Assembly (NCBI RefSeq): GCF_000384315.1
Contig: NZ_ARVW01000001.1
Span: 6,448,157 to 6,512,156 of the forward strand
Length of the DNA: 64,000 nucleotides
From: Amycolatopsis nigrescens CSC17Ta-90
GTDB taxonomy: Bacteria; Actinomycetota; Actinomycetes; Mycobacteriales; Pseudonocardiaceae
Direction: 5' to 3'
The position numbers were made by a program, and so were the translations under genes. Positions 1-64,000 of this stretch are shown here, piece after piece (the first letter of the stretch is position 1; every line of letters starts with the position of its first letter). The notes beneath the pieces were generated by a model, which had not been told where the DNA came from, searched no databases, and worked only from the letters and a program-made list of their open reading frames with translations.

Positions 1-89
1 CGGCTCCGGCTCGGTGGACGGCCTCCTTGGCGGTGTGGGCGAACTCCTCGAGGGCCTCCTCTAGGACGCCACGTCACCTCGGCGCACAA
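1..89. other. left edge, no assignable gene
   Basis: On the minus strand positions 1-62 read in one frame as an acidic, alanine-rich peptide without a stop, which looks like real coding sequence. However, no ATG, GTG or TTG start lies between the edge of that frame and an upstream stop at about 74-76. It may be a gene piece whose start I cannot place or a remnant. No family is recognisable from about 20 codons. Confidence 0.2.
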
Positions 90-125
90 CTTGAGGGGCC
101 GGTCGTGCTCGACCGGCCCCTCAAG
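90..125 (-). terminator. hairpin terminator of the thioredoxin gene
   Basis: Positions 90-105 and 110-125 are perfectly complementary (16-bp stem, loop TGCT at 106-109). The hairpin begins 9 nt past the thioredoxin stop codon on the minus strand. There is no T-tract, which is common for actinobacterial terminators. Confidence 0.8.
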
Positions 126-133
126 AACAGTTG

Positions 134-493
134 CTACTCCGCGGCGGCGGCTTTGGCCTTGACCTCTTCCATGTCCAGGGCGCGGGCCTGGGAGATGAGG
201 TCCTCCAGGGTCGACTCCGGCAGCGCGCCCGGGTTCGCGTAGACGAGGGTCTGGTCCCGGATGACCGCCAGGGTCGGGATCGAACGCACCTCGAACGCGG
301 CGGCGAGCTGGGTCTGCTCTTCGGTGTTCACCGAGGCGAACACGATGTCCTCGTGGTTCTCGGACACCTTCTCGTAGACCGGCGCGAACTGGCGGCAGGG
401 CCCGCACCAGCTCGCCCAGAAGTCGATCAGGACGAACTCGTTGCCGGACACGACCTCGTCGAAGTTCTCGGTGGTCAATTCGACAGTGCTCAT
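134..493 (-). CDS. thioredoxin
   Basis: A 119-residue single-domain thioredoxin, a cytosolic disulfide reductase normally recharged by thioredoxin reductase. The redox motif WCGPC is at residues 29-33 and the cis-proline motif SIPT follows in the second half. The length fits classical bacterial thioredoxin (about 105-120 residues). The ATG at 493 was chosen because the MSTVELTTENF beginning matches the usual thioredoxin N-terminus; the open frame extends upstream only into sequence without homology-like features. It is transcribed away from the DUF2630 gene and ends at a strong hairpin. No reductase gene is nearby, so it is probably one of several thioredoxins in the genome. Confidence 0.93.
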   Translation of the reverse strand: MSTVELTTENFDEVVSGNEFVLIDFWASWCGPCRQFAPVYEKVSENHEDIVFASVNTEEQTQLAAAFEVRSIPTLAVIRDQTLVYANPGALPESTLEDLISQARALDMEEVKAKAAAAE

Positions 494-580
494 AGCGCGT
501 TCAACGAACGAGTGGCCGTGCACATTCCCCGCTTGATCGGCGTACCGTCGTGCCGGACGAACCCCATGGAGGAGCTGACG

Positions 581-823
581 ATGGCCGACCGGGAAATTCT
601 CAGCCGGATCGACGAGCTGATCGCCGAAGAGCACGAGCTGCGCGCGCGGGCCACCGGCAGCGGGCTCACCGCCGCCGAACAGGGCCGCCTCGGTGAGCTG
701 GAGCAGCGGCTCGACCAGTGCTGGGACCTGCTGCGCCAGCGCCGGGCGCGGGCCGAGTTCGCGGTGAACCCGGACGAAGCGCGGCCGCGGCCGGTCAACG
801 AGGTCGAGTCCTACCAGCAGTAG
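581..823 (+). CDS. DUF2630 family protein
   Basis: A small, highly charged 80-residue protein rich in Glu and Arg, predicted to be helical. The block LDQCWDLLRQRRARAEF followed by a conserved PDEARPRP tail is characteristic of the actinobacterial DUF2630 family, whose function is unknown. The start is decided by a GGAGGAG ribosome site at 568-574, seven bases before the ATG at 581; the ATG at 566 would overlap that site. The next gene starts 3 nt downstream, so the two may be cotranscribed. Confidence 0.85.
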   Translation: MADREILSRIDELIAEEHELRARATGSGLTAAEQGRLGELEQRLDQCWDLLRQRRARAEFAVNPDEARPRPVNEVESYQQ

Positions 824-825
824 AC

Positions 826-1644
826 ATGCGACTGCTCCGCCTGGCGACCGCCGTAGTGGCCGTCGTCTTCCTGCTCGGATCGATGACGGCCACAGCGGCC
901 ACCCCGAGTGCGCTGCGCGTGCTCAGCTACAACATCCACGCCGGCATCGGTGCCGACGCCAAGCTGGACCTGGCCAGGACCGCGCGCGTGATCACGGACA
1001 GCGGTGCGGACGTGGTCGGGCTGCAAGAGGTCGACGTGCACTGGTCGGCCCGCAGCGGCTACGCCGATCAGGCGGCGGAACTGGCCGCGCTGACCGGCAT
1101 GCGGGTGTACTTCGCGCCGATCTACCGGCTGGAGCCGGAGTCGGGGCACACCGAGCCGCGGCAGTACGGGGTGGCGCTGCTGAGCCGGTATCCGATTCTC
1201 GCCGGATGGAACCACCAGCTCACCCGGTTGTCCACAGTGGACCCCAATCCGGTGCCGGCCCCAGCGCCGGGGTTCGCCGAGGTGCTGCTGCGCGTGCCCG
1301 GCGGGCCGCTGCGCGCCTATGTCACCCATCTGGACTTCCGGCCGGACCCGGCGATCCGCCAGGTCCAGGTCGGGGAGACGGTGCACATCCTGGACCGCCA
1401 TCGCGGCAGGCAGGTGCTCTTCGGCGACTTCAACGCCGAACCCTCCGCACCCGAACTGGCCCCGCTGTTCGGACGGCTGCCGGACGCCTGGCCGTATCCG
1501 TCCGGCGGGCTCACCTATCCGGCGCAGGCGCCGGTCAAGCGCATCGACTACGTGACGTCTTCCCTCGTCGCCCGTTCCGCGCAGGTGCCCGTCACACCAG
1601 CTTCCGACCACCTGCCCGTGCTCACCGAGCTTTCCCTTCGGTGA
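826..1644 (+). CDS. secreted endonuclease/exonuclease/phosphatase family protein
   Basis: A 272-residue protein with an N-terminal signal peptide (hydrophobic residues about 8-25, AxA-like cleavage near 22-25) followed by a full EEP fold. The metal and catalytic residues of the DNase I/sphingomyelinase superfamily are visible: N36 (SYNIH), E68 (LQEVD), H168 (THLD), D201 and N203 (GDFNA), D241 (RIDYV), and D261-H262 (SDHLP). It should be an exported Mg2+-dependent phosphodiesterase; substrate (DNA, phospholipid or inositol phosphate) cannot be decided. It starts 3 nt after the DUF2630 stop and its 3' end overlaps the convergent exporter gene by 23 bp. It carries a perfect GTCCACAGTGGAC palindrome at 1230-1242. 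Confidence 0.9.
   Translation: MRLLRLATAVVAVVFLLGSMTATAATPSALRVLSYNIHAGIGADAKLDLARTARVITDSGADVVGLQEVDVHWSARSGYADQAAELAALTGMRVYFAPIYRLEPESGHTEPRQYGVALLSRYPILAGWNHQLTRLSTVDPNPVPAPAPGFAEVLLRVPGGPLRAYVTHLDFRPDPAIRQVQVGETVHILDRHRGRQVLFGDFNAEPSAPELAPLFGRLPDAWPYPSGGLTYPAQAPVKRIDYVTSSLVARSAQVPVTPASDHLPVLTELSLR
1230..1242. repeat. 13-bp palindrome GTCCAC-A-GTGGAC
   Basis: Perfect 6-bp arms around a central A, inside the EEP-family gene. It is one of two perfect copies in the window; several one- or two-base variants exist elsewhere (see findings). Confidence 0.6.
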
Positions 1645-2572
1645 GCTTGGCCGGACGAAGGGTGGCGAAGCAGACCGCGGCGATCACCACCGCGCAGCCG
1701 GTGAATTGCAACGGGCTGGGGTCCTCGCCGAGCACGACGACGCCGAGCAGCACCGCGATGATCGGTTGCAACAGCAGCAGGGTCGCGCCAACACTGGCGG
1801 ACAGTCTCGGCAGTGCGGCGGCGACGAACAGCCAGCCCACTGCCTGCCCGGACACGGCCAGCGCGATCAGCCAGCCGAACGAGGGCCAGCCGGGCGTGAG
1901 GTCGACCCCGTGCCATGGCAGCCCGATCGCCAGCGCCACCGCGCCGGCCGCGATGGTGGCCACGCAGACCGTCTGCGCCTGCGTGCCGGGCCCGCTGCCG
2001 GCGCGGAGCAGCAGCAGGTAGCCGCCGTAGGCCACCCCGGCGAGCACGCCGGTCACCGTGCCGTACAACGGGTCCGGCCCGAAGGCGCTGCTGTCGGCGA
2101 CCCCGCCGGCCAGCACGATCCCGCCCAGCATCACCGGCACCGCGACCAGATACCGCGCCGAGGGCCGCTCGCCGAAGAACAGGAACGCCAGTCCCGGCAC
2201 GATCACCACCTGGACGGCCACCAGCACGGTCGCGATCCCGGCGCCGACGCTGGCGATCGATTCGCACCACAGCACCAGGTCCACACCGAGCAGGGCGCCG
2301 CCCAGCGCCGCCCGCCAGCCCGGTCGCGCCGCACCGGCCCCGGCGCGGCGGCGTTCCCACCAGGCCAGCGGCAGCAGGAAGGGCAGTGCGAGCAGGCAGC
2401 GGAAGAACACGTTGGTGCCCGAGCTGGTCTCGGACAGCTTGACGAACGTCGAGGACAGCGAGATGGCCAGGCTGCCGGCGACGGCGAGCAGCCTGGCGTC
2501 CACCCTGGCCGCGAGTTCGGCGATGGGGCTGGCGGACCGGATCGGGGGCGGGGCTAGTTCCGTGGTGCTCAC
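1622..2572 (-). CDS. EamA/DMT family transporter
   Basis: A 316-residue, strongly hydrophobic protein with about ten predicted membrane helices arranged as two repeated halves, typical of the drug/metabolite transporter superfamily (EamA). The second half contains the family-typical PLYGTVTGVLAG and LLLLQPIIAVLLG stretches. It probably exports amino acids, metabolites or drugs from the cytosol; the substrate is not predictable. The gene is divergent from the LysR regulator that starts 73 bp away, a classic arrangement in which the regulator controls the exporter. Its 3' end overlaps the EEP gene by 23 bp. Confidence 0.88.
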   Translation of the reverse strand: MSTTELAPPPIRSASPIAELAARVDARLLAVAGSLAISLSSTFVKLSETSSGTNVFFRCLLALPFLLPLAWWERRRAGAGAARPGWRAALGGALLGVDLVLWCESIASVGAGIATVLVAVQVVIVPGLAFLFFGERPSARYLVAVPVMLGGIVLAGGVADSSAFGPDPLYGTVTGVLAGVAYGGYLLLLRAGSGPGTQAQTVCVATIAAGAVALAIGLPWHGVDLTPGWPSFGWLIALAVSGQAVGWLFVAAALPRLSASVGATLLLLQPIIAVLLGVVVLGEDPSPLQFTGCAVVIAAVCFATLRPAKLTEGKAR

Positions 2573-2629
2573 AGGTCAAGCCTGGTGGGCGCGACTGTCA
2601 AGGACAAGCGAATGTTTCTGCGTGGAATT

Positions 2630-2646
2630 CGGTAGCATCACTACCG
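2630..2646. promoter_or_regulatory. inverted repeat at the LysR start
   Basis: CGGTAG (2630-2635) and CTACCG (2641-2646) form a perfect 6-bp inverted repeat with a 5-nt spacer, touching the GTG start of the regulator. It could be an autoregulatory site in the divergent EamA/LysR promoter region or a translational hairpin. The rest of the 73-bp gap holds no clear T-N11-A LysR box. Confidence 0.4.
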
Positions 2647-3545
2647 TGTTCACCTTGGAGCGGCTGCGCGCACTGCACGCGGTGGCCGGCCACGGCTCGG
2701 TGGCCGCGGCCGCGGCGGCACTGCACGTCACGCCGTCGGGAGTCTCACAGCAGCTCGCCAAGCTGGAGCGCGAGGCCGGGCAGCGGCTGCTGGAACCGCG
2801 CGGCCGCGGCGTGCGGCTCACCCGCGCCGGGCAGCTGCTGGCCGCGCACGCGGACCGGATACTCGCCCAGGTCGCGGCCGCCAGATCCGAGCTGGACGCG
2901 CTCCGCGAGGACATCATCGGGCCGCTGCACGTCGGCGCCATCCCGACCACCGTGCACGCCCTGCTGCCGGCCGCGCTGACCACGCTCGCCGCCCGCTTCC
3001 CGAAGCTGGAGGTGACGCTTTCCGAGGGGGAGGCGGAACGGACCCTGCCCGCCGTGGTGGCCGGCGACCTCGACGTCGCCGTTCTGGAGAGCTGGGACGA
3101 CCTGCCCACCGAGATCCCGGCGGGAACCTCGCGAACAGTGCTCTTCTCCGAGAGCGCTGATCTCGTTCTGCCGTCGTCGCACCGGCTCGCCCACCGCAAG
3201 GTGGTGGATCTGTCCGAAGTGGACGATATTCCCTGGGTGGCATGGTCGGCGGGCTCCGGCTGTCACCGCTGGCTGGTGCAGGCCCTGCGCGCGCAGGGCA
3301 TGGAGCCGACCGTGAACTGCACGGTCGGCAGCTACCGGACCCAGCTCGCGCTGGTCTCGGGCGGCCTGGTCGCCGCGCTGCTGCCGAGGCTGGCGCAGGA
3401 CGCGATGCCCGACGACGTGCGGGTGGTGGCCACCCGTCCGGTGCTGCGCCGCAGCATCCAGGCGGTGTGGCGCACCGGCTCCGAGCGCGCCGCGATCCAC
3501 GCCTTCGTCGAAGCGCTGGACGCCGCCGCCCCCACGGGCAAATAG
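2646..3545 (+). CDS. LysR family transcriptional regulator
   Basis: A 299-residue LysR-type regulator. Residues 1-60 form the winged helix-turn-helix (FTLERLRALHAVAGHGS, then ALHVTPSGVSQQLAKLE), and the remainder is the two-lobed periplasmic-binding-protein-like effector domain. The GTG at 2646 places the HTH at the very N-terminus as usual for the family. It is divergent from an EamA exporter, which is the likely target. The gene ends GGC-AAA-TAG inside a short repeat sequence that also forms the end of the SRPBCC gene at 61087, so the repeat supplies both stop codons. Confidence 0.92.
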   Translation: MFTLERLRALHAVAGHGSVAAAAAALHVTPSGVSQQLAKLEREAGQRLLEPRGRGVRLTRAGQLLAAHADRILAQVAAARSELDALREDIIGPLHVGAIPTTVHALLPAALTTLAARFPKLEVTLSEGEAERTLPAVVAGDLDVAVLESWDDLPTEIPAGTSRTVLFSESADLVLPSSHRLAHRKVVDLSEVDDIPWVAWSAGSGCHRWLVQALRAQGMEPTVNCTVGSYRTQLALVSGGLVAALLPRLAQDAMPDDVRVVATRPVLRRSIQAVWRTGSERAAIHAFVEALDAAAPTGK

Positions 3546-3570
3546 CCGGCTTCTTGCCCTTTGCGTCAGG
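3536..3570 (+). repeat. half copy of the GGCAAATAGCCGGCTT hairpin repeat
   Basis: The stretch that starts at about 3537 with GGCAAATAGCCGGCTT and runs through TTGCCCTTTG closely matches the left arm and loop of the hairpin at 61079-61134. The complementary right arm is missing here, so no hairpin forms. The LysR stop codon TAG (3543-3545) lies inside it. Confidence 0.6.
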
Positions 3571-3621
3571 CCGGGCAGCCCCGGGCCCATCGCCACTCGC
3601 ACCTTCAGCCCCACCCGTAAC

Positions 3622-3672
3622 AGCCCAACGTGACGTTTGGCCAATAGAACGAGCCAAACGTCACGTTGGGCT
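3622..3672. repeat. 51-bp palindromic repeat, probable bidirectional terminator (copy 1)
   Basis: Two perfectly complementary 20-bp arms (3622-3641 and 3653-3672) enclose an 11-nt loop, CAATAGAACGA. It lies between the 3' ends of the convergent LysR and hydrolase genes, so it can terminate both. An almost identical copy in reverse orientation sits at 16146-16194. Confidence 0.85.
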
Positions 3673-3697
3673 CGTCAGGGCGGGGGCGGGGGCGGGG

Positions 3698-5266
3698 TCA
3701 GGCCGGGCAGAGGGTGCCGTCGCTGGGCACCTTGCCGTCCACCAGGAAGGCGCGCACTGCGTCGCTCACGCATGACGACGACAGCGCGCCGTGGCCGGCG
3801 CCCTGCCAGGAAACGCGGATCGCGTTGGGCAGCTGGTCGGCCGCCCTGATCGTGCCCAGCTCGGGGGTTACCGGGTCCGCGGCGGAGCTGGTCACCAGCA
3901 TCGGCGGCGCGCCGTAGCCACCAGCGGGCGGCAGCGGCTCGCGGCGCACCGGCCACGGGCTGCACCAGGCGAGCTGCTGCGCGACCAGCCCGCCGAATAC
4001 CGGGTACTTGGCCTGCATACCGCCGGCCACCCCGGCGAACTGGTCGGCGGGCAGCCGGGTCGCGGTGTCGTTGCACTTGGTGGCCAGCGTCGCGTCGAGC
4101 TGCGCGGGCTCCAGCCGGGAGCCGGTGGCCAGCGCGTCGGTGAACGCGGCCAGCTTGGCGAGGTCGCCGCCGCGCGCGGCGGCGATCGCGTCCGCCAGCT
4201 CCGGCCAGCGCGCCCGCTGGGCCAGCCCGGTCGCCACCGAGTACAGGGCGAGCGAGGGGCCGAAGAACGTGCCCTCCGGTCGGAGCCGCGGCGACTGGCG
4301 CAGCTGTTCGGCGAGCGCGAGCACCGCGCCGGAGGCGTCCGCTCCGAGCGCGCAGCCGCGTTGCACGCAGTCCCTGCCGAAAGCGTCCAAAGTGGACTGT
4401 GCGCCGGCGGCGACCCCGTCCAGCACGGAAAGGGTGTCCTGGGACGGATCCGGGATGCCGTCGAGCACCATGCGCCCGATGCGGTCGGCGTAGCGCGTGC
4501 TGTACGCGGTGAGCACCTTCGAGCCTTCGCCGCGGGACAGCGCGTTCAGCTTCGGCACGCCGAGTTGGTCGCGGATCTCCTCGAGATCGCCCGCGGTGCG
4601 CCAGCTGTCCAGCGCCTGCTGCTCGTTCGTCAGCTCGATGGTGCACTGCTGGCCGGCCTTGCGGGCCGCGTCCAGCAGCGGTTCGGGGTCCGGGTCCACC
4701 GGGTCCTGGCCGACCAGCTGCCAGCGCACCTCACCTGGCACGCAGCTGACCGGGCTGGACTGCCCGGTGCCGCGCCGGTCCACGCCGATCAGCGAGAACC
4801 GTTGCAGCACCTCAGGCGGCAGGGTCGCGGCCAGCTTGGCGGCGAACAGCGTGCCCGGCTCGCCGTCGATGTCGTTCACCACCACCAGCGGCACCGGCCC
4901 GGAGCCCGCCTTCAGCAGTGCGACCCTGATCTGGCCGCGGCCGGGCAGATCCGGCGGGTCAAGCCTGGACGTCACCTTCGCGCAGTCGAACCGCACTGAG
5001 TCCGGGGCGGGCTGCCCGGTGCGCTCGCGGGTCTCCTCGTCGCAGTCGGACCATTCGATCGACGAGTCCCGAGGCTCCGCCAGCGGCGGCAGCGGCAGCT
5101 CCGTGCCGGTCGACTCCAACGCCGGCGGCGGCCCGTCGTTCGCCACCACCGGCGGCCTGCCGGCCGGTCCGGCGGTGCAGCCGGCGAGCAGCGCCGGCAC
5201 CAGCGCGGCGAGGGCGAACTTCCGCCCCCGGCGGAGCGAGGGGCCGGCGAGGCGACGGCGGGGCAA
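3698..5266 (-). CDS. alpha/beta hydrolase lipoprotein, TAP-like C-terminus
   Basis: A predicted exported lipoprotein of 522 residues in the tripeptidyl-aminopeptidase/SlpD-type alpha/beta hydrolase family. With the TTG at 5266 the protein starts with twin-arginine-rich basic residues, then a hydrophobic stretch ending in the lipobox LLAGC (Cys30). AAGGA seven bases upstream favours this start; a GTG at 5311 would add 15 residues. The family hallmark GVDRRGTGQS is present, and the acid and base residues are visible as SSAADPVTP and GAGHGAL near the C-terminus. The nucleophile elbow reads GEGSKV rather than the usual GGSYG, with the Ser at about 249, so activity on standard peptide substrates is uncertain. 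A GTCCAAAGTGGAC repeat variant lies at 4386-4398. Confidence 0.82.
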   Translation of the reverse strand: MPRRRLAGPSLRRGRKFALAALVPALLAGCTAGPAGRPPVVANDGPPPALESTGTELPLPPLAEPRDSSIEWSDCDEETRERTGQPAPDSVRFDCAKVTSRLDPPDLPGRGQIRVALLKAGSGPVPLVVVNDIDGEPGTLFAAKLAATLPPEVLQRFSLIGVDRRGTGQSSPVSCVPGEVRWQLVGQDPVDPDPEPLLDAARKAGQQCTIELTNEQQALDSWRTAGDLEEIRDQLGVPKLNALSRGEGSKVLTAYSTRYADRIGRMVLDGIPDPSQDTLSVLDGVAAGAQSTLDAFGRDCVQRGCALGADASGAVLALAEQLRQSPRLRPEGTFFGPSLALYSVATGLAQRARWPELADAIAAARGGDLAKLAAFTDALATGSRLEPAQLDATLATKCNDTATRLPADQFAGVAGGMQAKYPVFGGLVAQQLAWCSPWPVRREPLPPAGGYGAPPMLVTSSAADPVTPELGTIRAADQLPNAIRVSWQGAGHGALSSSCVSDAVRAFLVDGKVPSDGTLCPA

Positions 5267-5338
5267 GACTGGGTCCTTACTTTCGGTGCGGGGCTGGGCT
5301 GACCTTCGCACGAGTGCGGTGAGAGCGCGGTAAGCGGG

Positions 5339-6421
5339 TCAGCTCGCCGGCTTGACCTCACCGCGGAACACCGCGTCCAGGTCGTAGTTCGCCGGCTCCT
5401 CCAGCTGGGTGTAGCCGCAGGACTTCGGCTCGCGGTCCGGGCGCCAGCGGACGAACTGCGCGTTGAGCCGGAACCGGGCCGGGTGCCCGCCTTCGGTGTG
5501 CTCGTACCCGACTTCCAGCACCCGCTCCGGACGCAGCGGCACCCACGGCTGCTCGGCCGAGCGCCACCGGTTCACCCCGCCGGGCAGCCGTTGCCCCTCC
5601 CTGGTCGAGTCGCCGAGCCAGGGATGCTCGCCGTCGGTGATCAGCTCCGCCAGCTCACCGGCCAGCTCGCGGCGCCGGGCCACCGGGAACGAGCCGACCG
5701 TGCCGACGTGGTGCAGCACGCCGGCGTCGTCGTACAACCCGAGCAGCACCGAACCGACCAGCTCGCCGGGCTCGCCGTCCACATGCCAGCGCAACCCGGC
5801 CAGCACGCAGTCCGCGGTGCGGGAGTGCTTGTACTTGAACATGACCCGCTTGCCGGGGGAGTAGCCGGCGGCCAGCGGCTTGCCGATCACCCCGTCCAGG
5901 CCGGCGCCCTCGAACAGGGTGAACCACTCGCGCGCGGTGGCCGGGTCGGTGGTCGCCGGGGTGATGTGCACGTGCTCGGCGGCCAGGCCCTCCAGCCGCT
6001 CCCGGCGGGCCGAGGTCGGCTCGTCCACGAAGGACTCGTCGCCGAGCGCGAGCAGGTCGAAGGCCACATACCGGGCCGGGTGCTGCTCGGCGAGCAGGTC
6101 GATCCGGCTCTGCGCCGGGTGCACCCGCTCGGTCAGCGCGTCGAAGTCCAGCCGCCCGTTCACCACGACCACCAGCTCGCCGTCCAGCACGACCCGCTCC
6201 GGCAGGTCGGCCCGCAGCCGCTCGAGCACCTCCGGGAAGTAGCGGTTCAGCGGCTTGCCGGAGCGCGACTGGAGGCTCAGCTCGTCGCCGTCGCGGAACA
6301 CCAGGCAGCGGAAGCCGTCCCACTTCGGCTCGAACAGCAGCTCGGCGGACTCCGGGATCTTGCTGGCCGGGCGGGCGAGCATGGGCTTGACCGGCGACTC
6401 GATCGGCAACATGCCGGCCAT
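5339..6421 (-). CDS. ligC: ATP-dependent DNA ligase, LigC type
   Basis: A 360-residue ATP-dependent DNA ligase. The adenylation lysine is K33 in motif I (KWDGFR), followed by LDGEL (motif III), DGVIGKPL (motif IV) and MFKYKH (motif V). The C-terminal third is the OB-fold domain. The length and lack of polymerase or nuclease domains match actinobacterial LigC, an accessory ligase used in NHEJ-like or base-excision repair, rather than LigD. No Ku gene is adjacent. Three 10-bp direct repeats lie just upstream of the start (6457-6486), which may be regulatory. The gene is followed on the same strand by the hydrolase gene 73 bp away. Confidence 0.9.
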   Translation of the reverse strand: MAGMLPIESPVKPMLARPASKIPESAELLFEPKWDGFRCLVFRDGDELSLQSRSGKPLNRYFPEVLERLRADLPERVVLDGELVVVVNGRLDFDALTERVHPAQSRIDLLAEQHPARYVAFDLLALGDESFVDEPTSARRERLEGLAAEHVHITPATTDPATAREWFTLFEGAGLDGVIGKPLAAGYSPGKRVMFKYKHSRTADCVLAGLRWHVDGEPGELVGSVLLGLYDDAGVLHHVGTVGSFPVARRRELAGELAELITDGEHPWLGDSTREGQRLPGGVNRWRSAEQPWVPLRPERVLEVGYEHTEGGHPARFRLNAQFVRWRPDREPKSCGYTQLEEPANYDLDAVFRGEVKPAS

Positions 6422-6456
6422 TCTGCCTGGTCGCCGCGATCCGGCGAACCGGAATC

Positions 6457-6486
6457 GGCTTTACCCGGCTTTACAGGGCTTTACAG
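6457..6486. repeat. three tandem 10-bp direct repeats upstream of ligC
   Basis: GGCTTTAC occurs at 6457, 6467 and 6477, an exact 10-bp period. The array spans the stop codon of the acetyltransferase gene and ends 36 bp before the ligC start. One-helical-turn spacing is typical of operators, but no binding protein can be named. Confidence 0.5.
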
Positions 6487-7002
6487 GGGCAGCTCGCGCT
6501 CGAACACGAGCTCCAGGCCGTCCTCTTCGTCGATCTGCTCACCGACCCGACGGAAGCCGAGCGATTCGATCAGCGCCCGCGACGCCAGGTTCTCCGGACT
6601 GGTGGCGGCGACCGCGATCCTGGCCGCCCCGGTGCGGAACGCCCAGTCCTCCAGCGCGACCACCGCCTCCCGCGCGTAGCCGCGGCGGCGGTGCTCCGGC
6701 AGGATTTCGTAGCCGACCTCAACACTGGCCCGCTCGTCCGGCGGGGCGTGGAAGCCGATCATGCCGACCAGCGTGCGCGGCTCCCGCAGCACGATCGCCC
6801 GCGCCAGCCACGGCAGCTCGGCCGGATCGGCGGCCAGCTGGGCCAGCCGCCGCTGCGCCGGGACGGTGCACGGCCAGTGCTCCGGCACCGCCGTGCCCAG
6901 CGCGGAGCCGAGCCCGGCGAGGTCGGCGTCCCTGGTCAGCCGGAGCAGCTCCGGGGTGAGCGGTACCAGGTCGAGCCGATCGGATTCGATCACGAAGGTC
7001 AC
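6481..7002 (-). CDS. GNAT family N-acetyltransferase
   Basis: A 173-residue GNAT-fold protein of the RimJ/RimL-like subgroup (Acetyltransf_3). The N-terminal strand IESDRLDLVPLTPELL and the acetyl-CoA loop HRRRGYAREAVVAL (consensus RxxGxA) are clear, followed by ATSPENLASRALIESLGF, the usual helix after the CoA site. It acetylates an amine on a small molecule or a protein N-terminus; the acceptor is unknown. It is upstream of ligC on the same strand with a 59-bp gap that holds the 10-bp repeat array. No link to the siderophore operon 17 kb away is indicated. Confidence 0.88.
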   Translation of the reverse strand: MTFVIESDRLDLVPLTPELLRLTRDADLAGLGSALGTAVPEHWPCTVPAQRRLAQLAADPAELPWLARAIVLREPRTLVGMIGFHAPPDERASVEVGYEILPEHRRRGYAREAVVALEDWAFRTGAARIAVAATSPENLASRALIESLGFRRVGEQIDEEDGLELVFERELPL

Positions 7003-7027
7003 CAGCTCAGCCTGGCACGAACCTTCT

Positions 7028-7630
7028 TCACTTGACGCGTTGCCGGGCGGCGGCGTCCAGCTCGATGCGCACGGCGGTGGGCAGCGATTCGACGCCGAGC
7101 GCCTCGCGCGCCCTGGCCAGCACCCCGGTGTCCAGCTCGTCCCAGACCTGGCGGACGTCGGTGCCCGCGCGAAGCCACAGGCTCAGCCGCAGCGCCGGGG
7201 CGGCCGCGTCGCCGACCGACCGGACGCGCGCCCGGCTTATCCCCTGCACGGACTCCGCGTCGGCCCGCACGGCTTCCGCGACGGCGCCCGCGGTGACCGT
7301 GAGCAGCTGTCCTGGCGAACGGTCCAGCTCCAGGTCCGGCCGCCCCTCCGTGCGCAGCGAACGGGCCAGCCACCACAGGCCGAAGATCAGCATCAGCAAG
7401 CCGAGCACGATCGCGGCGATCTTTCCCGGCACCGGCCGCGCGGCCAGCCAGTCCACCGCGATCGGATCCAGCACCGGGCGCCTCGCCCGGAACTCGCCCA
7501 GCACGCCGTAACCCGCCAGCAGCGCGGCGGCGCCGGCCAGCAGCGCGACCAGACCGGCGATCGAGGTCAGCGTGCGCTCGGCGCGGTAGGACCTGGCGAG
7601 CGCCCCGGCGGAGGCGGACTTGCGGCTCAT
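7028..7630 (-). CDS. AmaP-like alkaline-shock membrane anchor protein
   Basis: A 200-residue protein with two N-terminal membrane helices (about residues 22-42 and 70-90) and a soluble C-terminal region (about 95-200) with the alternating strand pattern seen in Asp23 partner domains. Such proteins (AmaP family) tether Asp23/Gls24 proteins to the cytoplasmic membrane. The ATG at 7630 overlaps the stop of the preceding gene by 4 nt. It is the last gene of the leftward Asp23 operon. The family assignment rests on topology and context rather than on a diagnostic motif. Confidence 0.75.
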   Translation of the reverse strand: MSRKSASAGALARSYRAERTLTSIAGLVALLAGAAALLAGYGVLGEFRARRPVLDPIAVDWLAARPVPGKIAAIVLGLLMLIFGLWWLARSLRTEGRPDLELDRSPGQLLTVTAGAVAEAVRADAESVQGISRARVRSVGDAAAPALRLSLWLRAGTDVRQVWDELDTGVLARAREALGVESLPTAVRIELDAAARQRVK

Positions 7631-8163
7631 TGGCGGTCCTTCGGCGAGTCGACGACAACGGAGACCTTCGGCTTCCTGGCCAGCGGGACCTCGCCGAGCA
7701 GCTCGCCAACGGTCTCGATCAGCCGCGGCCGCAGCTCGTTCTCGGTCTCCAGCTTGCTGATCACCCGCACGCGCACCTTCTTCGCGGTCGCGGTCACCGA
7801 AGCGCCGCTGACGTTCTCCTGCGCGCGCACCCGCTGCCCGACCATCCTGGCCAGCGACCGCGGCGACGTGGTCACGCTGACCCCGTCCGCGGGATCGGTG
7901 AGCCGGACGTCCCGCCGCCGCGCCGCGGCCGACATCAGCAGCGCGATCAGCCCGGCGGCCGCGATCAGCCCGGCGGTCAGCCGGATCGCGAAGGAGTCCC
8001 AGCCGATCCCGGCCAGCCGGTCCCGCCAGGACGGCCACGGCACCAGCAGCGGCGCGTCCTGCGGGCGCCACCAGTGCCAGCCGACCTCGATGGCGAGCAG
8101 CACCCCCGCCCCGGCGACCGCCAGTGCCAGCAGGGTGGAAAGCAGACGCACGAACAAGCGCAT
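7627..8163 (-). CDS. DUF6286 domain membrane protein
   Basis: A 178-residue protein with two membrane helices (about 5-25 and 60-80) separated by a tryptophan- and proline-rich extracellular loop, then a cytosolic domain beginning with SPRSLARMVGQRVRAQENVSG. This topology and the conserved serine-leucine-arginine start of the soluble domain match DUF6286 proteins found in actinobacterial Asp23 loci. The ATG at 8163 is preceded by GGAG at a good distance. Its stop overlaps the next gene by 4 nt, indicating translational coupling. The role is unknown, presumably envelope maintenance. Confidence 0.8.
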   Translation of the reverse strand: MRLFVRLLSTLLALAVAGAGVLLAIEVGWHWWRPQDAPLLVPWPSWRDRLAGIGWDSFAIRLTAGLIAAAGLIALLMSAAARRRDVRLTDPADGVSVTTSPRSLARMVGQRVRAQENVSGASVTATAKKVRVRVISKLETENELRPRLIETVGELLGEVPLARKPKVSVVVDSPKDRQ

Positions 8164-8194
8164 GGTCACTCCGGATTTTCTGGAGAGTTGAGGT

Positions 8195-8551
8195 TCATTC
8201 CACGCGGGGCCGGACATCGGACACCAGCGCGGACACGGTCACGTCGAAGGACCGCACGCGGTAGGAGGTGATGTGCTCCACCTCTTCGGTGACCTTCGCG
8301 CGCACCTCTCCGACCACGGTGCCGACCGGCGCCGGATAGTGCAGCGCCAGATCCAGGGCCAGGTCCACGTCGTTGTCCCGGCCGGCCACCTTGACGCCGG
8401 CGCCGTGGCTGCCGAGCGCGACCCCGGCCACCTTGCGCTCCACCCTGGCCGTACCGGACACCTGGTCGGCCGCGCGCTGGGCCAGCTTGCGCACCACCAC
8501 GTGGTCGATCCGGAGGGTGCCCCGGTCGTCCGGCTCCGGGAGCGCGGTCAC
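8195..8551 (-). CDS. Asp23/Gls24 family envelope stress protein
   Basis: A 118-residue Asp23/Gls24-domain protein. It shows the family order: a start strand (GTLRIDHVVVRKLAQRAADQVSG), a glycine-rich turn, a strand pair (DVDLALDLALHYPAPVGTV) and the helix-strand end EVEHITSYRVRSFDVTVSALV. Asp23 proteins are abundant cytosolic proteins that form membrane-associated layers through anchors such as AmaP and DUF2273. The gene overlaps the upstream DUF2273 gene by 4 nt and precedes two membrane protein genes, so it is most likely anchored by them. Confidence 0.88.
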   Translation of the reverse strand: MTALPEPDDRGTLRIDHVVVRKLAQRAADQVSGTARVERKVAGVALGSHGAGVKVAGRDNDVDLALDLALHYPAPVGTVVGEVRAKVTEEVEHITSYRVRSFDVTVSALVSDVRPRVE

Positions 8552-8724
8552 CGGTCCTTGCCCCGGCCGAACATGTCGCCGAGATCGAGCTCGCCGTCGA
8601 GCACCCGGCCGACCACCAGCCCGATCACGCCGACGGCCAGGGTGACCAGGAAAGCGGTGAAGCCCTGGGTGGCCGCGAGGCCGAGGACGAGCCCGGCGAT
8701 TATCCCGGTCTGCGTTGCGTTCAT
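8548..8724 (-). CDS. DUF2273-like small membrane protein
   Basis: A 58-residue protein that is almost entirely two membrane helices (about 6-25 and 28-44) followed by a short acidic and basic tail (DGELDLGDMFGRGKDR). This size and topology match the DUF2273 proteins found beside Asp23 genes in Gram-positive bacteria, thought to serve as small membrane anchors. AAGGAG eight bases upstream fixes the ATG at 8724. It overlaps the following Asp23 gene by 4 nt. Confidence 0.78.
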   Translation of the reverse strand: MNATQTGIIAGLVLGLAATQGFTAFLVTLAVGVIGLVVGRVLDGELDLGDMFGRGKDR

Positions 8725-8753
8725 CGTTGACTCCTTATAACTGGCCGGACTGT

Positions 8754-9053
8754 TCACTGCACCCTTGGCGGGCGCCGTCTGCGCTGCCGCCACCGTTTCG
8801 CCCCGGCCACCGCACGGGAAACGCCCCGCGGGGTGGTGACGAAGGTCAGCGGGGCGTCGAACCTCGCGTCGTCCGAAAGGTCCTCAGCGTCTTCAGTATC
8901 CACAGTGGACCTCTCGGCCTCGCGATACCTGGCGAGGCCGGCCATGAACTCTTCCGGGTCCCCGCCGACATCGGGGTGGTTCTTCCGCACGAAAGCCCGG
9001 AAGTCCGCACGCGAAGTGCGGACTTCCGGTTCCCCGTCCGGTTCTTCGGTCAC
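8754..9053 (-). CDS. small J-domain-like protein in the Asp23 operon
   Basis: A 99-residue basic-tailed protein. Residues 16-45 contain NHPDVGGDPEEF followed by a helix (AGLARYREAE), which reproduces the HPD motif and helix III of DnaJ domains; helices I and II before the HPD are mostly absent. It could still stimulate a DnaK-type chaperone through the HPD loop, or be a diverged scaffold. The rest of the sequence (about 50-99) is arginine-rich with no known domain. It overlaps the upstream gene by 4 nt and so belongs to the Asp23 operon. An ATCCACAGTGGAC repeat variant lies at 8898-8910. Confidence 0.7.
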   Translation of the reverse strand: MTEEPDGEPEVRTSRADFRAFVRKNHPDVGGDPEEFMAGLARYREAERSTVDTEDAEDLSDDARFDAPLTFVTTPRGVSRAVAGAKRWRQRRRRPPRVQ

Positions 9054-9388
9054 CTCACGCCGGTTCCGCTCTGCTCCGCCGCGGTTTCCGCGCTCGGTTC
9101 GGCGACGTCGGTCACCGTCACGTTGACCGGCACGTCCCCGGCGATCTCGCGGACGATCTTGCGCAGCTCCCCGGTGACCTCGGGCAGCCTGCCGCCCAGG
9201 GTGAGCACCACCGAGATGTCGACCGGCTCGCCGCTCTCGCCGGCCCGCACCCCGAGCACCCGGCGTCCCGGCAGGTGGGTGGCCACCACGCCGAGCGCAC
9301 CGGCGTCCAGTCGTACCACCGACGGATGCGCCAGCACGCCGTCCGCGATCCGGACGGCCAGCGAGTCGTCCGGGGTCTGTGTGGTCAT
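9050..9388 (-). CDS. Asp23/Gls24-like protein
   Basis: A 112-residue protein resembling Asp23/Gls24 domains without their usual first strand. It has the middle strand VDISVVLTLGGRLPEV, the helix TGELRKIVREIAGD and the final strand VPVNVTVTDV, matching the second half of the family fold. The N-terminal part (IADGVLAHPSVVRLDAGALG) replaces the usual start. It lies between the J-like gene (4-nt overlap) and a canonical Asp23 gene 46 bp upstream. It is probably a structural partner in the same envelope-associated assembly. Confidence 0.72.
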   Translation of the reverse strand: MTTQTPDDSLAVRIADGVLAHPSVVRLDAGALGVVATHLPGRRVLGVRAGESGEPVDISVVLTLGGRLPEVTGELRKIVREIAGDVPVNVTVTDVAEPSAETAAEQSGTGVR

Positions 9389-9434
9389 TTCGGCTCCTTC
9401 TCCCGTGTCGAGTCCCGAGTCCGAAGTGGACGGA

Positions 9435-9899
9435 TCACTCCACGCGGGAGGAACCCTCCGCCGCTTCGTCCTCCTCGGGGAGGTGGATGTCGTTGACCGC
9501 GATGTTCACCTCGATCACCTCGAGCCCGGTGATCTGCTCGACCGTGGTGATCACGTTGCGCCGCACCGCCCGCGCCACGTCGACGATCCTGGCCCCGTAC
9601 TCCACGACCACGTCCAGGTCCACGGCCGCCTGCTTTTCGCCCACCTCCACCGAAACGCCGGAGGTGGTCACCGTGCCGGAGCCGGGAATGCGCTCCTTGA
9701 TCGCGCCGAACGCACGGGACACGCCACCGCCGAGGGCGAAAACGCCGGACACCTCGCGTGCGGCGAGCCCGGCGACCTTCTGCACGACCGCGGAGGAGAT
9801 CGTGGTCTTGCCCGCCGCTCCGTCCTCGTTGAGCACCGCGGGGGTGCCCGGCCGTGCCGCCGGTGTGTTCTCGGCCTTGCCTGCGCCTGGCTGCGCCAT
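9435..9899 (-). CDS. Asp23/Gls24 family envelope stress protein
   Basis: A 154-residue canonical Asp23/Gls24 protein. After a low-complexity start (1-30) the domain runs from KTTISSAVVQKVAGLAAREVSGV through GVSVEVGEKQAAVDLDVVVEYG and ends VEQITGLEVIEVNIAVNDIHLP. The ATG at 9899 has AAAGGAG nine bases upstream. It heads the lower half of the cluster; the 101-bp gap before it (9900-10000) is the most likely internal promoter. These proteins respond to envelope or alkaline stress in Firmicutes; the trigger here is unknown. Confidence 0.9.
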   Translation of the reverse strand: MAQPGAGKAENTPAARPGTPAVLNEDGAAGKTTISSAVVQKVAGLAAREVSGVFALGGGVSRAFGAIKERIPGSGTVTTSGVSVEVGEKQAAVDLDVVVEYGARIVDVARAVRRNVITTVEQITGLEVIEVNIAVNDIHLPEEDEAAEGSSRVE

Positions 9900-10000
9900 G
9901 AAGCCCGCTCCTTTCGAGAAACCTCTGGTAGCTCCTGTGTGCACCTACGATGCCCGCGGTAACCGCTGTCTTCCGCAAACTCCCCCTAATGGGTTAACGC

Positions 10001-10441
10001 TCAGTGCGGGTGGACGTCGACGATGTGCACGTTCACCGGCGGTGGCACGGCGCCGAGCTGGGCGGTGAGCGCGTCCCGCAACCGGGCCCGCAGCGAGGCC
10101 GCCGCCTCGTCCGCGGCCACCCCGTAGCGGACCGTCGCGAGCACCTGTAGCCCGTCGGCCTCCATCGCCACCGCGGAGATGTGCACCCCGCCGATGGCCC
10201 GGCCGAGCTCCGCGCCGAGCCGGCGCGCGAGCAGCACCAGCACCCGCTCGCTGACCCGCAGCCGGTCGCCGTCCAGCGGCAGGTCGATCTGGCCGGCCAG
10301 CAGCCTGCCGCGCACGCCGTTGACCGACCTCAGCACGCGGGCGATCAGCCCGGGAGGGGTGGACACCGTGCTGCGGGCCGCCGCCCGCACGTATTCCCAG
10401 CGCGGATCGTCTCGCGGATCTTCGGAACGGGAAGAATTCAA
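10001..10441 (-). CDS. Asp23-like protein coupled to the ECF sigma gene
   Basis: A 146-residue protein. The central segment (IDLPLDGDRLRVSERVLVLLARRLGAELG) and the C-terminus (VHISAVAMEADGLQVLATVRYGV, then a strand ending VNVHIVDVHPH) follow the strand-helix pattern of Asp23-like proteins, though it is diverged. The probable start is a TTG at 10441 with GGGAG upstream, overlapping the sigma factor stop in a TTGA arrangement; a GTG further in is possible. Position between a sigma factor and the Asp23 genes suggests it joins the same assembly or modulates the sigma factor; that role is inference. Confidence 0.65.
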   Translation of the reverse strand: MNSSRSEDPRDDPRWEYVRAAARSTVSTPPGLIARVLRSVNGVRGRLLAGQIDLPLDGDRLRVSERVLVLLARRLGAELGRAIGGVHISAVAMEADGLQVLATVRYGVAADEAAASLRARLRDALTAQLGAVPPPVNVHIVDVHPH

Positions 10442-11061
10442 CGCATCTCCCTGAGTTTCGCGAGTAAAGCCACCCTTGCGCGGTGCAGCCGGGAACGCAA
10501 GGCCGGCACACTCACGTCCAGTACCTCGGCGACCTCCTCGTAGCTGAGGCCTTCCAGCTCGCGAAGCACCAGCGGCACGCGTTGGGTGACGTCCAGCGTG
10601 GCGATCGCCCGCAGCACCGCCCGCACCTGCTCGGCGCGGACCACCTGACCTTCCGGGTTGGCCCGCGCGTCGGCCAGCAGGCTGCTTTCCAGCACCGAAG
10701 TGGTGGCGGTGTCGTCGTCGTGGCTGAACGCGGCGTCCAGCGAAACGGTCGGCCGTCGGCGCCGGACGTGGCCGAGCGCGGCGTTGGTCACCACCCGGTA
10801 GAGCCAGGTGGACACCGCCGACTCGTTGCGGAAACCGGCCAGCGCCCGCCACGCGGAGATCCAGGCGTCCTGCACGACGTCCTCGGCCTCCGCGCCGGTG
10901 CCGGTGATCCGCAGCGCCACCCGGTACATCCGCGGGGTGTGCTTGCGGACGAGCTGGTCGAAGGCGCCCTGGTCGCCGCGGACCGCGCGGTCCAGCAGCG
11001 CGCTGTCCGTGGCGCTGTCTTTGGCGTCTTTGGCGCTGTCGCCGTGCTCGCCGGCGCTCAT
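10438..11061 (-). CDS. ECF-type RNA polymerase sigma factor
   Basis: A 207-residue ECF sigma factor. Region 2 (DQLVRKHTPRMYRVALRITG, then AEDVVQDAWISAWRAL) and region 4 (VPLVLRELEGLSYEEVAEVLDVS, followed by RLHRARVAL) are both intact. The first 25 residues are an acidic, low-complexity extension. No anti-sigma gene with a zinc-binding motif is adjacent. It overlaps the reductase gene upstream by 4 nt and the Asp23-like gene downstream, so it probably controls the Asp23 locus and may be autoregulated; no promoter consensus could be defined. Confidence 0.9.
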   Translation of the reverse strand: MSAGEHGDSAKDAKDSATDSALLDRAVRGDQGAFDQLVRKHTPRMYRVALRITGTGAEAEDVVQDAWISAWRALAGFRNESAVSTWLYRVVTNAALGHVRRRRPTVSLDAAFSHDDDTATTSVLESSLLADARANPEGQVVRAEQVRAVLRAIATLDVTQRVPLVLRELEGLSYEEVAEVLDVSVPALRSRLHRARVALLAKLREMR

Positions 11062-11837
11062 CCCGGCGACCGTTCCCGCCTGCGGTAGCGCAGCATGGTG
11101 AAGCCGTCCTCGTGCAGGACCGACGCCAGTTCCATGGCGCGCGGCGCCGCCGTGGCGCCACCGGCCGCGATCCGGTCCGCGCCGCCGCCGGCCAGCAGCG
11201 GGGCGACGGTGAGGCAGAGCTGGTCCACCAGGTCCTCGGCGACCAGCTGGCCGAACAGATGCGGGCCGCCCTCGCAGTTGATCCGGCGCAGGCCACGCCC
11301 GGCGAGCTCGCGCAGCGCCGCGGTGAGGTCCACCCGCGTGTCACCGGCCACCAGGATCTCCGCGCCCGCCTCGGCCAGCGCGGCCCGTCGTGCTTCCGGC
11401 GCCGCGGTGGTGGTGATGATGATCGGCGGCACCCTGGTGTCGGTCAGCAGCGCCGAGTCCGGCTCGATCGCCGCGTTGCCGCTGACCACCGCGATCGGCG
11501 GCACCTCGGACCGGCCGAGCCGCGCGCGGCGGGCGCGGCGCTCGTCGTTCGTCCTGGCCCCCCGGTAGTTCTCCGCGCGCACCGTGCCGGCGCCGACCAG
11601 GATCAGGTCGGCCAGGTCGCGGCCGAGCAGGAAGATCCGCTTGTCCGCCGGATGCGAAAGGGCGTCGGAGCTGCCGTGCACATGGGCGGCCCCGTCCGCA
11701 GAGGACACGAAGTTGACCTGAAGCCACGGTCCGCCCGGGTTCTCCGGATAGTCGTAGACGCGTTCGAGATCGGCGTCGGTCAGCGACGTCGGCGTCCCGG
11801 CGGACGGGTTCGGCCACAGGCTCTGCACGCTGCCCAT
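11058..11837 (-). CDS. RibD C-terminal-type pyrimidine reductase family protein
   Basis: A 259-residue protein of the RibD-C/dihydrofolate-reductase-like fold. It shows the family features VNFVSSADGAAHV, the NADPH segment RIFLLGRDLADLILVGAGT and the C-terminal RRINCEGGPHLFGQL (consensus EGG). It lacks the deaminase half of RibD, so it is a stand-alone NADPH-dependent reductase, for example a 5-amino-6-(5-phosphoribosylamino)uracil reductase relative; the substrate is not certain. The ATG at 11837 is used; a GTG lies nine bases inside. It is the first gene of a leftward operon that continues with the sigma factor by a 4-nt overlap. Confidence 0.85.
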   Translation of the reverse strand: MGSVQSLWPNPSAGTPTSLTDADLERVYDYPENPGGPWLQVNFVSSADGAAHVHGSSDALSHPADKRIFLLGRDLADLILVGAGTVRAENYRGARTNDERRARRARLGRSEVPPIAVVSGNAAIEPDSALLTDTRVPPIIITTTAAPEARRAALAEAGAEILVAGDTRVDLTAALRELAGRGLRRINCEGGPHLFGQLVAEDLVDQLCLTVAPLLAGGGADRIAAGGATAAPRAMELASVLHEDGFTMLRYRRRERSPG

Positions 11838-11903
11838 CCCAGCACGTGACGTGCGACTAGTCGACTTGGGAACTCCGGTGGTGCCCCGGTTACCCTTTGC
11901 GCC

Positions 11904-12953
11904 ATGCCCGCCGCACAGCTGACCGAACGAAACCCGGAGATCGCGGCCGACGAGCTGATCACGGCGCTGGTGCCGCCGCCGCGCTTCGACGCCGTCCGGT
12001 TCCGGAACTACGTGCCCAACCCGGAGGAGCCGAGCCAGGCACGGGCGGTCGCCGAATGCGCCGCGTTCGCCGGGAAGGTGAGCACGGCCAGGGTGAAGAA
12101 GCCGAAGAAGCGCTCGTTGTTCGGCCGGGGCGGTGGCAGCGCTGGATCTCCGCGCGAGACCGGGCCGATGGGCCTCTACCTGGATGGCGGGTTCGGTGTC
12201 GGCAAGACCCACCTGCTCGCGTCGACCTGGCACGACTCGCCCTCCCCCAAGGCGTACGGCACCTTCGTCGAGCTGACCAGCCTGGTCGGCGTACTGGGCT
12301 TCGCCGAGGCGGTGCGCCGGCTGTCCGCGCACCGGCTGCTGGCCATCGACGAGTTCGAACTGGACGATCCCGGCGACACCATGCTGGTCACCAGGTTGCT
12401 GCGCGAGCTGACCGAGGCCGGGGTGCACGTGGCGGCGACCTCGAACACCCTGCCGGACAAGCTGGGCGAGGGCCGGTTCGCCGCGGACGACTTCCTGCGC
12501 GAGATCCAGGGCCTGGCCCAGCGCTTCGAGGTGGTGCGGGTGGACGGCCCGGACTACCGCCACCGCGGGCTGCCGGACGCCCCGGACCCGGTGTCCGACG
12601 AGGAGCTGGCTGCCTCCGCCGAAGCACAGGCCGGGTCCACTTTGGACGATTTCGACGCGCTGTGCGCCCATCTGGCGAAGCTGCACCCGTCGCGGTACGG
12701 GCGGCTCGTGGACGGCGTGTCCATGGTGCACCTGCGCGGGGTGCACCCGGCGCCAGACCAGACCGTGGCGCTGCGGCTGGTCGCGTTCGCGGACCGGCTC
12801 TACGACAGGGCGATCCCGGTGCTCGTCTCCGGTGAGCCGCTGGACGGCATGTTCACCGAGGAGATGCTGCGCGGCGGATATCGGAAGAAGTACCTGCGGG
12901 CGGTGAGCCGGTTGACCGCGCTGGCCAGGGACGCCGACCGGTTGCGAGCCTGA
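11904..12953 (+). CDS. zapE: ZapE/AFG1-like AAA ATPase
   Basis: A 349-residue P-loop ATPase of the AFG1/ZapE family. The Walker A motif GGFGVGKT is at residues 95-102 and Walker B LLAIDE at 145-150; sensor I is the ATSN that follows. The C-terminal third (SMVHLRGVHPAPDQTVALRLVAFADRLYD) is typical of the family. In enteric bacteria ZapE acts at the Z-ring during division; in actinobacteria the role is unproven. Its last 101 bp overlap the convergent PAP2 gene, an unusually long coding overlap. A GTCCACTTTGGAC repeat variant is at 12635-12647. Confidence 0.9.
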   Translation: MPAAQLTERNPEIAADELITALVPPPRFDAVRFRNYVPNPEEPSQARAVAECAAFAGKVSTARVKKPKKRSLFGRGGGSAGSPRETGPMGLYLDGGFGVGKTHLLASTWHDSPSPKAYGTFVELTSLVGVLGFAEAVRRLSAHRLLAIDEFELDDPGDTMLVTRLLRELTEAGVHVAATSNTLPDKLGEGRFAADDFLREIQGLAQRFEVVRVDGPDYRHRGLPDAPDPVSDEELAASAEAQAGSTLDDFDALCAHLAKLHPSRYGRLVDGVSMVHLRGVHPAPDQTVALRLVAFADRLYDRAIPVLVSGEPLDGMFTEEMLRGGYRKKYLRAVSRLTALARDADRLRA

Positions 12954-13521
12954 CCGCGAGCACGGCCGCGACGGCGAACAGCACGCCGCCGAACACGTCG
13001 GTCGCGTAGTGGTAGCCGAGGCCGACCATGCCGGTGCCCGCCGACAGCACCAGCAGGCAGCCGGCCGCGGCCACCAGCGCACTGGCGACCCCCGGCCTGG
13101 CCAGCAGGAACAGCACCACCAGCACCGAGACCAGGCTCACCGTGTGCCCGCTCGGATAGGCGAGCCCGTCCTTGTGCCGGTCGAACAGCGGCTTGAGCAG
13201 CCAGGTGTTCGCGGCCACCGCGATACCGGGGCCGAGCAGGGTCACCGCCAGCTCGGGCCACCGCCGTCCCAGCGCGCAGGCCACCGCGACCAGCGCGATC
13301 ACCGGCAGCAGCACGTACGGCTGGGTCGGCGCCACCATCACCCGCAGCAACGCGTCCTGGCCGCCGAGCAGGTCCTCGATCGCGCGGAACACCGCGGCGT
13401 CGAAGGCGCTGGGAGTGCTTTCGCCGGCATACCGGGCGCCGAGCACGACCGTCAGCACCGCGCAGATCGCCGCCACCGCACCGAGCCGCCATGCCACCGG
13501 TCGCGTGTTCACCTCGTTCAC
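12853..13521 (-). CDS. PAP2 superfamily membrane phosphatase
   Basis: A 222-residue membrane protein with about six helices. The PAP2 catalytic motifs are visible: KPLFDRHKDG (motif 1, K and R), the phosphate loop PSGH (motif 2) and a third motif GLGYHYATDVFGG, in which the base His and the Asp are kept but the usual SR pair is replaced. It probably dephosphorylates undecaprenyl pyrophosphate or lipid phosphates on the outer face of the membrane. The last 33 codons are antisense to the 3' end of the ZapE-like gene, so the C-terminal tail (GRRPWPARSTGSPPAG onward) may be dispensable. Confidence 0.85.
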   Translation of the reverse strand: MNEVNTRPVAWRLGAVAAICAVLTVVLGARYAGESTPSAFDAAVFRAIEDLLGGQDALLRVMVAPTQPYVLLPVIALVAVACALGRRWPELAVTLLGPGIAVAANTWLLKPLFDRHKDGLAYPSGHTVSLVSVLVVLFLLARPGVASALVAAAGCLLVLSAGTGMVGLGYHYATDVFGGVLFAVAAVLAVRLATGRRPWPARSTGSPPAGTSSDIRRAASPR

Positions 13522-13579
13522 GACGCGAGGTTACGGGAATTCGTTCGCGCATCCGGTGACGGCCGGTCACCATGCAGCC

Positions 13580-15202
13580 ATGGGATTCCTCGAGGCGAGT
13601 GCGCTCGCGTACCGGCTCAACGACGGCAGGCAACTGTTCCGGGACGCGTCCTTCCGGGTCGGCGCCGGCCAGGTGGTGGCCCTGATCGGGGACAACGGGG
13701 CTGGCAAGACCACGCTGATGCGCATCCTCGCCGGGGAGCTGCGCCCGGAGCACGGCGCGGCGCAGACGCAGGGCGGGCTGGCGGTGATGCCGCAGTTCAT
13801 CGGCTCGGTGCGGGACGGGCGCACGGTCCGTGACCTGCTGCTCGAAGTGGCGCCGGCCGCGATGCGGGCGGCGGCGGGCGAACTCGACGACGCCGAACTG
13901 GCGCTGATGGAGACCGACGACGAACCGGCGCAGCTGCGTTACGCCGCCGCGCTCACCGCCTGGGGCGAGGCCGGCGGCTATCAGGCCGAGGTGCTCTGGG
14001 ACACGGTGACGGTGGCCGCGTTCGGCGTGCCGTATGACCGCGCCCGGTTCCGTGAGGTGTCCACGCTCTCCGGCGGCGAGCAGAAGCGCCTGGTGCTGGA
14101 GGCGCTGCTGCGCGGCGGCGAACAGGTGCTGCTGCTCGACGAGCCGGACAACTACCTGGACGTGCCGGGCAAGCGCTGGCTGGAGGAACGGCTCGCGGAG
14201 ACCGGCAAGGCGGTGCTGCTGATCAGCCACGACCGGGAGCTGCTGGCCGCCGCGGCCACCCAGGTCGTCACCCTGGAGGGCGGTACCACCTGGGTGCACG
14301 GCGGCGGGTTCGGCAGCTGGCACGAGGCGCGGCTGGCCAGGATGGACCGGATGGCCGAGTTGCGCCGTCGCTGGGACGAGAAGCACGAGCAGTTGATCGA
14401 GCTGGTCCGTTCGCTGCAGCGCGCGGCCGCGATGAGCGACGACATGGCGTCGCGGTACCGGGCCGCGCAGACCAGGCTGCGGAAGTTCGAGGAGGCCGGT
14501 GCGCCGCCGCTGCCGCCGAAGGAGCAGAAGGTCAAGCCGAGGTTGCGCGGCGGCCGGACCGGGCTGCGGGCGATCACCTGCGAGTCGCTGGAGCTGACCG
14601 GGCTGATGGCGCCGTTCGACACCGAGATCTTCTTCGGCGACCGCGTCTGCGTGCTCGGTTCCAACGGTTCCGGCAAGAGCCATTTCCTGCGGCTGCTCGG
14701 CGGTGACGAGACCGTCGCGCACACCGGGGTGTGCCGGCTGGGCGCCAGGGTGGTGCCGGGCCTGTTCGCGCAGACGCACCGGCATCCGGAGCTGCTCGGC
14801 CGCTCGCTGCTGGACGTGCTCGGCCGGGGTGACGACGGCAGGCGCGGAATGGAACGGGGCGCGGCTACCGCGGCGCTGAGCCGGTACGGTCTGGCGCCCG
14901 CCGCCGAGCGGGACTTCGGCACGCTGTCGGGCGGTCAGCAGGCCAGGTTCCAGGTGCTGCTGTTGGAACTGTCCGGGGCCACCCTGCTGCTGCTCGACGA
15001 GCCGACGGACAACCTGGACCTGGTCTCCGCGGAGGCTTTGCAGGCCGCGCTCGAGGAGTTCACCGGTACCGTCGTGGCGGTGACCCACGATCGGTGGTTC
15101 GCGCGTTCGTTCGAGCGGTACCTGCTGTTCGACTCGGACGGCCGGGTGTCCGAATTGGACGAACCGGTCTGGGCGCACCGACGGGTGGAACGAGCAAGGT
15201 AG
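13580..15202 (+). CDS. ABC-F family ATP-binding protein
   Basis: A 540-residue soluble protein with two ABC nucleotide-binding domains and no membrane segments, as in ABC-F proteins. Domain 1 has Walker A GDNGAGKT (37-44), signature LSGGEQKR and Walker B LLLDEPDNYLD. A charged helical linker follows (about residues 255-320). Domain 2 has Walker A GSNGSGKS, signature LSGGQQAR and LLLLDEPTDNLD. ABC-F proteins act on ribosomes, giving antibiotic resistance or translational control. The ATG at 13580 is used; an earlier ATG at 13572 is out of frame. A D-amino-acid-oxidase-like gene follows 9 nt later. Confidence 0.92.
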   Translation: MGFLEASALAYRLNDGRQLFRDASFRVGAGQVVALIGDNGAGKTTLMRILAGELRPEHGAAQTQGGLAVMPQFIGSVRDGRTVRDLLLEVAPAAMRAAAGELDDAELALMETDDEPAQLRYAAALTAWGEAGGYQAEVLWDTVTVAAFGVPYDRARFREVSTLSGGEQKRLVLEALLRGGEQVLLLDEPDNYLDVPGKRWLEERLAETGKAVLLISHDRELLAAAATQVVTLEGGTTWVHGGGFGSWHEARLARMDRMAELRRRWDEKHEQLIELVRSLQRAAAMSDDMASRYRAAQTRLRKFEEAGAPPLPPKEQKVKPRLRGGRTGLRAITCESLELTGLMAPFDTEIFFGDRVCVLGSNGSGKSHFLRLLGGDETVAHTGVCRLGARVVPGLFAQTHRHPELLGRSLLDVLGRGDDGRRGMERGAATAALSRYGLAPAAERDFGTLSGGQQARFQVLLLELSGATLLLLDEPTDNLDLVSAEALQAALEEFTGTVVAVTHDRWFARSFERYLLFDSDGRVSELDEPVWAHRRVERAR

Positions 15203-15211
15203 GAGGCGCGC

Positions 15212-16120
15212 GTGCGGACGACCGTGGTCGGCGGCGGGGTGATCGGGTTGAGCTGCGCGTTCCGGCTGGCGGAGGCCGGGCACGAGGTCACCGTGGTCAC
15301 CGCCGACGCGCCGGAGGACACCACTTCGACGGTGGCCGGCGGGCTGATCTACCCGCGGGCGGTCGAGCCCGCCGCCGGTGGCGACCGCTGGACCGCGGCC
15401 AGCGTCGCCGAGTTCACCGCGCTGGCCGAGGTCGATGGCAGCGGGGTGCGCCTGCTGCTGGGCCGGATGCTGCGCCGGGCGGCCCGCCCGATGCCGAGCT
15501 GGGCCGCCGCCGTCGGCGGGATGATCAGGCATGAAGCGTCCGGGCCCTGGGTGGACGCGCTGGAGTTCCGGCCGCCGCTGGTGGACACCGGGCGCTACCT
15601 CGGCTGGCTGGCAGGTGCGGCCGCCCGGCTCGGTGTGCGCACCGAGTACCGCGAAATCGCCGCGCTGCACGAGGTGCTGGCCGACGCGGATCTGGTGGTG
15701 AACGCGGCCGGGCTGCGCGGCGGGCGGCTCGCCGGGGACGACTCGGTGGTGCCCGCGCGCGGGCAGGTGGTGCACATCGCCGACCCCGGCCTGACCGAAT
15801 GGGCGGTGGACGAGGACGACTTCAGCTACGTGCTCCCGCACGGCGGGCACGTGGTCTGCGGCGGCACCGAGGAGCAGGGCGTCGCCGACCGGGTGCCGGA
15901 CCCGCGCACCACCGAGGACATCCTGCGCCGCTGCGCCCAGCTGGTGCCCGAGATCGCCGGCGCGGAGGTGCTCGACGTCCGGGTGGGCCTGCGCCCGACC
16001 CGACCGCAGGTGCGGCTGGACCGGACCGGCGACGTGATCCACTGCTACGGCCACGGCGGCAGCGGCATCACCCTCTCCTGGGGCTGCGCCGACGAAGTCA
16101 CCACCCTCGCCTCTTCCTGA
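15212..16120 (+). CDS. FAD-dependent oxidoreductase, D-amino acid oxidase/ThiO type
   Basis: A 302-residue flavoenzyme of the DAAO/glycine oxidase family. The FAD-binding GGGVIGL lies at residues 7-13 (GxGxxG) and the C-terminal GHGGSGITLSWG is the second flavin-binding segment typical of D-amino acid oxidases. It probably oxidises D-amino acids or glycine; no thiazole genes are near, so ThiO function is not supported by context. The GTG at 15212 has AGGAGG at 15201-15206, 5 nt upstream. It is likely cotranscribed with the ABC-F gene. Confidence 0.86.
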   Translation: MRTTVVGGGVIGLSCAFRLAEAGHEVTVVTADAPEDTTSTVAGGLIYPRAVEPAAGGDRWTAASVAEFTALAEVDGSGVRLLLGRMLRRAARPMPSWAAAVGGMIRHEASGPWVDALEFRPPLVDTGRYLGWLAGAAARLGVRTEYREIAALHEVLADADLVVNAAGLRGGRLAGDDSVVPARGQVVHIADPGLTEWAVDEDDFSYVLPHGGHVVCGGTEEQGVADRVPDPRTTEDILRRCAQLVPEIAGAEVLDVRVGLRPTRPQVRLDRTGDVIHCYGHGGSGITLSWGCADEVTTLASS

Positions 16121-16145
16121 CCCACTCCCAGCCGCACCCGCGCGA

Positions 16146-16194
16146 GCCCAACGTGACGTTTGGCTCGTTCTATTGGCCAAACGTCACGTTGGGC
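16146..16194. repeat. palindromic repeat, probable bidirectional terminator (copy 2, inverted)
   Basis: Perfect 19-bp arms (16146-16164 and 16176-16194) with the 11-nt loop TCGTTCTATTG. The loop is the exact reverse complement of the loop in the element at 3622-3672, so this is the same element in the opposite orientation. It lies between the 3' ends of two convergent genes. Confidence 0.85.
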
Positions 16195-16242
16195 CCGTCT
16201 ACCGGTGGGTGAATCGCCGACTGTGGGGGCATCTGGTGGAGG

Positions 16243-17640
16243 TCAGTCGTCGAGTTCGGCGGGGAAGCGGCCCTGTTCGATGGCGGTGACCAGTGCCGCG
16301 TGGTCGGCTTCGGTCTGGTCGGCGTAGCGGACCGCGAACCGGCCGATCGCCTCGTCCAGGTCTTCGTCCTCGGCGAAGTAGCCGGCCAGCAGCCGTGGAT
16401 GGATCGAGCGGGCGTGCGCCCTGGCCAGCAGCGCACCGGCCAGCCTGCCGTAGTCGTCGAGGTGGTTGCCGCGCAGCTCGGTCGGGTCGATGTCGCCCTT
16501 GAGGTTGCGGAACTGCCGCACGATGAACCCGCGGCCGCCGATCGTGGTCCAGCCGAGCAGGATGTCCGTCTCGGCCTGCACCAGCCGCGCTCCGCGCACG
16601 ATCCGCTCGCCCTGGTGCTCTGCCGGCGGCAGGTCCAGGTACCCGGCCAGCGCCGACGGCCGCGCTTCCTTCACCTGGAGCACCAGGTCTTCGTCCTCGT
16701 TGCCGTGCAGCAGCGCGACGTAGCTGCGCAGCCCGACACTGCCGGTGCCGACCACCCGGAAGGCCACATCGGACATCCGGTACCGCGCGATCAGGTTGCG
16801 CCGCGACTCCCGAAGTGTGTCCACATAGGATCGAAGTCCTTCGTGCACCGCGTCCACGGTCGCGTCGTCCACATGGGTGAGCACCGGCGGGTCCTCGACG
16901 AACCGGTGCCGCCGGGTACCCGTCTCGTGGTCGTCGAGGTGCCTTGTCCACTTGGCGGTCACCTTGGCGCTGGTATTCTTGCGCGCCTTGTCGGCGGCCT
17001 CCTCGAAATCGTCGATCAGGTCGTGCGCCTTGGCCTTGCTCAGCACCGAGGAGTCCGGCAGCGCGTTCCACGACCGCAGGAACGGCAGCTCGGCCAGCCC
17101 GCGCATGGTCCGCCGGTAGGACTTGACCGCGTCCTCGGCGGACTCCAGGCAGTCCGATTCGGACACTCCGCCCTCGCGCCCGGCCAGCACCAGGCTCGCG
17201 GACAGCCGTTTCAGGTCCCATTCCCACGGCCCCGGCACGGTCTCGTCGAAGTCGTTGATGTCCATCACGATGTTGCCTTCGGGGGTGCCGTACAGCCCGA
17301 AGTTGGCCGCGTGCGCGTCCCCGCAGAGCTGGGCGTCGAGCCCGCTCACCGGCGCGTCCGCGAGATCGGCCGCCATCAGCCCGGCGGCGCCGCGGAAGAA
17401 GGCGAACGGCGAGGACGCCATCCGCCCGATCCGCAGCGGGATCAGGTTCTCCAGCCTGCCCTCGTTGCTGCTTTCCACGAAGTCCAGCGCGTCCGGTCGC
17501 CGCGCCCCAGCCGCCTCGTGGTCGTGCGAGGCGGGCGGGGCGGACTCCCGCATCGCCTTCCCCCTGGCGTACAGCTCGTCCGGGTCGGCCGTGCCGTGCC
17601 GGCCATCGACCAAAGGCCGTTCAGCGCCTGCGCCCATCAT
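16243..17640 (-). CDS. DUF2252 family protein
   Basis: A 465-residue protein of the DUF2252 family, which is distantly related to aminoglycoside phosphotransferase/kinase folds. Diagnostic blocks are RMASSPFAFFRGAA, QLCGDAHAANFG (the HGD-like loop), DINDFDET and KRLSASLVLAGRE. Function is unknown. GGAGGGAGTC precedes the ATG at 17640, which was taken as start; an upstream start at 17673 lacks such a site. The gene is single, facing the oxidase gene across the 16146-16194 hairpin. Confidence 0.85.
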   Translation of the reverse strand: MMGAGAERPLVDGRHGTADPDELYARGKAMRESAPPASHDHEAAGARRPDALDFVESSNEGRLENLIPLRIGRMASSPFAFFRGAAGLMAADLADAPVSGLDAQLCGDAHAANFGLYGTPEGNIVMDINDFDETVPGPWEWDLKRLSASLVLAGREGGVSESDCLESAEDAVKSYRRTMRGLAELPFLRSWNALPDSSVLSKAKAHDLIDDFEEAADKARKNTSAKVTAKWTRHLDDHETGTRRHRFVEDPPVLTHVDDATVDAVHEGLRSYVDTLRESRRNLIARYRMSDVAFRVVGTGSVGLRSYVALLHGNEDEDLVLQVKEARPSALAGYLDLPPAEHQGERIVRGARLVQAETDILLGWTTIGGRGFIVRQFRNLKGDIDPTELRGNHLDDYGRLAGALLARAHARSIHPRLLAGYFAEDEDLDEAIGRFAVRYADQTEADHAALVTAIEQGRFPAELDD

Positions 17641-17717
17641 GACTCCCTCCGCGTTCCCCCGATGATCGCGCAACGCACGGGAGGCGGCGAAAGTTCACCA
17701 GACGTCGGATCAACCGA

Positions 17718-18944
17718 TCACAGCCGGACGACCTCCGCGATGGCGTCCAGGCCGCGGTCGAGGTCCTCCTGGTCGATCACCAGCGGGGGCGCGATCCGCA
17801 GCGTGTTGTCGTGCGTCTCCTTGCAGAGCACCCCGCGCCGCGCCAGCCCCTCGGACGCCTGCCGCCCGGTCGGCCCGCCGGGCGCGATGTCCACGCCGGC
17901 CCAGAGGCCGCGCCCGCGGACCTCCGCGAGCCCGTGCCCGACCAGCTCGCCCAGCCGGTCGTGCAGGTGCGCGCCGAGCGCGGCCGAGCGCTGCTGGAAC
18001 TCGCCGGTGCCGAGCAGCCGGAGCACCGCACGGCCGATCGCGCAGGCCAGCGGGTTGCCGCCGAAGGTGGAGCCGTGCTCGCCAGGACGCAGCACGCCGA
18101 GCACGTCCCCGCGGCCGACCAGCGCGGACAGCGGCATGATCCCGCCGCCGAGCGCCTTGCCCAGGGTGTACAGGTCCGCGCGCACCCGCTCGTGGTCCAG
18201 CGCGAGCACGGTGCCGGTCCTGGCAAGCCCGGACTGGATCTCGTCCGCGATCAGCAGGGCACCGGCCTCGTCGCAGAACCGGCGGGCGTCCGCGAAGTAG
18301 CCGTCCGGCGGCACGATCACGCCGGCCTCGCCCTGGATCGGCTCCAGCAGCACGGCCGCGGTCCGCTCGGTGATGGCGTCGCGCAGCGCGTCGGAGTCGC
18401 CGTACTTCACGGTGACGAAACCGGGGGTGAACGGGCCGAAGTCGGCGCGGGCCGTCTCGTCGTTCGAGAAGGACACGATGGTGGTGGTCCGGCCGTGGAA
18501 GTTCGACCCGGCGACCACGATCTCGGCCATCCCGTCCGGCACGCCCTTCACCTGGTAGGCCCACTTGCGGGCGACCTTCACCGCGGACTCCACGGCCTCC
18601 GCGCCGGAGTTCATCGGCAGCACCATCTCGGTGCCGGTCAGCTCGGCGAGCTCCTGGCAGAACAGGCCGAGCTGGTCGTGGTGGAAGGCCCGCGACGTCA
18701 GCGTCACCCGGCCGAGCTGCTCCTGCGCGGCGGCGATCAGCTCGGGGTGGCGGTGCCCGAAGTTCAGCGCGGAGTAGCCGGAGAGGAAGTCCAGGTAGCG
18801 CTTGCCCTCCACATCGGTCACGAAGGCGCCCTCGGCCTCGGCGACCACCACTGGCAACGGGTGGTAGTTGTGCGTGCTCCAGCGGTCGTCGAGTGCGATG
18901 AACTCGGCGGCGGACGCGATGGTGTCACGGGCGAAGGTCGTCAT
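17718..18944 (-). CDS. rocD: ornithine aminotransferase
   Basis: A 408-residue class III PLP aminotransferase. The ornithine aminotransferase hallmarks are present: MNSGAEAVESAVK, NFHGRTTTIVSFS, LIADEIQSGLARTG (Asp234) and the PLP lysine K263 in TLGKALGGG. It converts ornithine plus 2-oxoglutarate to glutamate semialdehyde and glutamate, linking arginine breakdown to proline. No other arginine catabolic genes flank it. The divergent neighbour, a PPK2 gene, starts 181 bp away. The intergenic region shows no clear operator. Ornithine use may compete with, or feed, polyamine and siderophore pathways elsewhere. Confidence 0.92.
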   Translation of the reverse strand: MTTFARDTIASAAEFIALDDRWSTHNYHPLPVVVAEAEGAFVTDVEGKRYLDFLSGYSALNFGHRHPELIAAAQEQLGRVTLTSRAFHHDQLGLFCQELAELTGTEMVLPMNSGAEAVESAVKVARKWAYQVKGVPDGMAEIVVAGSNFHGRTTTIVSFSNDETARADFGPFTPGFVTVKYGDSDALRDAITERTAAVLLEPIQGEAGVIVPPDGYFADARRFCDEAGALLIADEIQSGLARTGTVLALDHERVRADLYTLGKALGGGIMPLSALVGRGDVLGVLRPGEHGSTFGGNPLACAIGRAVLRLLGTGEFQQRSAALGAHLHDRLGELVGHGLAEVRGRGLWAGVDIAPGGPTGRQASEGLARRGVLCKETHDNTLRIAPPLVIDQEDLDRGLDAIAEVVRL

Positions 18945-19125
18945 GCGTTCAGGTTAGATCCTGCGGGTGCGGCACTTCATCCGGAAAACGTTGCTTGTGA
19001 GCAGTGTTCATTGCGGGTTTCGTTGATCAGACCCGCTGAACGTTGCGTAACCTGATCCGGCGAAGACGAGGGTGACACCGCCGGCATGACGGGCCGGTCC
19101 TCGCCGCCGGAGCTATGGTCGCCTG

Positions 19126-19986
19126 ATGAAATCGCGTGATCATTCCCGGACCCCGGTGCGTGACGCGCTGCGGGTGGCCAAGGGTGCCGCGCTGCCGGAT
19201 CCGGCGGCGTCCCCGGTCGGGCCCGGCAAGAAGGCCAAGGCGCTCGGTGAGCTCGCCGCGATCAGGGCGCGGCTGGAGGAGCTCCAGGAGGCGCTCTACG
19301 CGGAAGGGGTCGGCGGCGGGCGGCGGAGCGTGCTGCTGGTGCTCCAGGGAATGGACACCTCCGGCAAGGGCGGCACCGTCCGGCACGTGCTCGGCCTGGT
19401 CAACCCGATGGGCGTGCACTACGCCGGGTTCAAGAAGCCGACCACGGCCGAGCGGCGGCACCACTTCCTGTGGCGGGTCCGCAAGCAGCTGCCGTCACCG
19501 GGGCAGATCGGCGCCTTCGACCGCTCGCACTACGAGGACATCCTGGTGCCCAGGGTGCAGCGGCTGCTGCCGGCGACCGAGTGGCGGGCGCGGTACGCCG
19601 AGGTCAACGCCTTCGAGTCCGAGCTGGTCAAGGCCGGTACCGCGGTGGTGAAGGTGTTCCTGCACATCTCGCCGGAGGAGCAGCTCAAGCGCCTGCGGGC
19701 GAGGCTGGAGAACCCGGCGAAGTGGTGGAAGTACAGCCCCGACGACCTCGACGCGCGAGCGCACTGGGACGGCTACCAGCGCGCCTACGCCGAGGTGCTG
19801 CGCCGGACGTCGACCGCGCACGCGCCCTGGTTCGTGGTGCCGGCGGACCGGAAGTGGTACCGGAACTGGGCGGTCGCCCGGCTGCTCACCGAGACGCTGA
19901 CCGAGCTGGGCCCCCGGTTCCCCGAGCCCGCCTTCGACGTGGCGGACGAGCTGGCGAAACTGGATGCTGTTGGCGCGCGGACGTGA
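19126..19986 (+). CDS. polyphosphate kinase 2 family protein
   Basis: A 286-residue PPK2-family protein. The Walker A-like motif GMDTSGKGGT is at residues 75-84, with D77 and K81; the second motif is FDRSHYEDILV. The family transfers phosphate from polyphosphate to nucleoside mono- or diphosphates. The single-domain size fits the polyphosphate:nucleotide phosphotransferase class; whether AMP, ADP or GDP is preferred cannot be told. The ATG at 19126 lacks a strong ribosome site but is the only one that keeps the usual N-terminal helix. The S9 peptidase gene follows within 21 nt on the same strand. Confidence 0.9.
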   Translation: MKSRDHSRTPVRDALRVAKGAALPDPAASPVGPGKKAKALGELAAIRARLEELQEALYAEGVGGGRRSVLLVLQGMDTSGKGGTVRHVLGLVNPMGVHYAGFKKPTTAERRHHFLWRVRKQLPSPGQIGAFDRSHYEDILVPRVQRLLPATEWRARYAEVNAFESELVKAGTAVVKVFLHISPEEQLKRLRARLENPAKWWKYSPDDLDARAHWDGYQRAYAEVLRRTSTAHAPWFVVPADRKWYRNWAVARLLTETLTELGPRFPEPAFDVADELAKLDAVGART

Positions 19987-20007
19987 TCGTCTGAAAGAGT
20001 GCGAGGC

Positions 20008-22080
20008 GTGACCGAAGCTCTTTCCTTCCTGCGCAAACAGGCCCGTACTCAGCGTTTCACCTTGGGTGCGCCCAAGGAGTTCCGGGTCTCCCCGGACGGC
20101 GGGCGGCTGCTGTTCCTGCGGGCCGAGTCGGGGGTGGACCGGCGCAACAGCCTGTGGACGCTGGACCTCGAAACGGGCGCCGAGTCCAAGGTGGTGGACG
20201 CCGCCGAGCTGCTGCCCGGCGAGGAGGACCTGCCGCCGCAGGAGCGGGCCAGGCGCGAGCGCAGCCGTGAGACCTCCGGCGGCGTGGTCGGTTACGCGGT
20301 CGACACCGCGTTCCGGCTGGCCGCCTTCTCCTTGTCCGGCAAGCTTTACACCGTCGACCTGGCGACAGGGGAGACGGCCGCGCTGGTGGACGGCTCGGTG
20401 GTCGACCCGCGGCCGAACCCGCCCGGCACGCACGTGGCCTACGTCCGCGACGGGGCACTGCGGGTGGTCGAACTCGCCGGCGGCGAGGACCGGGTGCTGG
20501 CCGAGGAAGCGGGCGAGCAGGTCACCTGGGGGCTGGCGGAGTTCATCGCGGCCGAGGAGATGAGCCGCACCCGCGGCTACTGGTGGTCCCCGGACGGGCG
20601 CACGGTGCTGGCCGAGCGTGCCGACGCGAGCGCGGTGCCCCGGTGGAACATCGCCGACCCGGCGAATCCGGCCACGCCGGTGAACACGGTGGCGTACCCG
20701 GCCGCGGGCAGCACGAACGCGACCGTCTCGCTGTCCTTCCTCGGCCTGGACGGCTCACGGGTGGACGTCCAGCGTGGCGACTGGGAGTACCTGGCCGCGG
20801 TGCACTGGTCGGCGGCCGGCGACCCGCTGCTGGCGGTGCAGCCGCGGGACCAGCGCCGGCTGGAGATCCACCGGGTGGACCCGGCCGACGGCAGCACCAC
20901 CTTGCTGCACACCGAAACCGACCCGGACTGGGTCGAGATCGTGACCGGGGTGCCCGCCTGGGACGCCGCGGGCAGGCTGATCCGGGTCGGTGTCGCCGAC
21001 GGGGCCTACCGGCTGTTCGTGGACGGTGAGCCGGTGACCGGCCCGGAGCTGCAGGTGCGGTCCGTGCTGCACGTCGGGCACGAGGTGCTGTTCAGCGCGT
21101 CGGCGGAGGACCCGACGCAGATCCACGTCTACCGCACCGCGGACGGCACGGTCCAGCGTCTGTCCACTTCGGACGGTGTGCACGTCGGTTCCGGGACGGC
21201 GGCGGTGACCGTGCTGTCCTCGTGGAGCCTGGCGCACAGCGGGCCGGAGGTCGCCGTGCTGCGGGAGGGCAACGCGGTGGCCAAGATCGGCTCGTACCCC
21301 GTGGACCCCGGGGTGGTGCCGGAACCGGCTTGGCTGACCGTGGGCGAGCGCGGGCTGCGGGCCGCCCTGCTGCTGCCGACCGGCTATCGGCCGGGTGCCG
21401 AGAAGCTGCCGGTACTGCTGGACCCGTACGGCGGCCCGCACGCGCAACGCGTGCTGCAGACCCGCAACGCCTTCCTGACCTCGCAGTGGCTGGCCGACCA
21501 GGGTTTCGCGGTGCTGGTCGCGGACGGCCGCGGCACGCCGGGGCGCGGCCCGGCGTGGGAGCGGGAGGTGGCCGGCAGGCTGGCCGAGGTCACCCTGGCC
21601 GATCAGGTGGACGCGCTGCACGCGGTGGCCGCCGAGCACCCGGAGCTGGATCTGGACCGGGTGGCGATCCGCGGCTGGTCCTACGGCGGCTACCTGTCCG
21701 CGCTGGCGGTACTGCGGCGCCCGGATGTGTTCCACGCCGGGGTGGCTGGCGCGCCGGTCACCGACTGGTCGTTGTACGACACGCACTACACCGAGCGTTA
21801 TCTGGGCACCCCGGAGCGGGACCCGGAGACCTACCGGCGGAACTCCCTGATCGCCGACGCCGGCGAGCTGCGCCGGGCGCTGCTGATCGTGCACGGGCTG
21901 GCCGACGACAACGTGTTCGTCGCACATGCCCTGCGGCTGTCCTCGGCGCTGCTCGCCAAGGGCAGGGCGCACACCTTCCTGCCGCTTGCCGGTGCGACGC
22001 ATATGACGCCGCAGGCGGAAGAGGTCGCGGAGAACCTGATGCGAACCCAGGTGGAATGGATCAAACGGGAACTCGGGTGA
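20008..22080 (+). CDS. S9 family prolyl oligopeptidase (DPP-IV-like)
   Basis: A 690-residue cytosolic serine peptidase. Residues about 40-440 form the beta-propeller domain, and the C-terminal alpha/beta hydrolase domain bears the catalytic Ser in GWSYGGYLS, the Asp in GLADDNV and the His in GATHMTP. The propeller segment VTWGLAEFIAAEEMSRTRGYWWSPDG contains the Glu-Glu pair that binds the substrate N-terminus in DPP-IV, so an exopeptidase removing Xaa-Pro dipeptides is likely. GTG at 20008 was preferred to GTG at 19999 because AAAGAG lies at a suitable distance. It has no signal peptide. A GTCCACTTCGGAC repeat variant is at 21162-21174. Confidence 0.9.
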   Translation: MTEALSFLRKQARTQRFTLGAPKEFRVSPDGGRLLFLRAESGVDRRNSLWTLDLETGAESKVVDAAELLPGEEDLPPQERARRERSRETSGGVVGYAVDTAFRLAAFSLSGKLYTVDLATGETAALVDGSVVDPRPNPPGTHVAYVRDGALRVVELAGGEDRVLAEEAGEQVTWGLAEFIAAEEMSRTRGYWWSPDGRTVLAERADASAVPRWNIADPANPATPVNTVAYPAAGSTNATVSLSFLGLDGSRVDVQRGDWEYLAAVHWSAAGDPLLAVQPRDQRRLEIHRVDPADGSTTLLHTETDPDWVEIVTGVPAWDAAGRLIRVGVADGAYRLFVDGEPVTGPELQVRSVLHVGHEVLFSASAEDPTQIHVYRTADGTVQRLSTSDGVHVGSGTAAVTVLSSWSLAHSGPEVAVLREGNAVAKIGSYPVDPGVVPEPAWLTVGERGLRAALLLPTGYRPGAEKLPVLLDPYGGPHAQRVLQTRNAFLTSQWLADQGFAVLVADGRGTPGRGPAWEREVAGRLAEVTLADQVDALHAVAAEHPELDLDRVAIRGWSYGGYLSALAVLRRPDVFHAGVAGAPVTDWSLYDTHYTERYLGTPERDPETYRRNSLIADAGELRRALLIVHGLADDNVFVAHALRLSSALLAKGRAHTFLPLAGATHMTPQAEEVAENLMRTQVEWIKRELG

Positions 22081-22091
22081 AGGAGACTGCC

Positions 22092-23042
22092 ATGAAGCGC
22101 TGGGGAATCACGATTCCGCTCACCGGGGTGCCGCTGGCCGCGCATCGGGAGCTGGTGGAGGAGCTGCCGGACCTCGGCTACACCGACGCCTGGTCGGCGG
22201 AGACGGCCGGCACGGATGCCTTCGCGCCGCTGCTGCTCGCGTCGCAGTGGGCCCCGCAGCTCCGGCTGGGGACCGCGATCGTGCCGGTGTACACCCGAGG
22301 GCCGGGGCTGCTCGCGATGAGCGCAGCAACGCTGGCCGAGCTGGCGCCGGGCCGGTTCGTGCTCGGCATCGGCACGTCCTCGCCGGTGATCGTGCAGAAC
22401 TGGAACGCGACCGAGTTCACCGAGCCGTTCGCCCGGTCCAGGGACACCCTGCGGTTCCTGCGTGCCGCGCTGGCCGGGGAGAAGGTGACCGAGGACTACC
22501 AGACGTTCTCGGTGCGCAAGTTCCGGCTGGAGCGCACCCCGGACCCGGCCCCGTCGATCATGCTGGCCGCGCTGCGGCCGGGCATGCTCAAGCTGGCCGC
22601 GAACGAAGCCGACGGCGCCATCACGAACTGGCTCGCCCCTGGCGACGTGCCGAAGATCCGCGCGGAGATCGGCCCGGACGTGGAGCTGGCAGCCAGGATT
22701 TTCGTCTGCCCCACCGAAGACGCCGCCGCGGCGCGGGGTCTCGGCCGGATGCTGATCAGCAGCTACCTGACCGTGCCGGTGTACGCCGCGTTCCACGACT
22801 GGCTCGGCCGCAAGGAACTGCTGGCCCCGATGCACGAAGCATGGGCAGCGGGGGAGCGGCAGAAGGCCAACGAGGTGATCCCGGACGAGGTGGTGGACGA
22901 CCTCATCGTGCACGGCAGCATCGACGAGTGCCGGGAAAAAGTGCAGTCCTATGTGGATAATGGACTGGACACCCCGGTGATCGCCCTGCTGCCGACCGGT
23001 ACCGACCCCTTCGACCAGGTTCGCGGCCTCGCCCCGCGCTAG
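22092..23042 (+). CDS. LLM class F420-dependent oxidoreductase
   Basis: A 316-residue luciferase-like TIM-barrel protein. The N-terminal KRWGITIPL strand, the conserved LGYTDAWSAET and LRLGTAIVPVYTRGPGLLAMSAATLAEL, and the GRFVLGIGTSSP segment are typical of the F420-using LLM family. It is probably a hydride-transfer enzyme acting on an unknown carbonyl or alkene substrate. It starts 11 nt after the peptidase stop with AGGAGA upstream, so the two genes form an operon. Neither gene suggests the substrate of the other. Confidence 0.88.
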   Translation: MKRWGITIPLTGVPLAAHRELVEELPDLGYTDAWSAETAGTDAFAPLLLASQWAPQLRLGTAIVPVYTRGPGLLAMSAATLAELAPGRFVLGIGTSSPVIVQNWNATEFTEPFARSRDTLRFLRAALAGEKVTEDYQTFSVRKFRLERTPDPAPSIMLAALRPGMLKLAANEADGAITNWLAPGDVPKIRAEIGPDVELAARIFVCPTEDAAAARGLGRMLISSYLTVPVYAAFHDWLGRKELLAPMHEAWAAGERQKANEVIPDEVVDDLIVHGSIDECREKVQSYVDNGLDTPVIALLPTGTDPFDQVRGLAPR

Positions 23043-23049
23043 TGCTGCC

Positions 23050-23341
23050 TCACCCGGTTCGATTTTGCGGTCCAGGCGTCGACTTCGCGGGCCTTCTTTC
23101 CATGGCCTGCACCGTTTTCGGCAGCCATGCCACCAACGCCTCGGTCAACGCGATCTGCTTATCGGCCATGTTCTCGGTGATCATCAGCCCGAGCGCCAAC
23201 TCCACTGGCACCCCCTCTGTTTCTTGCCTCAACCTCATTTAACTGTGCTATCAACCGGAGTTGCTTTGCCTCCAACCTATTTTTCTGCTCCTGAATAACC
23301 TGAATGTCCTTCAACAACTCGCGACCCTTGTCAGTGTCCAT
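23050..23341 (-). pseudogene. truncated and frameshifted DUF222 (13E12-type HNH) gene remnant
   Basis: Reading leftward from the ATG at 23341, about 40 residues (VIQEQKNRLEAKQLRLIAQL) are followed by a one-base shift, after which the frame continues as VPVELALGLMITENMADKQIALTEALVAWLPKT and stops at 23050. The two parts join into one DUF222-like N-terminal segment if a single G is removed from the five-base G run on the minus strand at 23211-23215. Complete DUF222-HNH proteins are 400 or more residues, so only the first quarter remains and the HNH nuclease is missing. The stretch 23220-23340 is clearly more AT-rich than its neighbours. Confidence 0.65.
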
Positions 23342-23493
23342 ACTCGAATTCTATCGGCGACCCCCGACAAAACCGGTCACCCGAACCCGTCCCGCGGGGA
23401 ACTACCCGACCCCCATTGACGCACACCCCCAGGACATGGTGTGTATGGATGGCTACCCGATGTTCCCAGCCCGCCCCCGGGCCGTATTGTTGC

Positions 23494-23512
23494 TGAGGGT
23501 AGGCATACCTAA
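23494..23512 (+). promoter_or_regulatory. iron box (DmdR/IdeR-type) of the siderophore operon
   Basis: TGAGGGTAGGCATACCTAA matches the 19-bp DtxR/IdeR/DmdR consensus TTAGGTTAGGCTAACCTAA at 15 of 19 positions, with the central AGG...CCT symmetry kept. It runs into the AAGGAG ribosome site (23511-23516) and ends 9 nt before the GTG start. The site predicts repression by an iron-loaded DtxR-family regulator. Confidence 0.75.
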
Positions 23513-23521
23513 GGAGCTTGA

Positions 23522-25036
23522 GTGGGTGAGTCAAGGCCCGAAGTGCCGCTGGCGGGTGGGGAGCACGGTCATCAACGGCTGGCGGAGCTGATTCCGTTGG
23601 CCCTCAACGGTTTGGCCGAGGGTACGGCGGAACGCGGCGGTGCTGCCCCGGCCGGCGGGCCGGCCACGGTCGCCGCGAGCGTGGCCGCCGCGATGACCGA
23701 CGAACTGCCTCCGTTACTGCCGGTTCGGGGAGTTGGCGCGGAACGCGCGCTGGTCGAGCTGAGCAGGTTGCTCGCCGCCGGTTCGGTGGATCCGGCCGAT
23801 CCCTGGTGCGCCGCGCATCTGCACTGCCCGCCGCTGGCGCTGGCGGTGGCCGCGGACGTGGTGGCCAGCGCGCTCAACCCGTCGATGGACTCCTGGGACC
23901 AGGCGCCGGTGGCCAGTGAGCTGGAACGGGAGTTCTGCGGCGCTTTTGCCCGGCTGTGCTACCCGGAGGCGGAGTCGCCGGACGCGGTGGTGACCACCGG
24001 TGGCACCGAATCCAATCTGCTCGGCCTGTTGCTCGCGCGGGAGGCGCATCCGGAACACGTCGTCCGCCCGGTGTGCGGGCGCACCGCGCACCACAGCGTG
24101 GCCAGGGCCGCGTGGCTGCTCGGGCTGCCCGCGCCGCTGGTGGTGGACTGCCCTGGGGACCGGCTGGCGCCGGCTGCGCTGGCGGACGCACTGCGGACGC
24201 TGACCGGGCCTGCCGTGGTGGTGGCGACCGCGGGCACCACGAACACCGGGGAGATCGATCCGCTGCGGGCGGTCGCCGAGGTGTGCCGCGACTTCGGCGC
24301 CCAGCTGCACGTGGACGCCGCGTACGGCGGCATGGCCCTGTGCAGCGACGAGCTCAGCCCGTTGCTCGACGGTCTCGACCTCGCCGACTCGGTGGCGCTG
24401 GACATGCACAAGTTCGGCTGGCAGCCGATCTCGGCCGGCCTGCTGGCCACCGGCGACGCGCGGCGGCTGGGCGCGCTGACCGTGCGCGCCGAGTACCTCA
24501 ACGCCGACGACGACACCGAGGCCGGACTGCCGGATCTGCTCGGCCGTTCCATCCGGACCTCGCGAAGGCCGGACGCCTTCCGGATGGCGGTGACCACACG
24601 AGCGCTCGGCACGGCCGGGATCGGTGAGCTGGTGCTGCGCTGCTGCCGCACGGCCGCCGAGGTCGCGGAGTCCATCGCGGAGCATCCCCGGTTGCGGCTC
24701 TGGGGCCGACCGGCGCTGTCCACGGTGCTGTTCCGGCCGTCGGTCGCGGACCGGCTGTCCGCGCCGATGGCGGACGCGCTGATCGCGCGGGTGCGCCGGA
24801 CGCTGCTGGAGTCCGGCGCCGCGGTGATCGGCAGGGCCACCATGCCGGGCGGACCGGACGACAGGGATGACAGGGATGACACGGACGAGCTTTGGCTCAA
24901 GCTGACCCTGCTCAACCCGAACGCCGGTGCCGCCGACTACACGGGGCTGCTGCGGCTGGTGGCGGAGACCGCCGACGCCGAGCTCGCGGTGCTCTCCTCG
25001 GCCGGCGTGGACCCGGAGAGCGTAGAGGTCCTGTGA
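23522..25036 (+). CDS. PLP-dependent decarboxylase of siderophore biosynthesis (DesA/DABA decarboxylase type)
   Basis: A 504-residue group II PLP decarboxylase. TGGTESN (159-165), HVDAAYGG (263-270) and the PLP lysine K297 in DMHKFGWQP are all present. In hydroxamate siderophore operons such enzymes (DesA type) decarboxylate lysine or ornithine to cadaverine or putrescine; relatives act on 2,4-diaminobutyrate, and the sequence alone does not separate these. The GTG at 23522 is set by AAGGAG five bases upstream. It is the first gene of a four-gene operon with 4-nt overlaps under an iron box. The Met in DMHK, where most relatives have Pro, is a mild deviation. Confidence 0.88.
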   Translation: MGESRPEVPLAGGEHGHQRLAELIPLALNGLAEGTAERGGAAPAGGPATVAASVAAAMTDELPPLLPVRGVGAERALVELSRLLAAGSVDPADPWCAAHLHCPPLALAVAADVVASALNPSMDSWDQAPVASELEREFCGAFARLCYPEAESPDAVVTTGGTESNLLGLLLAREAHPEHVVRPVCGRTAHHSVARAAWLLGLPAPLVVDCPGDRLAPAALADALRTLTGPAVVVATAGTTNTGEIDPLRAVAEVCRDFGAQLHVDAAYGGMALCSDELSPLLDGLDLADSVALDMHKFGWQPISAGLLATGDARRLGALTVRAEYLNADDDTEAGLPDLLGRSIRTSRRPDAFRMAVTTRALGTAGIGELVLRCCRTAAEVAESIAEHPRLRLWGRPALSTVLFRPSVADRLSAPMADALIARVRRTLLESGAAVIGRATMPGGPDDRDDRDDTDELWLKLTLLNPNAGAADYTGLLRLVAETADAELAVLSSAGVDPESVEVL

Positions 25037-26334
25037 AGCCTCTCGATCTCGCCGGCGTCGGCATCGGGCCGTTCAACCTGTCGCTGGCCGCGCTGGCAGA
25101 GCCGGTGTCCGGGCTGGACGTCGCACTGTTCGACCGGCGCCCGGAGTTCCGCTGGCATCCCGGGCTGCTGATCGAGGGCACCACGCTGCAGGTGCCCTTC
25201 CTGGCCGATCTGGTCACCCTGGTCGACCCGACCAGCGAACTGTCCTTTTTGAACTATCTCCGGGACCGTGACCGGCTCTTCCCGTTCTACTTCGCGGAGC
25301 GCTTCCACATCCCGCGCGCGGAGTACGACGACTACGGCCGGTGGGCGAGCGACCGGCTGTCCAGCTGCGTGTTCGGCGCCGAGGTGACCGAGGTCGCCTG
25401 GGCGGCCGAGGAGAAGGCGTTCCGGCTGACCGTCGACGGCGCCGAACCGGTGCTGGCCCGCAACGTGGTGCTCGGCCTCGGCACCTCGCCGCAGGTGCCG
25501 GAACCGTTGCGGCACTGGGTGGACGACCCGGGCGCGCTGGTGCTGCACTCGGCGGACTACCTCACCGAGCGGGAGCGGCTGCTCGCGGCCGGCACGGTCA
25601 CCGTGGTCGGTTCCGGCCAGTCCGGCGCCGAGGTCTTCCTCGACCTGCTGCGCCGGCGCCCGACTTCGCGCGGCCTGCGCTGGCTGGCCAGGACCAGGGC
25701 GATCGCGCCGATGGAGTACTCGAAACTGGGGCTCGAACAGTTCACCCCGGACTACACCACGTTCTTCCACGGCCTGCCGGAGCCGGTCCGCGACCGGATG
25801 CTGCCCACGCAGTGGCAGCTGTACAAGGGGATCGGCGCGGAGACCATCGAAGCCATCCACGACGAGCTCTACCTGCGCAGCGTCGGCGGCGGCTGGCCCG
25901 AGGTCACCGTCATGCCGGGGGTCGAGGTGGTGTCGGCCGAACGGGACGCCGACGGCTTCGCGCTCGGGCTGCGACACGGCGAGCAGGGTCGGAGCGCGAC
26001 CGTGCGCACCGACGCGGTGGTCGCGGCGACCGGTTACGCGGAGACCTCGACCGGACGACTGCTCGGGCCGCTGGCCGGACGGCTCGGTACCGACGGCGGC
26101 GGCAGGCCGGTGGTGAGCCGCGACTACCGGCTGGAGCTGCCGCCGGAGATCACCGGTTCGGTGTTCGTGCAGAACGCGGAACGGCACACGCACGGTGTCG
26201 GCGCCCCCGACCTCGGCCTCGCCGCCTGGCGGGCGGCGTCCATCATCAACTCGGTCTGCGGGCGTCAGGTCTACCGGCTGCCGGAACGCACCGCTTTCAC
26301 TAGATTTGGACTCCCCGACACGGAGGCGCTGTGA
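25033..26334 (+). CDS. diamine/L-lysine/L-ornithine N-monooxygenase (SidA/IucD/PvdA family)
   Basis: A 433-residue flavin N-hydroxylase. The FAD motif GVGIGPFN is at residues 8-15, the NADPH motif VVGSGQSGAE lies mid-protein, and the family signature ATGY follows in VVAATGYAET. These enzymes hydroxylate the terminal amine of lysine, ornithine or the derived diamine, using NADPH and O2, to give the hydroxylamine later acylated into a hydroxamate. Directly after the decarboxylase (GTGA overlap) it most resembles DesB in arrangement, suggesting N-hydroxycadaverine or N-hydroxyputrescine. The C-terminus is complete and overlaps the NIS synthetase start. Confidence 0.92.
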   Translation: MKPLDLAGVGIGPFNLSLAALAEPVSGLDVALFDRRPEFRWHPGLLIEGTTLQVPFLADLVTLVDPTSELSFLNYLRDRDRLFPFYFAERFHIPRAEYDDYGRWASDRLSSCVFGAEVTEVAWAAEEKAFRLTVDGAEPVLARNVVLGLGTSPQVPEPLRHWVDDPGALVLHSADYLTERERLLAAGTVTVVGSGQSGAEVFLDLLRRRPTSRGLRWLARTRAIAPMEYSKLGLEQFTPDYTTFFHGLPEPVRDRMLPTQWQLYKGIGAETIEAIHDELYLRSVGGGWPEVTVMPGVEVVSAERDADGFALGLRHGEQGRSATVRTDAVVAATGYAETSTGRLLGPLAGRLGTDGGGRPVVSRDYRLELPPEITGSVFVQNAERHTHGVGAPDLGLAAWRAASIINSVCGRQVYRLPERTAFTRFGLPDTEAL

Positions 26335-28142
26335 ATATGCAGGACGACCTGCCCGAGCAGGAGACCGCGTGGCGCGACGCGGGCGCGTTGATCGTGCACA
26401 AGATGCTCGGCGAACTCTGCTACGAAGGGCTGCTCGAACCGGGACCGGTCGAGCCGGAGGGCACTGGGCACCGGCTGTGGCGGCTCGACCTGCCCGGCGG
26501 GGTGCGCTACGAGTTCCGGGCCCGCCGCGGTGCGTTCGACTCGCTCGCGGTCGCGCCCGGCACCGCCACCAGGCAGCAGGGCGACGCAGCGCCGGCGCCC
26601 GCGGAGGATCCCCGCATGTTGGTGGTGGACGCGCGCGCCACCCTCGGCCTGACCGGGCTCAGGCTGGCCGACGTGCTTGCCGAGCTCACCGCGACGGTGG
26701 CGAACGAAGCGGCCAGGCTGCGTCGGGCGCCCAGCGCGGAAAAGCTGTCCACAATGGACTACGACCTGGCGGACGGGCACCTGACCGGGCATCCGAGGCT
26801 GGTGCTGAACAAGGGCAGGATCGGCTTCTCCGCCGCCGACCGCGAGGCATACGCCCCCGAGTCCGGCGCGGACATCGTGCTGAACTGGTTCGCGGTGCAT
26901 CGCGAGCTCGCCGAGTTCCGGTGCGTGGAGGAGCTCAGCGAGCAGGTGCTGCTGCACGAGGAGCTGGACGCCGCGCAGCGGGCCGAGTTCACCGAGCGGA
27001 TCGCCGAGGTGGGCGACCCGGCGGACTACCACTGGGTGCCGGTGCATCCGTGGCAGGCGGACGAGATCATCGGCACGCTGTACGCGGCCGAGCTGAGTAC
27101 CGGTGCGCTGATCGACCTCGGCCAGGGACACGACCACTACCGTCCACATCAGACGGTGCGGACGCTGGCGAACGTGGGCCGTCCGGATCGCCGCGACGTG
27201 AAAACCGCCCTGTCGGTGCGCAACACACTGGTCTACCGCGGCCTGAACTCGGCGGCCACGCTGGCAGGGCCGGCCATCACCAGCTGGCTGCGGCGGCTGA
27301 GCGACGCGGATCCGTTGCTGGCCAAGGAGTACCGGTTCGGACTGCTCGGCGAGGTGGCCAGCGTCTCGGTCCGGCACCCGTTGTTCGGCGCGCTGGAGGA
27401 GCTGCCCTACCGGTTCCACGAGACCCTCGGCGCGCTGTGGCGCGAACCGCTGCGGGCCAGGGTCGGCGAGGACGAGCAGGCGCTTTCGTTCGCCGCGCTG
27501 CCCTACCGCGACACCGAGGGCGTCTCGGTGCTCGCCGAGCTGGTCAACCGCTCCGGCTGGTCCGCCGAGCAGTGGTGCGCGAAGGTGTTCGACCTGCTGC
27601 TCACCCCGCTGCTGCAGTGGCTGCTGAACTACGGGGTGGGGTTCTGCCCGCACGGCCAGAACCTGATCCTGATCGTGGACCCCGAAGGCAGGCCGCTGCG
27701 GGTGCTGATCAAGGACTTCGCGCAGGGCGTCGACCTGCTGGACGAGGACCTGGAGTGCTACAAGTCGCTGGACCCCGACGCGGCGGGGGAGATGCTGCGC
27801 TGGCCGGCGCACCTGCTGGCGCAGTCCCTGTTCAGCTCGGTGTTCTCCGGTCAGCTGCGGTTCTGGGCGGAGATCATGGCCGACGACCTCGGCCTGCCCC
27901 GGCCGCGGTTCTGGGAGCTGGTCCGCGAGGTGGTCACCCGGTTCCGCGAGCGCAATCCCGCCCTGGCCGACCGGTTCGACGCCTGCCGGCTCTTCGCGCC
28001 CGAGGTCGAGCGCGTCACGCTGAACCGGGAACACCTGGCGGGCAAGGGTTTCGACAAGGTGGAGCGGGACGACGAGTTCGACGTGCGCTGGGGCAGGGTG
28101 CCCAACCCGCTGCACGCGCCGGATCCGGCCGGCGCGTGGTGA
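26331..28142 (+). CDS. IucA/IucC family NRPS-independent siderophore synthetase
   Basis: A 603-residue NIS synthetase, about the size of DesD. Recognisable features are HPWQADEI, the ATP-site block VRHPLFGALEELPYRFHE, and the catalytic segment CPHGQNLILIVD followed by IKDFAQGVDL. It condenses carboxylates with amine or hydroxylamine groups using ATP, and in DesD-like enzymes it oligomerises and cyclises hydroxamate units. No fused acyltransferase is present. The GTG at 26331 overlaps the previous stop as GTGA, with GGAGG at 26322-26326; ATG 26337 is the alternative. The gene carries a GTCCACAATGGAC repeat variant at 26747-26759. Confidence 0.92.
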   Translation: MNMQDDLPEQETAWRDAGALIVHKMLGELCYEGLLEPGPVEPEGTGHRLWRLDLPGGVRYEFRARRGAFDSLAVAPGTATRQQGDAAPAPAEDPRMLVVDARATLGLTGLRLADVLAELTATVANEAARLRRAPSAEKLSTMDYDLADGHLTGHPRLVLNKGRIGFSAADREAYAPESGADIVLNWFAVHRELAEFRCVEELSEQVLLHEELDAAQRAEFTERIAEVGDPADYHWVPVHPWQADEIIGTLYAAELSTGALIDLGQGHDHYRPHQTVRTLANVGRPDRRDVKTALSVRNTLVYRGLNSAATLAGPAITSWLRRLSDADPLLAKEYRFGLLGEVASVSVRHPLFGALEELPYRFHETLGALWREPLRARVGEDEQALSFAALPYRDTEGVSVLAELVNRSGWSAEQWCAKVFDLLLTPLLQWLLNYGVGFCPHGQNLILIVDPEGRPLRVLIKDFAQGVDLLDEDLECYKSLDPDAAGEMLRWPAHLLAQSLFSSVFSGQLRFWAEIMADDLGLPRPRFWELVREVVTRFRERNPALADRFDACRLFAPEVERVTLNREHLAGKGFDKVERDDEFDVRWGRVPNPLHAPDPAGAW

Positions 28143-29503
28143 ACGGTGCCCGTCCGCTCGGTCCGCGCACCCTGGCCGCCCGCGCGGAGGCGGCCCGCGC
28201 CGCCGAACCGGCGCTGCGCGAGGCTTTGGCCGCCGGTGCGGTCACCGGGCTGAGCCTGCTGGTGCCCGACCCGCACGGCCGGTTCGCGGCGGTGGACCTG
28301 GACGGCCGGTTCGTCGCCGAGGAGGTGCTCGACGGCGGGTACGGGCTGTGCTCGTACGTGTTCGCGTGGACCCTCGAACGGGACGCGCTGCCCATTGACG
28401 CGGACGGCGAACTCGCCGCCTACCTAGGCGGTTACGGCGACCTGAGGATGCGGCCCGACCTGGCCACGCTGACTCCGCTGAGCGCGCTGCCCGGTGACGA
28501 GCGGGCGATGGCGGTGGTCTGCGACGTCGAGTGGCCGAGCGGCGCGCCGGTGCTCGCCGCGCCGCGTACCGTGCTCGCCGGGCAGCTGGCCGCACTGGAG
28601 CGGATCGGCCTTGTGCCGTCGGCCGGGATCGAGCACGAGGTCACTTTCCTTGACGTGGAAGGAAATCCGCTCACCGCGCACGGGGTCGACTACGCGGTGG
28701 GCGGCACCGAGCGGATGACCCCGGTGCTGCGCACCGTCCGTGCCGCGCTGGCGCGTGCCGGGCTCGGCGTGGAGTCGGCGCGCGCGGAATGCCATCCCGG
28801 CCAGTACGAGATCGTGCTGCGTCACCGGGACGCGCTGGCGGCCTGTGACGACGCCATGCTCCAGCAGTCGATCGTCCGTGCCGCGGCCGCCGAGCACGGG
28901 GTAACCGCGAGCTATCTGGCCGCACCGGCGCCGGGGCAGGGCAGTTCCTGCCACGTGCACCTCTCATTGTCCACTGTGGACGGTGAAGGTGCGTCCTCTG
29001 CCGGTGGCACCGGGCTTTCCGCGGTGCTGGGCTCTTTCCTGGCCGGGGTGCTGCGCGACGCGCGGGCGCTGACCGCGCTGTGGGCGCCCGGCTGGAACAG
29101 CTACGCGCGGCTGCGCGGCGCGCCGTTCTCCCCGCTGGTGCTGCGCTGGGGCGTGGACGACCGGACCGCGGCGGTGCGGGTGGCCGGGCAGGACCGTTCG
29201 TTGCGGCTCGAATTCCGCTTCGCCGGCGCCGACGCCCAGCCGCATCTGGTGGTCGCCGCGTTGCTCGCGGCCGGACGGGCCGGGATCGAGGACGAGCTGC
29301 CGCCGCCGGAACCCGGCCGGGAGACCGGCAGGCTGGCGAGCACACCGTGGGACGCGCTACAGGAGCTGACGTCCGGCCGGGTCGCCGAGCTGCTGGGCAC
29401 CGAAGTGGCCGCTCAGCAGACCGCTCTGCTGCGGGCGGAACTGGACGCGGGCTGCGACGCGGTCACGGAGTGGCAGCATCGGCGGGCAGCGTTGCGGGCG
29501 TGA
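28139..29503 (+). CDS. glutamine-synthetase-like ligase in the siderophore operon
   Basis: A 454-residue type I GS-family protein. The metal- and substrate-site motifs are all intact: EHE (165-167), AECHPGQYEI (E217, E224), HVH (272-274), WNSYARL, the RWG..DRTAAVRV ATP segment and LEFRF. The length and the loss of the strict GS signatures in the N-terminal beta-grasp part point to a gamma-glutamylamide or polyamine ligase rather than true glutamine synthetase. The GTG at 28139 overlaps the NIS synthetase stop by 4 nt, so it is translationally coupled to siderophore genes. I infer it attaches glutamate (or another carboxylate) to the hydroxylated diamine, or detoxifies excess diamine; known GS-like polyamine ligases support either. 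Confidence 0.85.
   Translation: MNGARPLGPRTLAARAEAARAAEPALREALAAGAVTGLSLLVPDPHGRFAAVDLDGRFVAEEVLDGGYGLCSYVFAWTLERDALPIDADGELAAYLGGYGDLRMRPDLATLTPLSALPGDERAMAVVCDVEWPSGAPVLAAPRTVLAGQLAALERIGLVPSAGIEHEVTFLDVEGNPLTAHGVDYAVGGTERMTPVLRTVRAALARAGLGVESARAECHPGQYEIVLRHRDALAACDDAMLQQSIVRAAAAEHGVTASYLAAPAPGQGSSCHVHLSLSTVDGEGASSAGGTGLSAVLGSFLAGVLRDARALTALWAPGWNSYARLRGAPFSPLVLRWGVDDRTAAVRVAGQDRSLRLEFRFAGADAQPHLVVAALLAAGRAGIEDELPPPEPGRETGRLASTPWDALQELTSGRVAELLGTEVAAQQTALLRAELDAGCDAVTEWQHRRAALRA
28969..28981. repeat. 13-bp palindrome GTCCAC-T-GTGGAC
   Basis: The second perfect copy in the window, inside the GS-like gene in the codons for LSTVDG. It differs from the copy at 1230 only in the central base. 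Confidence 0.6.
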
Positions 29504-30698
29504 CCTTCGGGGCGGGCGCACGCTTGCCGCGCAGCCGGGGCAGCGCGTAGGCGAGCAGCAGGCCGACCCCGAGCAGCACGTAGGACGCGCCGAGCAGCTG
29601 CTCCCGCACCGTCCAGTGCTGCTTGACCACCGGGAACCCGGACGGCGGCAGCTGGTGGAACGGGGCCAGGTAGCAGACCACCGCGGTGAGCAGCGCGGCG
29701 GCGATCCAGCCGGGCATGGCGTAGGACCGTTCGCGCCACCGGCGGGCCGCGTAACCGGCCATCACCAGCATCGCCGGCACCGCCCATACCCAGTAGTGCG
29801 ACCAGGACGTCGGCGACGCGACCAGGCCGAGCCCCGCGTTCGCCATCAGCGCCAGCACCGGTTCCGACCGGCGCATCGCGGCCGCGACCAGCACTACCAG
29901 CACGGCCACCAGCACCAGCCACAGCACCTTGGTCACTCCGTCGGACAGGTTCATCCTGGTCAGCGTGGCCTCGATGGTCTGGTTGGTGCGGAACGCCGAA
30001 CCGCTCACCCCGGCCGCGCCGGCCAGCCCACCGAACCAGTAGGCGGTGGACGCGCCGAAGTCGACCACGAAACCGATCGCGGAGGCGACCACCGCGGTCA
30101 CCACGGTGGTGATGGCCGCGCGGTAGTCCTTGCGGACCAGGAAGAACAGCAGGAAGGCGAGCGGGGTCAGCTTGATCGCCGCCACGATGCCGACCCCGAG
30201 CCCGCGCGGCCACCAGGTCTTCGGGGCCAGGCAGTCGACCGCGATCACGGCCATCAGGATCAGGCTCACCTGGCCGAACTCGAAGGTCTGCGCCACCGGT
30301 TCCAGGAACACCGTCAGCGGCAGCGCGGCCGAGGACACCACGATCGCGCCGCGGGCGCCGCCGGAGGGCCACGCCTGCCTGGTCACCACGTAGAGGGTGA
30401 CCGCGAGGCAGAGGAAGCTGACCACGAACAGGCTGACCACCGCGGCGTCGAACGGCAGGATGGCCAGCGGGCTGAGCACCAGCAGGGCGAACGGGGGGTA
30501 GATGAAGGGCAGTTCGGCCCCGCCGGTGGTGGGCGGCAGCGGACCGTAGATGTCACCGTCGCGCCACCAGGCTTCGACCCCGAACCGGTAGACCTCGAGG
30601 TCGATATGCGCGTCGGGCAGCGAGCCGACCAGCCATCGCACGGAGAAGAAGAGCGCGACCCCGGCCAGCACCGGCACGGCCCAAAAGTATGAACGCAT
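29463..30698 (-). CDS. GT87 family mannosyltransferase, membrane protein
   Basis: A 411-residue polytopic membrane protein with about ten helices. HIDLEVYRFGVEAW near residue 30 carries the acidic residue of the first external loop, and LPFIYPPFALL is the typical GT87 (DUF2029) continuation. Such enzymes use polyprenyl-phosphate mannose to elongate phosphatidylinositol mannosides or arabinan/mannan chains on the outer face of the membrane. The acceptor here is unknown. It ends within the 3' part of the convergent GS-like gene (41-bp overlap). The ATG at 30698 is used; nothing upstream indicates an operon. Confidence 0.85.
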   Translation of the reverse strand: MRSYFWAVPVLAGVALFFSVRWLVGSLPDAHIDLEVYRFGVEAWWRDGDIYGPLPPTTGGAELPFIYPPFALLVLSPLAILPFDAAVVSLFVVSFLCLAVTLYVVTRQAWPSGGARGAIVVSSAALPLTVFLEPVAQTFEFGQVSLILMAVIAVDCLAPKTWWPRGLGVGIVAAIKLTPLAFLLFFLVRKDYRAAITTVVTAVVASAIGFVVDFGASTAYWFGGLAGAAGVSGSAFRTNQTIEATLTRMNLSDGVTKVLWLVLVAVLVVLVAAAMRRSEPVLALMANAGLGLVASPTSWSHYWVWAVPAMLVMAGYAARRWRERSYAMPGWIAAALLTAVVCYLAPFHQLPPSGFPVVKQHWTVREQLLGASYVLLGVGLLLAYALPRLRGKRAPAPKVTPATLPADAATP

Positions 30699-30833
30699 CA
30701 GCCTCAGCCTAGATCGTGGCGCCCCGGGGCCCGAGCGCACCACCACCGATAGGCCGAACGGCGGTGGGACGGGTTGTCCCCGGATCCGGCCATCGGCCGT
30801 CCCGGTACCGCCGGTTCGGCCAGTCTGGGCCGT

Positions 30834-31538
30834 ATGACCGATGAACCGAAGACCGTCGCCTTCCTGCTCTACCCCGGGTTCACCGTGCTCGACCTGGTCG
30901 GGCCGCTCCAGGTGTTCAGCTCGCTGGCCGCGTTCGACCCCGGCTATCGCGTGGTGGTGGTCGGCGCCCGGATCGAGCGGTGGGACACCGACACCCCGCT
31001 GCGGATCACCGCGAGCCACACCTTCGACCAGGTCCCCGCACCGGCGGTGCTGGTGGTGCCCGGCGGTGGCGTACCGACCGCCAAGGCGGCCGTCGACCCG
31101 GAACTGATCGGCTACGTGCGGTCCGTGGCGGAAAAGGCCGAAGTGATGGCTTCGGTGTGCACCGGCTCGATGATTCTCGGCGCCGCGGGGCTGCTGAAGG
31201 GCAGGGAAGCCACTTCGCACTGGTCGTTCGTGGACCTGCTCAGCGAGTTCGGGGCCACCCCGGTGTCCCGGCGCTGGGTGGAGGACGGGCCGGTGCTGAC
31301 CGCCGCCGGGGTGGCCGCCGGCATCGACATGGCGCTGCACCTGGTGGAGCGGTTCGCCGGGGCCGAGGTCGCCAAGCAGATCCAGTTCGGCATCGAGTAC
31401 GACCCGGAGCCGCCGCAGGGCGCTCTCGACTGGGAGCAGGCGCCGCGCGAGCTGTGGGCCGGTTTCCGCGAGCACATGCTGCGCGAGGGCCTGGCGGACA
31501 GCCCCGAGCTACGCGATCGCCTGCTCCACCAGTCCTGA
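30834..31538 (+). CDS. DJ-1/PfpI family protein
   Basis: A 234-residue single-domain GATase1-like protein of the DJ-1/PfpI superfamily. The nucleophile is Cys109 in ASVCTGS, at the sharp turn typical of the fold, and the acidic residue that supports it lies in the DLVGPLQVF loop at the N-terminus. The closest recognisable subgroup is that of isonitrile hydratase and the effector domain of AraC-type GlxA regulators; no HTH is attached. The gene ends 17 bp before a large hairpin shared with the convergent GGDEF-EAL gene. Confidence 0.85.
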   Translation: MTDEPKTVAFLLYPGFTVLDLVGPLQVFSSLAAFDPGYRVVVVGARIERWDTDTPLRITASHTFDQVPAPAVLVVPGGGVPTAKAAVDPELIGYVRSVAEKAEVMASVCTGSMILGAAGLLKGREATSHWSFVDLLSEFGATPVSRRWVEDGPVLTAAGVAAGIDMALHLVERFAGAEVAKQIQFGIEYDPEPPQGALDWEQAPRELWAGFREHMLREGLADSPELRDRLLHQS

Positions 31539-31555
31539 CCTGTCCGTCCTGAACT

Positions 31556-31610
31556 GTCCGTGAAGGGCCCCTTACCTACGTTGAAGGTAGGCAAGGGGCC
31601 CTTCACGGAC
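31556..31610. repeat. long palindrome, bidirectional terminator supplying a stop codon
   Basis: Arms of 24 bp (31556-31579 and 31587-31610) with one mismatch and a 7-nt loop, GTTGAAG. It separates two convergent genes. The stop codon TGA of the GGDEF-EAL gene (31603-31605) lies inside its right arm. Confidence 0.85.
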
Positions 31611-34398
31611 GGTCGGGTGGGATGGAGGGGAAGAGATCGTCGGCGGCGGCCGGGCGGCCGAGGTAGAAGCCCTGCGCCTGATCGCAGCCGAGCCGGTGCA
31701 GGATCTCCAGCTGCCGCTCGTTCTCCACCCCTTCGGCCACCACGGTGAGGTCCACCGCGTGCGCCATCGCGATGATGCTGGCGACGATCGCCTCCGCGTC
31801 CTTCGACTGGCCGAGGTCGGCGACGAAGGAGCGGTCGATCTTCAGCGTGTCCAGGGTGAGCCGTTGGAGCTGTGCCAGCGACGAGTAACCGGTGCCGAAG
31901 TCGTCGATGGCGAGGCGGACACCAAGCCGGCGCAACGCGGTGAGCACCTCGGTGGCCGCCGCGGAGTCCCGCATCAGCGCGCTTTCGGTGATCTCCAGGC
32001 AAAGCGCCTCCGGCGGCAGCCCGGTGTCCGCGAGCGCTTCCTGCACCAGCGACACCAGCTCGGGATCGTCCAGCTGCCGCGCGGACAGGTTCACCTTGAG
32101 GTGGGTGTCGAGCCGGTGCCGCTCCCGGCGGTCGGCCAGCTCCCTGGTGGTGGCCCGCAGCATGTGCGAGCCGATGCTGTTGATCAGGTCGCTTTCCTCG
32201 GCCAGCGGGATGAACTCGGTCGGCGACACCACGCCGTGCGCCGGGTGGTTCCAGCGCAGCAGGCTCTCCACCGACACCATCCGGCCGGTCTGCACGTCGA
32301 CCACCGGCTGGTAGGCGATCCACAGCTGCCCGCAGCGCAGCGCGTCGCGGAGGTCCTGTTCGAGCCGTAGCCGCCGCTGCATGCGTTCGCGCAGCTCGAC
32401 GTCGAAGAACTCGCAGCGGCCGCGGCCGAGGGTCTTCGCCTGGTACATGGCCACATCGGCGTCCCGGATCAGGTCCTCGGCGGCCCTGGTGTCCTCGGCC
32501 TCGGCGAGCACGATGCCGATGCTGGCGTCCACGTGCAGCTGCCTGCCGTCCACCGTGATCGGCTCGGCCAGCGATTTGCGCAGCCGGTGGGTGAGCGCGG
32601 TGATCGCCTCGATGTCGCCGGCGCCGAGGGTGACCACCACGAACTCGTCCCCGCCGAGCCTGCCGACCAGGTCGCCGGGCTGCACCCCGGCCCGCAGGCG
32701 TTCGCTGGCCATCCGCAGCACCTTGTCGCCGACGCTGTGCCCGAGCGAGTCGTTGATGACCTTGAACTTGTCCAGGTCGATGAACAGCACCGCGGTCATC
32801 TCGGCCGGGCTGCGGGTGCGCATGGCGGCGCCGAGCCGCTGGATCACCAGCGTCCGGTTGGCCAGCCCGGTCAGCGGGTCGTGGGTCGCCTCGTGCGCCA
32901 GCCGTTCCGCGATCGCGCGCCGTTCGGTGATGTCGGTGAACGAAAGCACCACCGAAGGCGGCGCGTCGTCGTCCGGGTTGAGCGTCCGGCAGGTCAGCGA
33001 CACCCACACGCTCTGCCCGTCCGGCCGCTGCACGCGCAGCACCCTGCCGTTCTGCGGGATGCCGGTGCGGCGGGTTTGCGCCGAGGGATAGGCGTGCGGC
33101 GGCAGGGCCGATCCCGCCTCGTCGTACAGCGGCAGCAGCACCGACAGCGCGATCCCGGAGATCTCCGCTTCGGTGACGCCGAGAATGCGTTGCGCGGCGG
33201 GGTTCGCCGATTCGACGAGACCGGCAGGGCCGACCACGACCACACCTTCGTCGAGCGCGGCGACCACGGTGCTGAACTGCTGCTCCGCGCGCCGTCGCGC
33301 CGTTTCGTCGGCACAGACCAGCACGTAGCCCTTGTCCATCTGGGCCGCCGAGACGCGGATCGTGAGCGCGGTGCCGTCCGGCCGCCGGTGCATCGCCTCG
33401 GTCAACCCGCCGGCTGCGACCACGGCGCCGGGCAGCAGCTCGGCGCCGACCAGCTCGTCCACCGGACGCCCGATGGCCTCGGTGGCCGGACGGTCGTAGA
33501 CCATTTCCGCGGCGGGATTCCAGCTCGTCACCACCCCGTCGCCATCGGTCGCGATGATCGCGTCGCTGACGTGCTCGATGAGCGCGGCCTGGTAGCGAAG
33601 GGCGGCTTGGGCCGCTTTCTGCGCGGTGATGTCGCGCATGATCACCTGGTACGCGGGGCGGCCTTCCCAGGTGGTCCGCACCGAGACCGACTCCACCGTG
33701 ATGGTGGATCCGCCGAACCGCTTGAGTTCGGCCTCCGCGGGGTCCGAGCGGGCCCCCGGCGTTTCGAGGGAACTGATCCGCTCCTGCATCTGCCGGACCG
33801 AGTGTGCGTCCACGAAACCGACGATCGGCTGCTGCAGCACGTCGGCCACGGAGTTCGCGTTCACCAGCCGGACCGCGGCCGGGTTCGCGTAGACCAGGTT
33901 TCCTGCTTCGTGCACGCAAATACCGTCGGGGCTCAGCTCCACCAGCAGCCGGTACCGGTCCGCGAGGTCGCTCAGCTCCTGGCGGTCGTTGTGCCGTTCC
34001 GTCACGTTGCTGGCGATGCCGAGCAGGCCGCGCGCGGCCTGCTCGCCGAACACCCTGGCCCGGAACCGGATCCACTGCGACTCGCCGTCCGGGGTCTGGT
34101 ACGGCTGCTCGAGCTCGAGGTCCTGCCCGCCCTTGACGGAACGGGCCGCTTCCACCAACGGGGTAATCAGCTTGACCAGGCGGACGCTGATCTCGTTCTC
34201 TTCGGCCGCGGAGTTATCGGGGACACCGAGCACGGCCGCGAGTTCCGGCATCCAGGCCACCGTGTCCGCCGCCAGGTCGAACGACCACATCGCCGCGGAC
34301 TCGGCGGACAGGGCCAGATCGGCGACGAGCTCGTAACTGAGCTCCGCGTCCATGGCCAGCCCGCCGGTTTCCTCGGTCTCGTGGGCGTGAGCCTCCAT
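31603..34398 (-). CDS. PAS-PAS-PAS-GGDEF-EAL signalling protein
   Basis: A 931-residue cytosolic c-di-GMP enzyme with several PAS-type sensor segments over residues 1-490, a GGDEF domain (about 500-665) and an EAL domain (about 680-925). The GGDEF signature is intact (RLGGDEF, near 579), so cyclase activity is expected. The inhibitory I-site has QPGD in place of RxxD, suggesting weak feedback control. The EAL motif reads ESL, but the other catalytic residues are visible: NLSARQ, LEITES, DDFGTGYSS, KIDRSFV, VAEGVE and QGFYLGRP. Both activities are therefore possible. No membrane helix is seen. It stands alone, and its stop codon is in the flanking hairpin. Confidence 0.92.
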   Translation of the reverse strand: MEAHAHETEETGGLAMDAELSYELVADLALSAESAAMWSFDLAADTVAWMPELAAVLGVPDNSAAEENEISVRLVKLITPLVEAARSVKGGQDLELEQPYQTPDGESQWIRFRARVFGEQAARGLLGIASNVTERHNDRQELSDLADRYRLLVELSPDGICVHEAGNLVYANPAAVRLVNANSVADVLQQPIVGFVDAHSVRQMQERISSLETPGARSDPAEAELKRFGGSTITVESVSVRTTWEGRPAYQVIMRDITAQKAAQAALRYQAALIEHVSDAIIATDGDGVVTSWNPAAEMVYDRPATEAIGRPVDELVGAELLPGAVVAAGGLTEAMHRRPDGTALTIRVSAAQMDKGYVLVCADETARRRAEQQFSTVVAALDEGVVVVGPAGLVESANPAAQRILGVTEAEISGIALSVLLPLYDEAGSALPPHAYPSAQTRRTGIPQNGRVLRVQRPDGQSVWVSLTCRTLNPDDDAPPSVVLSFTDITERRAIAERLAHEATHDPLTGLANRTLVIQRLGAAMRTRSPAEMTAVLFIDLDKFKVINDSLGHSVGDKVLRMASERLRAGVQPGDLVGRLGGDEFVVVTLGAGDIEAITALTHRLRKSLAEPITVDGRQLHVDASIGIVLAEAEDTRAAEDLIRDADVAMYQAKTLGRGRCEFFDVELRERMQRRLRLEQDLRDALRCGQLWIAYQPVVDVQTGRMVSVESLLRWNHPAHGVVSPTEFIPLAEESDLINSIGSHMLRATTRELADRRERHRLDTHLKVNLSARQLDDPELVSLVQEALADTGLPPEALCLEITESALMRDSAAATEVLTALRRLGVRLAIDDFGTGYSSLAQLQRLTLDTLKIDRSFVADLGQSKDAEAIVASIIAMAHAVDLTVVAEGVENERQLEILHRLGCDQAQGFYLGRPAAADDLFPSIPPDRP

Positions 34399-34613
34399 GT
34401 TCAGTCCGATCCGCCAGTCATCCGTGCCGGGTCTCGATCACGGTGGTTTGTTTGTCCCCACATTAGGCGGCGTGGACCGCGTGAACACCCCTCAACGAGA
34501 CCTGGATACCCGCGGTTGCGATCACTGGCTGTGCATATATCGGTTCGGTGAGCGATTGTCAATACATGTCCCCCTAAGGTGGACCCAGCGCGGAGAAGGA
34601 AGAGAGGGCGACC

Positions 34614-35774
34614 ATGAGCCCCCAAGGGATGGGAATTGCCGGCATAGGTGCTGTCACCGGCTACGGCTGGGGACGGGAAATGTTGTGGGACGGGCTGCTC
34701 GAAGCCAAACCGGCCGCCGCACTCGTCGAAGGTTACGGCGTCGAGGAGGACGAAACCGCCTGGGTGGCGCGCATTCCGGACGGCGGCGACCCCGAGGACG
34801 GGCCGAGCCGTTTCGCCAGGGCCATGCGGGCGGCCGCCCGTGAGGCGATCACCGACGCTGGCCGTCGCGGCTGGCTGCCTGGCCGGAGAGTCGGCCTGCT
34901 GCACGCGACGGTGCAGGGCGAGGTCGACCTGTGGCGTGACTTCTATGTGGAGCATGGTGGCCGGCAGTCGGTGCGGGGCTACCTGGCGATGATGCCGTCC
35001 ACCCCGATGTCCCTGCTGGCGCAGGAGTACGGCTTCCACGGCCCGTCCATGGTGGTGTCCGCGATGTGCGCCTCCGGCAACGCCGGGCTCATCACGGCGA
35101 AGTCCTGGCTGGACGGCGGCCTCGTCGACGACGTGGTGTTCGTGTCCACCGACGTGTCGGCGACCTGTGAGAACCTGTTGCACTTCGAACGGCTCGGGGT
35201 CGCCGTCACCGACGCGGAGCCGTTGGACGCCTGCCGTCCGTTCCAGGAGGGCAGCCGGGGCTACATCATGGGTGAGGCCTCGGTCGCGTTCGTCCTGTCC
35301 AACCGCGACACCAACGTCTACACCAGGGTCGTGGGCGGGGCGATGTCGCACGACGCGCATCACGTCACGTCGATCGAGCCGAACCTGACCCAGGTGCGGG
35401 AGTGCTTCCGCGACGCGCTCGCCGATGCCCGCGTGCCGGCGGACGCGCTCGGCTATCTGAACGCGCACGGCCCCGGCACCCGGCAGTGCGACCGGGCCGA
35501 GGCCACCTTGCTCGGCGAGTTCTTCCCGGCCACCGCCAGGGTCTACTCGGTCAAACCGCTCGCCGGGCACTGCCAGGCCGCGGCGGCCGGGGTAGAGGTG
35601 GCGGCGGCCGCGCTCGGCTACGAGCGCGGGCTCATCCCGGCACCGCCAAGGGTCGCGCCGGGACACCCGCAGCTGCTGGACGGGCCGACACCGCTCGCGG
35701 ACGGCCTCACCGTGAAGTCCTCGCTCGGCATGGGCGGGCACAACGCCGTGGTGGTACTCGCGCCGCCGGCGTGA
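34614..35774 (+). CDS. orphan beta-ketoacyl synthase
   Basis: A 386-residue thiolase-fold ketosynthase. The catalytic triad is intact: Cys152 in SAMCASGNAG, His285 in NAHGPGT and His319 in KPLAGHC. It is shorter than FabF (about 410) and the cysteine and last-His surroundings are diverged, as in ketosynthases outside primary fatty-acid synthesis. No acyl carrier protein, acyltransferase or ketoreductase lies within the window, so the enzyme is isolated. GAAGGAAGAGAGGG upstream of the ATG at 34614 gives a good ribosome site. The AT-rich 215-bp gap before it (34399-34613) probably holds its promoter. Confidence 0.85.
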   Translation: MSPQGMGIAGIGAVTGYGWGREMLWDGLLEAKPAAALVEGYGVEEDETAWVARIPDGGDPEDGPSRFARAMRAAAREAITDAGRRGWLPGRRVGLLHATVQGEVDLWRDFYVEHGGRQSVRGYLAMMPSTPMSLLAQEYGFHGPSMVVSAMCASGNAGLITAKSWLDGGLVDDVVFVSTDVSATCENLLHFERLGVAVTDAEPLDACRPFQEGSRGYIMGEASVAFVLSNRDTNVYTRVVGGAMSHDAHHVTSIEPNLTQVRECFRDALADARVPADALGYLNAHGPGTRQCDRAEATLLGEFFPATARVYSVKPLAGHCQAAAAGVEVAAAALGYERGLIPAPPRVAPGHPQLLDGPTPLADGLTVKSSLGMGGHNAVVVLAPPA

Positions 35775-35783
35775 AACGGGCCA

Positions 35784-35823
35784 GGTGCCCGCACCGGGGA
35801 AGCCGATCCGCGGCGCGGGCACC
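35784..35823. terminator. weak bidirectional hairpin
   Basis: GGTGCCCGC (35784-35792) and GCGGGCACC (35815-35823) form a perfect 9-bp stem with a 22-nt loop, between the ketosynthase stop and the stop of the small membrane protein on the other strand. Confidence 0.5.
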
Positions 35824-35830
35824 GGTCGGG

Positions 35831-36121
35831 TCAGAGCCTGGCGCGGTGCCGCGGTCCGGTCAGCATGGCCACGATGAGGCTGGCCACGACCGTCACCGAG
35901 ACGGACAGGCTGACCGCCGGCGCGCTCCGCAGCAGCATCATCGAGGCGGCGAGCCCGCCGACCACGACGAGGCCGAGCAGGACGGCCGCGCGCAGGGTGG
36001 TCGCCCACCTGCCGAGCACCCGATGGGCGAGGCAGGACAAGGCGCCGCCCACCGTGCGTTGGCTGGGTGGTTCATCTGGCGTTGCGCCGTGAGAAAGCTG
36101 TACAGTCACTGTCGTTCTCAA
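35831..36121 (-). CDS. small two-helix membrane protein, unknown
   Basis: A predicted 96-residue protein with two hydrophobic helices (about 40-62 and 68-88) and a short basic C-terminus (GPRHRARL). The N-terminal 35 residues are polar. No family is recognised. The longest reading uses a TTG at 36121, next to AGGAAG; a GTG at 36109 would remove four residues. It lies convergent to the ketosynthase. Whether it is expressed is uncertain. Confidence 0.5.
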   Translation of the reverse strand: MRTTVTVQLSHGATPDEPPSQRTVGGALSCLAHRVLGRWATTLRAAVLLGLVVVGGLAASMMLLRSAPAVSLSVSVTVVASLIVAMLTGPRHRARL

Positions 36122-36813
36122 TCTTCCTGGTTATCCGCTAAGAAGTTGTGGACATCCACGCGGCTCCCTGTGTCAGCAGGGGGTCGCGTTTTACTGTCGG
36201 GCCCCTGTGTGCCGTTTCAGCACGGTTAATCATGACGAAGAAGGACGCGTACGCGCTCGCGAAGCAGCCGGGTTTTCGGTCAGCGGTCGGGGAGCCACGA
36301 CAAACGGTCGTGGGAGTTCGTCGCTAACGCTCGGTCACCAGATGCACGCTCCATCTGCATCGCCCACCTGCTCGTGCATCTGCCCGTGCGACCCTTTTCC
36401 GGTCCGGATCGAAGCTCGTGGCGCGGCCGGCGCTGATCGATCAAACCGCCTCTCACCTGGGCTTTGACGACTCTCGGTGTGGGTGCGGGGGTGGTCGCTG
36501 ATCCCGTGCTCACTCACCTGGCCCTAGCCGGGGTGGCCGACCACTTGTTTGCTTCCGATACGCAACAATAATCACGCAGAGTTCACACTAACGAGTGAGT
36601 GGCGATTGTTGGGGACACTGTCCGCACCCCTCGCCAAGGGCCCTCGGCGGCACCGCGAGGCCCGCCCCGCCCTCCGTCGAATGGGCCGGCGGATGCCTTC
36701 GGCGGAAATGGCGGCACCCGGTCGTGAGAGGATCGGGGAACTGCTTGAACGGTTTCGTCTGGGGGAAGAATTCTTTCCACGGCGGGGAGAAATTTGGCGG
36801 GGGAGGCCAGGCC
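36122..36813. other. 692-bp region without a recognised gene
   Basis: No coding sequence of recognisable family. It contains a 31-codon reading frame at 36232-36327 (starts MTKKDAYALAKQPGF, ends VGVRR) that has no clear ribosome site. An almost perfect palindrome, GGAAGAATTCTTTCC, lies at about 36765-36779, upstream of the dioxygenase. Several short antisense frames have no supporting features. Confidence 0.4.
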
Positions 36814-37767
36814 TTGGAAATACTGCTGCAGAGGGGACGGCCGGCGAGGGTGGAGGCGCCGGGCATCCGTGACCTCGCCGAGGCGCGCACCTGGTTGTGC
36901 GCCGCTCGCACCGAGATCAGGGCGGCACTCGACGAACACGGCGCGCTCGTGCTGCGCGGGCTGCCGGTGCGCAGCGTGCGGGAATTCGTCGCCGTCCGTG
37001 ACGTGATCCTGCCGCCGCCGGGCGAGGTGCGCCGCGGACCGTCCTTCGGGGACGACATCTGCTTCCGGGAAGAACGCGACCCGGCGCGGCCGATCCGGAT
37101 GCACAACGAGAACAGCTACGCGCTGACCTTCCCCGGCACCCTGCTGTTCGGTTGCCTGGTCGCGCCCGAACACGGTGGTGCGACCCAGGTTGCCGATTGC
37201 CGCGCGGTGCTGCGCAACCTGCCGGAAGGGCTCGCGGAGAAGTTCCGCACCTTCGGCTGGCGGCTCACCAGCAGCCACGAGCGCCGCCGGTCGGAGTTTT
37301 CGGAATGCCGCATCCGGTCCAGGGCCGATGTCGAGCGCTACTGCGCGGAGAACCTGATCTCCTGTGCCTGGGAGTCGGGACGGCTGCGCACCGGACGGCT
37401 GCGCTCGGCGATCATCCGGCATCCGCACACCGGCGAAGAGCTGTGGTTCAACCACGTCACCGCGGCCAACGCGCGCTCGCTCGAAGCCAGGCTCCGTGCC
37501 GGGCCGGGTGGCGGCGAGCCCTTGTGCGACACCGCGTTCGGCAACGGCGACGTGATCACGGATGAGGACGTGGCCGCGCTGAACAAGGCGTACGATGCGG
37601 CCACCTTCCGGGAGCGCTGGCGGCAGGGCGACCTGCTGCTGGTGGACAACCTGCTGACCGCGCACGGCCGCGAGCCGAGCCGGACGGCAGGCCGGATCAT
37701 GGTCGCCGGAGGTGCGCAGGTCGGCCTCGACGAATGCGACCCCACCGTCGCCCCGGCCGCGGTCTGA
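36814..37767 (+). CDS. TauD/SyrP-like Fe(II)/2-oxoglutarate dioxygenase
   Basis: A 317-residue TauD/TfdA-family dioxygenase. Iron is bound by H97 and E99 (MHNEN) and H283 (TAHGRE); R293 is the probable 2-oxoglutarate ligand. The overall pattern (MHNENSY, LLFGCL, GGATQVADCR) is that of SyrP-like amino-acid beta-hydroxylases from non-ribosomal peptide clusters. The Glu in HxE in place of Asp is seen in part of this group. The TTG at 36814 preceded by GGGAGG is the likely start; the long upstream frame has no such features. No NRPS or other tailoring gene lies near, so the substrate is unknown. Confidence 0.85.
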   Translation: MEILLQRGRPARVEAPGIRDLAEARTWLCAARTEIRAALDEHGALVLRGLPVRSVREFVAVRDVILPPPGEVRRGPSFGDDICFREERDPARPIRMHNENSYALTFPGTLLFGCLVAPEHGGATQVADCRAVLRNLPEGLAEKFRTFGWRLTSSHERRRSEFSECRIRSRADVERYCAENLISCAWESGRLRTGRLRSAIIRHPHTGEELWFNHVTAANARSLEARLRAGPGGGEPLCDTAFGNGDVITDEDVAALNKAYDAATFRERWRQGDLLLVDNLLTAHGREPSRTAGRIMVAGGAQVGLDECDPTVAPAAV

Positions 37768-37894
37768 CCGCGCCCCGCTCGGCCGACCCCCGCGGTGGCC
37801 CGGGTCACCCAGACGGTTATCGTGCGGTTCCGGTGGTCAAGTGAACGGCTGCTAACCAATCGAACAGCCGCCTGTGGGGCGTGGAGGGCCGACG

Positions 37895-39313
37895 ATGAGT
37901 GCATCAGCCAGCGAGCCGGTGGGCCTTGACCGTGTCGACGACGAGGGCTACGAGCGTGGCCTGAAGAACCGGCAGATCAGCATGATGGCCATCGGTGGCG
38001 CCATCGGCGTCGGCCTTTTCCTCGGCGCCGGTGCGGCCATCGAGAGCTCCGGCCCGGCGCTGATCGCCAGCTACGCGGTGGCCGGTGTGGTGATCTTCCT
38101 GATCATGCGCGCGCTCGGCGAATTGCTGGTGTATCGCCCGGTTTCGCGTAGTTTCGCCGATTATGCGGAGGAGTTCCTCGGCCGCTTTCCCGCCTTCGCC
38201 ACCGGCTGGGTGTACTGGCTGATGTGGGTGGTCACCGCGATGGCGGAGATCACCGCGGCCGGGATCTACGTGCAGTACTGGTTCCCGTCCATCCCGCAGT
38301 GGGTGACCGCGGCGGTGGTGCTCGGCGCGCTGTTCCTGGCCAACCTGATCTCGGTGAAGGTGTTCGGGGAGTTCGAGTTCTGGTTCTCCATGATCAAGGT
38401 GGTCACCATCATCGGTGCCATCCTGCTCGGCCTGGCCGTGATCATCTTCGGCTTCGGCCCGGCCGGTGAGGCCGCCAGCTTCGCGCACCTGTGGAACCAG
38501 GGCGGTTTCTTCCCCAACGGCGGCAGCAGCGCGCTGCTCGCCCTGCAGAGCGTCATGTTCGCCTACCTCGGGGTCGAGCTGATCGGCCTGACCGCGGGCG
38601 AGGCGAAGAACCCGGAGAAGGTGCTGCCGAAGGCGATCAACAACGTGGTCGTGCGGATCGCGGTGTTCTACGTCGGCGCGCTGGTGGTGCTGCTCTCGCT
38701 GGTGCCGTGGACCGAGTTCCACAAGGGAGAAAGCCCGTTCGTGCGGGCCTTCGACGCGATCGGCATCCACGGCGCGGCCGGCATCATCCAGTTCGTCGTG
38801 CTGACCGCGGCACTGTCCTCGTGCAACTCCGGCATCTACTCGACCGGGCGGATGCTGCGCACGCTGGCCGTGCAGCGGTCCGCGCCGAAGCCGTTCGCCA
38901 AGCTCTCCTCCCGCAAGGTGCCGGCGAACAGCATCTACGCCTCGGCCGCGGTGATGGCCTTCGGCATCCTGATCAACGCGGTGGTGCCGGAGAAGGCCTT
39001 CACCTACGTGACCAGTGTGGCCACCGTCGGTGTGCTGTGGACCTGGGGCGTGATCCTGCTCTGCCAGCTGCGCTACCGCCGCAAGGTCAACGCCGGCGAG
39101 CTGCCCGCCGCGGCGTTCCGGATGCCCGGTGCGCCGTGGACCGGCTACTTCGGTCTCGCGTTCCTGGCGCTGGTGGTGGTGCTGCTCGGGTTCACCGAGG
39201 ACACCAGGATCGCGCTGTACGTCACGCCGGTGGTCGGCGTCGTGCTCGCGATCGGCTACCGGCTCAGCGCGCGGCACCGGGTGCCCGCGGACAAGGCGTC
39301 GGTCACTTCCTGA
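37895..39313 (+). CDS. amino acid permease (APC superfamily, GABA-permease-like)
   Basis: A 472-residue membrane protein with twelve predicted helices. The first helix starts MMAIGGAIGVGLFLGAGA, the AAT-family signature, followed by the conserved YAEEFLGRFPAFATGW and FAYLGVELIGLTAGEAKNPEKVLPKAIN segments. It should import a neutral amino acid or GABA by proton symport. GGAGGG lies eight bases upstream of the ATG at 37895. MgtC follows 60 bp downstream on the same strand; a functional link is not evident. Confidence 0.92.
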   Translation: MSASASEPVGLDRVDDEGYERGLKNRQISMMAIGGAIGVGLFLGAGAAIESSGPALIASYAVAGVVIFLIMRALGELLVYRPVSRSFADYAEEFLGRFPAFATGWVYWLMWVVTAMAEITAAGIYVQYWFPSIPQWVTAAVVLGALFLANLISVKVFGEFEFWFSMIKVVTIIGAILLGLAVIIFGFGPAGEAASFAHLWNQGGFFPNGGSSALLALQSVMFAYLGVELIGLTAGEAKNPEKVLPKAINNVVVRIAVFYVGALVVLLSLVPWTEFHKGESPFVRAFDAIGIHGAAGIIQFVVLTAALSSCNSGIYSTGRMLRTLAVQRSAPKPFAKLSSRKVPANSIYASAAVMAFGILINAVVPEKAFTYVTSVATVGVLWTWGVILLCQLRYRRKVNAGELPAAAFRMPGAPWTGYFGLAFLALVVVLLGFTEDTRIALYVTPVVGVVLAIGYRLSARHRVPADKASVTS

Positions 39314-39373
39314 GACCTCCGCCCGGTTCCCTGACTGTCTACAGTGGATTACGGGATGCGGAAGGGGTGATCG

Positions 39374-40126
39374 ATGGTGTGGAGTCTCGGCGAACCGTCC
39401 GGGCAGGGCTGGACGCAGGTGGCGGAGCTGGCCACGGCGCTGGTGCTCTGCTCGCTGATCGGGCTGGAGCGCGAGCTCAAGCAGAAGAGCGCGGGGCTGC
39501 GCACGCACACCCTGGTCGGCCTCGGCGCGGCACTGTTCCTGCTGATCAGCAAGTACGGCTTCACCGATGTGCTGACCGAGGGCCGGGTCGTGCTGGACCC
39601 GTCCAGGGTGGCCGCGCAGATCGTCTCCGGGATCGGGTTCATCGGCGGCGGGCTGATCTTCGTCCGGCGTGACGTGGTCCGCGGGCTCACCACGGCCGCG
39701 GTGGTCTGGGTCAGCGCCGCGGTGGGCTGCGCCTGCGCTGCCGGGCTGCCGTGGCTGGCGGTGTTCGTCACCGCCGCGCACTTCCTGGTCGTCTACGGGT
39801 ATCCGCCGCTGATCCGGCTGTTCACCAGGTCCCGCCCGGCGACCACCGTGGTGCGGGTGAGCTACCGCGACGGGGAGGGCGCCCTGCGCGCCATCCTGGA
39901 ACTGGCCACCCGGTCCGGCTACTCGGTGCAGCAGGCCGCCACCGAACGGCGTGAGCCGGACGAGGACGACCCCGGCGGCGGGACGCTGGTGCGCGCGCGG
40001 CACGTGATCGACCTGAGGTTGCGGCTGCTCGGCCCGCGCACGGTCAACGAACTGCTGTCCGTGTTGTCCGAACAGCCGGGCGTGCTGTCGGTGCACACCG
40101 GAGACATCGACGACACGAGCGAATGA
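39374..40126 (+). CDS. MgtC/SapB family membrane protein
   Basis: A 250-residue protein. The N-terminal half has four to five membrane helices with the MgtC signature LCSLIGLERELKQKSAGLRTH and GIGFIGGGLIF. The C-terminal part (about 155-250) is a soluble ACT-like domain found in actinobacterial and mycobacterial MgtC. MgtC proteins are linked to magnesium limitation, intramacrophage survival and F-ATPase inhibition. The stop overlaps the next start by 4 nt (ATGA), so it is coupled to the DUF2867 gene. Confidence 0.9.
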   Translation: MVWSLGEPSGQGWTQVAELATALVLCSLIGLERELKQKSAGLRTHTLVGLGAALFLLISKYGFTDVLTEGRVVLDPSRVAAQIVSGIGFIGGGLIFVRRDVVRGLTTAAVVWVSAAVGCACAAGLPWLAVFVTAAHFLVVYGYPPLIRLFTRSRPATTVVRVSYRDGEGALRAILELATRSGYSVQQAATERREPDEDDPGGGTLVRARHVIDLRLRLLGPRTVNELLSVLSEQPGVLSVHTGDIDDTSE

Positions 40127-41646
40127 CCGGGGTTTCGCCGTCGGGCGTACCGGGCACCAGCACCGGTATGCGCTGCCTGGTCGCCGGTGCCACCGGATAT
40201 CTCGGCGGGCGGCTGGTGCCCGCCCTGCTGGCGGACGGTCATGCCGTGCGCTGCCTGGCGCGCGATCCGGCGAAGCTGCGGGACGTGCCGTGGGCGGGCG
40301 AGGTCGAGGTGGTCCGCGGCGATGTGCTCGACGAGCACGCGATGGCCGAGGCGACCAAGGGCGTGGACGTCCTCTACTACCTGGTGCATTCCTTGGCGGA
40401 GCGCGGTTTCGCCGAGGTGGACCGGCGCGGCGCGCTGATCACCGCGCAGGCCGCGCGGGCCGCCGGGGTTGGCCGGATCGTCTACCTCGGCGGACTACGG
40501 CCGCCGGGGGAGGAGTTGTCCGAGCATCTCGCGTCCAGGACCGAGGTCGGTGAAATATTCCTGCGTTCCGGGGTGCCGGCCGCGGTGCTGCGGGCCGCGG
40601 TGATCATCGGGTCCGGTTCGGCGAGTTTCGAGATGCTGCGGTACCTGACCGAGCGGCTGCCGCTGATGGTGGTGCCGAAGTGGGTGCGCAACCGGATCCA
40701 GCCGATCGCGGTCCGCGACGTGCTCCGCTACCTGACCGGCTGCGCCGGCCTGCCCGCGCGGGTGAACAGGGCGTTCGACATCGGCGGCCCGGACGTGCTG
40801 ACCTACTTGGAGATGATGCGGCGCTACGCCGGGGTGGCCGGGCTGCCGCGGCGGACGATGGTGCCGGTGCCGGTGCCGGTGCTGACCCCGAAGCTGTCCT
40901 CGTACTGGGTCAACCTGGTCACCCCGGTGCCGAAGGGGATCGCCGGGCCGCTGATCGACTCGCTGGTGCACGAGGTGGTCTGCGCCGAACACGACATCGC
41001 CAAGTACGTGCCCGACCCGGACGGCGGGCTGATCGGCTACGACCGCGCGGTGGAACTGGCCCTGGCCCGGATCCGCGACGCGCGGGTGGAGACCCGCTGG
41101 TCGAACGCGGCCGTGCCGGACGCCCCGGCCGATCCGTTGCCGAGCGACCCGGAATGGTCCGGTGGCTCGCTCTACTCCGACACCCGGCAGGCCGACTGCG
41201 AGGTGGACGCCGGGCGGCTGTGGCAGGTGATCGAGGGCATCGGCGGTGGTAACGGCTGGTACTCGTTCCCGCTGGCCTGGTCGGTCCGCGGGCTGCTGGA
41301 CCGGCTGGCCGGCGGAGTCGGGCTGCGGCGCGGCAGGCGCGATCAGCAGCGGCTCAATCTCGGCGACGCGGTGGACTGGTGGCGGGTCGAGGAGATCGAG
41401 CGCGGGAAGCTGCTCCGGTTGCGCGCCGAGATGAAGGTGCCCGGCGGTGCCTGGCTCGAACTGCGGGCCGAGCCGCTCGACGGCGGCCGGTCCCGGTATC
41501 ACCAACGGGCCGTCTTCCTGCCCAAAGGTCTGCTCGGACATGCCTACTGGTGGGCCATCGCGCCCTTCCACGGGATTGTCTTCGGCGGCATGGTGCGCAA
41601 CCTCGTGCGGACTGCCGAACAGGCGGTTGCGCGCCCGAACGAGTGA
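40123..41646 (+). CDS. NAD(P)-binding SDR protein with DUF2867 domain
   Basis: A 507-residue two-domain protein. The first 300 residues are an atypical SDR (NmrA-like) Rossmann fold with GATGYLGG as the cofactor motif and LVHSLAERGF; the last 180 are DUF2867, an SRPBCC-like domain with DWWRVEEIERGKLLRLRAEM. These fused proteins are common in actinobacteria; their reaction is unknown, possibly sensing or modifying a lipid. The ATG at 40123 overlaps the MgtC stop. A second Met at residue 16, at 40168, would give a start adjacent to the Rossmann fold. Confidence 0.87.
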   Translation: MTGVSPSGVPGTSTGMRCLVAGATGYLGGRLVPALLADGHAVRCLARDPAKLRDVPWAGEVEVVRGDVLDEHAMAEATKGVDVLYYLVHSLAERGFAEVDRRGALITAQAARAAGVGRIVYLGGLRPPGEELSEHLASRTEVGEIFLRSGVPAAVLRAAVIIGSGSASFEMLRYLTERLPLMVVPKWVRNRIQPIAVRDVLRYLTGCAGLPARVNRAFDIGGPDVLTYLEMMRRYAGVAGLPRRTMVPVPVPVLTPKLSSYWVNLVTPVPKGIAGPLIDSLVHEVVCAEHDIAKYVPDPDGGLIGYDRAVELALARIRDARVETRWSNAAVPDAPADPLPSDPEWSGGSLYSDTRQADCEVDAGRLWQVIEGIGGGNGWYSFPLAWSVRGLLDRLAGGVGLRRGRRDQQRLNLGDAVDWWRVEEIERGKLLRLRAEMKVPGGAWLELRAEPLDGGRSRYHQRAVFLPKGLLGHAYWWAIAPFHGIVFGGMVRNLVRTAEQAVARPNE

Positions 41647-41752
41647 ATTACGATTATTCCGACTTGCTCTGGGTAACAGGTGGGGAGACTCCGGCGAGTA
41701 GTAGTAAGTGCGCTTCACAGGGGGCGCGATGTGCCGAGAGAAAGACCTCGCG

Positions 41753-42268
41753 ATGGGTGATACCGCAGCGGTCATTCCTACCGAACCGTCCGGCCGCAGA
41801 CGGCTGGGCTCGAACCTGGCGCTCACCGGACTCACCGCGGTGATGACCGGGGTGGTGCTCGCGGTGCTGATGTCCGCGAGCAGGCAGAGCGTGTCGCCGT
41901 CGCGGCCGCAGGCGCAGCCGCGCGAGGACGTCCCGGCCTTCCAGGCAGTGCCGGCCGAGCAGCCGGCCGGCGACGTCAAGCCGGTGCTGTACGCGGTGAC
42001 CTACGAACTGAGCGGCGGCGCGGGGGCGCTCAACATCACCTACGTCGGCCAGGGCGCGGTACTCGAACAGGAGCGGGCTTCGAGCACTCCGTGGCGCAAG
42101 TCCGTTGCCAGGCAGGGCACCGAGGACGAGGTCGGCTACCTCACCGTGTCCGCGCAGAACTCCGGTGCCGGCAGGCTCACCTGCCGGATCCTGCTGGACG
42201 GCGAGGTCGTCAGCGAACGGACCGCCGGCCCGAACGGTGTGGTGATGTGCGCGAAGTCGATCATGTGA
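41753..42268 (+). CDS. MmpS-like membrane-anchored protein
   Basis: A 171-residue protein with a short cytosolic start, one membrane helix (about 18-40), a proline-rich spacer and a C-terminal domain. The sequence VTYELSGGAGALNITYVG, then VGYLTVSAQNSGAGRLTCRILLDG resembles the MmpS transport accessory family. Mycobacterial MmpS proteins work with MmpL exporters, but no MmpL gene is here. The ATG at 41753 was chosen; ATG 41729 is an in-frame alternative. A HxlR regulator gene follows immediately; the two may be cotranscribed. Confidence 0.78.
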   Translation: MGDTAAVIPTEPSGRRRLGSNLALTGLTAVMTGVVLAVLMSASRQSVSPSRPQAQPREDVPAFQAVPAEQPAGDVKPVLYAVTYELSGGAGALNITYVGQGAVLEQERASSTPWRKSVARQGTEDEVGYLTVSAQNSGAGRLTCRILLDGEVVSERTAGPNGVVMCAKSIM

Positions 42269-42312
42269 CCGTCCGCAATACTTCTGAAATCGAATCGACA
42301 GACGGAGGTGCC

Positions 42313-42612
42313 GTGACCAGCGTTGACACACCCGTTACCGCGGTGTTGAACCTGCTCGGCCGGCGTTGGATGCTCCGGGTGATCTGGGAGCTGCAGCAGG
42401 GACCGGTCGGGTTCCGCGAGCTACGGCGGCGCTGCGACGACATGTCGTCCAGCGTGCTCAGCGAGCGGCTCCGCGAACTGCGCGAAGCGAATGTGATGGA
42501 GACCGGAGAGGACGGCGTGTACCGGCTCACCGGCCTCGGCCGCAGGCTGGCCGAGACGCTGCTGCCGCTGTCCGGCTGGGCGAGGGATTGGGCGGACACC
42601 CGGTCGGTCTGA
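42313..42612 (+). CDS. HxlR family transcriptional regulator
   Basis: A 99-residue winged-helix protein of the HxlR family. The pattern LLGRRWMLRVIWELQQGPVG, FRELRRRCDDMSSSVLSERLREL and YRLTGLGRRL is diagnostic. GGAGG precedes the GTG at 42313; a GTG at 42265 overlapping the MmpS stop would extend it by 16 residues. The N-terminal Cys that senses electrophiles in HypR-type members is absent, so its signal is unknown. It probably regulates its own operon or the MmpS-like gene. Confidence 0.88.
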   Translation: MTSVDTPVTAVLNLLGRRWMLRVIWELQQGPVGFRELRRRCDDMSSSVLSERLRELREANVMETGEDGVYRLTGLGRRLAETLLPLSGWARDWADTRSV

Positions 42613-42666
42613 TTTCTCGCGTGGTCGTGCCTGTCGAGGCGGCCCGGCAACCGGCACGATCTTGCT

Positions 42667-43434
42667 GTGAAGGATGCCGCGATCGCGCTCGGCCCGCCAC
42701 TGGCGGTGGTACTGGCACTGCTCACCCTGCTCGCCGCGGCCGTGGTCCGGCTGGGCGAACTCGGCTCCGGCCGGGACGTGCTGCTCGCCGCCGCACGGGC
42801 AGTGCTGCAGCTCGCGGCGGTGTCGCTGGTCATCGTGGCGGTGCTGCGGTCCGGCGGGCTGACCACGCTTTTCGTGCTGCTGATGTTCGGTGTCGCCGCG
42901 CTCACCTCGGCCAGGCGGGTCGGCGTTCTCCGGCAGCTGGGCTGGTTCGCCACCGCCATCGGCGCGGGCGTCGCGCCGGTGCTGACGCTGGTGCTCGCGG
43001 CCGGAGTGCTGCCGCCAAGGCCGATCGCGGTGGTGCCGATCGCCGGCATCGTGATCGGCGGGGCGATGTCCGCGACCTCGCAGGCGACGCTGCGCGCGCT
43101 GGACGAGCTGGACGGCCGGTATGGCGAGTACGAAGCCGCGCTGGCACTGGGATTTTCGGACCGCGCCGCGGCTCTGGAGATCTGCCGCCCGTCCGCGGGC
43201 CAGGCGCTCATCCCGGGCATGGACCAGACCAGGACCGTCGGGCTGGTCACCCTGCCGGGCGCCTACGTCGGCATGCTGCTGGGCGGCGCCGGCCCGATCC
43301 AGGCCGGCGTCACCCAGCTGCTGGTGCTGATCGGCCTGCTCGCCGCGCAGGCGGTCGCGGTGCTGGTCGCGGTGCAGCTGGTCGCGACCGGCCGGATCAG
43401 CCGAGCGGGGCGGCGAGGTGTGCGGTGTCGTTGA
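42667..43434 (+). CDS. FetB/UPF0014-like ABC transporter permease
   Basis: A 255-residue polytopic membrane protein with about seven helices. The segment PIAGIVIGGAMSATSQATLRALDEL followed by the soluble loop EYEAALALGFSDRAAALEICRPS and MDQTRTVGLVTLPGAYVGMLLGGAGP is characteristic of the FetB/YbbM family, partners of the FetA ATPase in iron or metal export. No ATPase gene of the pair is adjacent, which is unusual. The GTG at 42667 is the only suitable start. Its last 38 bp overlap the convergent phosphatase gene. Confidence 0.85.
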   Translation: MKDAAIALGPPLAVVLALLTLLAAAVVRLGELGSGRDVLLAAARAVLQLAAVSLVIVAVLRSGGLTTLFVLLMFGVAALTSARRVGVLRQLGWFATAIGAGVAPVLTLVLAAGVLPPRPIAVVPIAGIVIGGAMSATSQATLRALDELDGRYGEYEAALALGFSDRAAALEICRPSAGQALIPGMDQTRTVGLVTLPGAYVGMLLGGAGPIQAGVTQLLVLIGLLAAQAVAVLVAVQLVATGRISRAGRRGVRCR

Positions 43435-44080
43435 ACCGGCGCACGATCCAGTTGTCCCCGGTCACCACCAGATGGGAGACGGACCCGTTGTCGGCGCCGA
43501 GGAAGGCGAACGGCTGCGAACCGCTGGCCTGCGCGAAGACGGACCCGATCACCCCGCCGTGGGTGAACACGGCCACCCGCTGGTCCGGGTGCGCGGCGGC
43601 GATCCGGCCGATCGCGTCCCGCACCCGGCCGTCGAACGCCTCGGTCGGCTCGGCACCGGGGATGACGTCCCAGCGCTGCTCGGTCCACATCCGGATGGCC
43701 ACCGGATGGCCCTCGGCGACGTTGCGGCGGAACTGGCCGCCCTCCCACTCGCCGAGGTGCACCTCGCGCAGCCCGGCCTCGACCCGCGGTTCGATGCCCA
43801 GCTTCGCGGCCAGCGGCGCCGCGGTCTGCACGGTGCGCCGGAGGGTGGTCACGTAGAGCGCGTCCAGCCGTTCACCGGCCAGCCGCTGCCCGACCCGCTC
43901 CGCGTGGTCGCGGCCGTCCGGAGCCAGGTCCGGGTCCGCCTGTCCCTCGATCATCGGGAAGGGCTCGCTCGCCCTGGCCGGCGCGGACTCGCCGTGGCGC
44001 ACCAGGAAGATCTCGGTGGCGCCGGGCGGCGGGCTGAAACGGTGCTGCCGGTACTCGACCTCTTCTTCGGGAATAGTCAC
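43397..44080 (-). CDS. histidine phosphatase family protein
   Basis: A 227-residue phosphoglycerate-mutase-like phosphatase. The catalytic RHGE is at residues 28-31, the second His is in FTHGGVIG, and the Glu residue that donates the proton is in LREVHLGEWEG. The arrangement fits broad-spectrum phosphatases more than glycolytic PGM. Its 3' end overlaps the FetB-like gene by 38 bp. The next gene on the same strand ends 21 bp upstream, so an operon is possible. Confidence 0.88.
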   Translation of the reverse strand: MTIPEEEVEYRQHRFSPPPGATEIFLVRHGESAPARASEPFPMIEGQADPDLAPDGRDHAERVGQRLAGERLDALYVTTLRRTVQTAAPLAAKLGIEPRVEAGLREVHLGEWEGGQFRRNVAEGHPVAIRMWTEQRWDVIPGAEPTEAFDGRVRDAIGRIAAAHPDQRVAVFTHGGVIGSVFAQASGSQPFAFLGADNGSVSHLVVTGDNWIVRRFNDTAHLAAPLG

Positions 44081-44101
44081 GTGCCGGAGGCTAGCCGGAG
44101 C

Positions 44102-44494
44102 TCAGGGCCGCCAGCTCTCCCGGTACTCCGGATGATCGGAATAGGGCAGGGCGAGCAGCCGCAGCGTGCGGCACCAGTTCGTGCCCGCCTCGTCCGCGGG
44201 CACATGGCAGGTGACGCACCAGTATTCGCTTCCGTGCGAAGGAAAACCGGGCACCCGGTCGGCGGTGGTGGTCCGGTGCTCCTGAAGAATTCCCTGGGTC
44301 GCCTCGGTTTCCCGGACCATGCGGTTGACCACGTCGAGCTCGTCGTCGTCGAGACTGTGCACGCGCTGCTCGATGGCCACCTTCGCCTCACCGTAGCTGA
44401 GCCGTTCGCCGATTCTGGCCTTCTGCACCGCCTGCATGATCATGGCTTGCCGTTGGTTGACGCGAGCGGTGAGGAACGCGACCAGATCGTCCAT
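44102..44494 (-). CDS. DUF6221-like protein
   Basis: A 130-residue protein of unknown function. Residues 1-80 are helical and charged; the segment WCVTCHVP has a CxxC pair that could bind zinc; and the end LRLLALPYSDHPEYRESWRP matches the DUF6221 C-terminus in actinobacteria. Such genes are numerous in Streptomyces and relatives and often lie near regulators. No operon partner except the phosphatase is apparent. The function cannot be proposed. Confidence 0.75.
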   Translation of the reverse strand: MDDLVAFLTARVNQRQAMIMQAVQKARIGERLSYGEAKVAIEQRVHSLDDDELDVVNRMVRETEATQGILQEHRTTTADRVPGFPSHGSEYWCVTCHVPADEAGTNWCRTLRLLALPYSDHPEYRESWRP

Positions 44495-44854
44495 TCCCCG
44501 GATACTTCCCGCTCGGGCCGGTAAGGTCGAGCGGAATCGATTGCGACGCGGTCACGTCTTGGTCAGCGTCCGGGCTCATTTGTGGAACATTGTCTCTGTT
44601 CGGGTACAGTTCGTCGTTTTCTCCCTGTCCACCTGGCCGCCGATAGCCGGACGGGGTCGGCGGTGTACCGTCAGTGCCACCGGGAGCACCTCGGCATCGG
44701 CAGCCACGTTGGCGCCGTTCCCGGTTATCCCTGACTTCGGCCGCGTACCGGCCGAGACGGGAGTTCTGATGGTCTGCCGCCACCCTTTCTGACCCCCTGC
44801 CCGACTCAGTGACTCTTGTGCCAACTATGTCCACTGATCGAGGAGAGCAGGGAT
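44495..44854. other. 360-bp intergenic region
   Basis: Divergent promoter region between the DUF6221-like gene and the small Cys-rich protein gene. It is locally AT-richer at 44575-44625. No recognised RNA, operator or gene was seen. Confidence 0.3.
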
Positions 44855-45058
44855 ATGTCGACCGACCTCAAACCGGGCACCTCCGGGGTGGATGCGGAGA
44901 GCAAGGTGGACGCCACCTGCCCCGCGTGCTCGCACCCTCGGGAAGCACACGATTCGATCTCGCTCCGGTACTGCGCCGCGACGGTGGCCGGTGCGTTCGA
45001 CCGCGGGTGCGTCTGCGCCGGCGTCGTCAAGAAACAGCCCGATAAGGAAGAAAAATGA
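44855..45058 (+). CDS. small Cys-rich protein
   Basis: A 67-residue hydrophilic protein (MSTDLKPG start). Three cysteine clusters, CPAC with a following HP, RYCAA and RGCVC, could form a zinc-binding ribbon. No family name is certain. An AGGAGAGCAGGG sequence upstream supports the ATG at 44855 over the earlier start at 44816. It overlaps the next small gene as ATGA. Confidence 0.7.
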   Translation: MSTDLKPGTSGVDAESKVDATCPACSHPREAHDSISLRYCAATVAGAFDRGCVCAGVVKKQPDKEEK

Positions 45059-45213
45059 GCGCTGAAGCCAAGTTCGTCTCACGCTACGACCAGCGAGTCG
45101 AGCTGGTGCGGGGAATTCTGAAGCAGGACACCAAACTCGACGCCAAGAACGCGGACGCGCTCGCGATCCGGTTGCTGCACGCGCTGGACGCGACCCCGGA
45201 AAAACTGCGCTGA
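45055..45213 (+). CDS. small helical protein, DUF6307-like
   Basis: A 52-residue protein with start codon ATG at 45055 overlapping the previous stop. It is predicted helical and charged (SRYDQRVELVRGILKQDTKL then ALAIRLLHALDATPEKLR). I recall a similar pattern in actinobacterial DUF6307 proteins but cannot verify it. Function unknown. Coupled translation with the preceding Cys-rich gene suggests the two proteins act together. Its stop is 6 bp from the convergent carboxyethyl-ornithine synthase gene. Confidence 0.65.
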   Translation: MSAEAKFVSRYDQRVELVRGILKQDTKLDAKNADALAIRLLHALDATPEKLR

Positions 45214-45219
45214 GCCGGG

Positions 45220-46365
45220 TCAGCTCCGTTGGGGGTGCGGATAGTCCGGCGAACGGTGCTGGAAGGCAAGGATATCCGGGTTGCCGATCACGCCGGCCCT
45301 GATCTCAATGGCCCGCCGGATGGTCTGGTCGGCGTCCCACGCCTGCGGGCCGGAGAGCACGGTGCGCAGGTAGGGCAGCAGGGCTTCGCTGATCTCCCAG
45401 GTCGCGGAGTCCCAGAGGTGTGACGGGCTGTGGTCGACGCCGTAGTAGTGCACGTTGTTCCCGACGGTGAACGTCGGTTCGACGAACGTCGTCGGCCGCG
45501 CCCAGCTGAAGCCCATCCCCTCGTCACAGGAGACGTCGACGATGAGGCTGCCCGGCGCGAAGGCGGCCAGATCCTCGTCGATCAGGAAGGTCAGCGGCGC
45601 GTTGGGGTCCTGCAGCACGCAGTTGACCACGATGTCGTGCTCGGCGAGGAAACCGGCCAGCGGTATCCGCCCGCGCTCGGAGAATGCGTGGCTGCGGCGC
45701 GGATCGGCGTCGTTGTGGTCGAAATGCACTATGCGCGCGGAATGGATCGGCGAGCCCACCGCGGTCACCCCGCGGTTGGTGAGCACGTGCACGTCGTGGA
45801 TCCCGTGCGCGTTGAGCGCGGTGACCGCGCCGCGAGCGGTCGCGCCGAACCCGATCACCACCGCGCGCCGGCGGCGTCCGTAGTCGCCGGTCGAACCGAT
45901 GGACTCCAGCCCGTGCAGCACCGAGCAGTAACCGGCGAGCTCGTTGTTCTTGTGGAAGACGTGCAGGCTGAAGCCGCCGTCGGTGGTCCAGTGGTTCATC
46001 GCCTCGAAGGCGATCAGGGTGAGCTTCGCATCGACGGCCAGCTGCGTGATCTTGTTGTCCTGCACGCAATGCGGCCAGCCCCAGAGGATCTGCCCGTGGC
46101 GCAGCTCGGCAACATCCTCCGGCTGCGGCTTGGGATGCAGGATGATGTCGCATTCGGCGATGAGCCGCGCACGGGGCCACAAAGCGGCGACGTAGGGCGC
46201 CAACTGCTCGTCCGGTACCCCGAACCGTTCGCCGTAACCCTGCTCGAGGTGGATCCGGTGCCGCAGATCGGCGTCGACCCGCTCGAAATGGCGTGGATGA
46301 ACCGGAAGACGATGTTCGTTTTCCTTGCGCGACCGTGACATGATTCCGAGATTGAGCTGATTCAC
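45220..46365 (-). CDS. N5-(carboxyethyl)ornithine synthase
   Basis: A 381-residue enzyme of the alanine dehydrogenase/pyridine nucleotide transhydrogenase fold. The N-terminal SRKENEHRLPVHPRHFERVD and QGYGERFGVPDEQ are the catalytic-domain hallmarks, and the NADPH fold shows AVVIGFGATARGAV. In lactococci the enzyme joins ornithine or lysine to pyruvate reductively, giving N5-(1-carboxyethyl)-amino acids. In actinobacteria the physiological role is unclear. The ATG at 46365 is used. It is a single gene near RNase HI; no pathway partners are close, although an ornithine aminotransferase is 27 kb away. Confidence 0.85.
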   Translation of the reverse strand: MNQLNLGIMSRSRKENEHRLPVHPRHFERVDADLRHRIHLEQGYGERFGVPDEQLAPYVAALWPRARLIAECDIILHPKPQPEDVAELRHGQILWGWPHCVQDNKITQLAVDAKLTLIAFEAMNHWTTDGGFSLHVFHKNNELAGYCSVLHGLESIGSTGDYGRRRRAVVIGFGATARGAVTALNAHGIHDVHVLTNRGVTAVGSPIHSARIVHFDHNDADPRRSHAFSERGRIPLAGFLAEHDIVVNCVLQDPNAPLTFLIDEDLAAFAPGSLIVDVSCDEGMGFSWARPTTFVEPTFTVGNNVHYYGVDHSPSHLWDSATWEISEALLPYLRTVLSGPQAWDADQTIRRAIEIRAGVIGNPDILAFQHRSPDYPHPQRS

Positions 46366-46439
46366 GTGCGCTCCCTTGTCAGGGCATGTCTAGCACAACC
46401 TCTGCCGAACCAGGGCGCCGCGACCGTGCTGCTGCCGAA

Positions 46440-46901
46440 TCACCCGTCGGCGACCTCCCGCACACCCCGGACCGCCAGCCGGTCGGCGCGCTCGTTCTCC
46501 GGATGCCCGGCATGCCCTTTCACCCAGTGCCAGCGCACCTCGTGCGGTTTCGCCGCCGCGTCGAGCCGCTGCCAGAGATCGGCGTTCTTCACCGGTTCCT
46601 TGGCGCTGGTCCGCCATCCGTTGGTCTTCCACCGCGGCAGCCACTTCGTTACGCCGTTGCGCACGTAGGTGCTGTCTGTGTACAGGTCCACCACAGACGG
46701 TCGCTTCAGGCTTTCCAGCGCCCGGATCGGTGCCGTCAGCTCCATCCGGTTGTTGGTCGTCGGCCCCGCGTCCCCGCCGTAGAGGTCCTTTTCATGCGGC
46801 CCGTACCGCAGCACCGCGCCCCAGCCACCCGGCCCCGGATTCCCACTGCACGCGCCGTCCGTGTAGATCTGCACCACCGGCCCGTCCTCGTTTTCCACCA
46901 C
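46440..46901 (-). CDS. rnhA: ribonuclease HI
   Basis: A 153-residue RNase HI. The catalytic carboxylates are D15 ([14 protein letters not shown]), E54 (NNRMEL), D76 (YTDSTYV) and D140 ([11 protein letters not shown]), all present. It degrades the RNA strand of RNA-DNA hybrids. The length equals E. coli RNase HI (155). No operon relation with neighbours is apparent; it is transcribed in the same direction as the gene before and after but with gaps. Confidence 0.95.
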
Positions 46902-46929
46902 CCGCGCAACCTACCTGCACATAGCGGCA

Positions 46930-46953
46930 GGCTCCGTGCCCGGTCACGGAGCC
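46930..46953 (-). terminator. hairpin at the end of the unknown gene 46944-47579
   Basis: GGCTCCGTG (46930-46938) and CACGGAGCC (46945-46953) form a perfect 9-bp stem with a 6-nt loop. The stem includes the stop codon of the gene. Confidence 0.7.
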
Positions 46954-47579
46954 GGAAACTCGTCGGCGACGTCGGCCACGTCGTCGAGCGCCTGGTCGTC
47001 CGGTCGTCCGCCCGCGGGGGCGGTTTCGGCGATCACGACCAGCGAACCATCCCGTCGCGAGTCGTAGTGGTAACCGGTGAAATGGATGCCGGTGAGATCC
47101 AGCGCCGCGGTACCGAGCGGGGAGATGTTTCCGGTTCCGTGCGTGTCGGCGAGTTCTTTCAGACGCGTGGCCTCGCCGACCGACCGCATTCGTACCCAGG
47201 CGATGGACACCGCGATGGTATTGCCATGCCCATCGCCGATGGCCAGCAGCGTCCGGTCCAGTTTGCGGCACGGTGTCCGTACAAAGAACTGCTGGACCTC
47301 CCCGAATGAGCGGCTCGAGCACAGCAATTCCTGCTTGGCCGTCTTCTTGATGATCTTGAGTCCCATGCGCTGCCACGCGGTGTCACGTTGTCCCTTGCGC
47401 GCCGCGTCCTTACCGGATGTTTTCCCTTTGGCGATGCCGGATCCGGTTCCCGATTCGATCGACACCGTGCCAGTGCCGGTGCCACTGAATGCGACCACTC
47501 CACCGGTAATGACCGCGGCTACCCCTGTGCCGCTCTTGATCCACCGGCCTGTTTTCGGATCGCGTGGTTGATTCACCAT
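46944..47579 (-). CDS. protein of unknown function (actinobacterial family)
   Basis: A 211-residue protein. The N-terminus has a glycine/threonine-rich hydrophobic stretch (about 12-42, GVAAVITGGVVAFSGTGTGT), probably a membrane anchor. The C-terminal part has conserved-looking blocks: CSSRSFGEVQQFFVRTPC, LAIGDGHGNTIAVSIAWVRM and a GTGNISPLGTAALDLTGIHFTGYHYDSR region. I recall similar proteins in actinobacteria but no family name. The ATG at 47579 follows a GGGACGGGATG. The function is unknown. Confidence 0.7.
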   Translation of the reverse strand: MVNQPRDPKTGRWIKSGTGVAAVITGGVVAFSGTGTGTVSIESGTGSGIAKGKTSGKDAARKGQRDTAWQRMGLKIIKKTAKQELLCSSRSFGEVQQFFVRTPCRKLDRTLLAIGDGHGNTIAVSIAWVRMRSVGEATRLKELADTHGTGNISPLGTAALDLTGIHFTGYHYDSRRDGSLVVIAETAPAGGRPDDQALDDVADVADEFPAP

Positions 47580-47677
47580 GATCAGACATCCCGTCCCTCC
47601 CAAGTCCGGAGCGCTGATCTTTCCCGCTAGGGCCGCCGAGTGCGACCTCGTCGTGTGGTAATCGCCCGAATGTCGCA

Positions 47678-47723
47678 CCGGGGCGGTCTGCCATTCCCCC
47701 TGACGAATGGCAGACCGCCCCGG
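47678..47723 (-). terminator. strong hairpin terminator of the MFS gene
   Basis: Perfect 19-bp arms (47678-47696, 47705-47723) with the 8-nt loop CCCCTGAC. It lies 11 bp downstream of the stop of the leftward MFS gene. Confidence 0.85.
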
Positions 47724-47734
47724 CTTATTCCGTG

Positions 47735-49189
47735 TTAGTCGGCGAGTGCGAACTCCGGTTCCTGTACCGGGGCTTCGGCGCGCCGGCGGCGGACGATTCC
47801 GGAGAGGGCGACCAACAGGCCGAGCACGGCGATGCCGGTGACCACGCTCAGCGCCGGGGTGAGCCCGGTGAGCAGCGCGGCGGAGGACGCCTCGGCGCCA
47901 CCGTTCGCGGTGAGCACCGCGGTCACCACCGCGAGCCCGATCGCACCGCCGATCTGCAGCGAGGTGTTCAGCAGGCCGCCGGCGAGCCCCTGCTCGTCGT
48001 CGCTGATCCCCGCGGTCGCCTGGATGTTCAGCGAGGAGAACGCCAGCGTGAAGCCGATACCGAGCAGGATCATGCTTGGCAGCACCGAGCTCGCGTAGCC
48101 GGAGTGCTCATCGATGCGGAGGAACAGCGCGTACCCGATGACGTGCGCGATGACACCGGCGAAGATGGTGCGCGGAGTGCCGACCCGATCGATCAGCGGC
48201 TCGATCTTCGGGGAGCCGAAGGCCACGATCACGGCCGCCGGCAGGAAACCGAGCGCGGTCTCCAGCGCGGACCAGCCCAGCACCGACTGCAGGTAGAGCA
48301 TCACCACGAACTGGAAACCGATGTAGGCGCCGAAGAACAACGCCCCGCCGATGTTGGCCCTGGCCAGTGGTCCCGAACGCAGGATGCCCAGCCGGAGCAG
48401 CGGGTGGCTGCTGCGCTTTTCGATAAACACGAAGGTGACGAGCAGGGCGGCCGCGACGGCGAAGGAGATCAACGTGCGCGGTGCGGCCCAGCCGACCTCG
48501 GGGGCCTCGACCACGGCGAACACCAGCAGCAGCGAGCCGGCGGCGCCGGTGATCGCGCCGGGGATGTCGTAGCCGGCACCGGTGTTCTCCGGGCGGTAGG
48601 TCGGGATCAGCTTGATCGCGGACACCAGCGCGGCCAGCGCGATGGGCACCGGCAGCAGGAACGTCCACCGCCAGCCGACCTCGGTCAGCAGCCCGGAGAA
48701 GACAAGACCGGCCGAGTATCCGCTGGCGCCGAAGACGGCGAAGATGCTGATCGCGCGGTTGCGCGCGGGGCCTTCGTGGAACGTGGTCGTGATGATGGAC
48801 AGTGCCGCCGGTGCGGTGAACGCCGCGGCGAGTCCCTTGATGAAGCGGCTGGCGATCAGCAGCGCGCCGTTGTCGACCAGGCCGCCGAGCAGCGAGGCGA
48901 CCGCGAACACGGCGACCGCGACGAGGAAGACGCGGCGCCTGCCGAGCAGGTCGGCGGTGCGCCCGCCGAGCAGGAGCAGCCCGCCGTAGCCGAGCACGTA
49001 GCCGCTGACAACCCATTGCAGCGCGCTGGTCGAGAGGCCGAGATCGGCCCTGATGGACGGGAGCGCGACGCCGACCATGGAGACATCGAGTGCGTCCAAG
49101 CCGACGACAGTGGACACGGTGAGCAGGACGCCCCACAGGCGTGCGTCCCACCGGGTCGAGGACGTGGACAGTTGCGCGGAAGAGCTCAT
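47735..49189 (-). CDS. MFS transporter, DHA2 drug-efflux type
   Basis: A 484-residue membrane protein with about fourteen helices, the DHA2 layout. Motif A appears as GGRTADLLGRRRVF between helices 2 and 3, and VVGLDALDVSMVGVALPSI in the first helix is the typical start. It should export a hydrophobic drug or metabolite by proton antiport. The gene is divergent from a MarR regulator whose start is 85 bp away, a standard repressor-pump pair. The ATG at 49189 is used; a 13-residue upstream extension is possible. A strong hairpin ends it. Confidence 0.92.
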   Translation of the reverse strand: MSSSAQLSTSSTRWDARLWGVLLTVSTVVGLDALDVSMVGVALPSIRADLGLSTSALQWVVSGYVLGYGGLLLLGGRTADLLGRRRVFLVAVAVFAVASLLGGLVDNGALLIASRFIKGLAAAFTAPAALSIITTTFHEGPARNRAISIFAVFGASGYSAGLVFSGLLTEVGWRWTFLLPVPIALAALVSAIKLIPTYRPENTGAGYDIPGAITGAAGSLLLVFAVVEAPEVGWAAPRTLISFAVAAALLVTFVFIEKRSSHPLLRLGILRSGPLARANIGGALFFGAYIGFQFVVMLYLQSVLGWSALETALGFLPAAVIVAFGSPKIEPLIDRVGTPRTIFAGVIAHVIGYALFLRIDEHSGYASSVLPSMILLGIGFTLAFSSLNIQATAGISDDEQGLAGGLLNTSLQIGGAIGLAVVTAVLTANGGAEASSAALLTGLTPALSVVTGIAVLGLLVALSGIVRRRRAEAPVQEPEFALAD

Positions 49190-49274
49190 GATCGGGACAG
49201 TACATGCACGCGCATCTAATGCCAACACATTAAATCCGTTTGCATCAAATTCACCTGCATGCTATCTTGCCGAT
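49190..49274. promoter_or_regulatory. divergent MFS/MarR promoter and operator region
   Basis: AT-rich gap of 85 bp. Short inverted repeats GCATctaATGC (49212-49222) and ATGCacgcGCAT (49204-49215) lie within about 30 bp of the MFS start. They fit the position of MarR operators; the exact site is uncertain. Confidence 0.5.
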
Positions 49275-49658
49275 GTGAGCGATGTCGCTGAACGAGTCCT
49301 GGTAGGGCGCTGGCGCGGGCTGCAAGCGCGGCACGCGGTGGTGTTCAGCGCCTTGGAGTGCAGGCTGCAGGAGCAGCACGGCATCGGGGTCAACGAGTTC
49401 GAAGCGCTCGAGCAGCTCGCCACCTGTGCGCACAAGTGCCGGGCCGCCGACCTGACCCAGGCCGTGCACCTCAGTCAGAGTGCCACGTCGCGCCTCGTCG
49501 CCAGGCTGGAGCGCGAGGGTCTGGTCGAGCGCGCGATGTGCGAGATGGACCGGCGCGGCATCTTCGTCACGCTGACCGACGCCGGCAAGCAGCGCTACGA
49601 GCAGGCCAAGCCGACGCACCGCGCCGTGCTCGAAGCCACCCTCCGCGAAGAGGACTGA
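49275..49658 (+). CDS. MarR family transcriptional regulator
   Basis: A 127-residue MarR protein. The winged helix is seen as LTQAVHLSQSATSRLVARLEREGLVERAMCEMDRRGIFVTLTD. Start at GTG 49275 gives the usual short N-terminal helix. It contains a CATCAHKC cysteine group (about residues 54-58), which could sense oxidants, but this is speculative. It is divergent from the MFS gene at 49189 and is expected to repress it and itself. Confidence 0.88.
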   Translation: MSDVAERVLVGRWRGLQARHAVVFSALECRLQEQHGIGVNEFEALEQLATCAHKCRAADLTQAVHLSQSATSRLVARLEREGLVERAMCEMDRRGIFVTLTDAGKQRYEQAKPTHRAVLEATLREED

Positions 49659-49910
49659 TCTCCGAGGCGGGGTCCGCCATGCGAATCGCGCTTGCCGCTG
49701 CCCTGCTGGGAAGCCTGTTTATTCGTTTATTTCCACGGATTCACGCTCACCGTGCAGACCACCGTCGACTTCCTTGATGACGGCGGCGATCGGGTCGCCA
49801 GCGCGCCTCAGGCCGGTTTTGTGTTGAACCCCTTGAAGTTCGGGCTCGAAGCCACCGAAGCCACCGAAGCCACCGGAACCGCCTGACCAGCTGGGAGGAG
49901 CGCTCCTCGC
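49659..49910. other. gap with a possible decayed secreted protein gene
   Basis: A start at about 49680 gives a short hydrophobic leader (MRIALAAALLGSLF) that soon stops. A second frame continues with QTTVDFLDDGGDRVASAPQ and ends in three GAAGCCACC repeats (49848-49874). This looks like a broken small exported protein, but the evidence is weak. Confidence 0.3.
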
Positions 49911-49929
49911 TCAGGTAAGGCTAACCTGC
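49911..49929 (+). promoter_or_regulatory. iron box (DmdR/IdeR-type) before the AraC regulator
   Basis: TCAGGTAAGGCTAACCTGC matches the 19-bp DtxR/IdeR consensus at 15 of 19 positions, with the core AGGCTAACCT exact. It ends 6 nt before the GTG start, so the mRNA may be leaderless. It predicts iron repression of the regulator. Confidence 0.75.
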
Positions 49930-49935
49930 GAACTT

Positions 49936-50934
49936 GTGGTTCATCAGCTCGCCGGCGTGGCCGGTTCCACCGCGTTCGACGCGACGCAGGCGGCGTATTA
50001 CGCGACGATCGCCCAGTCCGACAAGAGCGGTGACGGCACCGTCCGGCACCGGCTCCGGCCGGAGGTCGGCGACGGCACGATCGAGGTGACGTCGTTGCGG
50101 AACGGGTTCCACATCGTCCGCTACGACGTCGCGTTCGCCGGAGGGCACCAGGTCGGGTACACCTTCCCGGGTGACCATTTCGAGCTGGAGCACTGCGTCG
50201 ACGGGCGCATGCACATCAGCGAGGCCGGCAGCACCGGCGGCTTGCACGCCGGCTCGGTGGCGTTGAGCCCCCGATGCGCGACCGACGGCGTCGTCGCGCA
50301 CGGCGACGGCGAGCGGTACCGGGCGGTGTCGATCACCGGGACCTGGACCGGACTGGAGTCCTACCTCACCGGTGTCGGTGCGGGCGCTCTCCCGGCCACC
50401 GGACCGGAGAACGTGGCACGCGAGCGGTATCTGGGCCGGTCCGCCGCGCTGCGCCCGGTGGCCGGTCCGCTGGCGGAGATTTTCATGCACCGGCATTCGT
50501 CCCCGGGGCGACTGCTGTTCCTGGAATCGCGGCTCGCCGCGGCGCTGGCCGCGCTGATCGACGGGCTCGCGGTCACCGCGCCGCCCGCGGACATCCGGGA
50601 GCTGGAAGACCACGAGGTGGCCGCATTGCACCGGGTGCCTGAACTGCTCTGGCGGGACCGCCACGCACCACCGTCGCTGGCCGAGCTGGCCCGCGCGTCG
50701 TCGATGTCGGTCCGGCGCCTCACCACCGGATTCCGCGCGCTGTACGGGACTTCTGTGCTGGAGCACCACCGACGGCGCTGCCTCGACCGCGCTGCGGCCC
50801 TGCTCGTCGAGACCGACTGGCCGGTAGCCCGGATAGGGCACGAGGTCGGCTACGCCTCGCCCAGCAATTTCGGTTACGCCTTCCGCCGCGACCGGGGCAC
50901 CACCCCCGCGCGGTTCAGGCGGGCCCACTCCTGA
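49936..50934 (+). CDS. AraC family transcriptional regulator (PchR-like)
   Basis: A 332-residue regulator with an N-terminal effector domain (about 1-235) and two HTH motifs at the C-terminus: LAELARASSMSVRRLTTGFRALYG and VARIGHEVGYASPSNFGYAFRRDRGTTPARFR. The N-terminal domain resembles the PchR/YbtA group, which activates siderophore genes in response to the ferric siderophore. Together with its iron box this suggests control of iron uptake or of the exporter gene that follows 129 bp downstream. There is no strong ribosome site for the GTG at 49936. Confidence 0.88.
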   Translation: MVHQLAGVAGSTAFDATQAAYYATIAQSDKSGDGTVRHRLRPEVGDGTIEVTSLRNGFHIVRYDVAFAGGHQVGYTFPGDHFELEHCVDGRMHISEAGSTGGLHAGSVALSPRCATDGVVAHGDGERYRAVSITGTWTGLESYLTGVGAGALPATGPENVARERYLGRSAALRPVAGPLAEIFMHRHSSPGRLLFLESRLAAALAALIDGLAVTAPPADIRELEDHEVAALHRVPELLWRDRHAPPSLAELARASSMSVRRLTTGFRALYGTSVLEHHRRRCLDRAAALLVETDWPVARIGHEVGYASPSNFGYAFRRDRGTTPARFRRAHS

Positions 50935-51063
50935 CCCCGACGGGGTAAGCGTCGCGCTCCACATCTTCGGGTCCGTCGCTCCACACCGCCGCACGGCCCC
51001 GGTGCCGACGATGTGGTGACCGGCGGTCGCACCGGCCGTAGGGACATCCTCGGATGGAGGCCG

Positions 51064-52284
51064 ATGAACGTCAGCGTCAACTTCGGGCCCGCTCGGACCG
51101 GAACCGGGCGGCTCATGATCGTCCTCGCCGGGCTCTCCGCGGTTTCGCCGTTCGCCACCGACATGTACGCGCCCGGCTTCCCGCAGATCGTCACCTCGTT
51201 CGGCACCTCGAAAACGGCCGTCCAGTTCTCCCTGACGGCCTGCCTCCTCGGCCTCGCCATCGGTCAGCTCGCGCTCGGCCCGGTCAGCGACGCGATGGGG
51301 CGGCGGCGTCTGCTCCTGGCCGGTTCCGGCATGTTCACCGTGTTCTCCTCGGTCTGCGCGCTCGCCCCGTCCGTCGCCGTGTTCGACGTCGGCCGGCTGC
51401 TGCAGGGGATCGCCGGCGGCGCGGGGCTCGTGATCGGGCGGGCGGTGATCAGCGACCGGTTCACCGGCACCCACGCGGCTCGCCGGTTCGCGACGCTGAG
51501 CGTGATCGCGATGACCGCGCCGGTTCTGGCGCCGGTCGTCGGAGGGCTCATCCTCGGCGTCGGCTCGTGGCGGCTGGTGTTCGCGGCGCTGGCCGCGACC
51601 GGGCTGCTGTTGACGATCGCGGTCTGGGCATGGGTGCCCGAATCGCTGCCCGCCGAGCGGCGCCGGACCGGCGGCCTGCGGGCCGCGTTCACCACGATGG
51701 GCGGCCTGCTCCGGCGCCGCGAACTGGTCGGCTACCTCCTCGTCATGGGTTGCGCGCTGGCCGCCCTGTTCGCCTACATCAGCGGCTCGCCCTTCGTCTT
51801 CCAGAACGTCTACGGCTTGTCGCCCACCGGATACAGCCTCGTCTTCGCCACGAACGCCGTCGGCACGGTGGTGACCGGCGTGCTGTTCGGACGGCTGGCC
51901 GGGCGGGTAGGCCTCAGCGCACTGCTCGTCGTCGGCGTCGTCATCACCGCGGCCGCCACGATCACCCTGGTGACCCTGCTCGCCATCGGTGTCAGCACGC
52001 TCCCGGCCACCTGGGCCTGCCTGTTCGGCCTGACCTCCGGGTTCGGCATCGTGCTGCCCGCGTCGACCACCATCGTGCTCGCCGTCGGTCGCGATTCCCC
52101 CGGCGCCGCTTCCGGCCTGCTCGGCGGCGCCCAGTTCGTGCTCGGCGCCGCGGCCGCACCGCTACCCGGAATTCTGGGCAGCACCACCGCAATGTCGATG
52201 TCCGTCGTGGTGCTGGGCTTCGTCCTCTTCTCGGCGGTAGCGCTGTGCACCCTCGCTCGGCCGTGGCATGGGCCGCGTTCGTGA
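51064..52284 (+). CDS. Bcr/CflA family MFS exporter
   Basis: A 406-residue twelve-helix MFS protein. The N-terminal SPFATDMYAPGFPQIVTSF and LGPVSDAMGRRRLLLAG (motif A) are typical of the Bcr/CflA drug-resistance group. GGAGG lies five bases before the ATG at 51064. It follows the iron-boxed AraC gene in the same direction, so it may be controlled by it and export a siderophore; that is inference, because Bcr/CflA proteins also export drugs such as bicyclomycin and chloramphenicol. It stands alone downstream. Confidence 0.88.
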   Translation: MNVSVNFGPARTGTGRLMIVLAGLSAVSPFATDMYAPGFPQIVTSFGTSKTAVQFSLTACLLGLAIGQLALGPVSDAMGRRRLLLAGSGMFTVFSSVCALAPSVAVFDVGRLLQGIAGGAGLVIGRAVISDRFTGTHAARRFATLSVIAMTAPVLAPVVGGLILGVGSWRLVFAALAATGLLLTIAVWAWVPESLPAERRRTGGLRAAFTTMGGLLRRRELVGYLLVMGCALAALFAYISGSPFVFQNVYGLSPTGYSLVFATNAVGTVVTGVLFGRLAGRVGLSALLVVGVVITAAATITLVTLLAIGVSTLPATWACLFGLTSGFGIVLPASTTIVLAVGRDSPGAASGLLGGAQFVLGAAAAPLPGILGSTTAMSMSVVVLGFVLFSAVALCTLARPWHGPRS

Positions 52285-52467
52285 CTGGCGGCTGAATTCT
52301 CGGTACCGTGGTCGTGCTGCAAGGAGCCCGGGATCGGACCTGAGCCACCGCTGACTTTCTTCTGAGGCATGGAGCGTTGGACAGCGCCTGCGCCACCGCC
52401 TCGTCCGCTGATCTTCCTCGTTGCTCGCCGACCTGCCCGCCGTGGCGTCGGCTGAAGGGGCATACCC

Positions 52468-53463
52468 ATGACCATTTACGCTCAGCACGCCAATCGCGGA
52501 AAAGTGCAGATCCTGGCCACCTACCACGGGCCGGCCGGTGTCCTGTCGTCCACTGTCACCAGCGTTGACGACCCGGCGCTCGCGGCGCCGATCGTCGACG
52601 CGCTGAACCGGATCTCCGCCTGCGCCACGGTGCCGGTCAGCGTGTGGGACGAGCGAGGCGGGCACTTCCGCAGCTATCCCGTGGAGCACCTGACCACCTT
52701 GACTGATCGAGATGCCCGGCCTGGCCTTGTCGAGGGGACGCACAGCCTTTGGTACGAGCAGGCCATGGTGCTTCTGCATCGTGCACTGGCCGACCTGGAC
52801 ACCGCGGCGGCCGCTGCGCCGGCGCCCGTCAGGACCGCGATCAGCGCGGAGTTGGAAGCGGAAGCTCGCGGACTGCGAGATGAGCTGGCCGAGTACACCG
52901 AGGGAGTTGAGCCGCCGGAACCGGAGAAGCGCCGTTTCTGGGATTTCCAGTCTCCGCTCGTGGTCGTTGACGAGTCGGTGTCCGGGCTTGATCAACGGGA
53001 TCGCGACAGCCTGAACGGCCTGGAGCAGGGGCTGCGCCGGGCCCATTTCGAGCGGGCCGTCGCCGACCTGCGCCTGCTGCTTGACGCCTACCTGCGGTGT
53101 GCCAACGGTGAGGCGCAATTGCTCATCGACGGTTTCGAGATCAGTGACGATCCCTACGACGAAGATGCGGACCGGTACTTCCTCAACGTCCAGGCGCCGA
53201 TGCCGGACGGCGAGTGGGGGCGGACCGACTGGAACGTCGGGATCTGCCGATGGGTTCCGGACGGTCCGCAAACCGAGGACGGCGACAGGGACGAGCCGGT
53301 ACTCGACTGTGTTCGGTCCGAGCCACCGGCCCTCTCGGAGATCGTCGGACTGTTGAACCGCAGTGACGGGCGATCCGACGTGCTGGCCGCCTGGGCGGAA
53401 ACCGCTGTCGGAGAAGCGCTTGCCGGCACAGCCTTCGTCGTGACGAAACGATACGAAGGCTGA
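52468..53463 (+). CDS. protein of unknown function
   Basis: A 331-residue soluble protein, acidic overall. The middle (about 95-150) is predicted helical, with the N-terminal (YAQHANRGKVQILATYHGP) and C-terminal (NVQAPMPDGEWGRTDWNVGI) parts mixed strand. No signal peptide, membrane helix or known motif. A GGGGCATACCC sequence is a weak candidate ribosome site. It lies beside the toxin-antitoxin region; no function can be given. Confidence 0.6.
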   Translation: MTIYAQHANRGKVQILATYHGPAGVLSSTVTSVDDPALAAPIVDALNRISACATVPVSVWDERGGHFRSYPVEHLTTLTDRDARPGLVEGTHSLWYEQAMVLLHRALADLDTAAAAAPAPVRTAISAELEAEARGLRDELAEYTEGVEPPEPEKRRFWDFQSPLVVVDESVSGLDQRDRDSLNGLEQGLRRAHFERAVADLRLLLDAYLRCANGEAQLLIDGFEISDDPYDEDADRYFLNVQAPMPDGEWGRTDWNVGICRWVPDGPQTEDGDRDEPVLDCVRSEPPALSEIVGLLNRSDGRSDVLAAWAETAVGEALAGTAFVVTKRYEG

Positions 53464-53476
53464 TCCGCTAGGGCTT

Positions 53477-53510
53477 ACCAGCCGCGTTCGCGCCATTCCG
53501 GGATCTTCGG
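53477..53510. repeat. 34-bp direct repeat, left copy (duplicate of metallo-hydrolase 3' end)
   Basis: These 34 bases are identical to 54762-54795, the last codons of the metallo-hydrolase gene. Similarity continues more weakly to about 53529. The copy encodes the same C-terminal WRERGW on the minus strand and ends with its own stop (TAA at 53475-53477). Confidence 0.85.
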
Positions 53511-53795
53511 CCACTCCGCGCTGAAGGTGCGGCGGTGAACGCGCTGCGGACGCTTCTGGAGCGACACAATCACATCGGTCAGGAGGTGGACGGGTACGCC
53601 GGTGAGCAGGGCGAACCGCTTGGAAGAACCCTGCAGTGTGAACCCCAGACGAGGTTTATGACCTTGATGCTCACCGGCTACGACCGGTCTTAGCTGCTCT
53701 ACGGCGAAACGGCCAGCAGCCCCGGCCGGGAACGTTCGCGCCACTCCGCGAGGTCCCCCGCTGCTCACCCAGCATCGCGTCAGAGTGAACAAACC
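53511..53795. other. 285-bp spacer with no recognised gene
   Basis: A degraded continuation of the hydrolase-like end (to 53529), then sequence without a convincing frame. A second weak match to the TTCGCGCCA-CTCCGCG motif lies at about 53734-53752. This appears to be scar or remnant sequence upstream of the toxin-antitoxin pair. Confidence 0.3.
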
Positions 53796-53828
53796 AGCCA
53801 CATGTAGCTCATTGAGCTACGTGTGGCT
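53796..53828. promoter_or_regulatory. 33-bp palindromic operator of the toxin-antitoxin operon
   Basis: 16-bp arms (53796-53811, 53813-53828) with a single mismatch around one central base, the core being TAGCTCAnTGAGCTA. It ends 11 bp before the antitoxin start, as expected for an autoregulatory Phd/YefM operator. Confidence 0.8.
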
Positions 53829-53839
53829 ACGCTGGTGTT

Positions 53840-54118
53840 GTGAAGGTGATTACTCAGCGGGAGTTCCGCAACAACTCTGCTGCCGTCATGGACGCCGTCG
53901 AAGCGGGCGAGACCTACTACGTCACCCGCAACGGCGTTGAGGTGGCTGAGTTGCGGCCGATACCGCGTAGGCGTCGCCTTACTGCTGAGGAGTTGGTGGA
54001 GCGGCATCGAAGGTTGCCCACGGTTGAGGCTGCTCAGATGCGCCGGGAGGCCGATGAGGTCTTCGGCACCGACGATCGTGTGGATTCTGGCGACGCGTGG
54101 GAGCGGTCTCGTGACTGA
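53840..54118 (+). CDS. Phd/YefM family antitoxin
   Basis: A 92-residue antitoxin. [38 protein letters not shown] is the Phd/YefM N-terminal DNA-binding fold. The charged C-terminal half (about 50-92) is the toxin-binding tail. The GTG at 53840 directly follows the palindromic operator. It overlaps the toxin gene by 8 nt, so the pair is translated together. Confidence 0.9.
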
Positions 54119-54515
54119 ACGTCACAAGGTGGGCGTGCTCGACACCTGCACTTACATCGACCTTGGCCTGCTCGATCCTGCTGCACTACCCAAGATTCCA
54201 GAACTCACCGCTGTCACCATGGCTGAGCTGCATCAGGGCGTGGCGATGGCAAAGGACGCCGCCGTCCGTGCGGCGCGCACCGAGAAACTCGGTGCTGCCA
54301 TCGTCGACTTCGCGCCGCTGCCGTTCGACGGTGAGGCGGCCGCCCGCTACGGGACATTGGTGGCGCTGGTTCTCTCGGCAAAGCGAGACCCTCGGCCTCG
54401 CCGGATGGATCTGATGATCGCCGCCATCGCGTCCTCGCGAGAGCTGCCGCTCTACACCCGTAACGCAGACGACTTCAAAGGCTTGGGCAACATGGTCGAA
54501 GTCGTCGCTGTCTGA
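54111..54515 (+). CDS. PIN-domain (VapC-type) toxin
   Basis: A 134-residue PIN-domain protein. The acidic metal-binding residues are D11 (LDTC), E39 (MAELHQG), D100 (RMDLMIAA) and D120/121 (RNADDF). VapC-type RNases cleave tRNA or rRNA and stop growth when the antitoxin is lost. Start at GTG 54111, 8-nt overlap with the antitoxin. The pairing of a Phd-type antitoxin with a PIN toxin is the usual hybrid VapBC arrangement in actinobacteria. The pair is flanked by direct repeats of the hydrolase end. Confidence 0.9.
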
Positions 54516-54759
54516 ACAGCGTCGATCTGACCCGCCGACCTGGCTCCGTCGGTCGTAGCCGAGTAAAACTCGTTCGGGTCGCCCGGCCTCGCTTGGTCTT
54601 CAGACTGGGGCAATCGTTCGGCGAATCTGGCCTGGGCTTCGATGACGCGTTCGGCTGTGCCCTGACCGAGTTCCCGGTCGACGGGTTCGCTGATCGCATG
54701 CCTGGCGGTGATCTGCCTTCCTGCGAAACTGAACGTGACGCTGGTGGCTGCCGGCCAGC

Positions 54760-55437
54760 TCACCAGCCGCGTTCGCGCCATTCCGGGATCTTCGGGCGCT
54801 CCGCGCCGAGGGTGGAGTCGTCGCCGTGGCCAGGGTAGAACCAGGTGTCGTCCGGCAGTTCGCCGAATACCCGCGACTCCAGGTCGTCCATCAGGCTGCT
54901 GAAGTCCTCGGGTTTCGTCGTTCGCCCGGGACCGCCTGGGAAGAGGGAGTCGCCGGTGAAGAGGTGGGGGTGACCGGCCGGGTCGCGGTAGAGCAGGGCG
55001 ATCGAGCCGGGGGTGTGGCCGCGGAGGTGGATGACCTCGAGGGTGCAGTCGCCGACGGTGAGGGTGTCACCGTGCTCCACGAGGAAGTCCGGCGGGACCG
55101 GCAGCGGCTCGGCGTCCTCGGGGTGGGCGGCGGTGTTCGAGCCGTTCGCGCCGGCCACCGCGCCGAGTGCCTGCCAGTGGTCGCCGTGCTGGTGCGTGGT
55201 GACCACGGTGCGCAGCGCGGGGCGGTCCGGGCCGTGCCCGATGAGGTCCGAGATCCGTTCCGGGTCGGCCGCGGCGTCGATCAGCAGCGCCTCGTTCTGC
55301 GCGCGGCACACCAGCAGGTACGCGTTGTTGTCCATCGGGCCGACCGAGATCTTGGTGATGGTCAGCGCGTCCAGGGTGCGCCGTGCCGCGTCCCCGCCCG
55401 GCTCGACGTGACCGGTGTACTCATCTACGACGTTCAC
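54760..55437 (-). CDS. MBL fold metallo-hydrolase
   Basis: A 225-residue metallo-beta-lactamase-fold hydrolase. The zinc motif THQHGDH is at residues 81-87, with later ligands in HLRGHTPGS and FTGDSLF and the final YPGHGDD. Size and the YLLVCRAQNEALLIDAAADPE part match glyoxalase II-like thioester hydrolases common in actinobacteria. The GTG at 55437 was chosen; the longer frame upstream has no support. It is divergent from uvrA. Its last 34 bases recur at 53477-53510. Confidence 0.9.
   Translation of the reverse strand: MNVVDEYTGHVEPGGDAARRTLDALTITKISVGPMDNNAYLLVCRAQNEALLIDAAADPERISDLIGHGPDRPALRTVVTTHQHGDHWQALGAVAGANGSNTAAHPEDAEPLPVPPDFLVEHGDTLTVGDCTLEVIHLRGHTPGSIALLYRDPAGHPHLFTGDSLFPGGPGRTTKPEDFSSLMDDLESRVFGELPDDTWFYPGHGDDSTLGAERPKIPEWRERGW
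54762..54795. repeat. 34-bp direct repeat, right copy
   Basis: Matches 53477-53510 exactly. It is the real 3' end of the metallo-hydrolase gene. The 1.25 kb between the copies carries the toxin-antitoxin pair. Confidence 0.85.
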
Positions 55438-55722
55438 CCGTCTCACCGTAGCGGCATCGGCCGTACCGCCGCGCGCGACTCTTCCGGTGTCCGTCCCGGG
55501 CGCCGCGAGGGCCGCTATATCCTGGTCGGGACGCTGCTCGACCCGAGCGTCAGCGGAGGGGGAGCGGCCACCGGCCGCGCTCACCGCGCCGGTGCTCGCC
55601 GGCCGCCTGACCAGGCCGGACAACCGCAGAATCCGCCGGCTCCCGTTTCTGTCGGTGGTGCGACTTAGCATGGAAGCGGCCTGCCATCTAGGCCGTCGTA
55701 TTTCCAGTGAAGGGACCTACGC

Positions 55723-58578
55723 GTGGCTGATCGCCTCGTTGTTCGCGGCGCGCGCGAGCACAATCTCCGCGGTGTCGACATCGACCTGCCGCGGGACAGC
55801 CTGATCGTGTTCACCGGGCTGTCCGGCTCCGGCAAGTCGAGCCTCGCCTTCGACACCATCTTCGCTGAGGGCCAGCGGCGTTACGTGGAGTCGCTGTCCG
55901 CCTACGCCCGGCAGTTCCTCGGTCAGATGGACAAACCGGACGTGGACTTCATCGAGGGCCTGTCGCCCGCGGTCTCCATCGACCAGAAGTCCACCTCGCG
56001 GAACCCGCGTTCCACCGTGGGCACCATCACCGAGGTCTACGACTACCTCCGCCTGCTCTACGCCAGGGCCGGCAAGGCGCACTGCCCGCAGTGCGGCGAG
56101 GCGATCAGCAAGCAGACCCCGCAGCAGATCGTGGACCAGGTGCTCGACATGGACGAGGGCCTCCGGTTCCAGGTGCTCGCACCGGTGATCCGCGGCCGCA
56201 AGGGCGAGTACCTCGACCTGTTCGCCAACCTGCAGCAGCAGGGTTACTCCCGGGCCAGGGTGGACGGCGCGGTCTACCCGCTGACCGACCCGCCGAAGCT
56301 CAAGAAGCAGGAGAAGCACCACATCGGCGTGGTGATCGACAGGCTCTCCGTGAAGAGCAGTTCGAAGCAGCGGCTCACCGACTCGGTGGAGACCGCGCTC
56401 AGGCTGGCCGACGGCCTGATCGAGCTGGAGTTCGTGGACCTGCCGGAGAACGACCCGCACCGCATCCGCGGCTTCTCCGAGAACCTGGCCTGCCCGAACG
56501 GCCACCCGCTGGCCATCGAGGACCTCGAACCGCGTTCCTTCTCCTTCAACTCGCCCTACGGCGCCTGCCCCGAGTGCACCGGGATCGGCGTGCGCAAGGA
56601 GGTCGACCCGGAGCTGGTGGTGCCGGACGACGAGCTGTCCCTGCGGGACGGCGCGATCGCGCCTTGGGCCGGCGGACAGAGCGCGGACTACTTCCAGCGG
56701 CTGCTCGAGTCGCTGTCCGAGACCATCGGCTTCCGGATGGACACCCCGTGGCGGCGGCTGACGGCCAAGGTGCAGAAGGCGGTGCTGCACGGCGTCGACG
56801 AGCAGGTGCACGTCCGCTACCGCAACCGGTACGGCCGCCAGCGCTCCTACTACGCGAACTTCGAGGGCGTGATCCCGTTCCTGGAGCGGCGCCAGGAGCA
56901 GACCGAGTCCGAGTACATGCGGGAGCGGTACGAGGGCTACATGCGCGAGGTGCCCTGCCCCGCCTGCCAGGGCACCCGGCTCAAGCCGGAGATCCTGGCG
57001 GTCACCCTCGAGCACGAGACCCGCGGCGAGCGATCCATCGCCGAGGTGTGCGCGCTGTCCATCGCGGAGGCGTCCGAGTTCCTCGACGAGCTGAAGCTCG
57101 GCCAGCGCGAGGCGATGATCGCCGGCGCGGTGCTCAAGGAGATCCAGGCCAGGCTGCGCTTCCTGCTCGACGTCGGGCTGACCTACCTGTCGCTGGACCG
57201 GGCCTCCGGCACGCTCTCCGGCGGCGAGGCGCAGCGCATCCGGCTGGCCACGCAGATCGGCTCCGGCCTGGTCGGCGTGCTCTACGTGCTGGACGAGCCG
57301 TCCATCGGCCTGCACCAGCGGGACAACCACCGGCTGATCGAGACGCTGACCAGGCTGCGCGACCTCGGCAACACGCTGATCGTGGTGGAGCACGACGAGG
57401 ACACCATCCGGTCCAGCGACTGGGTGGTGGACATCGGCCCCGGCGCCGGCGAGCACGGTGGCCACATCGTGCACAGCGGCCCGTTCAAGAAACTCTTGCG
57501 CAGCAAGGAGTCGCTGACCGGTCAGTACCTTTCCGGGCGCAGGACCATCGAGCTGCCGTCGATCCGCCGGCCGCCGGACAAGAAGCGCCAGCTCACCGTG
57601 GTGGGTGCCCGCGAGCACAACCTGCGCGGGATCGACGTGTCCTTCCCGCTCGGCTGCCTGGTCTCGATCACCGGGGTCTCCGGCTCCGGTAAGTCCACTT
57701 TGGTCAACGACATCCTGGCCACCGTGCTGGCGAACAAGCTCAACGGGGCCCGGCAGGTGCCCGGCAGGCACACCAGGGTCAAGGGCCTCGACCAGGTGGA
57801 CAAGCTGGTCCGGGTGGACCAGTCGCCGATCGGCCGCACCCCGCGTTCCAACCCGGCGACCTACACCGGGGTGTGGGACCACGTCCGCAAGCTGTTCGCC
57901 TCCACCACCGAGGCCAAGGTCCGCGGTTACCAGCAGGGCCGGTTCTCCTTCAACGTCAAGGGCGGCCGTTGCGAGGCCTGCGCCGGCGACGGCACGATCA
58001 AGATCGAGATGAACTTCCTGCCGGACGTGTACGTGCCGTGCGAGGTCTGCAAGGGCGCGCGCTACAACCGCGAGACGCTGGAAGTGCACTACAAGGGCAA
58101 GACCGTGTCCGAGGTGCTGGACATGCCGATCGAAGAGGCCGCGGACTTCTTCGAACCGATCAAGGCGATCCACCGGCACCTGCAGACCCTGGTGGACGTC
58201 GGGCTCGGCTACGTGCGGCTCGGCCAGCCCGCGCCGACCCTGTCCGGCGGTGAGGCGCAGCGGGTGAAGCTGGCCAGCGAGCTGCAGAAGCGGTCCACCG
58301 GCAAAACCGTGTACGTGCTCGACGAGCCGACCACCGGCTTGCACTTCGAGGACATCCGCAAGCTGCTCGGCGTGATCAACGGCTTGGTGGACAAGGGAAA
58401 CACCGTGATCGTCATCGAGCACAACCTGGACGTGATCAAGACTTCGGACTGGATCGTGGACATGGGGCCGGAAGGCGGCTCCGGCGGCGGCATGGTGGTC
58501 GCCGAGGGCTCGCCGGAGCAGGTGGCGGATCAGGACGAGAGCTACACCGGTCAGTTCCTCAAGCAGGTGCTGGCCTGA
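55723..58578 (+). CDS. uvrA: UvrABC system protein A
   Basis: A 951-residue excinuclease subunit that recognises DNA damage with UvrB. Walker A motifs are GLSGSGKSS (32-40) and GVSGSGKST; signatures LSGGEAQRI and LSGGEAQRV. The first zinc module begins CPNGH, with His where E. coli has Cys, as I recall from other actinobacterial UvrA proteins, and ends GACPECTG; the second is CEACAG...CEVCKG. The length is normal. It starts with GTG at 55723. Weak hairpins follow at about 58584-58618. The 285-bp gap to the divergent hydrolase gene contains no LexA-like box that I could see. Confidence 0.97.
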
Positions 58579-58679
58579 AAAAGCAGGGGAACCCCTGAAC
58601 CGTCCCGCGAAAGCGGACGTGTGCTTGGTGTTGACCGGTCACCGCGGCAGGTGCGGGGCCGAACACCAGGAGGTTCCCG

Positions 58680-59225
58680 ATGACCAGGACCCGGATCGCA
58701 CTCGTTTCCGCGACGGCCGCCGCCTTGGCGCTGCTGACCGCCTGCGACGGCTACGGCTCGTCCAGCGGTGACGCTCCCGCGTCGCCGACCGCCGACGGCG
58801 GGCAGGGCGCGGCCACGACCGGTGGCAGTCTCGCGGTCGCCGAGGTGGGCGGCCTCGGCGAGGTCGTCACCGCGTCGGACGGCCGCACGCTGTACCGCTT
58901 CGACAAGGACACCGCGAATCCCCCGGTGTCCCACTGCCACGGTGACTGCGCGGCGCAGTGGCCGCCGCTGCTGGCCGGAGAGAGCATGCCGCCGGCGGCC
59001 GGGATCGACCCTGCCCTGCTCGGCACCGCCACCCGCGAGGACGGCGCCGAGCAGGTCACCCTGAACGGCTGGCCGTTGTACCGGTATGCCAAGGACAGCG
59101 CGGCCGGGGATGTGAAGGGCCACGGTGTCGGCGGCACCTGGTTCGCCGCCACCCCCGAAGGCAAGAAGGCCGCTTCGGTGCTACCCAAGCCGAGCCCAGG
59201 GGACGGCGGCGGCTACGGCTACTGA
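58680..59225 (+). CDS. lipoprotein with COG4315-type repeats
   Basis: A 181-residue lipoprotein. Signal peptide with lipobox LLTAC (Cys22), then a Ser/Ala/Pro linker. The mature part has two repeats built around DGRTLYRFDKDTANPP and NGWPLYRYAKDSAAGDV, each with the LY-F/Y-D pattern of the COG4315 secreted family, and CHGDCAAQWPPLL between them. Function is unknown. AGGAGG precedes the ATG at 58680. It stands just upstream of the sigma/anti-sigma pair, so it may be part of that regulon. Confidence 0.85.
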   Translation: MTRTRIALVSATAAALALLTACDGYGSSSGDAPASPTADGGQGAATTGGSLAVAEVGGLGEVVTASDGRTLYRFDKDTANPPVSHCHGDCAAQWPPLLAGESMPPAAGIDPALLGTATREDGAEQVTLNGWPLYRYAKDSAAGDVKGHGVGGTWFAATPEGKKAASVLPKPSPGDGGGYGY

Positions 59226-59352
59226 CGGCTCACACGCGGAGCGGGCGGTGGCGGATGAACGCGGCGGTGATTGCGGCGGAAAGACCCTTTTCGGGCCCGG
59301 ATCTTGCAGTACTGTCTTCGCCTACCGCGGAATTCGCGGCATCCGGGGCAGC

Positions 59353-59377
59353 GGGTGAACTGGGTGAATTGGGTGAG
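59353..59377 (+). repeat. 9-bp tandem repeat before the ECF sigma start
   Basis: GGGTGA recurs at 59353, 59362 and 59371 (9-bp period). In the longer reading of the sigma gene it encodes ELGELGER. It overlaps the probable ribosome site (GAGAGGA). Confidence 0.5.
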
Positions 59378-59386
59378 AGGACAGGG

Positions 59387-59929
59387 GTGTCGATCGCAGG
59401 CAGGCGGAGGCGGCGGGCGCCGGGTGAGGAACTGATCCGCGAGCTCTACCGGGAACACGGCCGCAGCCTGCTGGCCTACGCCACCCGCCTCACCGGCGAC
59501 CGGGCCGCCGCCGAGGACGTCGTGCAGGAAACCCTGCTTCGCGCCTGGAAGCACGCCGACGCGCTGGAGAGCGGCAAGGGCTCGGTGCGCGGCTGGCTGC
59601 TCACCGTGGCCCGCAACATCATCACCGACCGGGTGCGGGCCAGGGCGGCGCGGCCGCCGGAGGTCGGCGAACAGGTCGGACCGGCGGACAGCGCGGTCCG
59701 GGACCACGCCCAGGAGGTCGTCGACTCGATGGCGGTGCTCGGCGCGATGGACCGGCTCTCCGGTGAGCACCGCGAGGTGCTGGTGGAGATCTACTACCGG
59801 GGCCGCACGGTCGCCGAAGCGGCGCAAAGGCTGGGTGTCGCCCCGGGTACCGTGAAATCCCGGTCCTACTACGCGTTGCGCGCGCTGCGCGCGGCGATGT
59901 CCGGCGGCGGAACGGAGGTGACCCGATGA
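59387..59929 (+). CDS. ECF-type sigma factor (SigL/SigK-like)
   Basis: A 180-residue ECF sigma factor. Region 2 (YREHGRSLLAYATRLTGDRAAAEDVVQETLLRAWKH) and region 4 (LSGEHREVLVEIYYRGRTVAEAAQRLGVAPGTVKSRSYYALRAL) are both complete. The GTG at 59387 with GAGAGGA upstream is preferred. An ATG at 59255 would add 44 residues of weak composition. The following gene encodes a zinc-binding anti-sigma factor (4-nt overlap), so the pair is a self-contained redox- or envelope-responsive switch. Confidence 0.9.
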   Translation: MSIAGRRRRRAPGEELIRELYREHGRSLLAYATRLTGDRAAAEDVVQETLLRAWKHADALESGKGSVRGWLLTVARNIITDRVRARAARPPEVGEQVGPADSAVRDHAQEVVDSMAVLGAMDRLSGEHREVLVEIYYRGRTVAEAAQRLGVAPGTVKSRSYYALRALRAAMSGGGTEVTR

Positions 59930-60624
59930 GCGCGGTGGAACACGACCACGCCCAGCTGGGTGCCTACGTGCTCGGGGTGCTCGAGCCGGACGAGGCGGCC
60001 CGGTTCGAGGTCCATCTCGCGTCCTGCCCGCGGTGCCGCCGGGAGGTCGCCGAACTGGCCGAGCTCCGCACCGGACTGGACGAGGTGCCGCCGGAGGCGT
60101 TCCTGGACGGGCCGCCGGAGGACGGCGACCTGCTGCTGCAGCGCACCTTGCGGGCCGCGCGGGAGCCGGCGGCCGCGCCGTCTCGCCGACCTTGGGCGCT
60201 GGTCGCCGGTGCGGCCGCGGTGCTGGTGGCCGCCGCACTCGGGGCCGGGGTGCTGATCGGCAGGGGCACGGTGGACACCAACGTGGCCGGCCCACCGCCC
60301 GCGACCTCGACCCCGCCGGGGGCGCGTGCGCTCACCGCCGCCGACCCGGCCACCGGGGCCAGGATGGTGGCCACGGTGACCCCGGCGGCCGGCTGGGTGC
60401 GGGTCCACGTCGCGGTCGAAGGCGTCCGCGAAGGCGAACGGTGCCGGCTGGTCGTGCGGTCGAAGCAGGGGGAGCAGGTGGTCGCCGGCAGCTGGGTGGT
60501 GTCGGCGAAGGCGGAGAAGGAAGGCACCGGACTGGACGGCTCGGCGCTGATCCCGCCGGACCAGGTCGCCTCGGTGGACGTGGTCACCACGGACGGCCGG
60601 AAGATCGTGTCCGCCTCGGCGTGA
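59926..60624 (+). CDS. anti-sigma factor with zinc-binding (zf-HC2) domain
   Basis: A 232-residue membrane anti-sigma factor. Residues 1-45 hold the HxxxCxxC motif (H30, C34, C37), one helix at about 90-111 crosses the membrane, and the rest is extracytoplasmic (a RskA/RslA-like beta-rich domain). It should sequester the ECF sigma made by the gene just upstream, releasing it on redox change or signal from outside. ATGA overlap with the sigma gene. Confidence 0.9.
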   Translation: MSAVEHDHAQLGAYVLGVLEPDEAARFEVHLASCPRCRREVAELAELRTGLDEVPPEAFLDGPPEDGDLLLQRTLRAAREPAAAPSRRPWALVAGAAAVLVAAALGAGVLIGRGTVDTNVAGPPPATSTPPGARALTAADPATGARMVATVTPAAGWVRVHVAVEGVREGERCRLVVRSKQGEQVVAGSWVVSAKAEKEGTGLDGSALIPPDQVASVDVVTTDGRKIVSASA

Positions 60625-60640
60625 CGGGCATACTGGCCGG

Positions 60641-61087
60641 ATGAGCCAGCACCGGTACCGGTTCCGCACCGACTGGCAGCTGCGGGCGCCGGTCAGCGCG
60701 GTGTTCGCGGCCGCGGTGGACCTGGCGAACTACCCCGCCTGGTGGCCGGACGTGCGGGCGGTGCGCAAGGTGGACGAGGACACCGCCGAACTGCTCTGCC
60801 GGTCGACCCTGCCCTACAGCCTGGTGTTGCGGATGCATCGGGCGGAACAGGACGAGCCGTCCGGGCGGCTCCGGGTGACCCTCAGCGGCGACCTGGAGGG
60901 AGTGCTGGCCGGGCACGTCTCCGCGCGGGACGGCGGCACTCGGCTGCTGATCACCCAGGAGGTGGTCGCGCGGAAGAAGCTGCTCCGGCGGCTGGGCCCG
61001 GTGGCCCGTCCGCTGTTCGAGGTGAACCACACGCTGATGATGCGGCGCGGCCAACGCCAGCTCCAGGCCTACCTGAACGGCAAATAG
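60641..61087 (+). CDS. SRPBCC family protein (polyketide cyclase/dehydrase-like)
   Basis: A 148-residue START/SRPBCC-fold protein. The start YRFRTDWQLRAPVSAVFAAAVDLANYPAWWPDV is the typical first strand and helix. It likely binds a hydrophobic small molecule; no reaction is evident. It follows the anti-sigma gene by 16 bp in the same direction, so it may be the last gene of that operon. Its stop is in a hairpin repeat (61079-61134) shared in half form with the LysR gene at 3545. Confidence 0.85.
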   Translation: MSQHRYRFRTDWQLRAPVSAVFAAAVDLANYPAWWPDVRAVRKVDEDTAELLCRSTLPYSLVLRMHRAEQDEPSGRLRVTLSGDLEGVLAGHVSARDGGTRLLITQEVVARKKLLRRLGPVARPLFEVNHTLMMRRGQRQLQAYLNGK

Positions 61088-61134
61088 CCGGCTTTTTGCC
61101 CTTTGACGTGAGGGCGAAAAGCCGGCTATTTGCC
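61079..61134. repeat. hairpin repeat GGCAAATAGCCGGCTT, supplies the SRPBCC stop codon
   Basis: 24-bp arms (61079-61102, 61111-61134) with one mismatch and the 8-nt loop TTGACGTG. It lies between the convergent SRPBCC and dctA genes. The SRPBCC stop TAG (61085-61087) is inside the left arm. A half copy is at about 3537-3570. Confidence 0.85.
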
Positions 61135-61140
61135 TGGGGG

Positions 61141-62505
61141 TTAGGCGGGGGTGAGGGTTTTTTCGGGGGTGGGATCGGGTTCGGGGTGGCCGTCGTCCAC
61201 GAGGGTGGCCTCGTTGAACGGGTCCTCGCCGGAGAACACCCGTTTGGCCTGCTCGGGGTCGAACTCCTTGGTCCAGTTGCCGATCAGCACGGTGGCCACC
61301 GCGTTGCCGGCGAAGTTGGTCAGGGCACGGGCCTCGGACATGAACCGGTCGATGCCGAGGATGAAACCGACGCCGTCGACCAGCTCGGGCCGGTGCGACT
61401 GCAGGCCGGCGGCGAGGGTGGCGATGCCGGCGCCGCTCACCCCGGCGGCACCCTTGGACGCGATGATCATGAACAGCAGCAGGGTGATCTGCTCGCTCAC
61501 CGGCAGCGGGCTGCCCTGCGCGGTGGCCACGAACAGGGTGGCCATGGTCAGGTAGATCGCGGTGCCGTCCAGGTTGAACGAGTAGCCGGTGGGCACCGTG
61601 ATGCCGACCACCGGCTTGCTCACCCCGAGGTGCTCCATCTTCGCGATCAGCCGCGGCAGCGCCGACTCCGACGAAGAGGTGGACACGATGAGCAGGAACT
61701 CGCGGGCCAGGTACCGCAGCAGGGACAGGATGTTGACCCTGGCGCCGAGCCAGAGCACCGCGGCGAGCACGACGAACACGAAGACAAGGCAGGTCGCGTA
61801 GAAGCCGAGCATGATCACGGCGAGGCTCTTGAGCGCGTCCCAGCCGGTCTCGCCGACGACGGCGGCGATGGCACCGAACGCGCCGACCGGCGCGGCCCAC
61901 ATGATCATCGCCAGGATGCGGAACACCAGCCGCTGGATGTGCTCGACCCCGCGCAGGATCGGGGCACCCTTGGGACCGAGCTTCTGCAGGGCGAACCCGG
62001 CGAGCAGGGCGACCAGCAGGGTCTGCAGCACCGAGCCTTCGGTGAAGGCGGAGACCATGCTTTCCGGGATGATGCCGAGCAGGAAGTCGGTGGTGCCCTC
62101 GGCGCCTTCGGCTTGCTTCTGGACCTTGGCCGCGTCGCTGGGGTCGAGGTGCAGGCCGGCGCCGGGGTGCAGCAGGTTGCCCACCACGAGGCCGATGGCC
62201 AGCGCGAAGGTGGACATGAGCAGGAAGTAGCCGATGGCGAGGAGGCCGACCTTGCCGACCTTCGCCGCCTTCGCCACCGACCCGATGCCGAGCACGATGG
62301 TGCAGAAGATGATCGGGGAGATCATCATCTTGATCAGGTTCACGAACCCGGTGCCCAGCGGTTTGAGTTCCTTGCCGAGGTCGGGGGCCACGAAGCCGAC
62401 GATGACGCCGAGCACCACCGCGGCGACGACGGCGATGTACAGGTAGTGCATCCGATCCCGGCGGCGGGGCGGTGCCGCCGGGTCGGTGCTAGTCGGTGAG
62501 GGCAC
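61141..62505 (-). CDS. dctA: dicarboxylate/amino acid:cation symporter (DctA family)
   Basis: A 454-residue symporter of the DAACS family. The reentrant loop segments STSSSESALPRLI and GTAIYLTMATLF, plus the signature GYSFNLDGTAIY, are present. It imports C4-dicarboxylates or glutamate/aspartate. The GTG at 62505 has GGAGG six bases upstream. It is divergent from the sensor kinase at 62655; in many bacteria such kinases (DctS/DcuS type) turn on dctA, so a two-component control of this gene is likely. The 149-bp gap (62506-62654) is the control region. Confidence 0.92.
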   Translation of the reverse strand: MPSPTSTDPAAPPRRRDRMHYLYIAVVAAVVLGVIVGFVAPDLGKELKPLGTGFVNLIKMMISPIIFCTIVLGIGSVAKAAKVGKVGLLAIGYFLLMSTFALAIGLVVGNLLHPGAGLHLDPSDAAKVQKQAEGAEGTTDFLLGIIPESMVSAFTEGSVLQTLLVALLAGFALQKLGPKGAPILRGVEHIQRLVFRILAMIMWAAPVGAFGAIAAVVGETGWDALKSLAVIMLGFYATCLVFVFVVLAAVLWLGARVNILSLLRYLAREFLLIVSTSSSESALPRLIAKMEHLGVSKPVVGITVPTGYSFNLDGTAIYLTMATLFVATAQGSPLPVSEQITLLLFMIIASKGAAGVSGAGIATLAAGLQSHRPELVDGVGFILGIDRFMSEARALTNFAGNAVATVLIGNWTKEFDPEQAKRVFSGEDPFNEATLVDDGHPEPDPTPEKTLTPA

Positions 62506-62654
62506 CGTTGCCTCCAGCTGGAACAGCCACGCCCTCGTCGGCGTGGGTCGCAGGTCACTATCCGCAACGCTATGAGCCCGGTCACGCTTCTGTTCATTGA
62601 GTTAACAGCGGGTTGCCCGACCGGGGCGGCCGAGCCGTGTGCTGGTATGTGCGG

Positions 62655-64000
62655 GTGCGCACCTTGGAACGACGGCCGTGGAGCGTGGCCAGGCAGCTGC
62701 TCGTGCTCCAGGTGCTGGTGCTCGCCGTGCTGGTGGCCAGCGGACTGGTGCTCGCCTACCTGGACGCGCAGGACGCCGCGGAGAGCAGGGCGACCGACGA
62801 GGTGGTCGCGGTGGCCACCACGGTCGCCGGCTCACCGGCGCTGCCGGCCGCGCTCACCGGCGACGCGCCGAGCCGGCAGCTGCAGCCGTTCGCCGAGCGG
62901 ATCAGGGTGGCCAACGGCGTCGACTTCATCACCATCATGAGCCCGGACGGGATCCGCTACACCCACCCGAACCCGGCGCTGATCGGCCAGCGGTTCCTCG
63001 GCAACACCGCGGATGCCTTGCGCGGCAAGGTATTCACCGAAACCTATACCGGCACCCTCGGCGCGTCGGTGCGCGCGGTGGTGCCCGTCTTCGGCCCCGA
63101 AGGCGACCACGGCGCGGTGATCGCGCTGGTCAGCGTCGGCATCACGGTGCAGGCAATCTCCACCGAGCTGCGGGAACGGCTGTGGACGCTGTTCATCGTC
63201 GCGGGTGCGGTGCTGGCCGCCGGGATCGGCGGCAGCGTGCTGGTCAGCGCCAGGCTCCGGCGGCAGACGAGGGGAGTGGCGCCGGCCCAGCTCAGCCGCA
63301 TGTTCGAGTACTACGAGGCGATCCTGCACGCGGTGCGGGAGGGCCTGGTGCTGGTGGATGCGAACGGAAAGGTCGCCCTGTGCAACGACGGCGCCCGCGA
63401 GCTGCTCGGCCTCGGCGGCGAGCTGGGCGGCAAGCCGGTCGCTGAGCTGGACCTGGCGCCCGAGCTGGCGGCCACGTTCACCGCGGCCGAGCCGCACACC
63501 GACGAGATCCACGTGACCGACTCCCGGGTCCTGCTGGTGAACACCGTGCCGGTGCGCTCGCGGGACCGGGCGATGGGCACCGTGGTGACCCTGCGGGACC
63601 ACACCGACCTGCAGACGCTCACCGGTGAGCTGGACACCGTGCGCGGGTTCACCGAGTCGCTGCGCTCCCAGGCGCACGAGGCGTCCAACCGGCTGCACAC
63701 CGTGGTCTCGCTGGTGGAGATCGGCAAGCCGGAGCAGGCGGTCGAGTTCGCCACCGCGGAGCTGGCGATCGCGCAGCGGCTCACCGACCGGGTGCTGGAC
63801 GCGGTGACCGAGCCGGTGCTGGCCGCGCTGCTGCTGGGCAAGGCAGCGGAGGCCAGCGAGCGCGGGGTCGAGCTGGAGCTCACCCCGGACACCGCGATCG
63901 ACGACAGCGAGACCGCGATCCCCGCGCGCGACCTGGTCACCGTGCTCGGCAACCTGATCGACAACGCGATCGACGCGGCGGTCGAAGGAGCGGCGGAGCA
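62655..64000 (+). CDS. CitA/DcuS-type sensor histidine kinase (partial)
   Basis: The coding frame starts at GTG 62655 (GTG 62649 is an alternative) and runs off the window edge at about residue 448. It has an N-terminal membrane helix (about 12-35), a periplasmic Cache/PAS-like sensor domain with TIMSPDGIRYTHPNP, a second helix (about 180-200), a cytosolic PAS domain and the start of the kinase (RSQAHEASNRLHTVVSLVEIG, in which the first His is the phosphoacceptor). NLIDNAID near the edge is the ATP-site N-box. This matches dicarboxylate/citrate sensing kinases. A response regulator gene is expected just beyond the window, and DctA lies divergent beside it. Confidence 0.9.
   Translation, partial: MRTLERRPWSVARQLLVLQVLVLAVLVASGLVLAYLDAQDAAESRATDEVVAVATTVAGSPALPAALTGDAPSRQLQPFAERIRVANGVDFITIMSPDGIRYTHPNPALIGQRFLGNTADALRGKVFTETYTGTLGASVRAVVPVFGPEGDHGAVIALVSVGITVQAISTELRERLWTLFIVAGAVLAAGIGGSVLVSARLRRQTRGVAPAQLSRMFEYYEAILHAVREGLVLVDANGKVALCNDGARELLGLGGELGGKPVAELDLAPELAATFTAAEPHTDEIHVTDSRVLLVNTVPVRSRDRAMGTVVTLRDHTDLQTLTGELDTVRGFTESLRSQAHEASNRLHTVVSLVEIGKPEQAVEFATAELAIAQRLTDRVLDAVTEPVLAALLLGKAAEASERGVELELTPDTAIDDSETAIPARDLVTVLGNLIDNAIDAAVEGAAE

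Follow-up and report, generated by a model that had tools for sequence, protein, structure and literature searches.

To our knowledge, the known NIS hydroxamates (Des, Iuc and Rhb pathways) depend on acyl-CoA-dependent N-acylation, and the locus described here raises the question of how acylation proceeds in an NIS operon that encodes a ligase of the glutamine synthetase (GS) family and no acyltransferase. The locus belongs to the soil actinomycete Amycolatopsis nigrescens CSC17Ta-90 (GCF_000384315.1, NZ_ARVW01000001.1, positions 6,448,157-6,512,156 of the forward strand); these 64,000 nt, the whole stretch of DNA that was analysed, are referred to as the window. The answer we prefer, which we regard as an evenly balanced proposition, is an iron-repressed hydroxamate siderophore pathway of the schizokinen/aerobactin lineage in which the GS-family ligase would replace the acyl-CoA N-acyltransferase.

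An iron-boxed four-gene operon

An earlier note on this DNA had described four overlapping genes, and this set is confirmed by the open reading frames and by Pfam: four ORFs on the + strand lie within window positions 23494-29503, and each neighbouring pair shares 4 nt (GTGA). The features are as follows.

23494-23512, + strand: iron box, IdeR/DmdR-like, just 5' of the decarboxylase gene and sharing bases with the beginning of that gene's AAGGAG ribosome site
23522-25036, + strand: PLP-dependent decarboxylase (PF00282, Pyridoxal_deC, 135.6 bits)
25033-26334, + strand: flavin amine N-monooxygenase (PF13434, Lys_Orn_oxgnase, 361.7 bits)
26331-28142, + strand: NIS synthetase, type C-like, IucA_IucC and FhuF domains (PF04183, 239.4 bits; PF06276, 105 bits)
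28139-29503, + strand: GS-family ligase of 454 aa (PF00120, Gln-synt_C, 201.5 bits)

The Pfam matches of all four proteins exceed the curated cut-offs (25 bits for PF04183), and the IucA/IucC domain is accompanied by the monooxygenase and the decarboxylase in the same operon, as expected for an NIS operon. The sequence supports the reading as an iron-boxed NIS siderophore operon with a GS-like ligase in the place of the acyltransferase.

The iron box that had been noticed ahead of the operon is borne out as well. The site TGAGGGTAGGCATACCTAA agrees at 15 of 19 positions with TTAGGTTAGGCTAACCTAA, which we take to be the IdeR/DmdR-type consensus. Sites with at least 14 of 19 matches are absent from ten Markov-simulated windows (+ strand scored) and occur in 34 of 41 homologous loci, in a region from 500 bases before to 120 bases after the estimated decarboxylase start; the other seven (L055, L062, L063, L067, L068, L070 and L071) have no site of this score there. 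The top score in control regions of the 39 loci that were long enough was 12, and therefore none contained a site of at least 14. A scan of the genome with up to three mismatches to the consensus returned 21 matches at 15 places and none for the reversed pattern, and several of these places adjoin SIP, FecCD and Peripla_BP_2 genes. The operon is probably under iron-dependent control, a prediction that rests on this conserved box.

A survey of other genomes for the four-gene order, as suggested in the earlier note, revealed that the order decarboxylase, monooxygenase, NIS, GS is kept in all 41 named loci from five genera. Furthermore, the NIS gene adjoins the GS gene in 30/30 congeneric loci read and in 19/19 order-level genomes that have an NIS at no less than 67% identity. 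A second, distant group of 10 loci likewise pairs NIS with GS, six of them with an additional type A-like NIS, and it is possible that the two NIS-linked GS groups do not share one origin, a point against the preferred explanation.

Position of the NIS synthetase

The comparison with desferrioxamine-type operons, from which the earlier note had started, was not sustained by the NIS itself. Among PDB entries it matches NcdF (9nom), AlcC (297 bits), DesD (247-277 bits) and IucC (262 bits), in contrast to only 36 bits for IucA and 25 bits for AcsD. In a tree built from sequences other than type A, the DesD-like clade excludes the window NIS, whose neighbours are the type C NIS of clusters with two NIS genes (100/100); this DesD-like clade was labelled from the adjacent GNAT, the tree being built without reference DesD, and 11/11 of its loci have a GNAT match. 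Desferrioxamine (des/dfo) operons share the decarboxylase, the monooxygenase and a type C NIS with the window operon, which differs from them in the missing DesC, the position of its NIS and the added GS ligase. An ordinary desferrioxamine operon with its acyltransferase encoded elsewhere would be in line with the likeness of decarboxylase and monooxygenase to the enzymes of that pathway and with the DesD matches, but it is highly improbable given the placement of the NIS and a genome without a strong PF13523 gene. "Desferrioxamine-type" is therefore the wrong comparison for an NIS that lies outside the DesD-like clade.

Mutual exclusion of GS and acyltransferase

The claim that the operon contains no acyltransferase held up: tblastn with a GNAT from NIS clusters gave no match anywhere in the window. 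The ORF at 6481-7002, previously called an unrelated GNAT, is located on the - strand. Across loci, a GNAT match of the DesC/RhbD type was found in 0/52 GS-linked sequences (window included) versus 15/20 GS-free NIS loci, so that GS and this acyltransferase were never seen together in this comparison; PF13523 was likewise absent beside the NIS in all 15 GS-linked genomes searched.

The remaining five GS-free loci (L132-L135 and L142) have neither GS nor GNAT, which indicates that an NIS locus can at times do without an acylating gene next to it and counts against the explanation we prefer. Their genomes encode strong PF13523 genes elsewhere (141-158 bits), as would be expected if an acyltransferase at another place, or the NIS itself, carried out the acylation and the GS-like ligase were a tailoring enzyme that glutamylates a primary amine, either in the siderophore itself or in one of its building blocks. 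This rival explanation is also favoured by the nearest GS relatives with functional names (GlnA4), which act on primary amines. We consider it possible but rather unlikely, because PF13523 gives only three weak matches in the genome of the window (best 25.9 bits, or 38.6 bits with neighbours), all of them away from the operon and lacking an iron box up to a distance of about 1.5 kb (best score 11/19), and because of the mutual exclusion of GS and GNAT. In addition, 20 of the 52 ORFs picked beside the 15 iron-box places were scanned, three of them giving no match at E <= 1e-8, and no acyltransferase family was present among these 20. A co-regulated acyltransferase elsewhere was rejected on the basis of the three PF13523 places and these 20 ORFs.

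Residues and relatives of the ligase

The GS-like protein retains the metal, ATP and glutamate residues of glutamine synthetase (EC 6.3.1.2), and the motif positions quoted earlier (E165, E167, E217, E224, H272 and H274) are correct. Its predicted structure has the GS fold (pLDDT 83.3, top PDB TM 0.83). Homologues include a protein from Amycolatopsis mediterranei (P0080). The residues E131, G265 and R321, which in GS hold the alpha-amino and alpha-carboxyl groups of glutamate, are invariant in 136/136 rows, a set that includes 119 database rows irrespective of NIS linkage and the window protein twice (itself and P0001), the genome's own paralog L121 being left out for its long branch. These residues argue against a ligase that activates succinate or citrate instead of glutamate and leads to a conventional succinyl or citryl product. 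As neither the NIS nor the missing acyltransferase fixes the acid such a reading is conceivable, but we judge it unlikely.

At the ammonium site, D50, S53, Y179 and E327 of GS correspond to P85, E91, V183 and F330 in the window protein, and the E327 position is F in all 136 rows. A similar pattern of kept ATP, metal and glutamate residues and replaced ammonium-site residues on a GS fold is known from GlnA4-like gamma-glutamylethanolamide synthetases and from GlnA2, GlnA3, PuuA and NpaA1. The generic GlnA4-like clade keeps and loses the same residues and has F at the E327 position as well, so this pattern is no specific sign of a hydroxylamine substrate, which counts against the preferred explanation. 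In its favour, GS itself makes gamma-glutamyl hydroxamate from hydroxylamine.

The earlier note had also considered a polyamine-detoxifying enzyme and asked for a profile comparison with gamma-glutamylpolyamine synthetases. The gamma-glutamylputrescine synthetase model (PuuA, NF045547) is indeed the closest curated one, whereas the score of 189.9 bits stays far below its cut-off of 650 bits. A gamma-glutamylpolyamine or gamma-glutamylethanolamide synthetase that detoxifies or stores a polyamine and merely shares the operon would also be in line with the GS tree, in which the NIS-linked ligases are sister to the GlnA4-like clade. They form, however, a clade of their own on a long stem (100/100), tied to NIS in 41/41 loci and lying in an iron-boxed siderophore operon rather than in amine catabolism, and a search of the window and the 41 loci at E <= 1e-5 returned no PuuB/C/D-like gene. 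We therefore give little credence to a role in polyamine metabolism.

Decarboxylase, monooxygenase and the amine

The decarboxylase is probably an L-2,4-diaminobutyrate (DABA) decarboxylase, as its best NCBIfam model is the RhbB DABA decarboxylase (NF052646). With 259.2 of the 900 bits required, it is not a formal member of this model, and in the PDB it is equally near to the desferrioxamine-pathway decarboxylase (5o5c, 188 bits) and the DABA enzyme (2qma, 185 bits), which counts against the preferred explanation. The monooxygenase matches 6xbb (319 bits), 5o8p (288 bits) and the putrescine N-hydroxylase 7us3 (275 bits). DABA transaminases above the TIGR00709 cut-off adjoin 3/41 loci of the window's group, and such transaminases adjoin 5/10 loci of the second group; EctA and EctB are encoded in the genome of the window itself. 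Because of these linked transaminases, 1,3-diaminopropane is the more likely amine rather than the cadaverine or putrescine named before. Histamine, which appears in the name of TIGR04439, was set aside as a less likely amine (416.6 of 700 bits; DABA transaminases linked).

Proposed pathway and known systems

We infer the substrates, the acylated nitrogen, the acyl donor of the NIS and the product as follows. L-2,4-diaminobutyrate would be supplied by EctB of the ectoine genes, or by an operonic transaminase in some relatives, and decarboxylated to 1,3-diaminopropane, one amine of which the monooxygenase would hydroxylate. Using ATP, the GS-like ligase would convert the gamma-carboxyl of L-glutamate to gamma-glutamyl phosphate and move the gamma-glutamyl group onto the hydroxylamine nitrogen; the most likely product of this step is a gamma-glutamyl hydroxamate on N-hydroxy-1,3-diaminopropane. 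The type C NIS would then adenylate a carboxyl group, which may belong to citrate or be the alpha-carboxyl of a further glutamyl unit, and couple this group to the free amine. The outcome would be a citrate bis-amide or an oligomer.

Together with the second group, the operon appears to follow the schizokinen (rhb) logic, with GS standing where the acetyltransferase would be. Schizokinen/rhizobactin 1021 (rhb) and Haloferax iuc likewise combine a DABA decarboxylase-like enzyme, a diamine N-monooxygenase and a type C NIS, and relatives of the window operon share the DABA transaminase and the type A NIS, too; the route is proposed in PMC7407949. These systems have an acetyltransferase where the window's group has a GS-family ligase and a single NIS. 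The genome of the window, with one PF04183 gene in total, lacks the pair of type A and type C NIS; no RhbD-type acetyltransferase was found in the window, and the decarboxylase stays below the RhbB cut-off. Schizokinen-type pathways use two NIS, and the single one here counts against our explanation.

More broadly, we tentatively suggest an actinomycete-wide class of NIS siderophores in which a GS-family ligase would use free glutamate and ATP to make a hydroxamate with free alpha-amino-acid groups. Those second-group clusters that have two NIS would lead to citrate bis-amides, and the single-NIS operons of Amycolatopsis and its relatives possibly to self-oligomerised products. We found no NIS pathway with a GS-family ligase as acylating enzyme among the open-licence papers searched. 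If the proposal is true, an ATP-dependent amino-acid ligase is an additional route to hydroxamates, the GS family gains a role in siderophore biosynthesis, and a new kind of siderophore, bearing glutamyl groups, is predicted in a genus known for antibiotics.

As a GS-family ligase takes the place of the acyltransferase, the product may carry glutamate. Two described siderophores were rejected as the product: fradiamine, with two alkyl amines on citrate and no glutamate mentioned in the excerpt of PMC6836290, and albisporachelin from Amycolatopsis albispora, an ornithine-hydroxamate/serine compound according to PMC6024995. The GS-like ligase of the window nonetheless shares 64% identity with a protein named for A. 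albispora.

Operon organisation and iron control

Within the stretch at C1:6448157-6512156 of a single-contig genome of 9.11 Mb, four consecutive genes almost certainly form an NIS (IucA/IucC-type) siderophore operon.

Operon genes and Pfam assignments of their products
23522-25036, + strand, PLP decarboxylase (DC)
25033-26334, + strand, lysine/ornithine-type N-monooxygenase (MO)
26331-28142, + strand, IucA/IucC synthetase with FhuF (NIS)
28139-29503, + strand, Gln-synt_C, the glutamine-synthetase-family ligase (GS)

The chain of four genes with 4-nt overlaps claimed in the earlier note is confirmed by a GTGA at every junction. NCBIfam cut-offs were reached by none of the four proteins.

Positions 23494-23512 match 15 of 19 positions of the IdeR/DmdR consensus, whereas the top score in ten Markov-simulated windows (+ strand) was 13. 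Near the estimated DC start, scores of at least 14 were found in 34 of 41 homologous loci, and the maximum in 39 controls was 12. Three of the seven loci without a box (L055, L062 and L063) carry a transaminase gene upstream of DC, so the box could be located further upstream there. A genome scan with at most three mismatches to the consensus gave 21 hits at 15 places and none with the reversed control. The 20 proteins scanned near these boxes include two SIP, three Peripla_BP_2 and one FecCD protein as well as two ABC ATPases, one ABC transporter with membrane domain and one MFS protein, and the others were unrelated or unmatched. As judged from sequence, the operon box probably marks a true iron regulon; the siderophore uptake genes are encoded elsewhere than in the operon. 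The FecCD family was picked in 4/41 loci, none of them from Amycolatopsis; in Nocardia/Streptomyces loci, the operon has neighbouring genes for FecCD permeases, for an ABC ATPase and for a binding protein of the siderophore type on its flanks (L062:11362-14563, L063:564-1505, L064:523-1677).

A second iron-box-like site (15/19, 49911-49929) lies directly upstream of an AraC-type regulator gene (49936-50934, +; weak NCBIfam AraC matches), which is followed by an ORF (51013-52284, +) that reads as MFS-transporter-like. The region 49911-52284 may possibly encode an iron-linked regulator and exporter.

Distribution and origin of the NIS-GS pair

The 41 loci came from a scan of genome contigs and belong to Amycolatopsis, Streptomyces, Nocardia, Actinokineospora and Actinophytocola; the survey of gene order proposed in the earlier note found DC-MO-NIS-GS in all of them. 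Among the best 120 matches, named GS relatives are mostly from Amycolatopsis and at most 72% identical. In the genus set, GS was present at E <= 1e-80 in 48 of 80 genomes and absent at that cut-off in 32, and NIS adjoins GS in 30/30 loci read (own locus counted). At order level, 19 of 397 genomes hold an NIS at least 67% identical, with GS adjacent in all 19 (coordinates compared by eye). Phylum-wide, GS at E <= 1e-100 occurred in 1 of 396 sampled genomes, our own, which makes this a rare clade at such a sampling depth.

Ten distant loci (L125-L131, L137, L138, L141) form a second NIS-GS group, with NIS 41-48% and GS 37-42% identical to the window proteins. DC and MO were found in eight (L126 and L127 are at contig starts) and a type A-like NIS (27-28%) in six. 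At L128:2656-6143, a GS-like gene accompanies a tandem pair of type C-like NIS genes, and type A NIS is absent. With a second-group GS as query, Blastococcus, Geodermatophilus, Kineococcus and Nocardioides were among the best matches, by name alone, and a GlnA4-named protein (58%) stood lower.

In the NIS tree (42 rows, type A left out), support was 100/100 for the window group (11 rows), 97/94 for the second group (10 rows) and 85/80 for both together; it was 100/97 for the two-NIS GS-free group (9 rows plus the second NIS of L128) and 100/100 for the DesD-like group with GNAT matches (11 rows), which stood separate. This topology suggests that the NIS-GS partnership may have a single origin; the GS tree leaves its origin unsettled. 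There (46 rows), the window group (17 rows; 100/100) has a long stem of 1.23, and the second group adjoins a generic GlnA4-like clade and itself holds together in only 20% of bootstrap trees.

A ligase probably in place of an acyltransferase

The acyltransferase gene of L140 (GNAT; PF13523, 155.6 bits) was used as query and matched 15 (L136, L139, L140 itself, L143, L144, L160-L169) of 20 NIS loci compared, all 20 of which lack GS, and none of 52 GS-linked sequences (41 loci, the second-group ten and the window), although a more divergent acyltransferase would escape. The result for the window agrees with the absence of an acyltransferase at this step stated in the earlier note. Fisher's test (0/51, window left out, vs 15/20) gave p = 1.7e-11, which is descriptive only because the sequences have relatives among them and were in part selected. 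In agreement, a PF13523 search of 25 genomes found a match beside NIS in 0/15 GS-linked genomes. In the two-NIS clusters L132-L135 and L142, both GS and a neighbouring GNAT are missing; strong PF13523 genes lie elsewhere in these genomes, so the cluster itself does not explain acylation. We consider it likely that GS performs the step of the missing acyltransferase. Among the matches listed from the open-licence literature, no GS-like ligase in an NIS pathway was found; subscription papers and preprints are mostly outside this scope, and the absence of precedent therefore does not prove novelty.

Compared with E. coli GlnA (mature numbering, 136 rows), the metal and ATP motifs claimed in the earlier note are intact; E129, E131, E207, E212, E220 and H271 are kept in all rows, as are G265, S273, R321, R339, R344, R355, E357 and R359, and H269 in 135. 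E327 is F in 136/136, Y179 mostly V and D50 mostly P, S or A, and N264 is opposite a gap; F also stands at the E327 site in the ten second-group and 14 generic-clade sequences. PMC8998196 reports ammonium-binding-site substitutions for GlnA2 and GlnA3, and PMC11335346 reports that NpaA1-like enzymes have lost Asp50 as well as the glutamate flap. Judged by its site, the ligase is predicted to glutamylate an amine or a hydroxylamine rather than to act as a glutamine synthetase. Its structural model (pLDDT 83.3, pTM 0.89) matches GS, NpaA1 and GmaS entries at TM 0.80-0.83.

Amine substrate and putative route

The top NCBIfam model for DC is the L-2,4-diaminobutyrate (DABA) decarboxylase RhbB, with 259 bits against a cut-off of 900, and 276, 309 and 362 bits in three relatives. 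In L055, L062 and L063, a DABA transaminase gene (TIGR00709, 499-512 bits, cut-off 401.6) runs 4 nt into the start of DC, and the own genome encodes EctA-EctB, which make and use DABA. PMC7407949 proposes a Haloferax schizokinen route in which DABA gives 1,3-diaminopropane, which is N-hydroxylated and acetylated before two NIS reactions. The window fits this scheme, except that GS takes the place of the acetyltransferase and there is a single NIS rather than a pair. DABA would be converted to 1,3-diaminopropane and then to its N-hydroxy form, the ligase would form a gamma-glutamyl hydroxamate and NIS would close the amide bonds, where we infer acceptor nitrogen, NIS donor and product; for the full chain, we see the chances as even. 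Five of the ten second-group loci have a DABA transaminase match (L128, L131, L137, L138, L141), and the one scanned, from L131, is above the TIGR00709 cut-off. In a second-group genus, L131:235-1566 and L137:8849-10189 encode a PLP decarboxylase of the Orn/DAP/Arg type (fold III) that adjoins the NIS-GS cluster, besides the RhbB-like decarboxylase.
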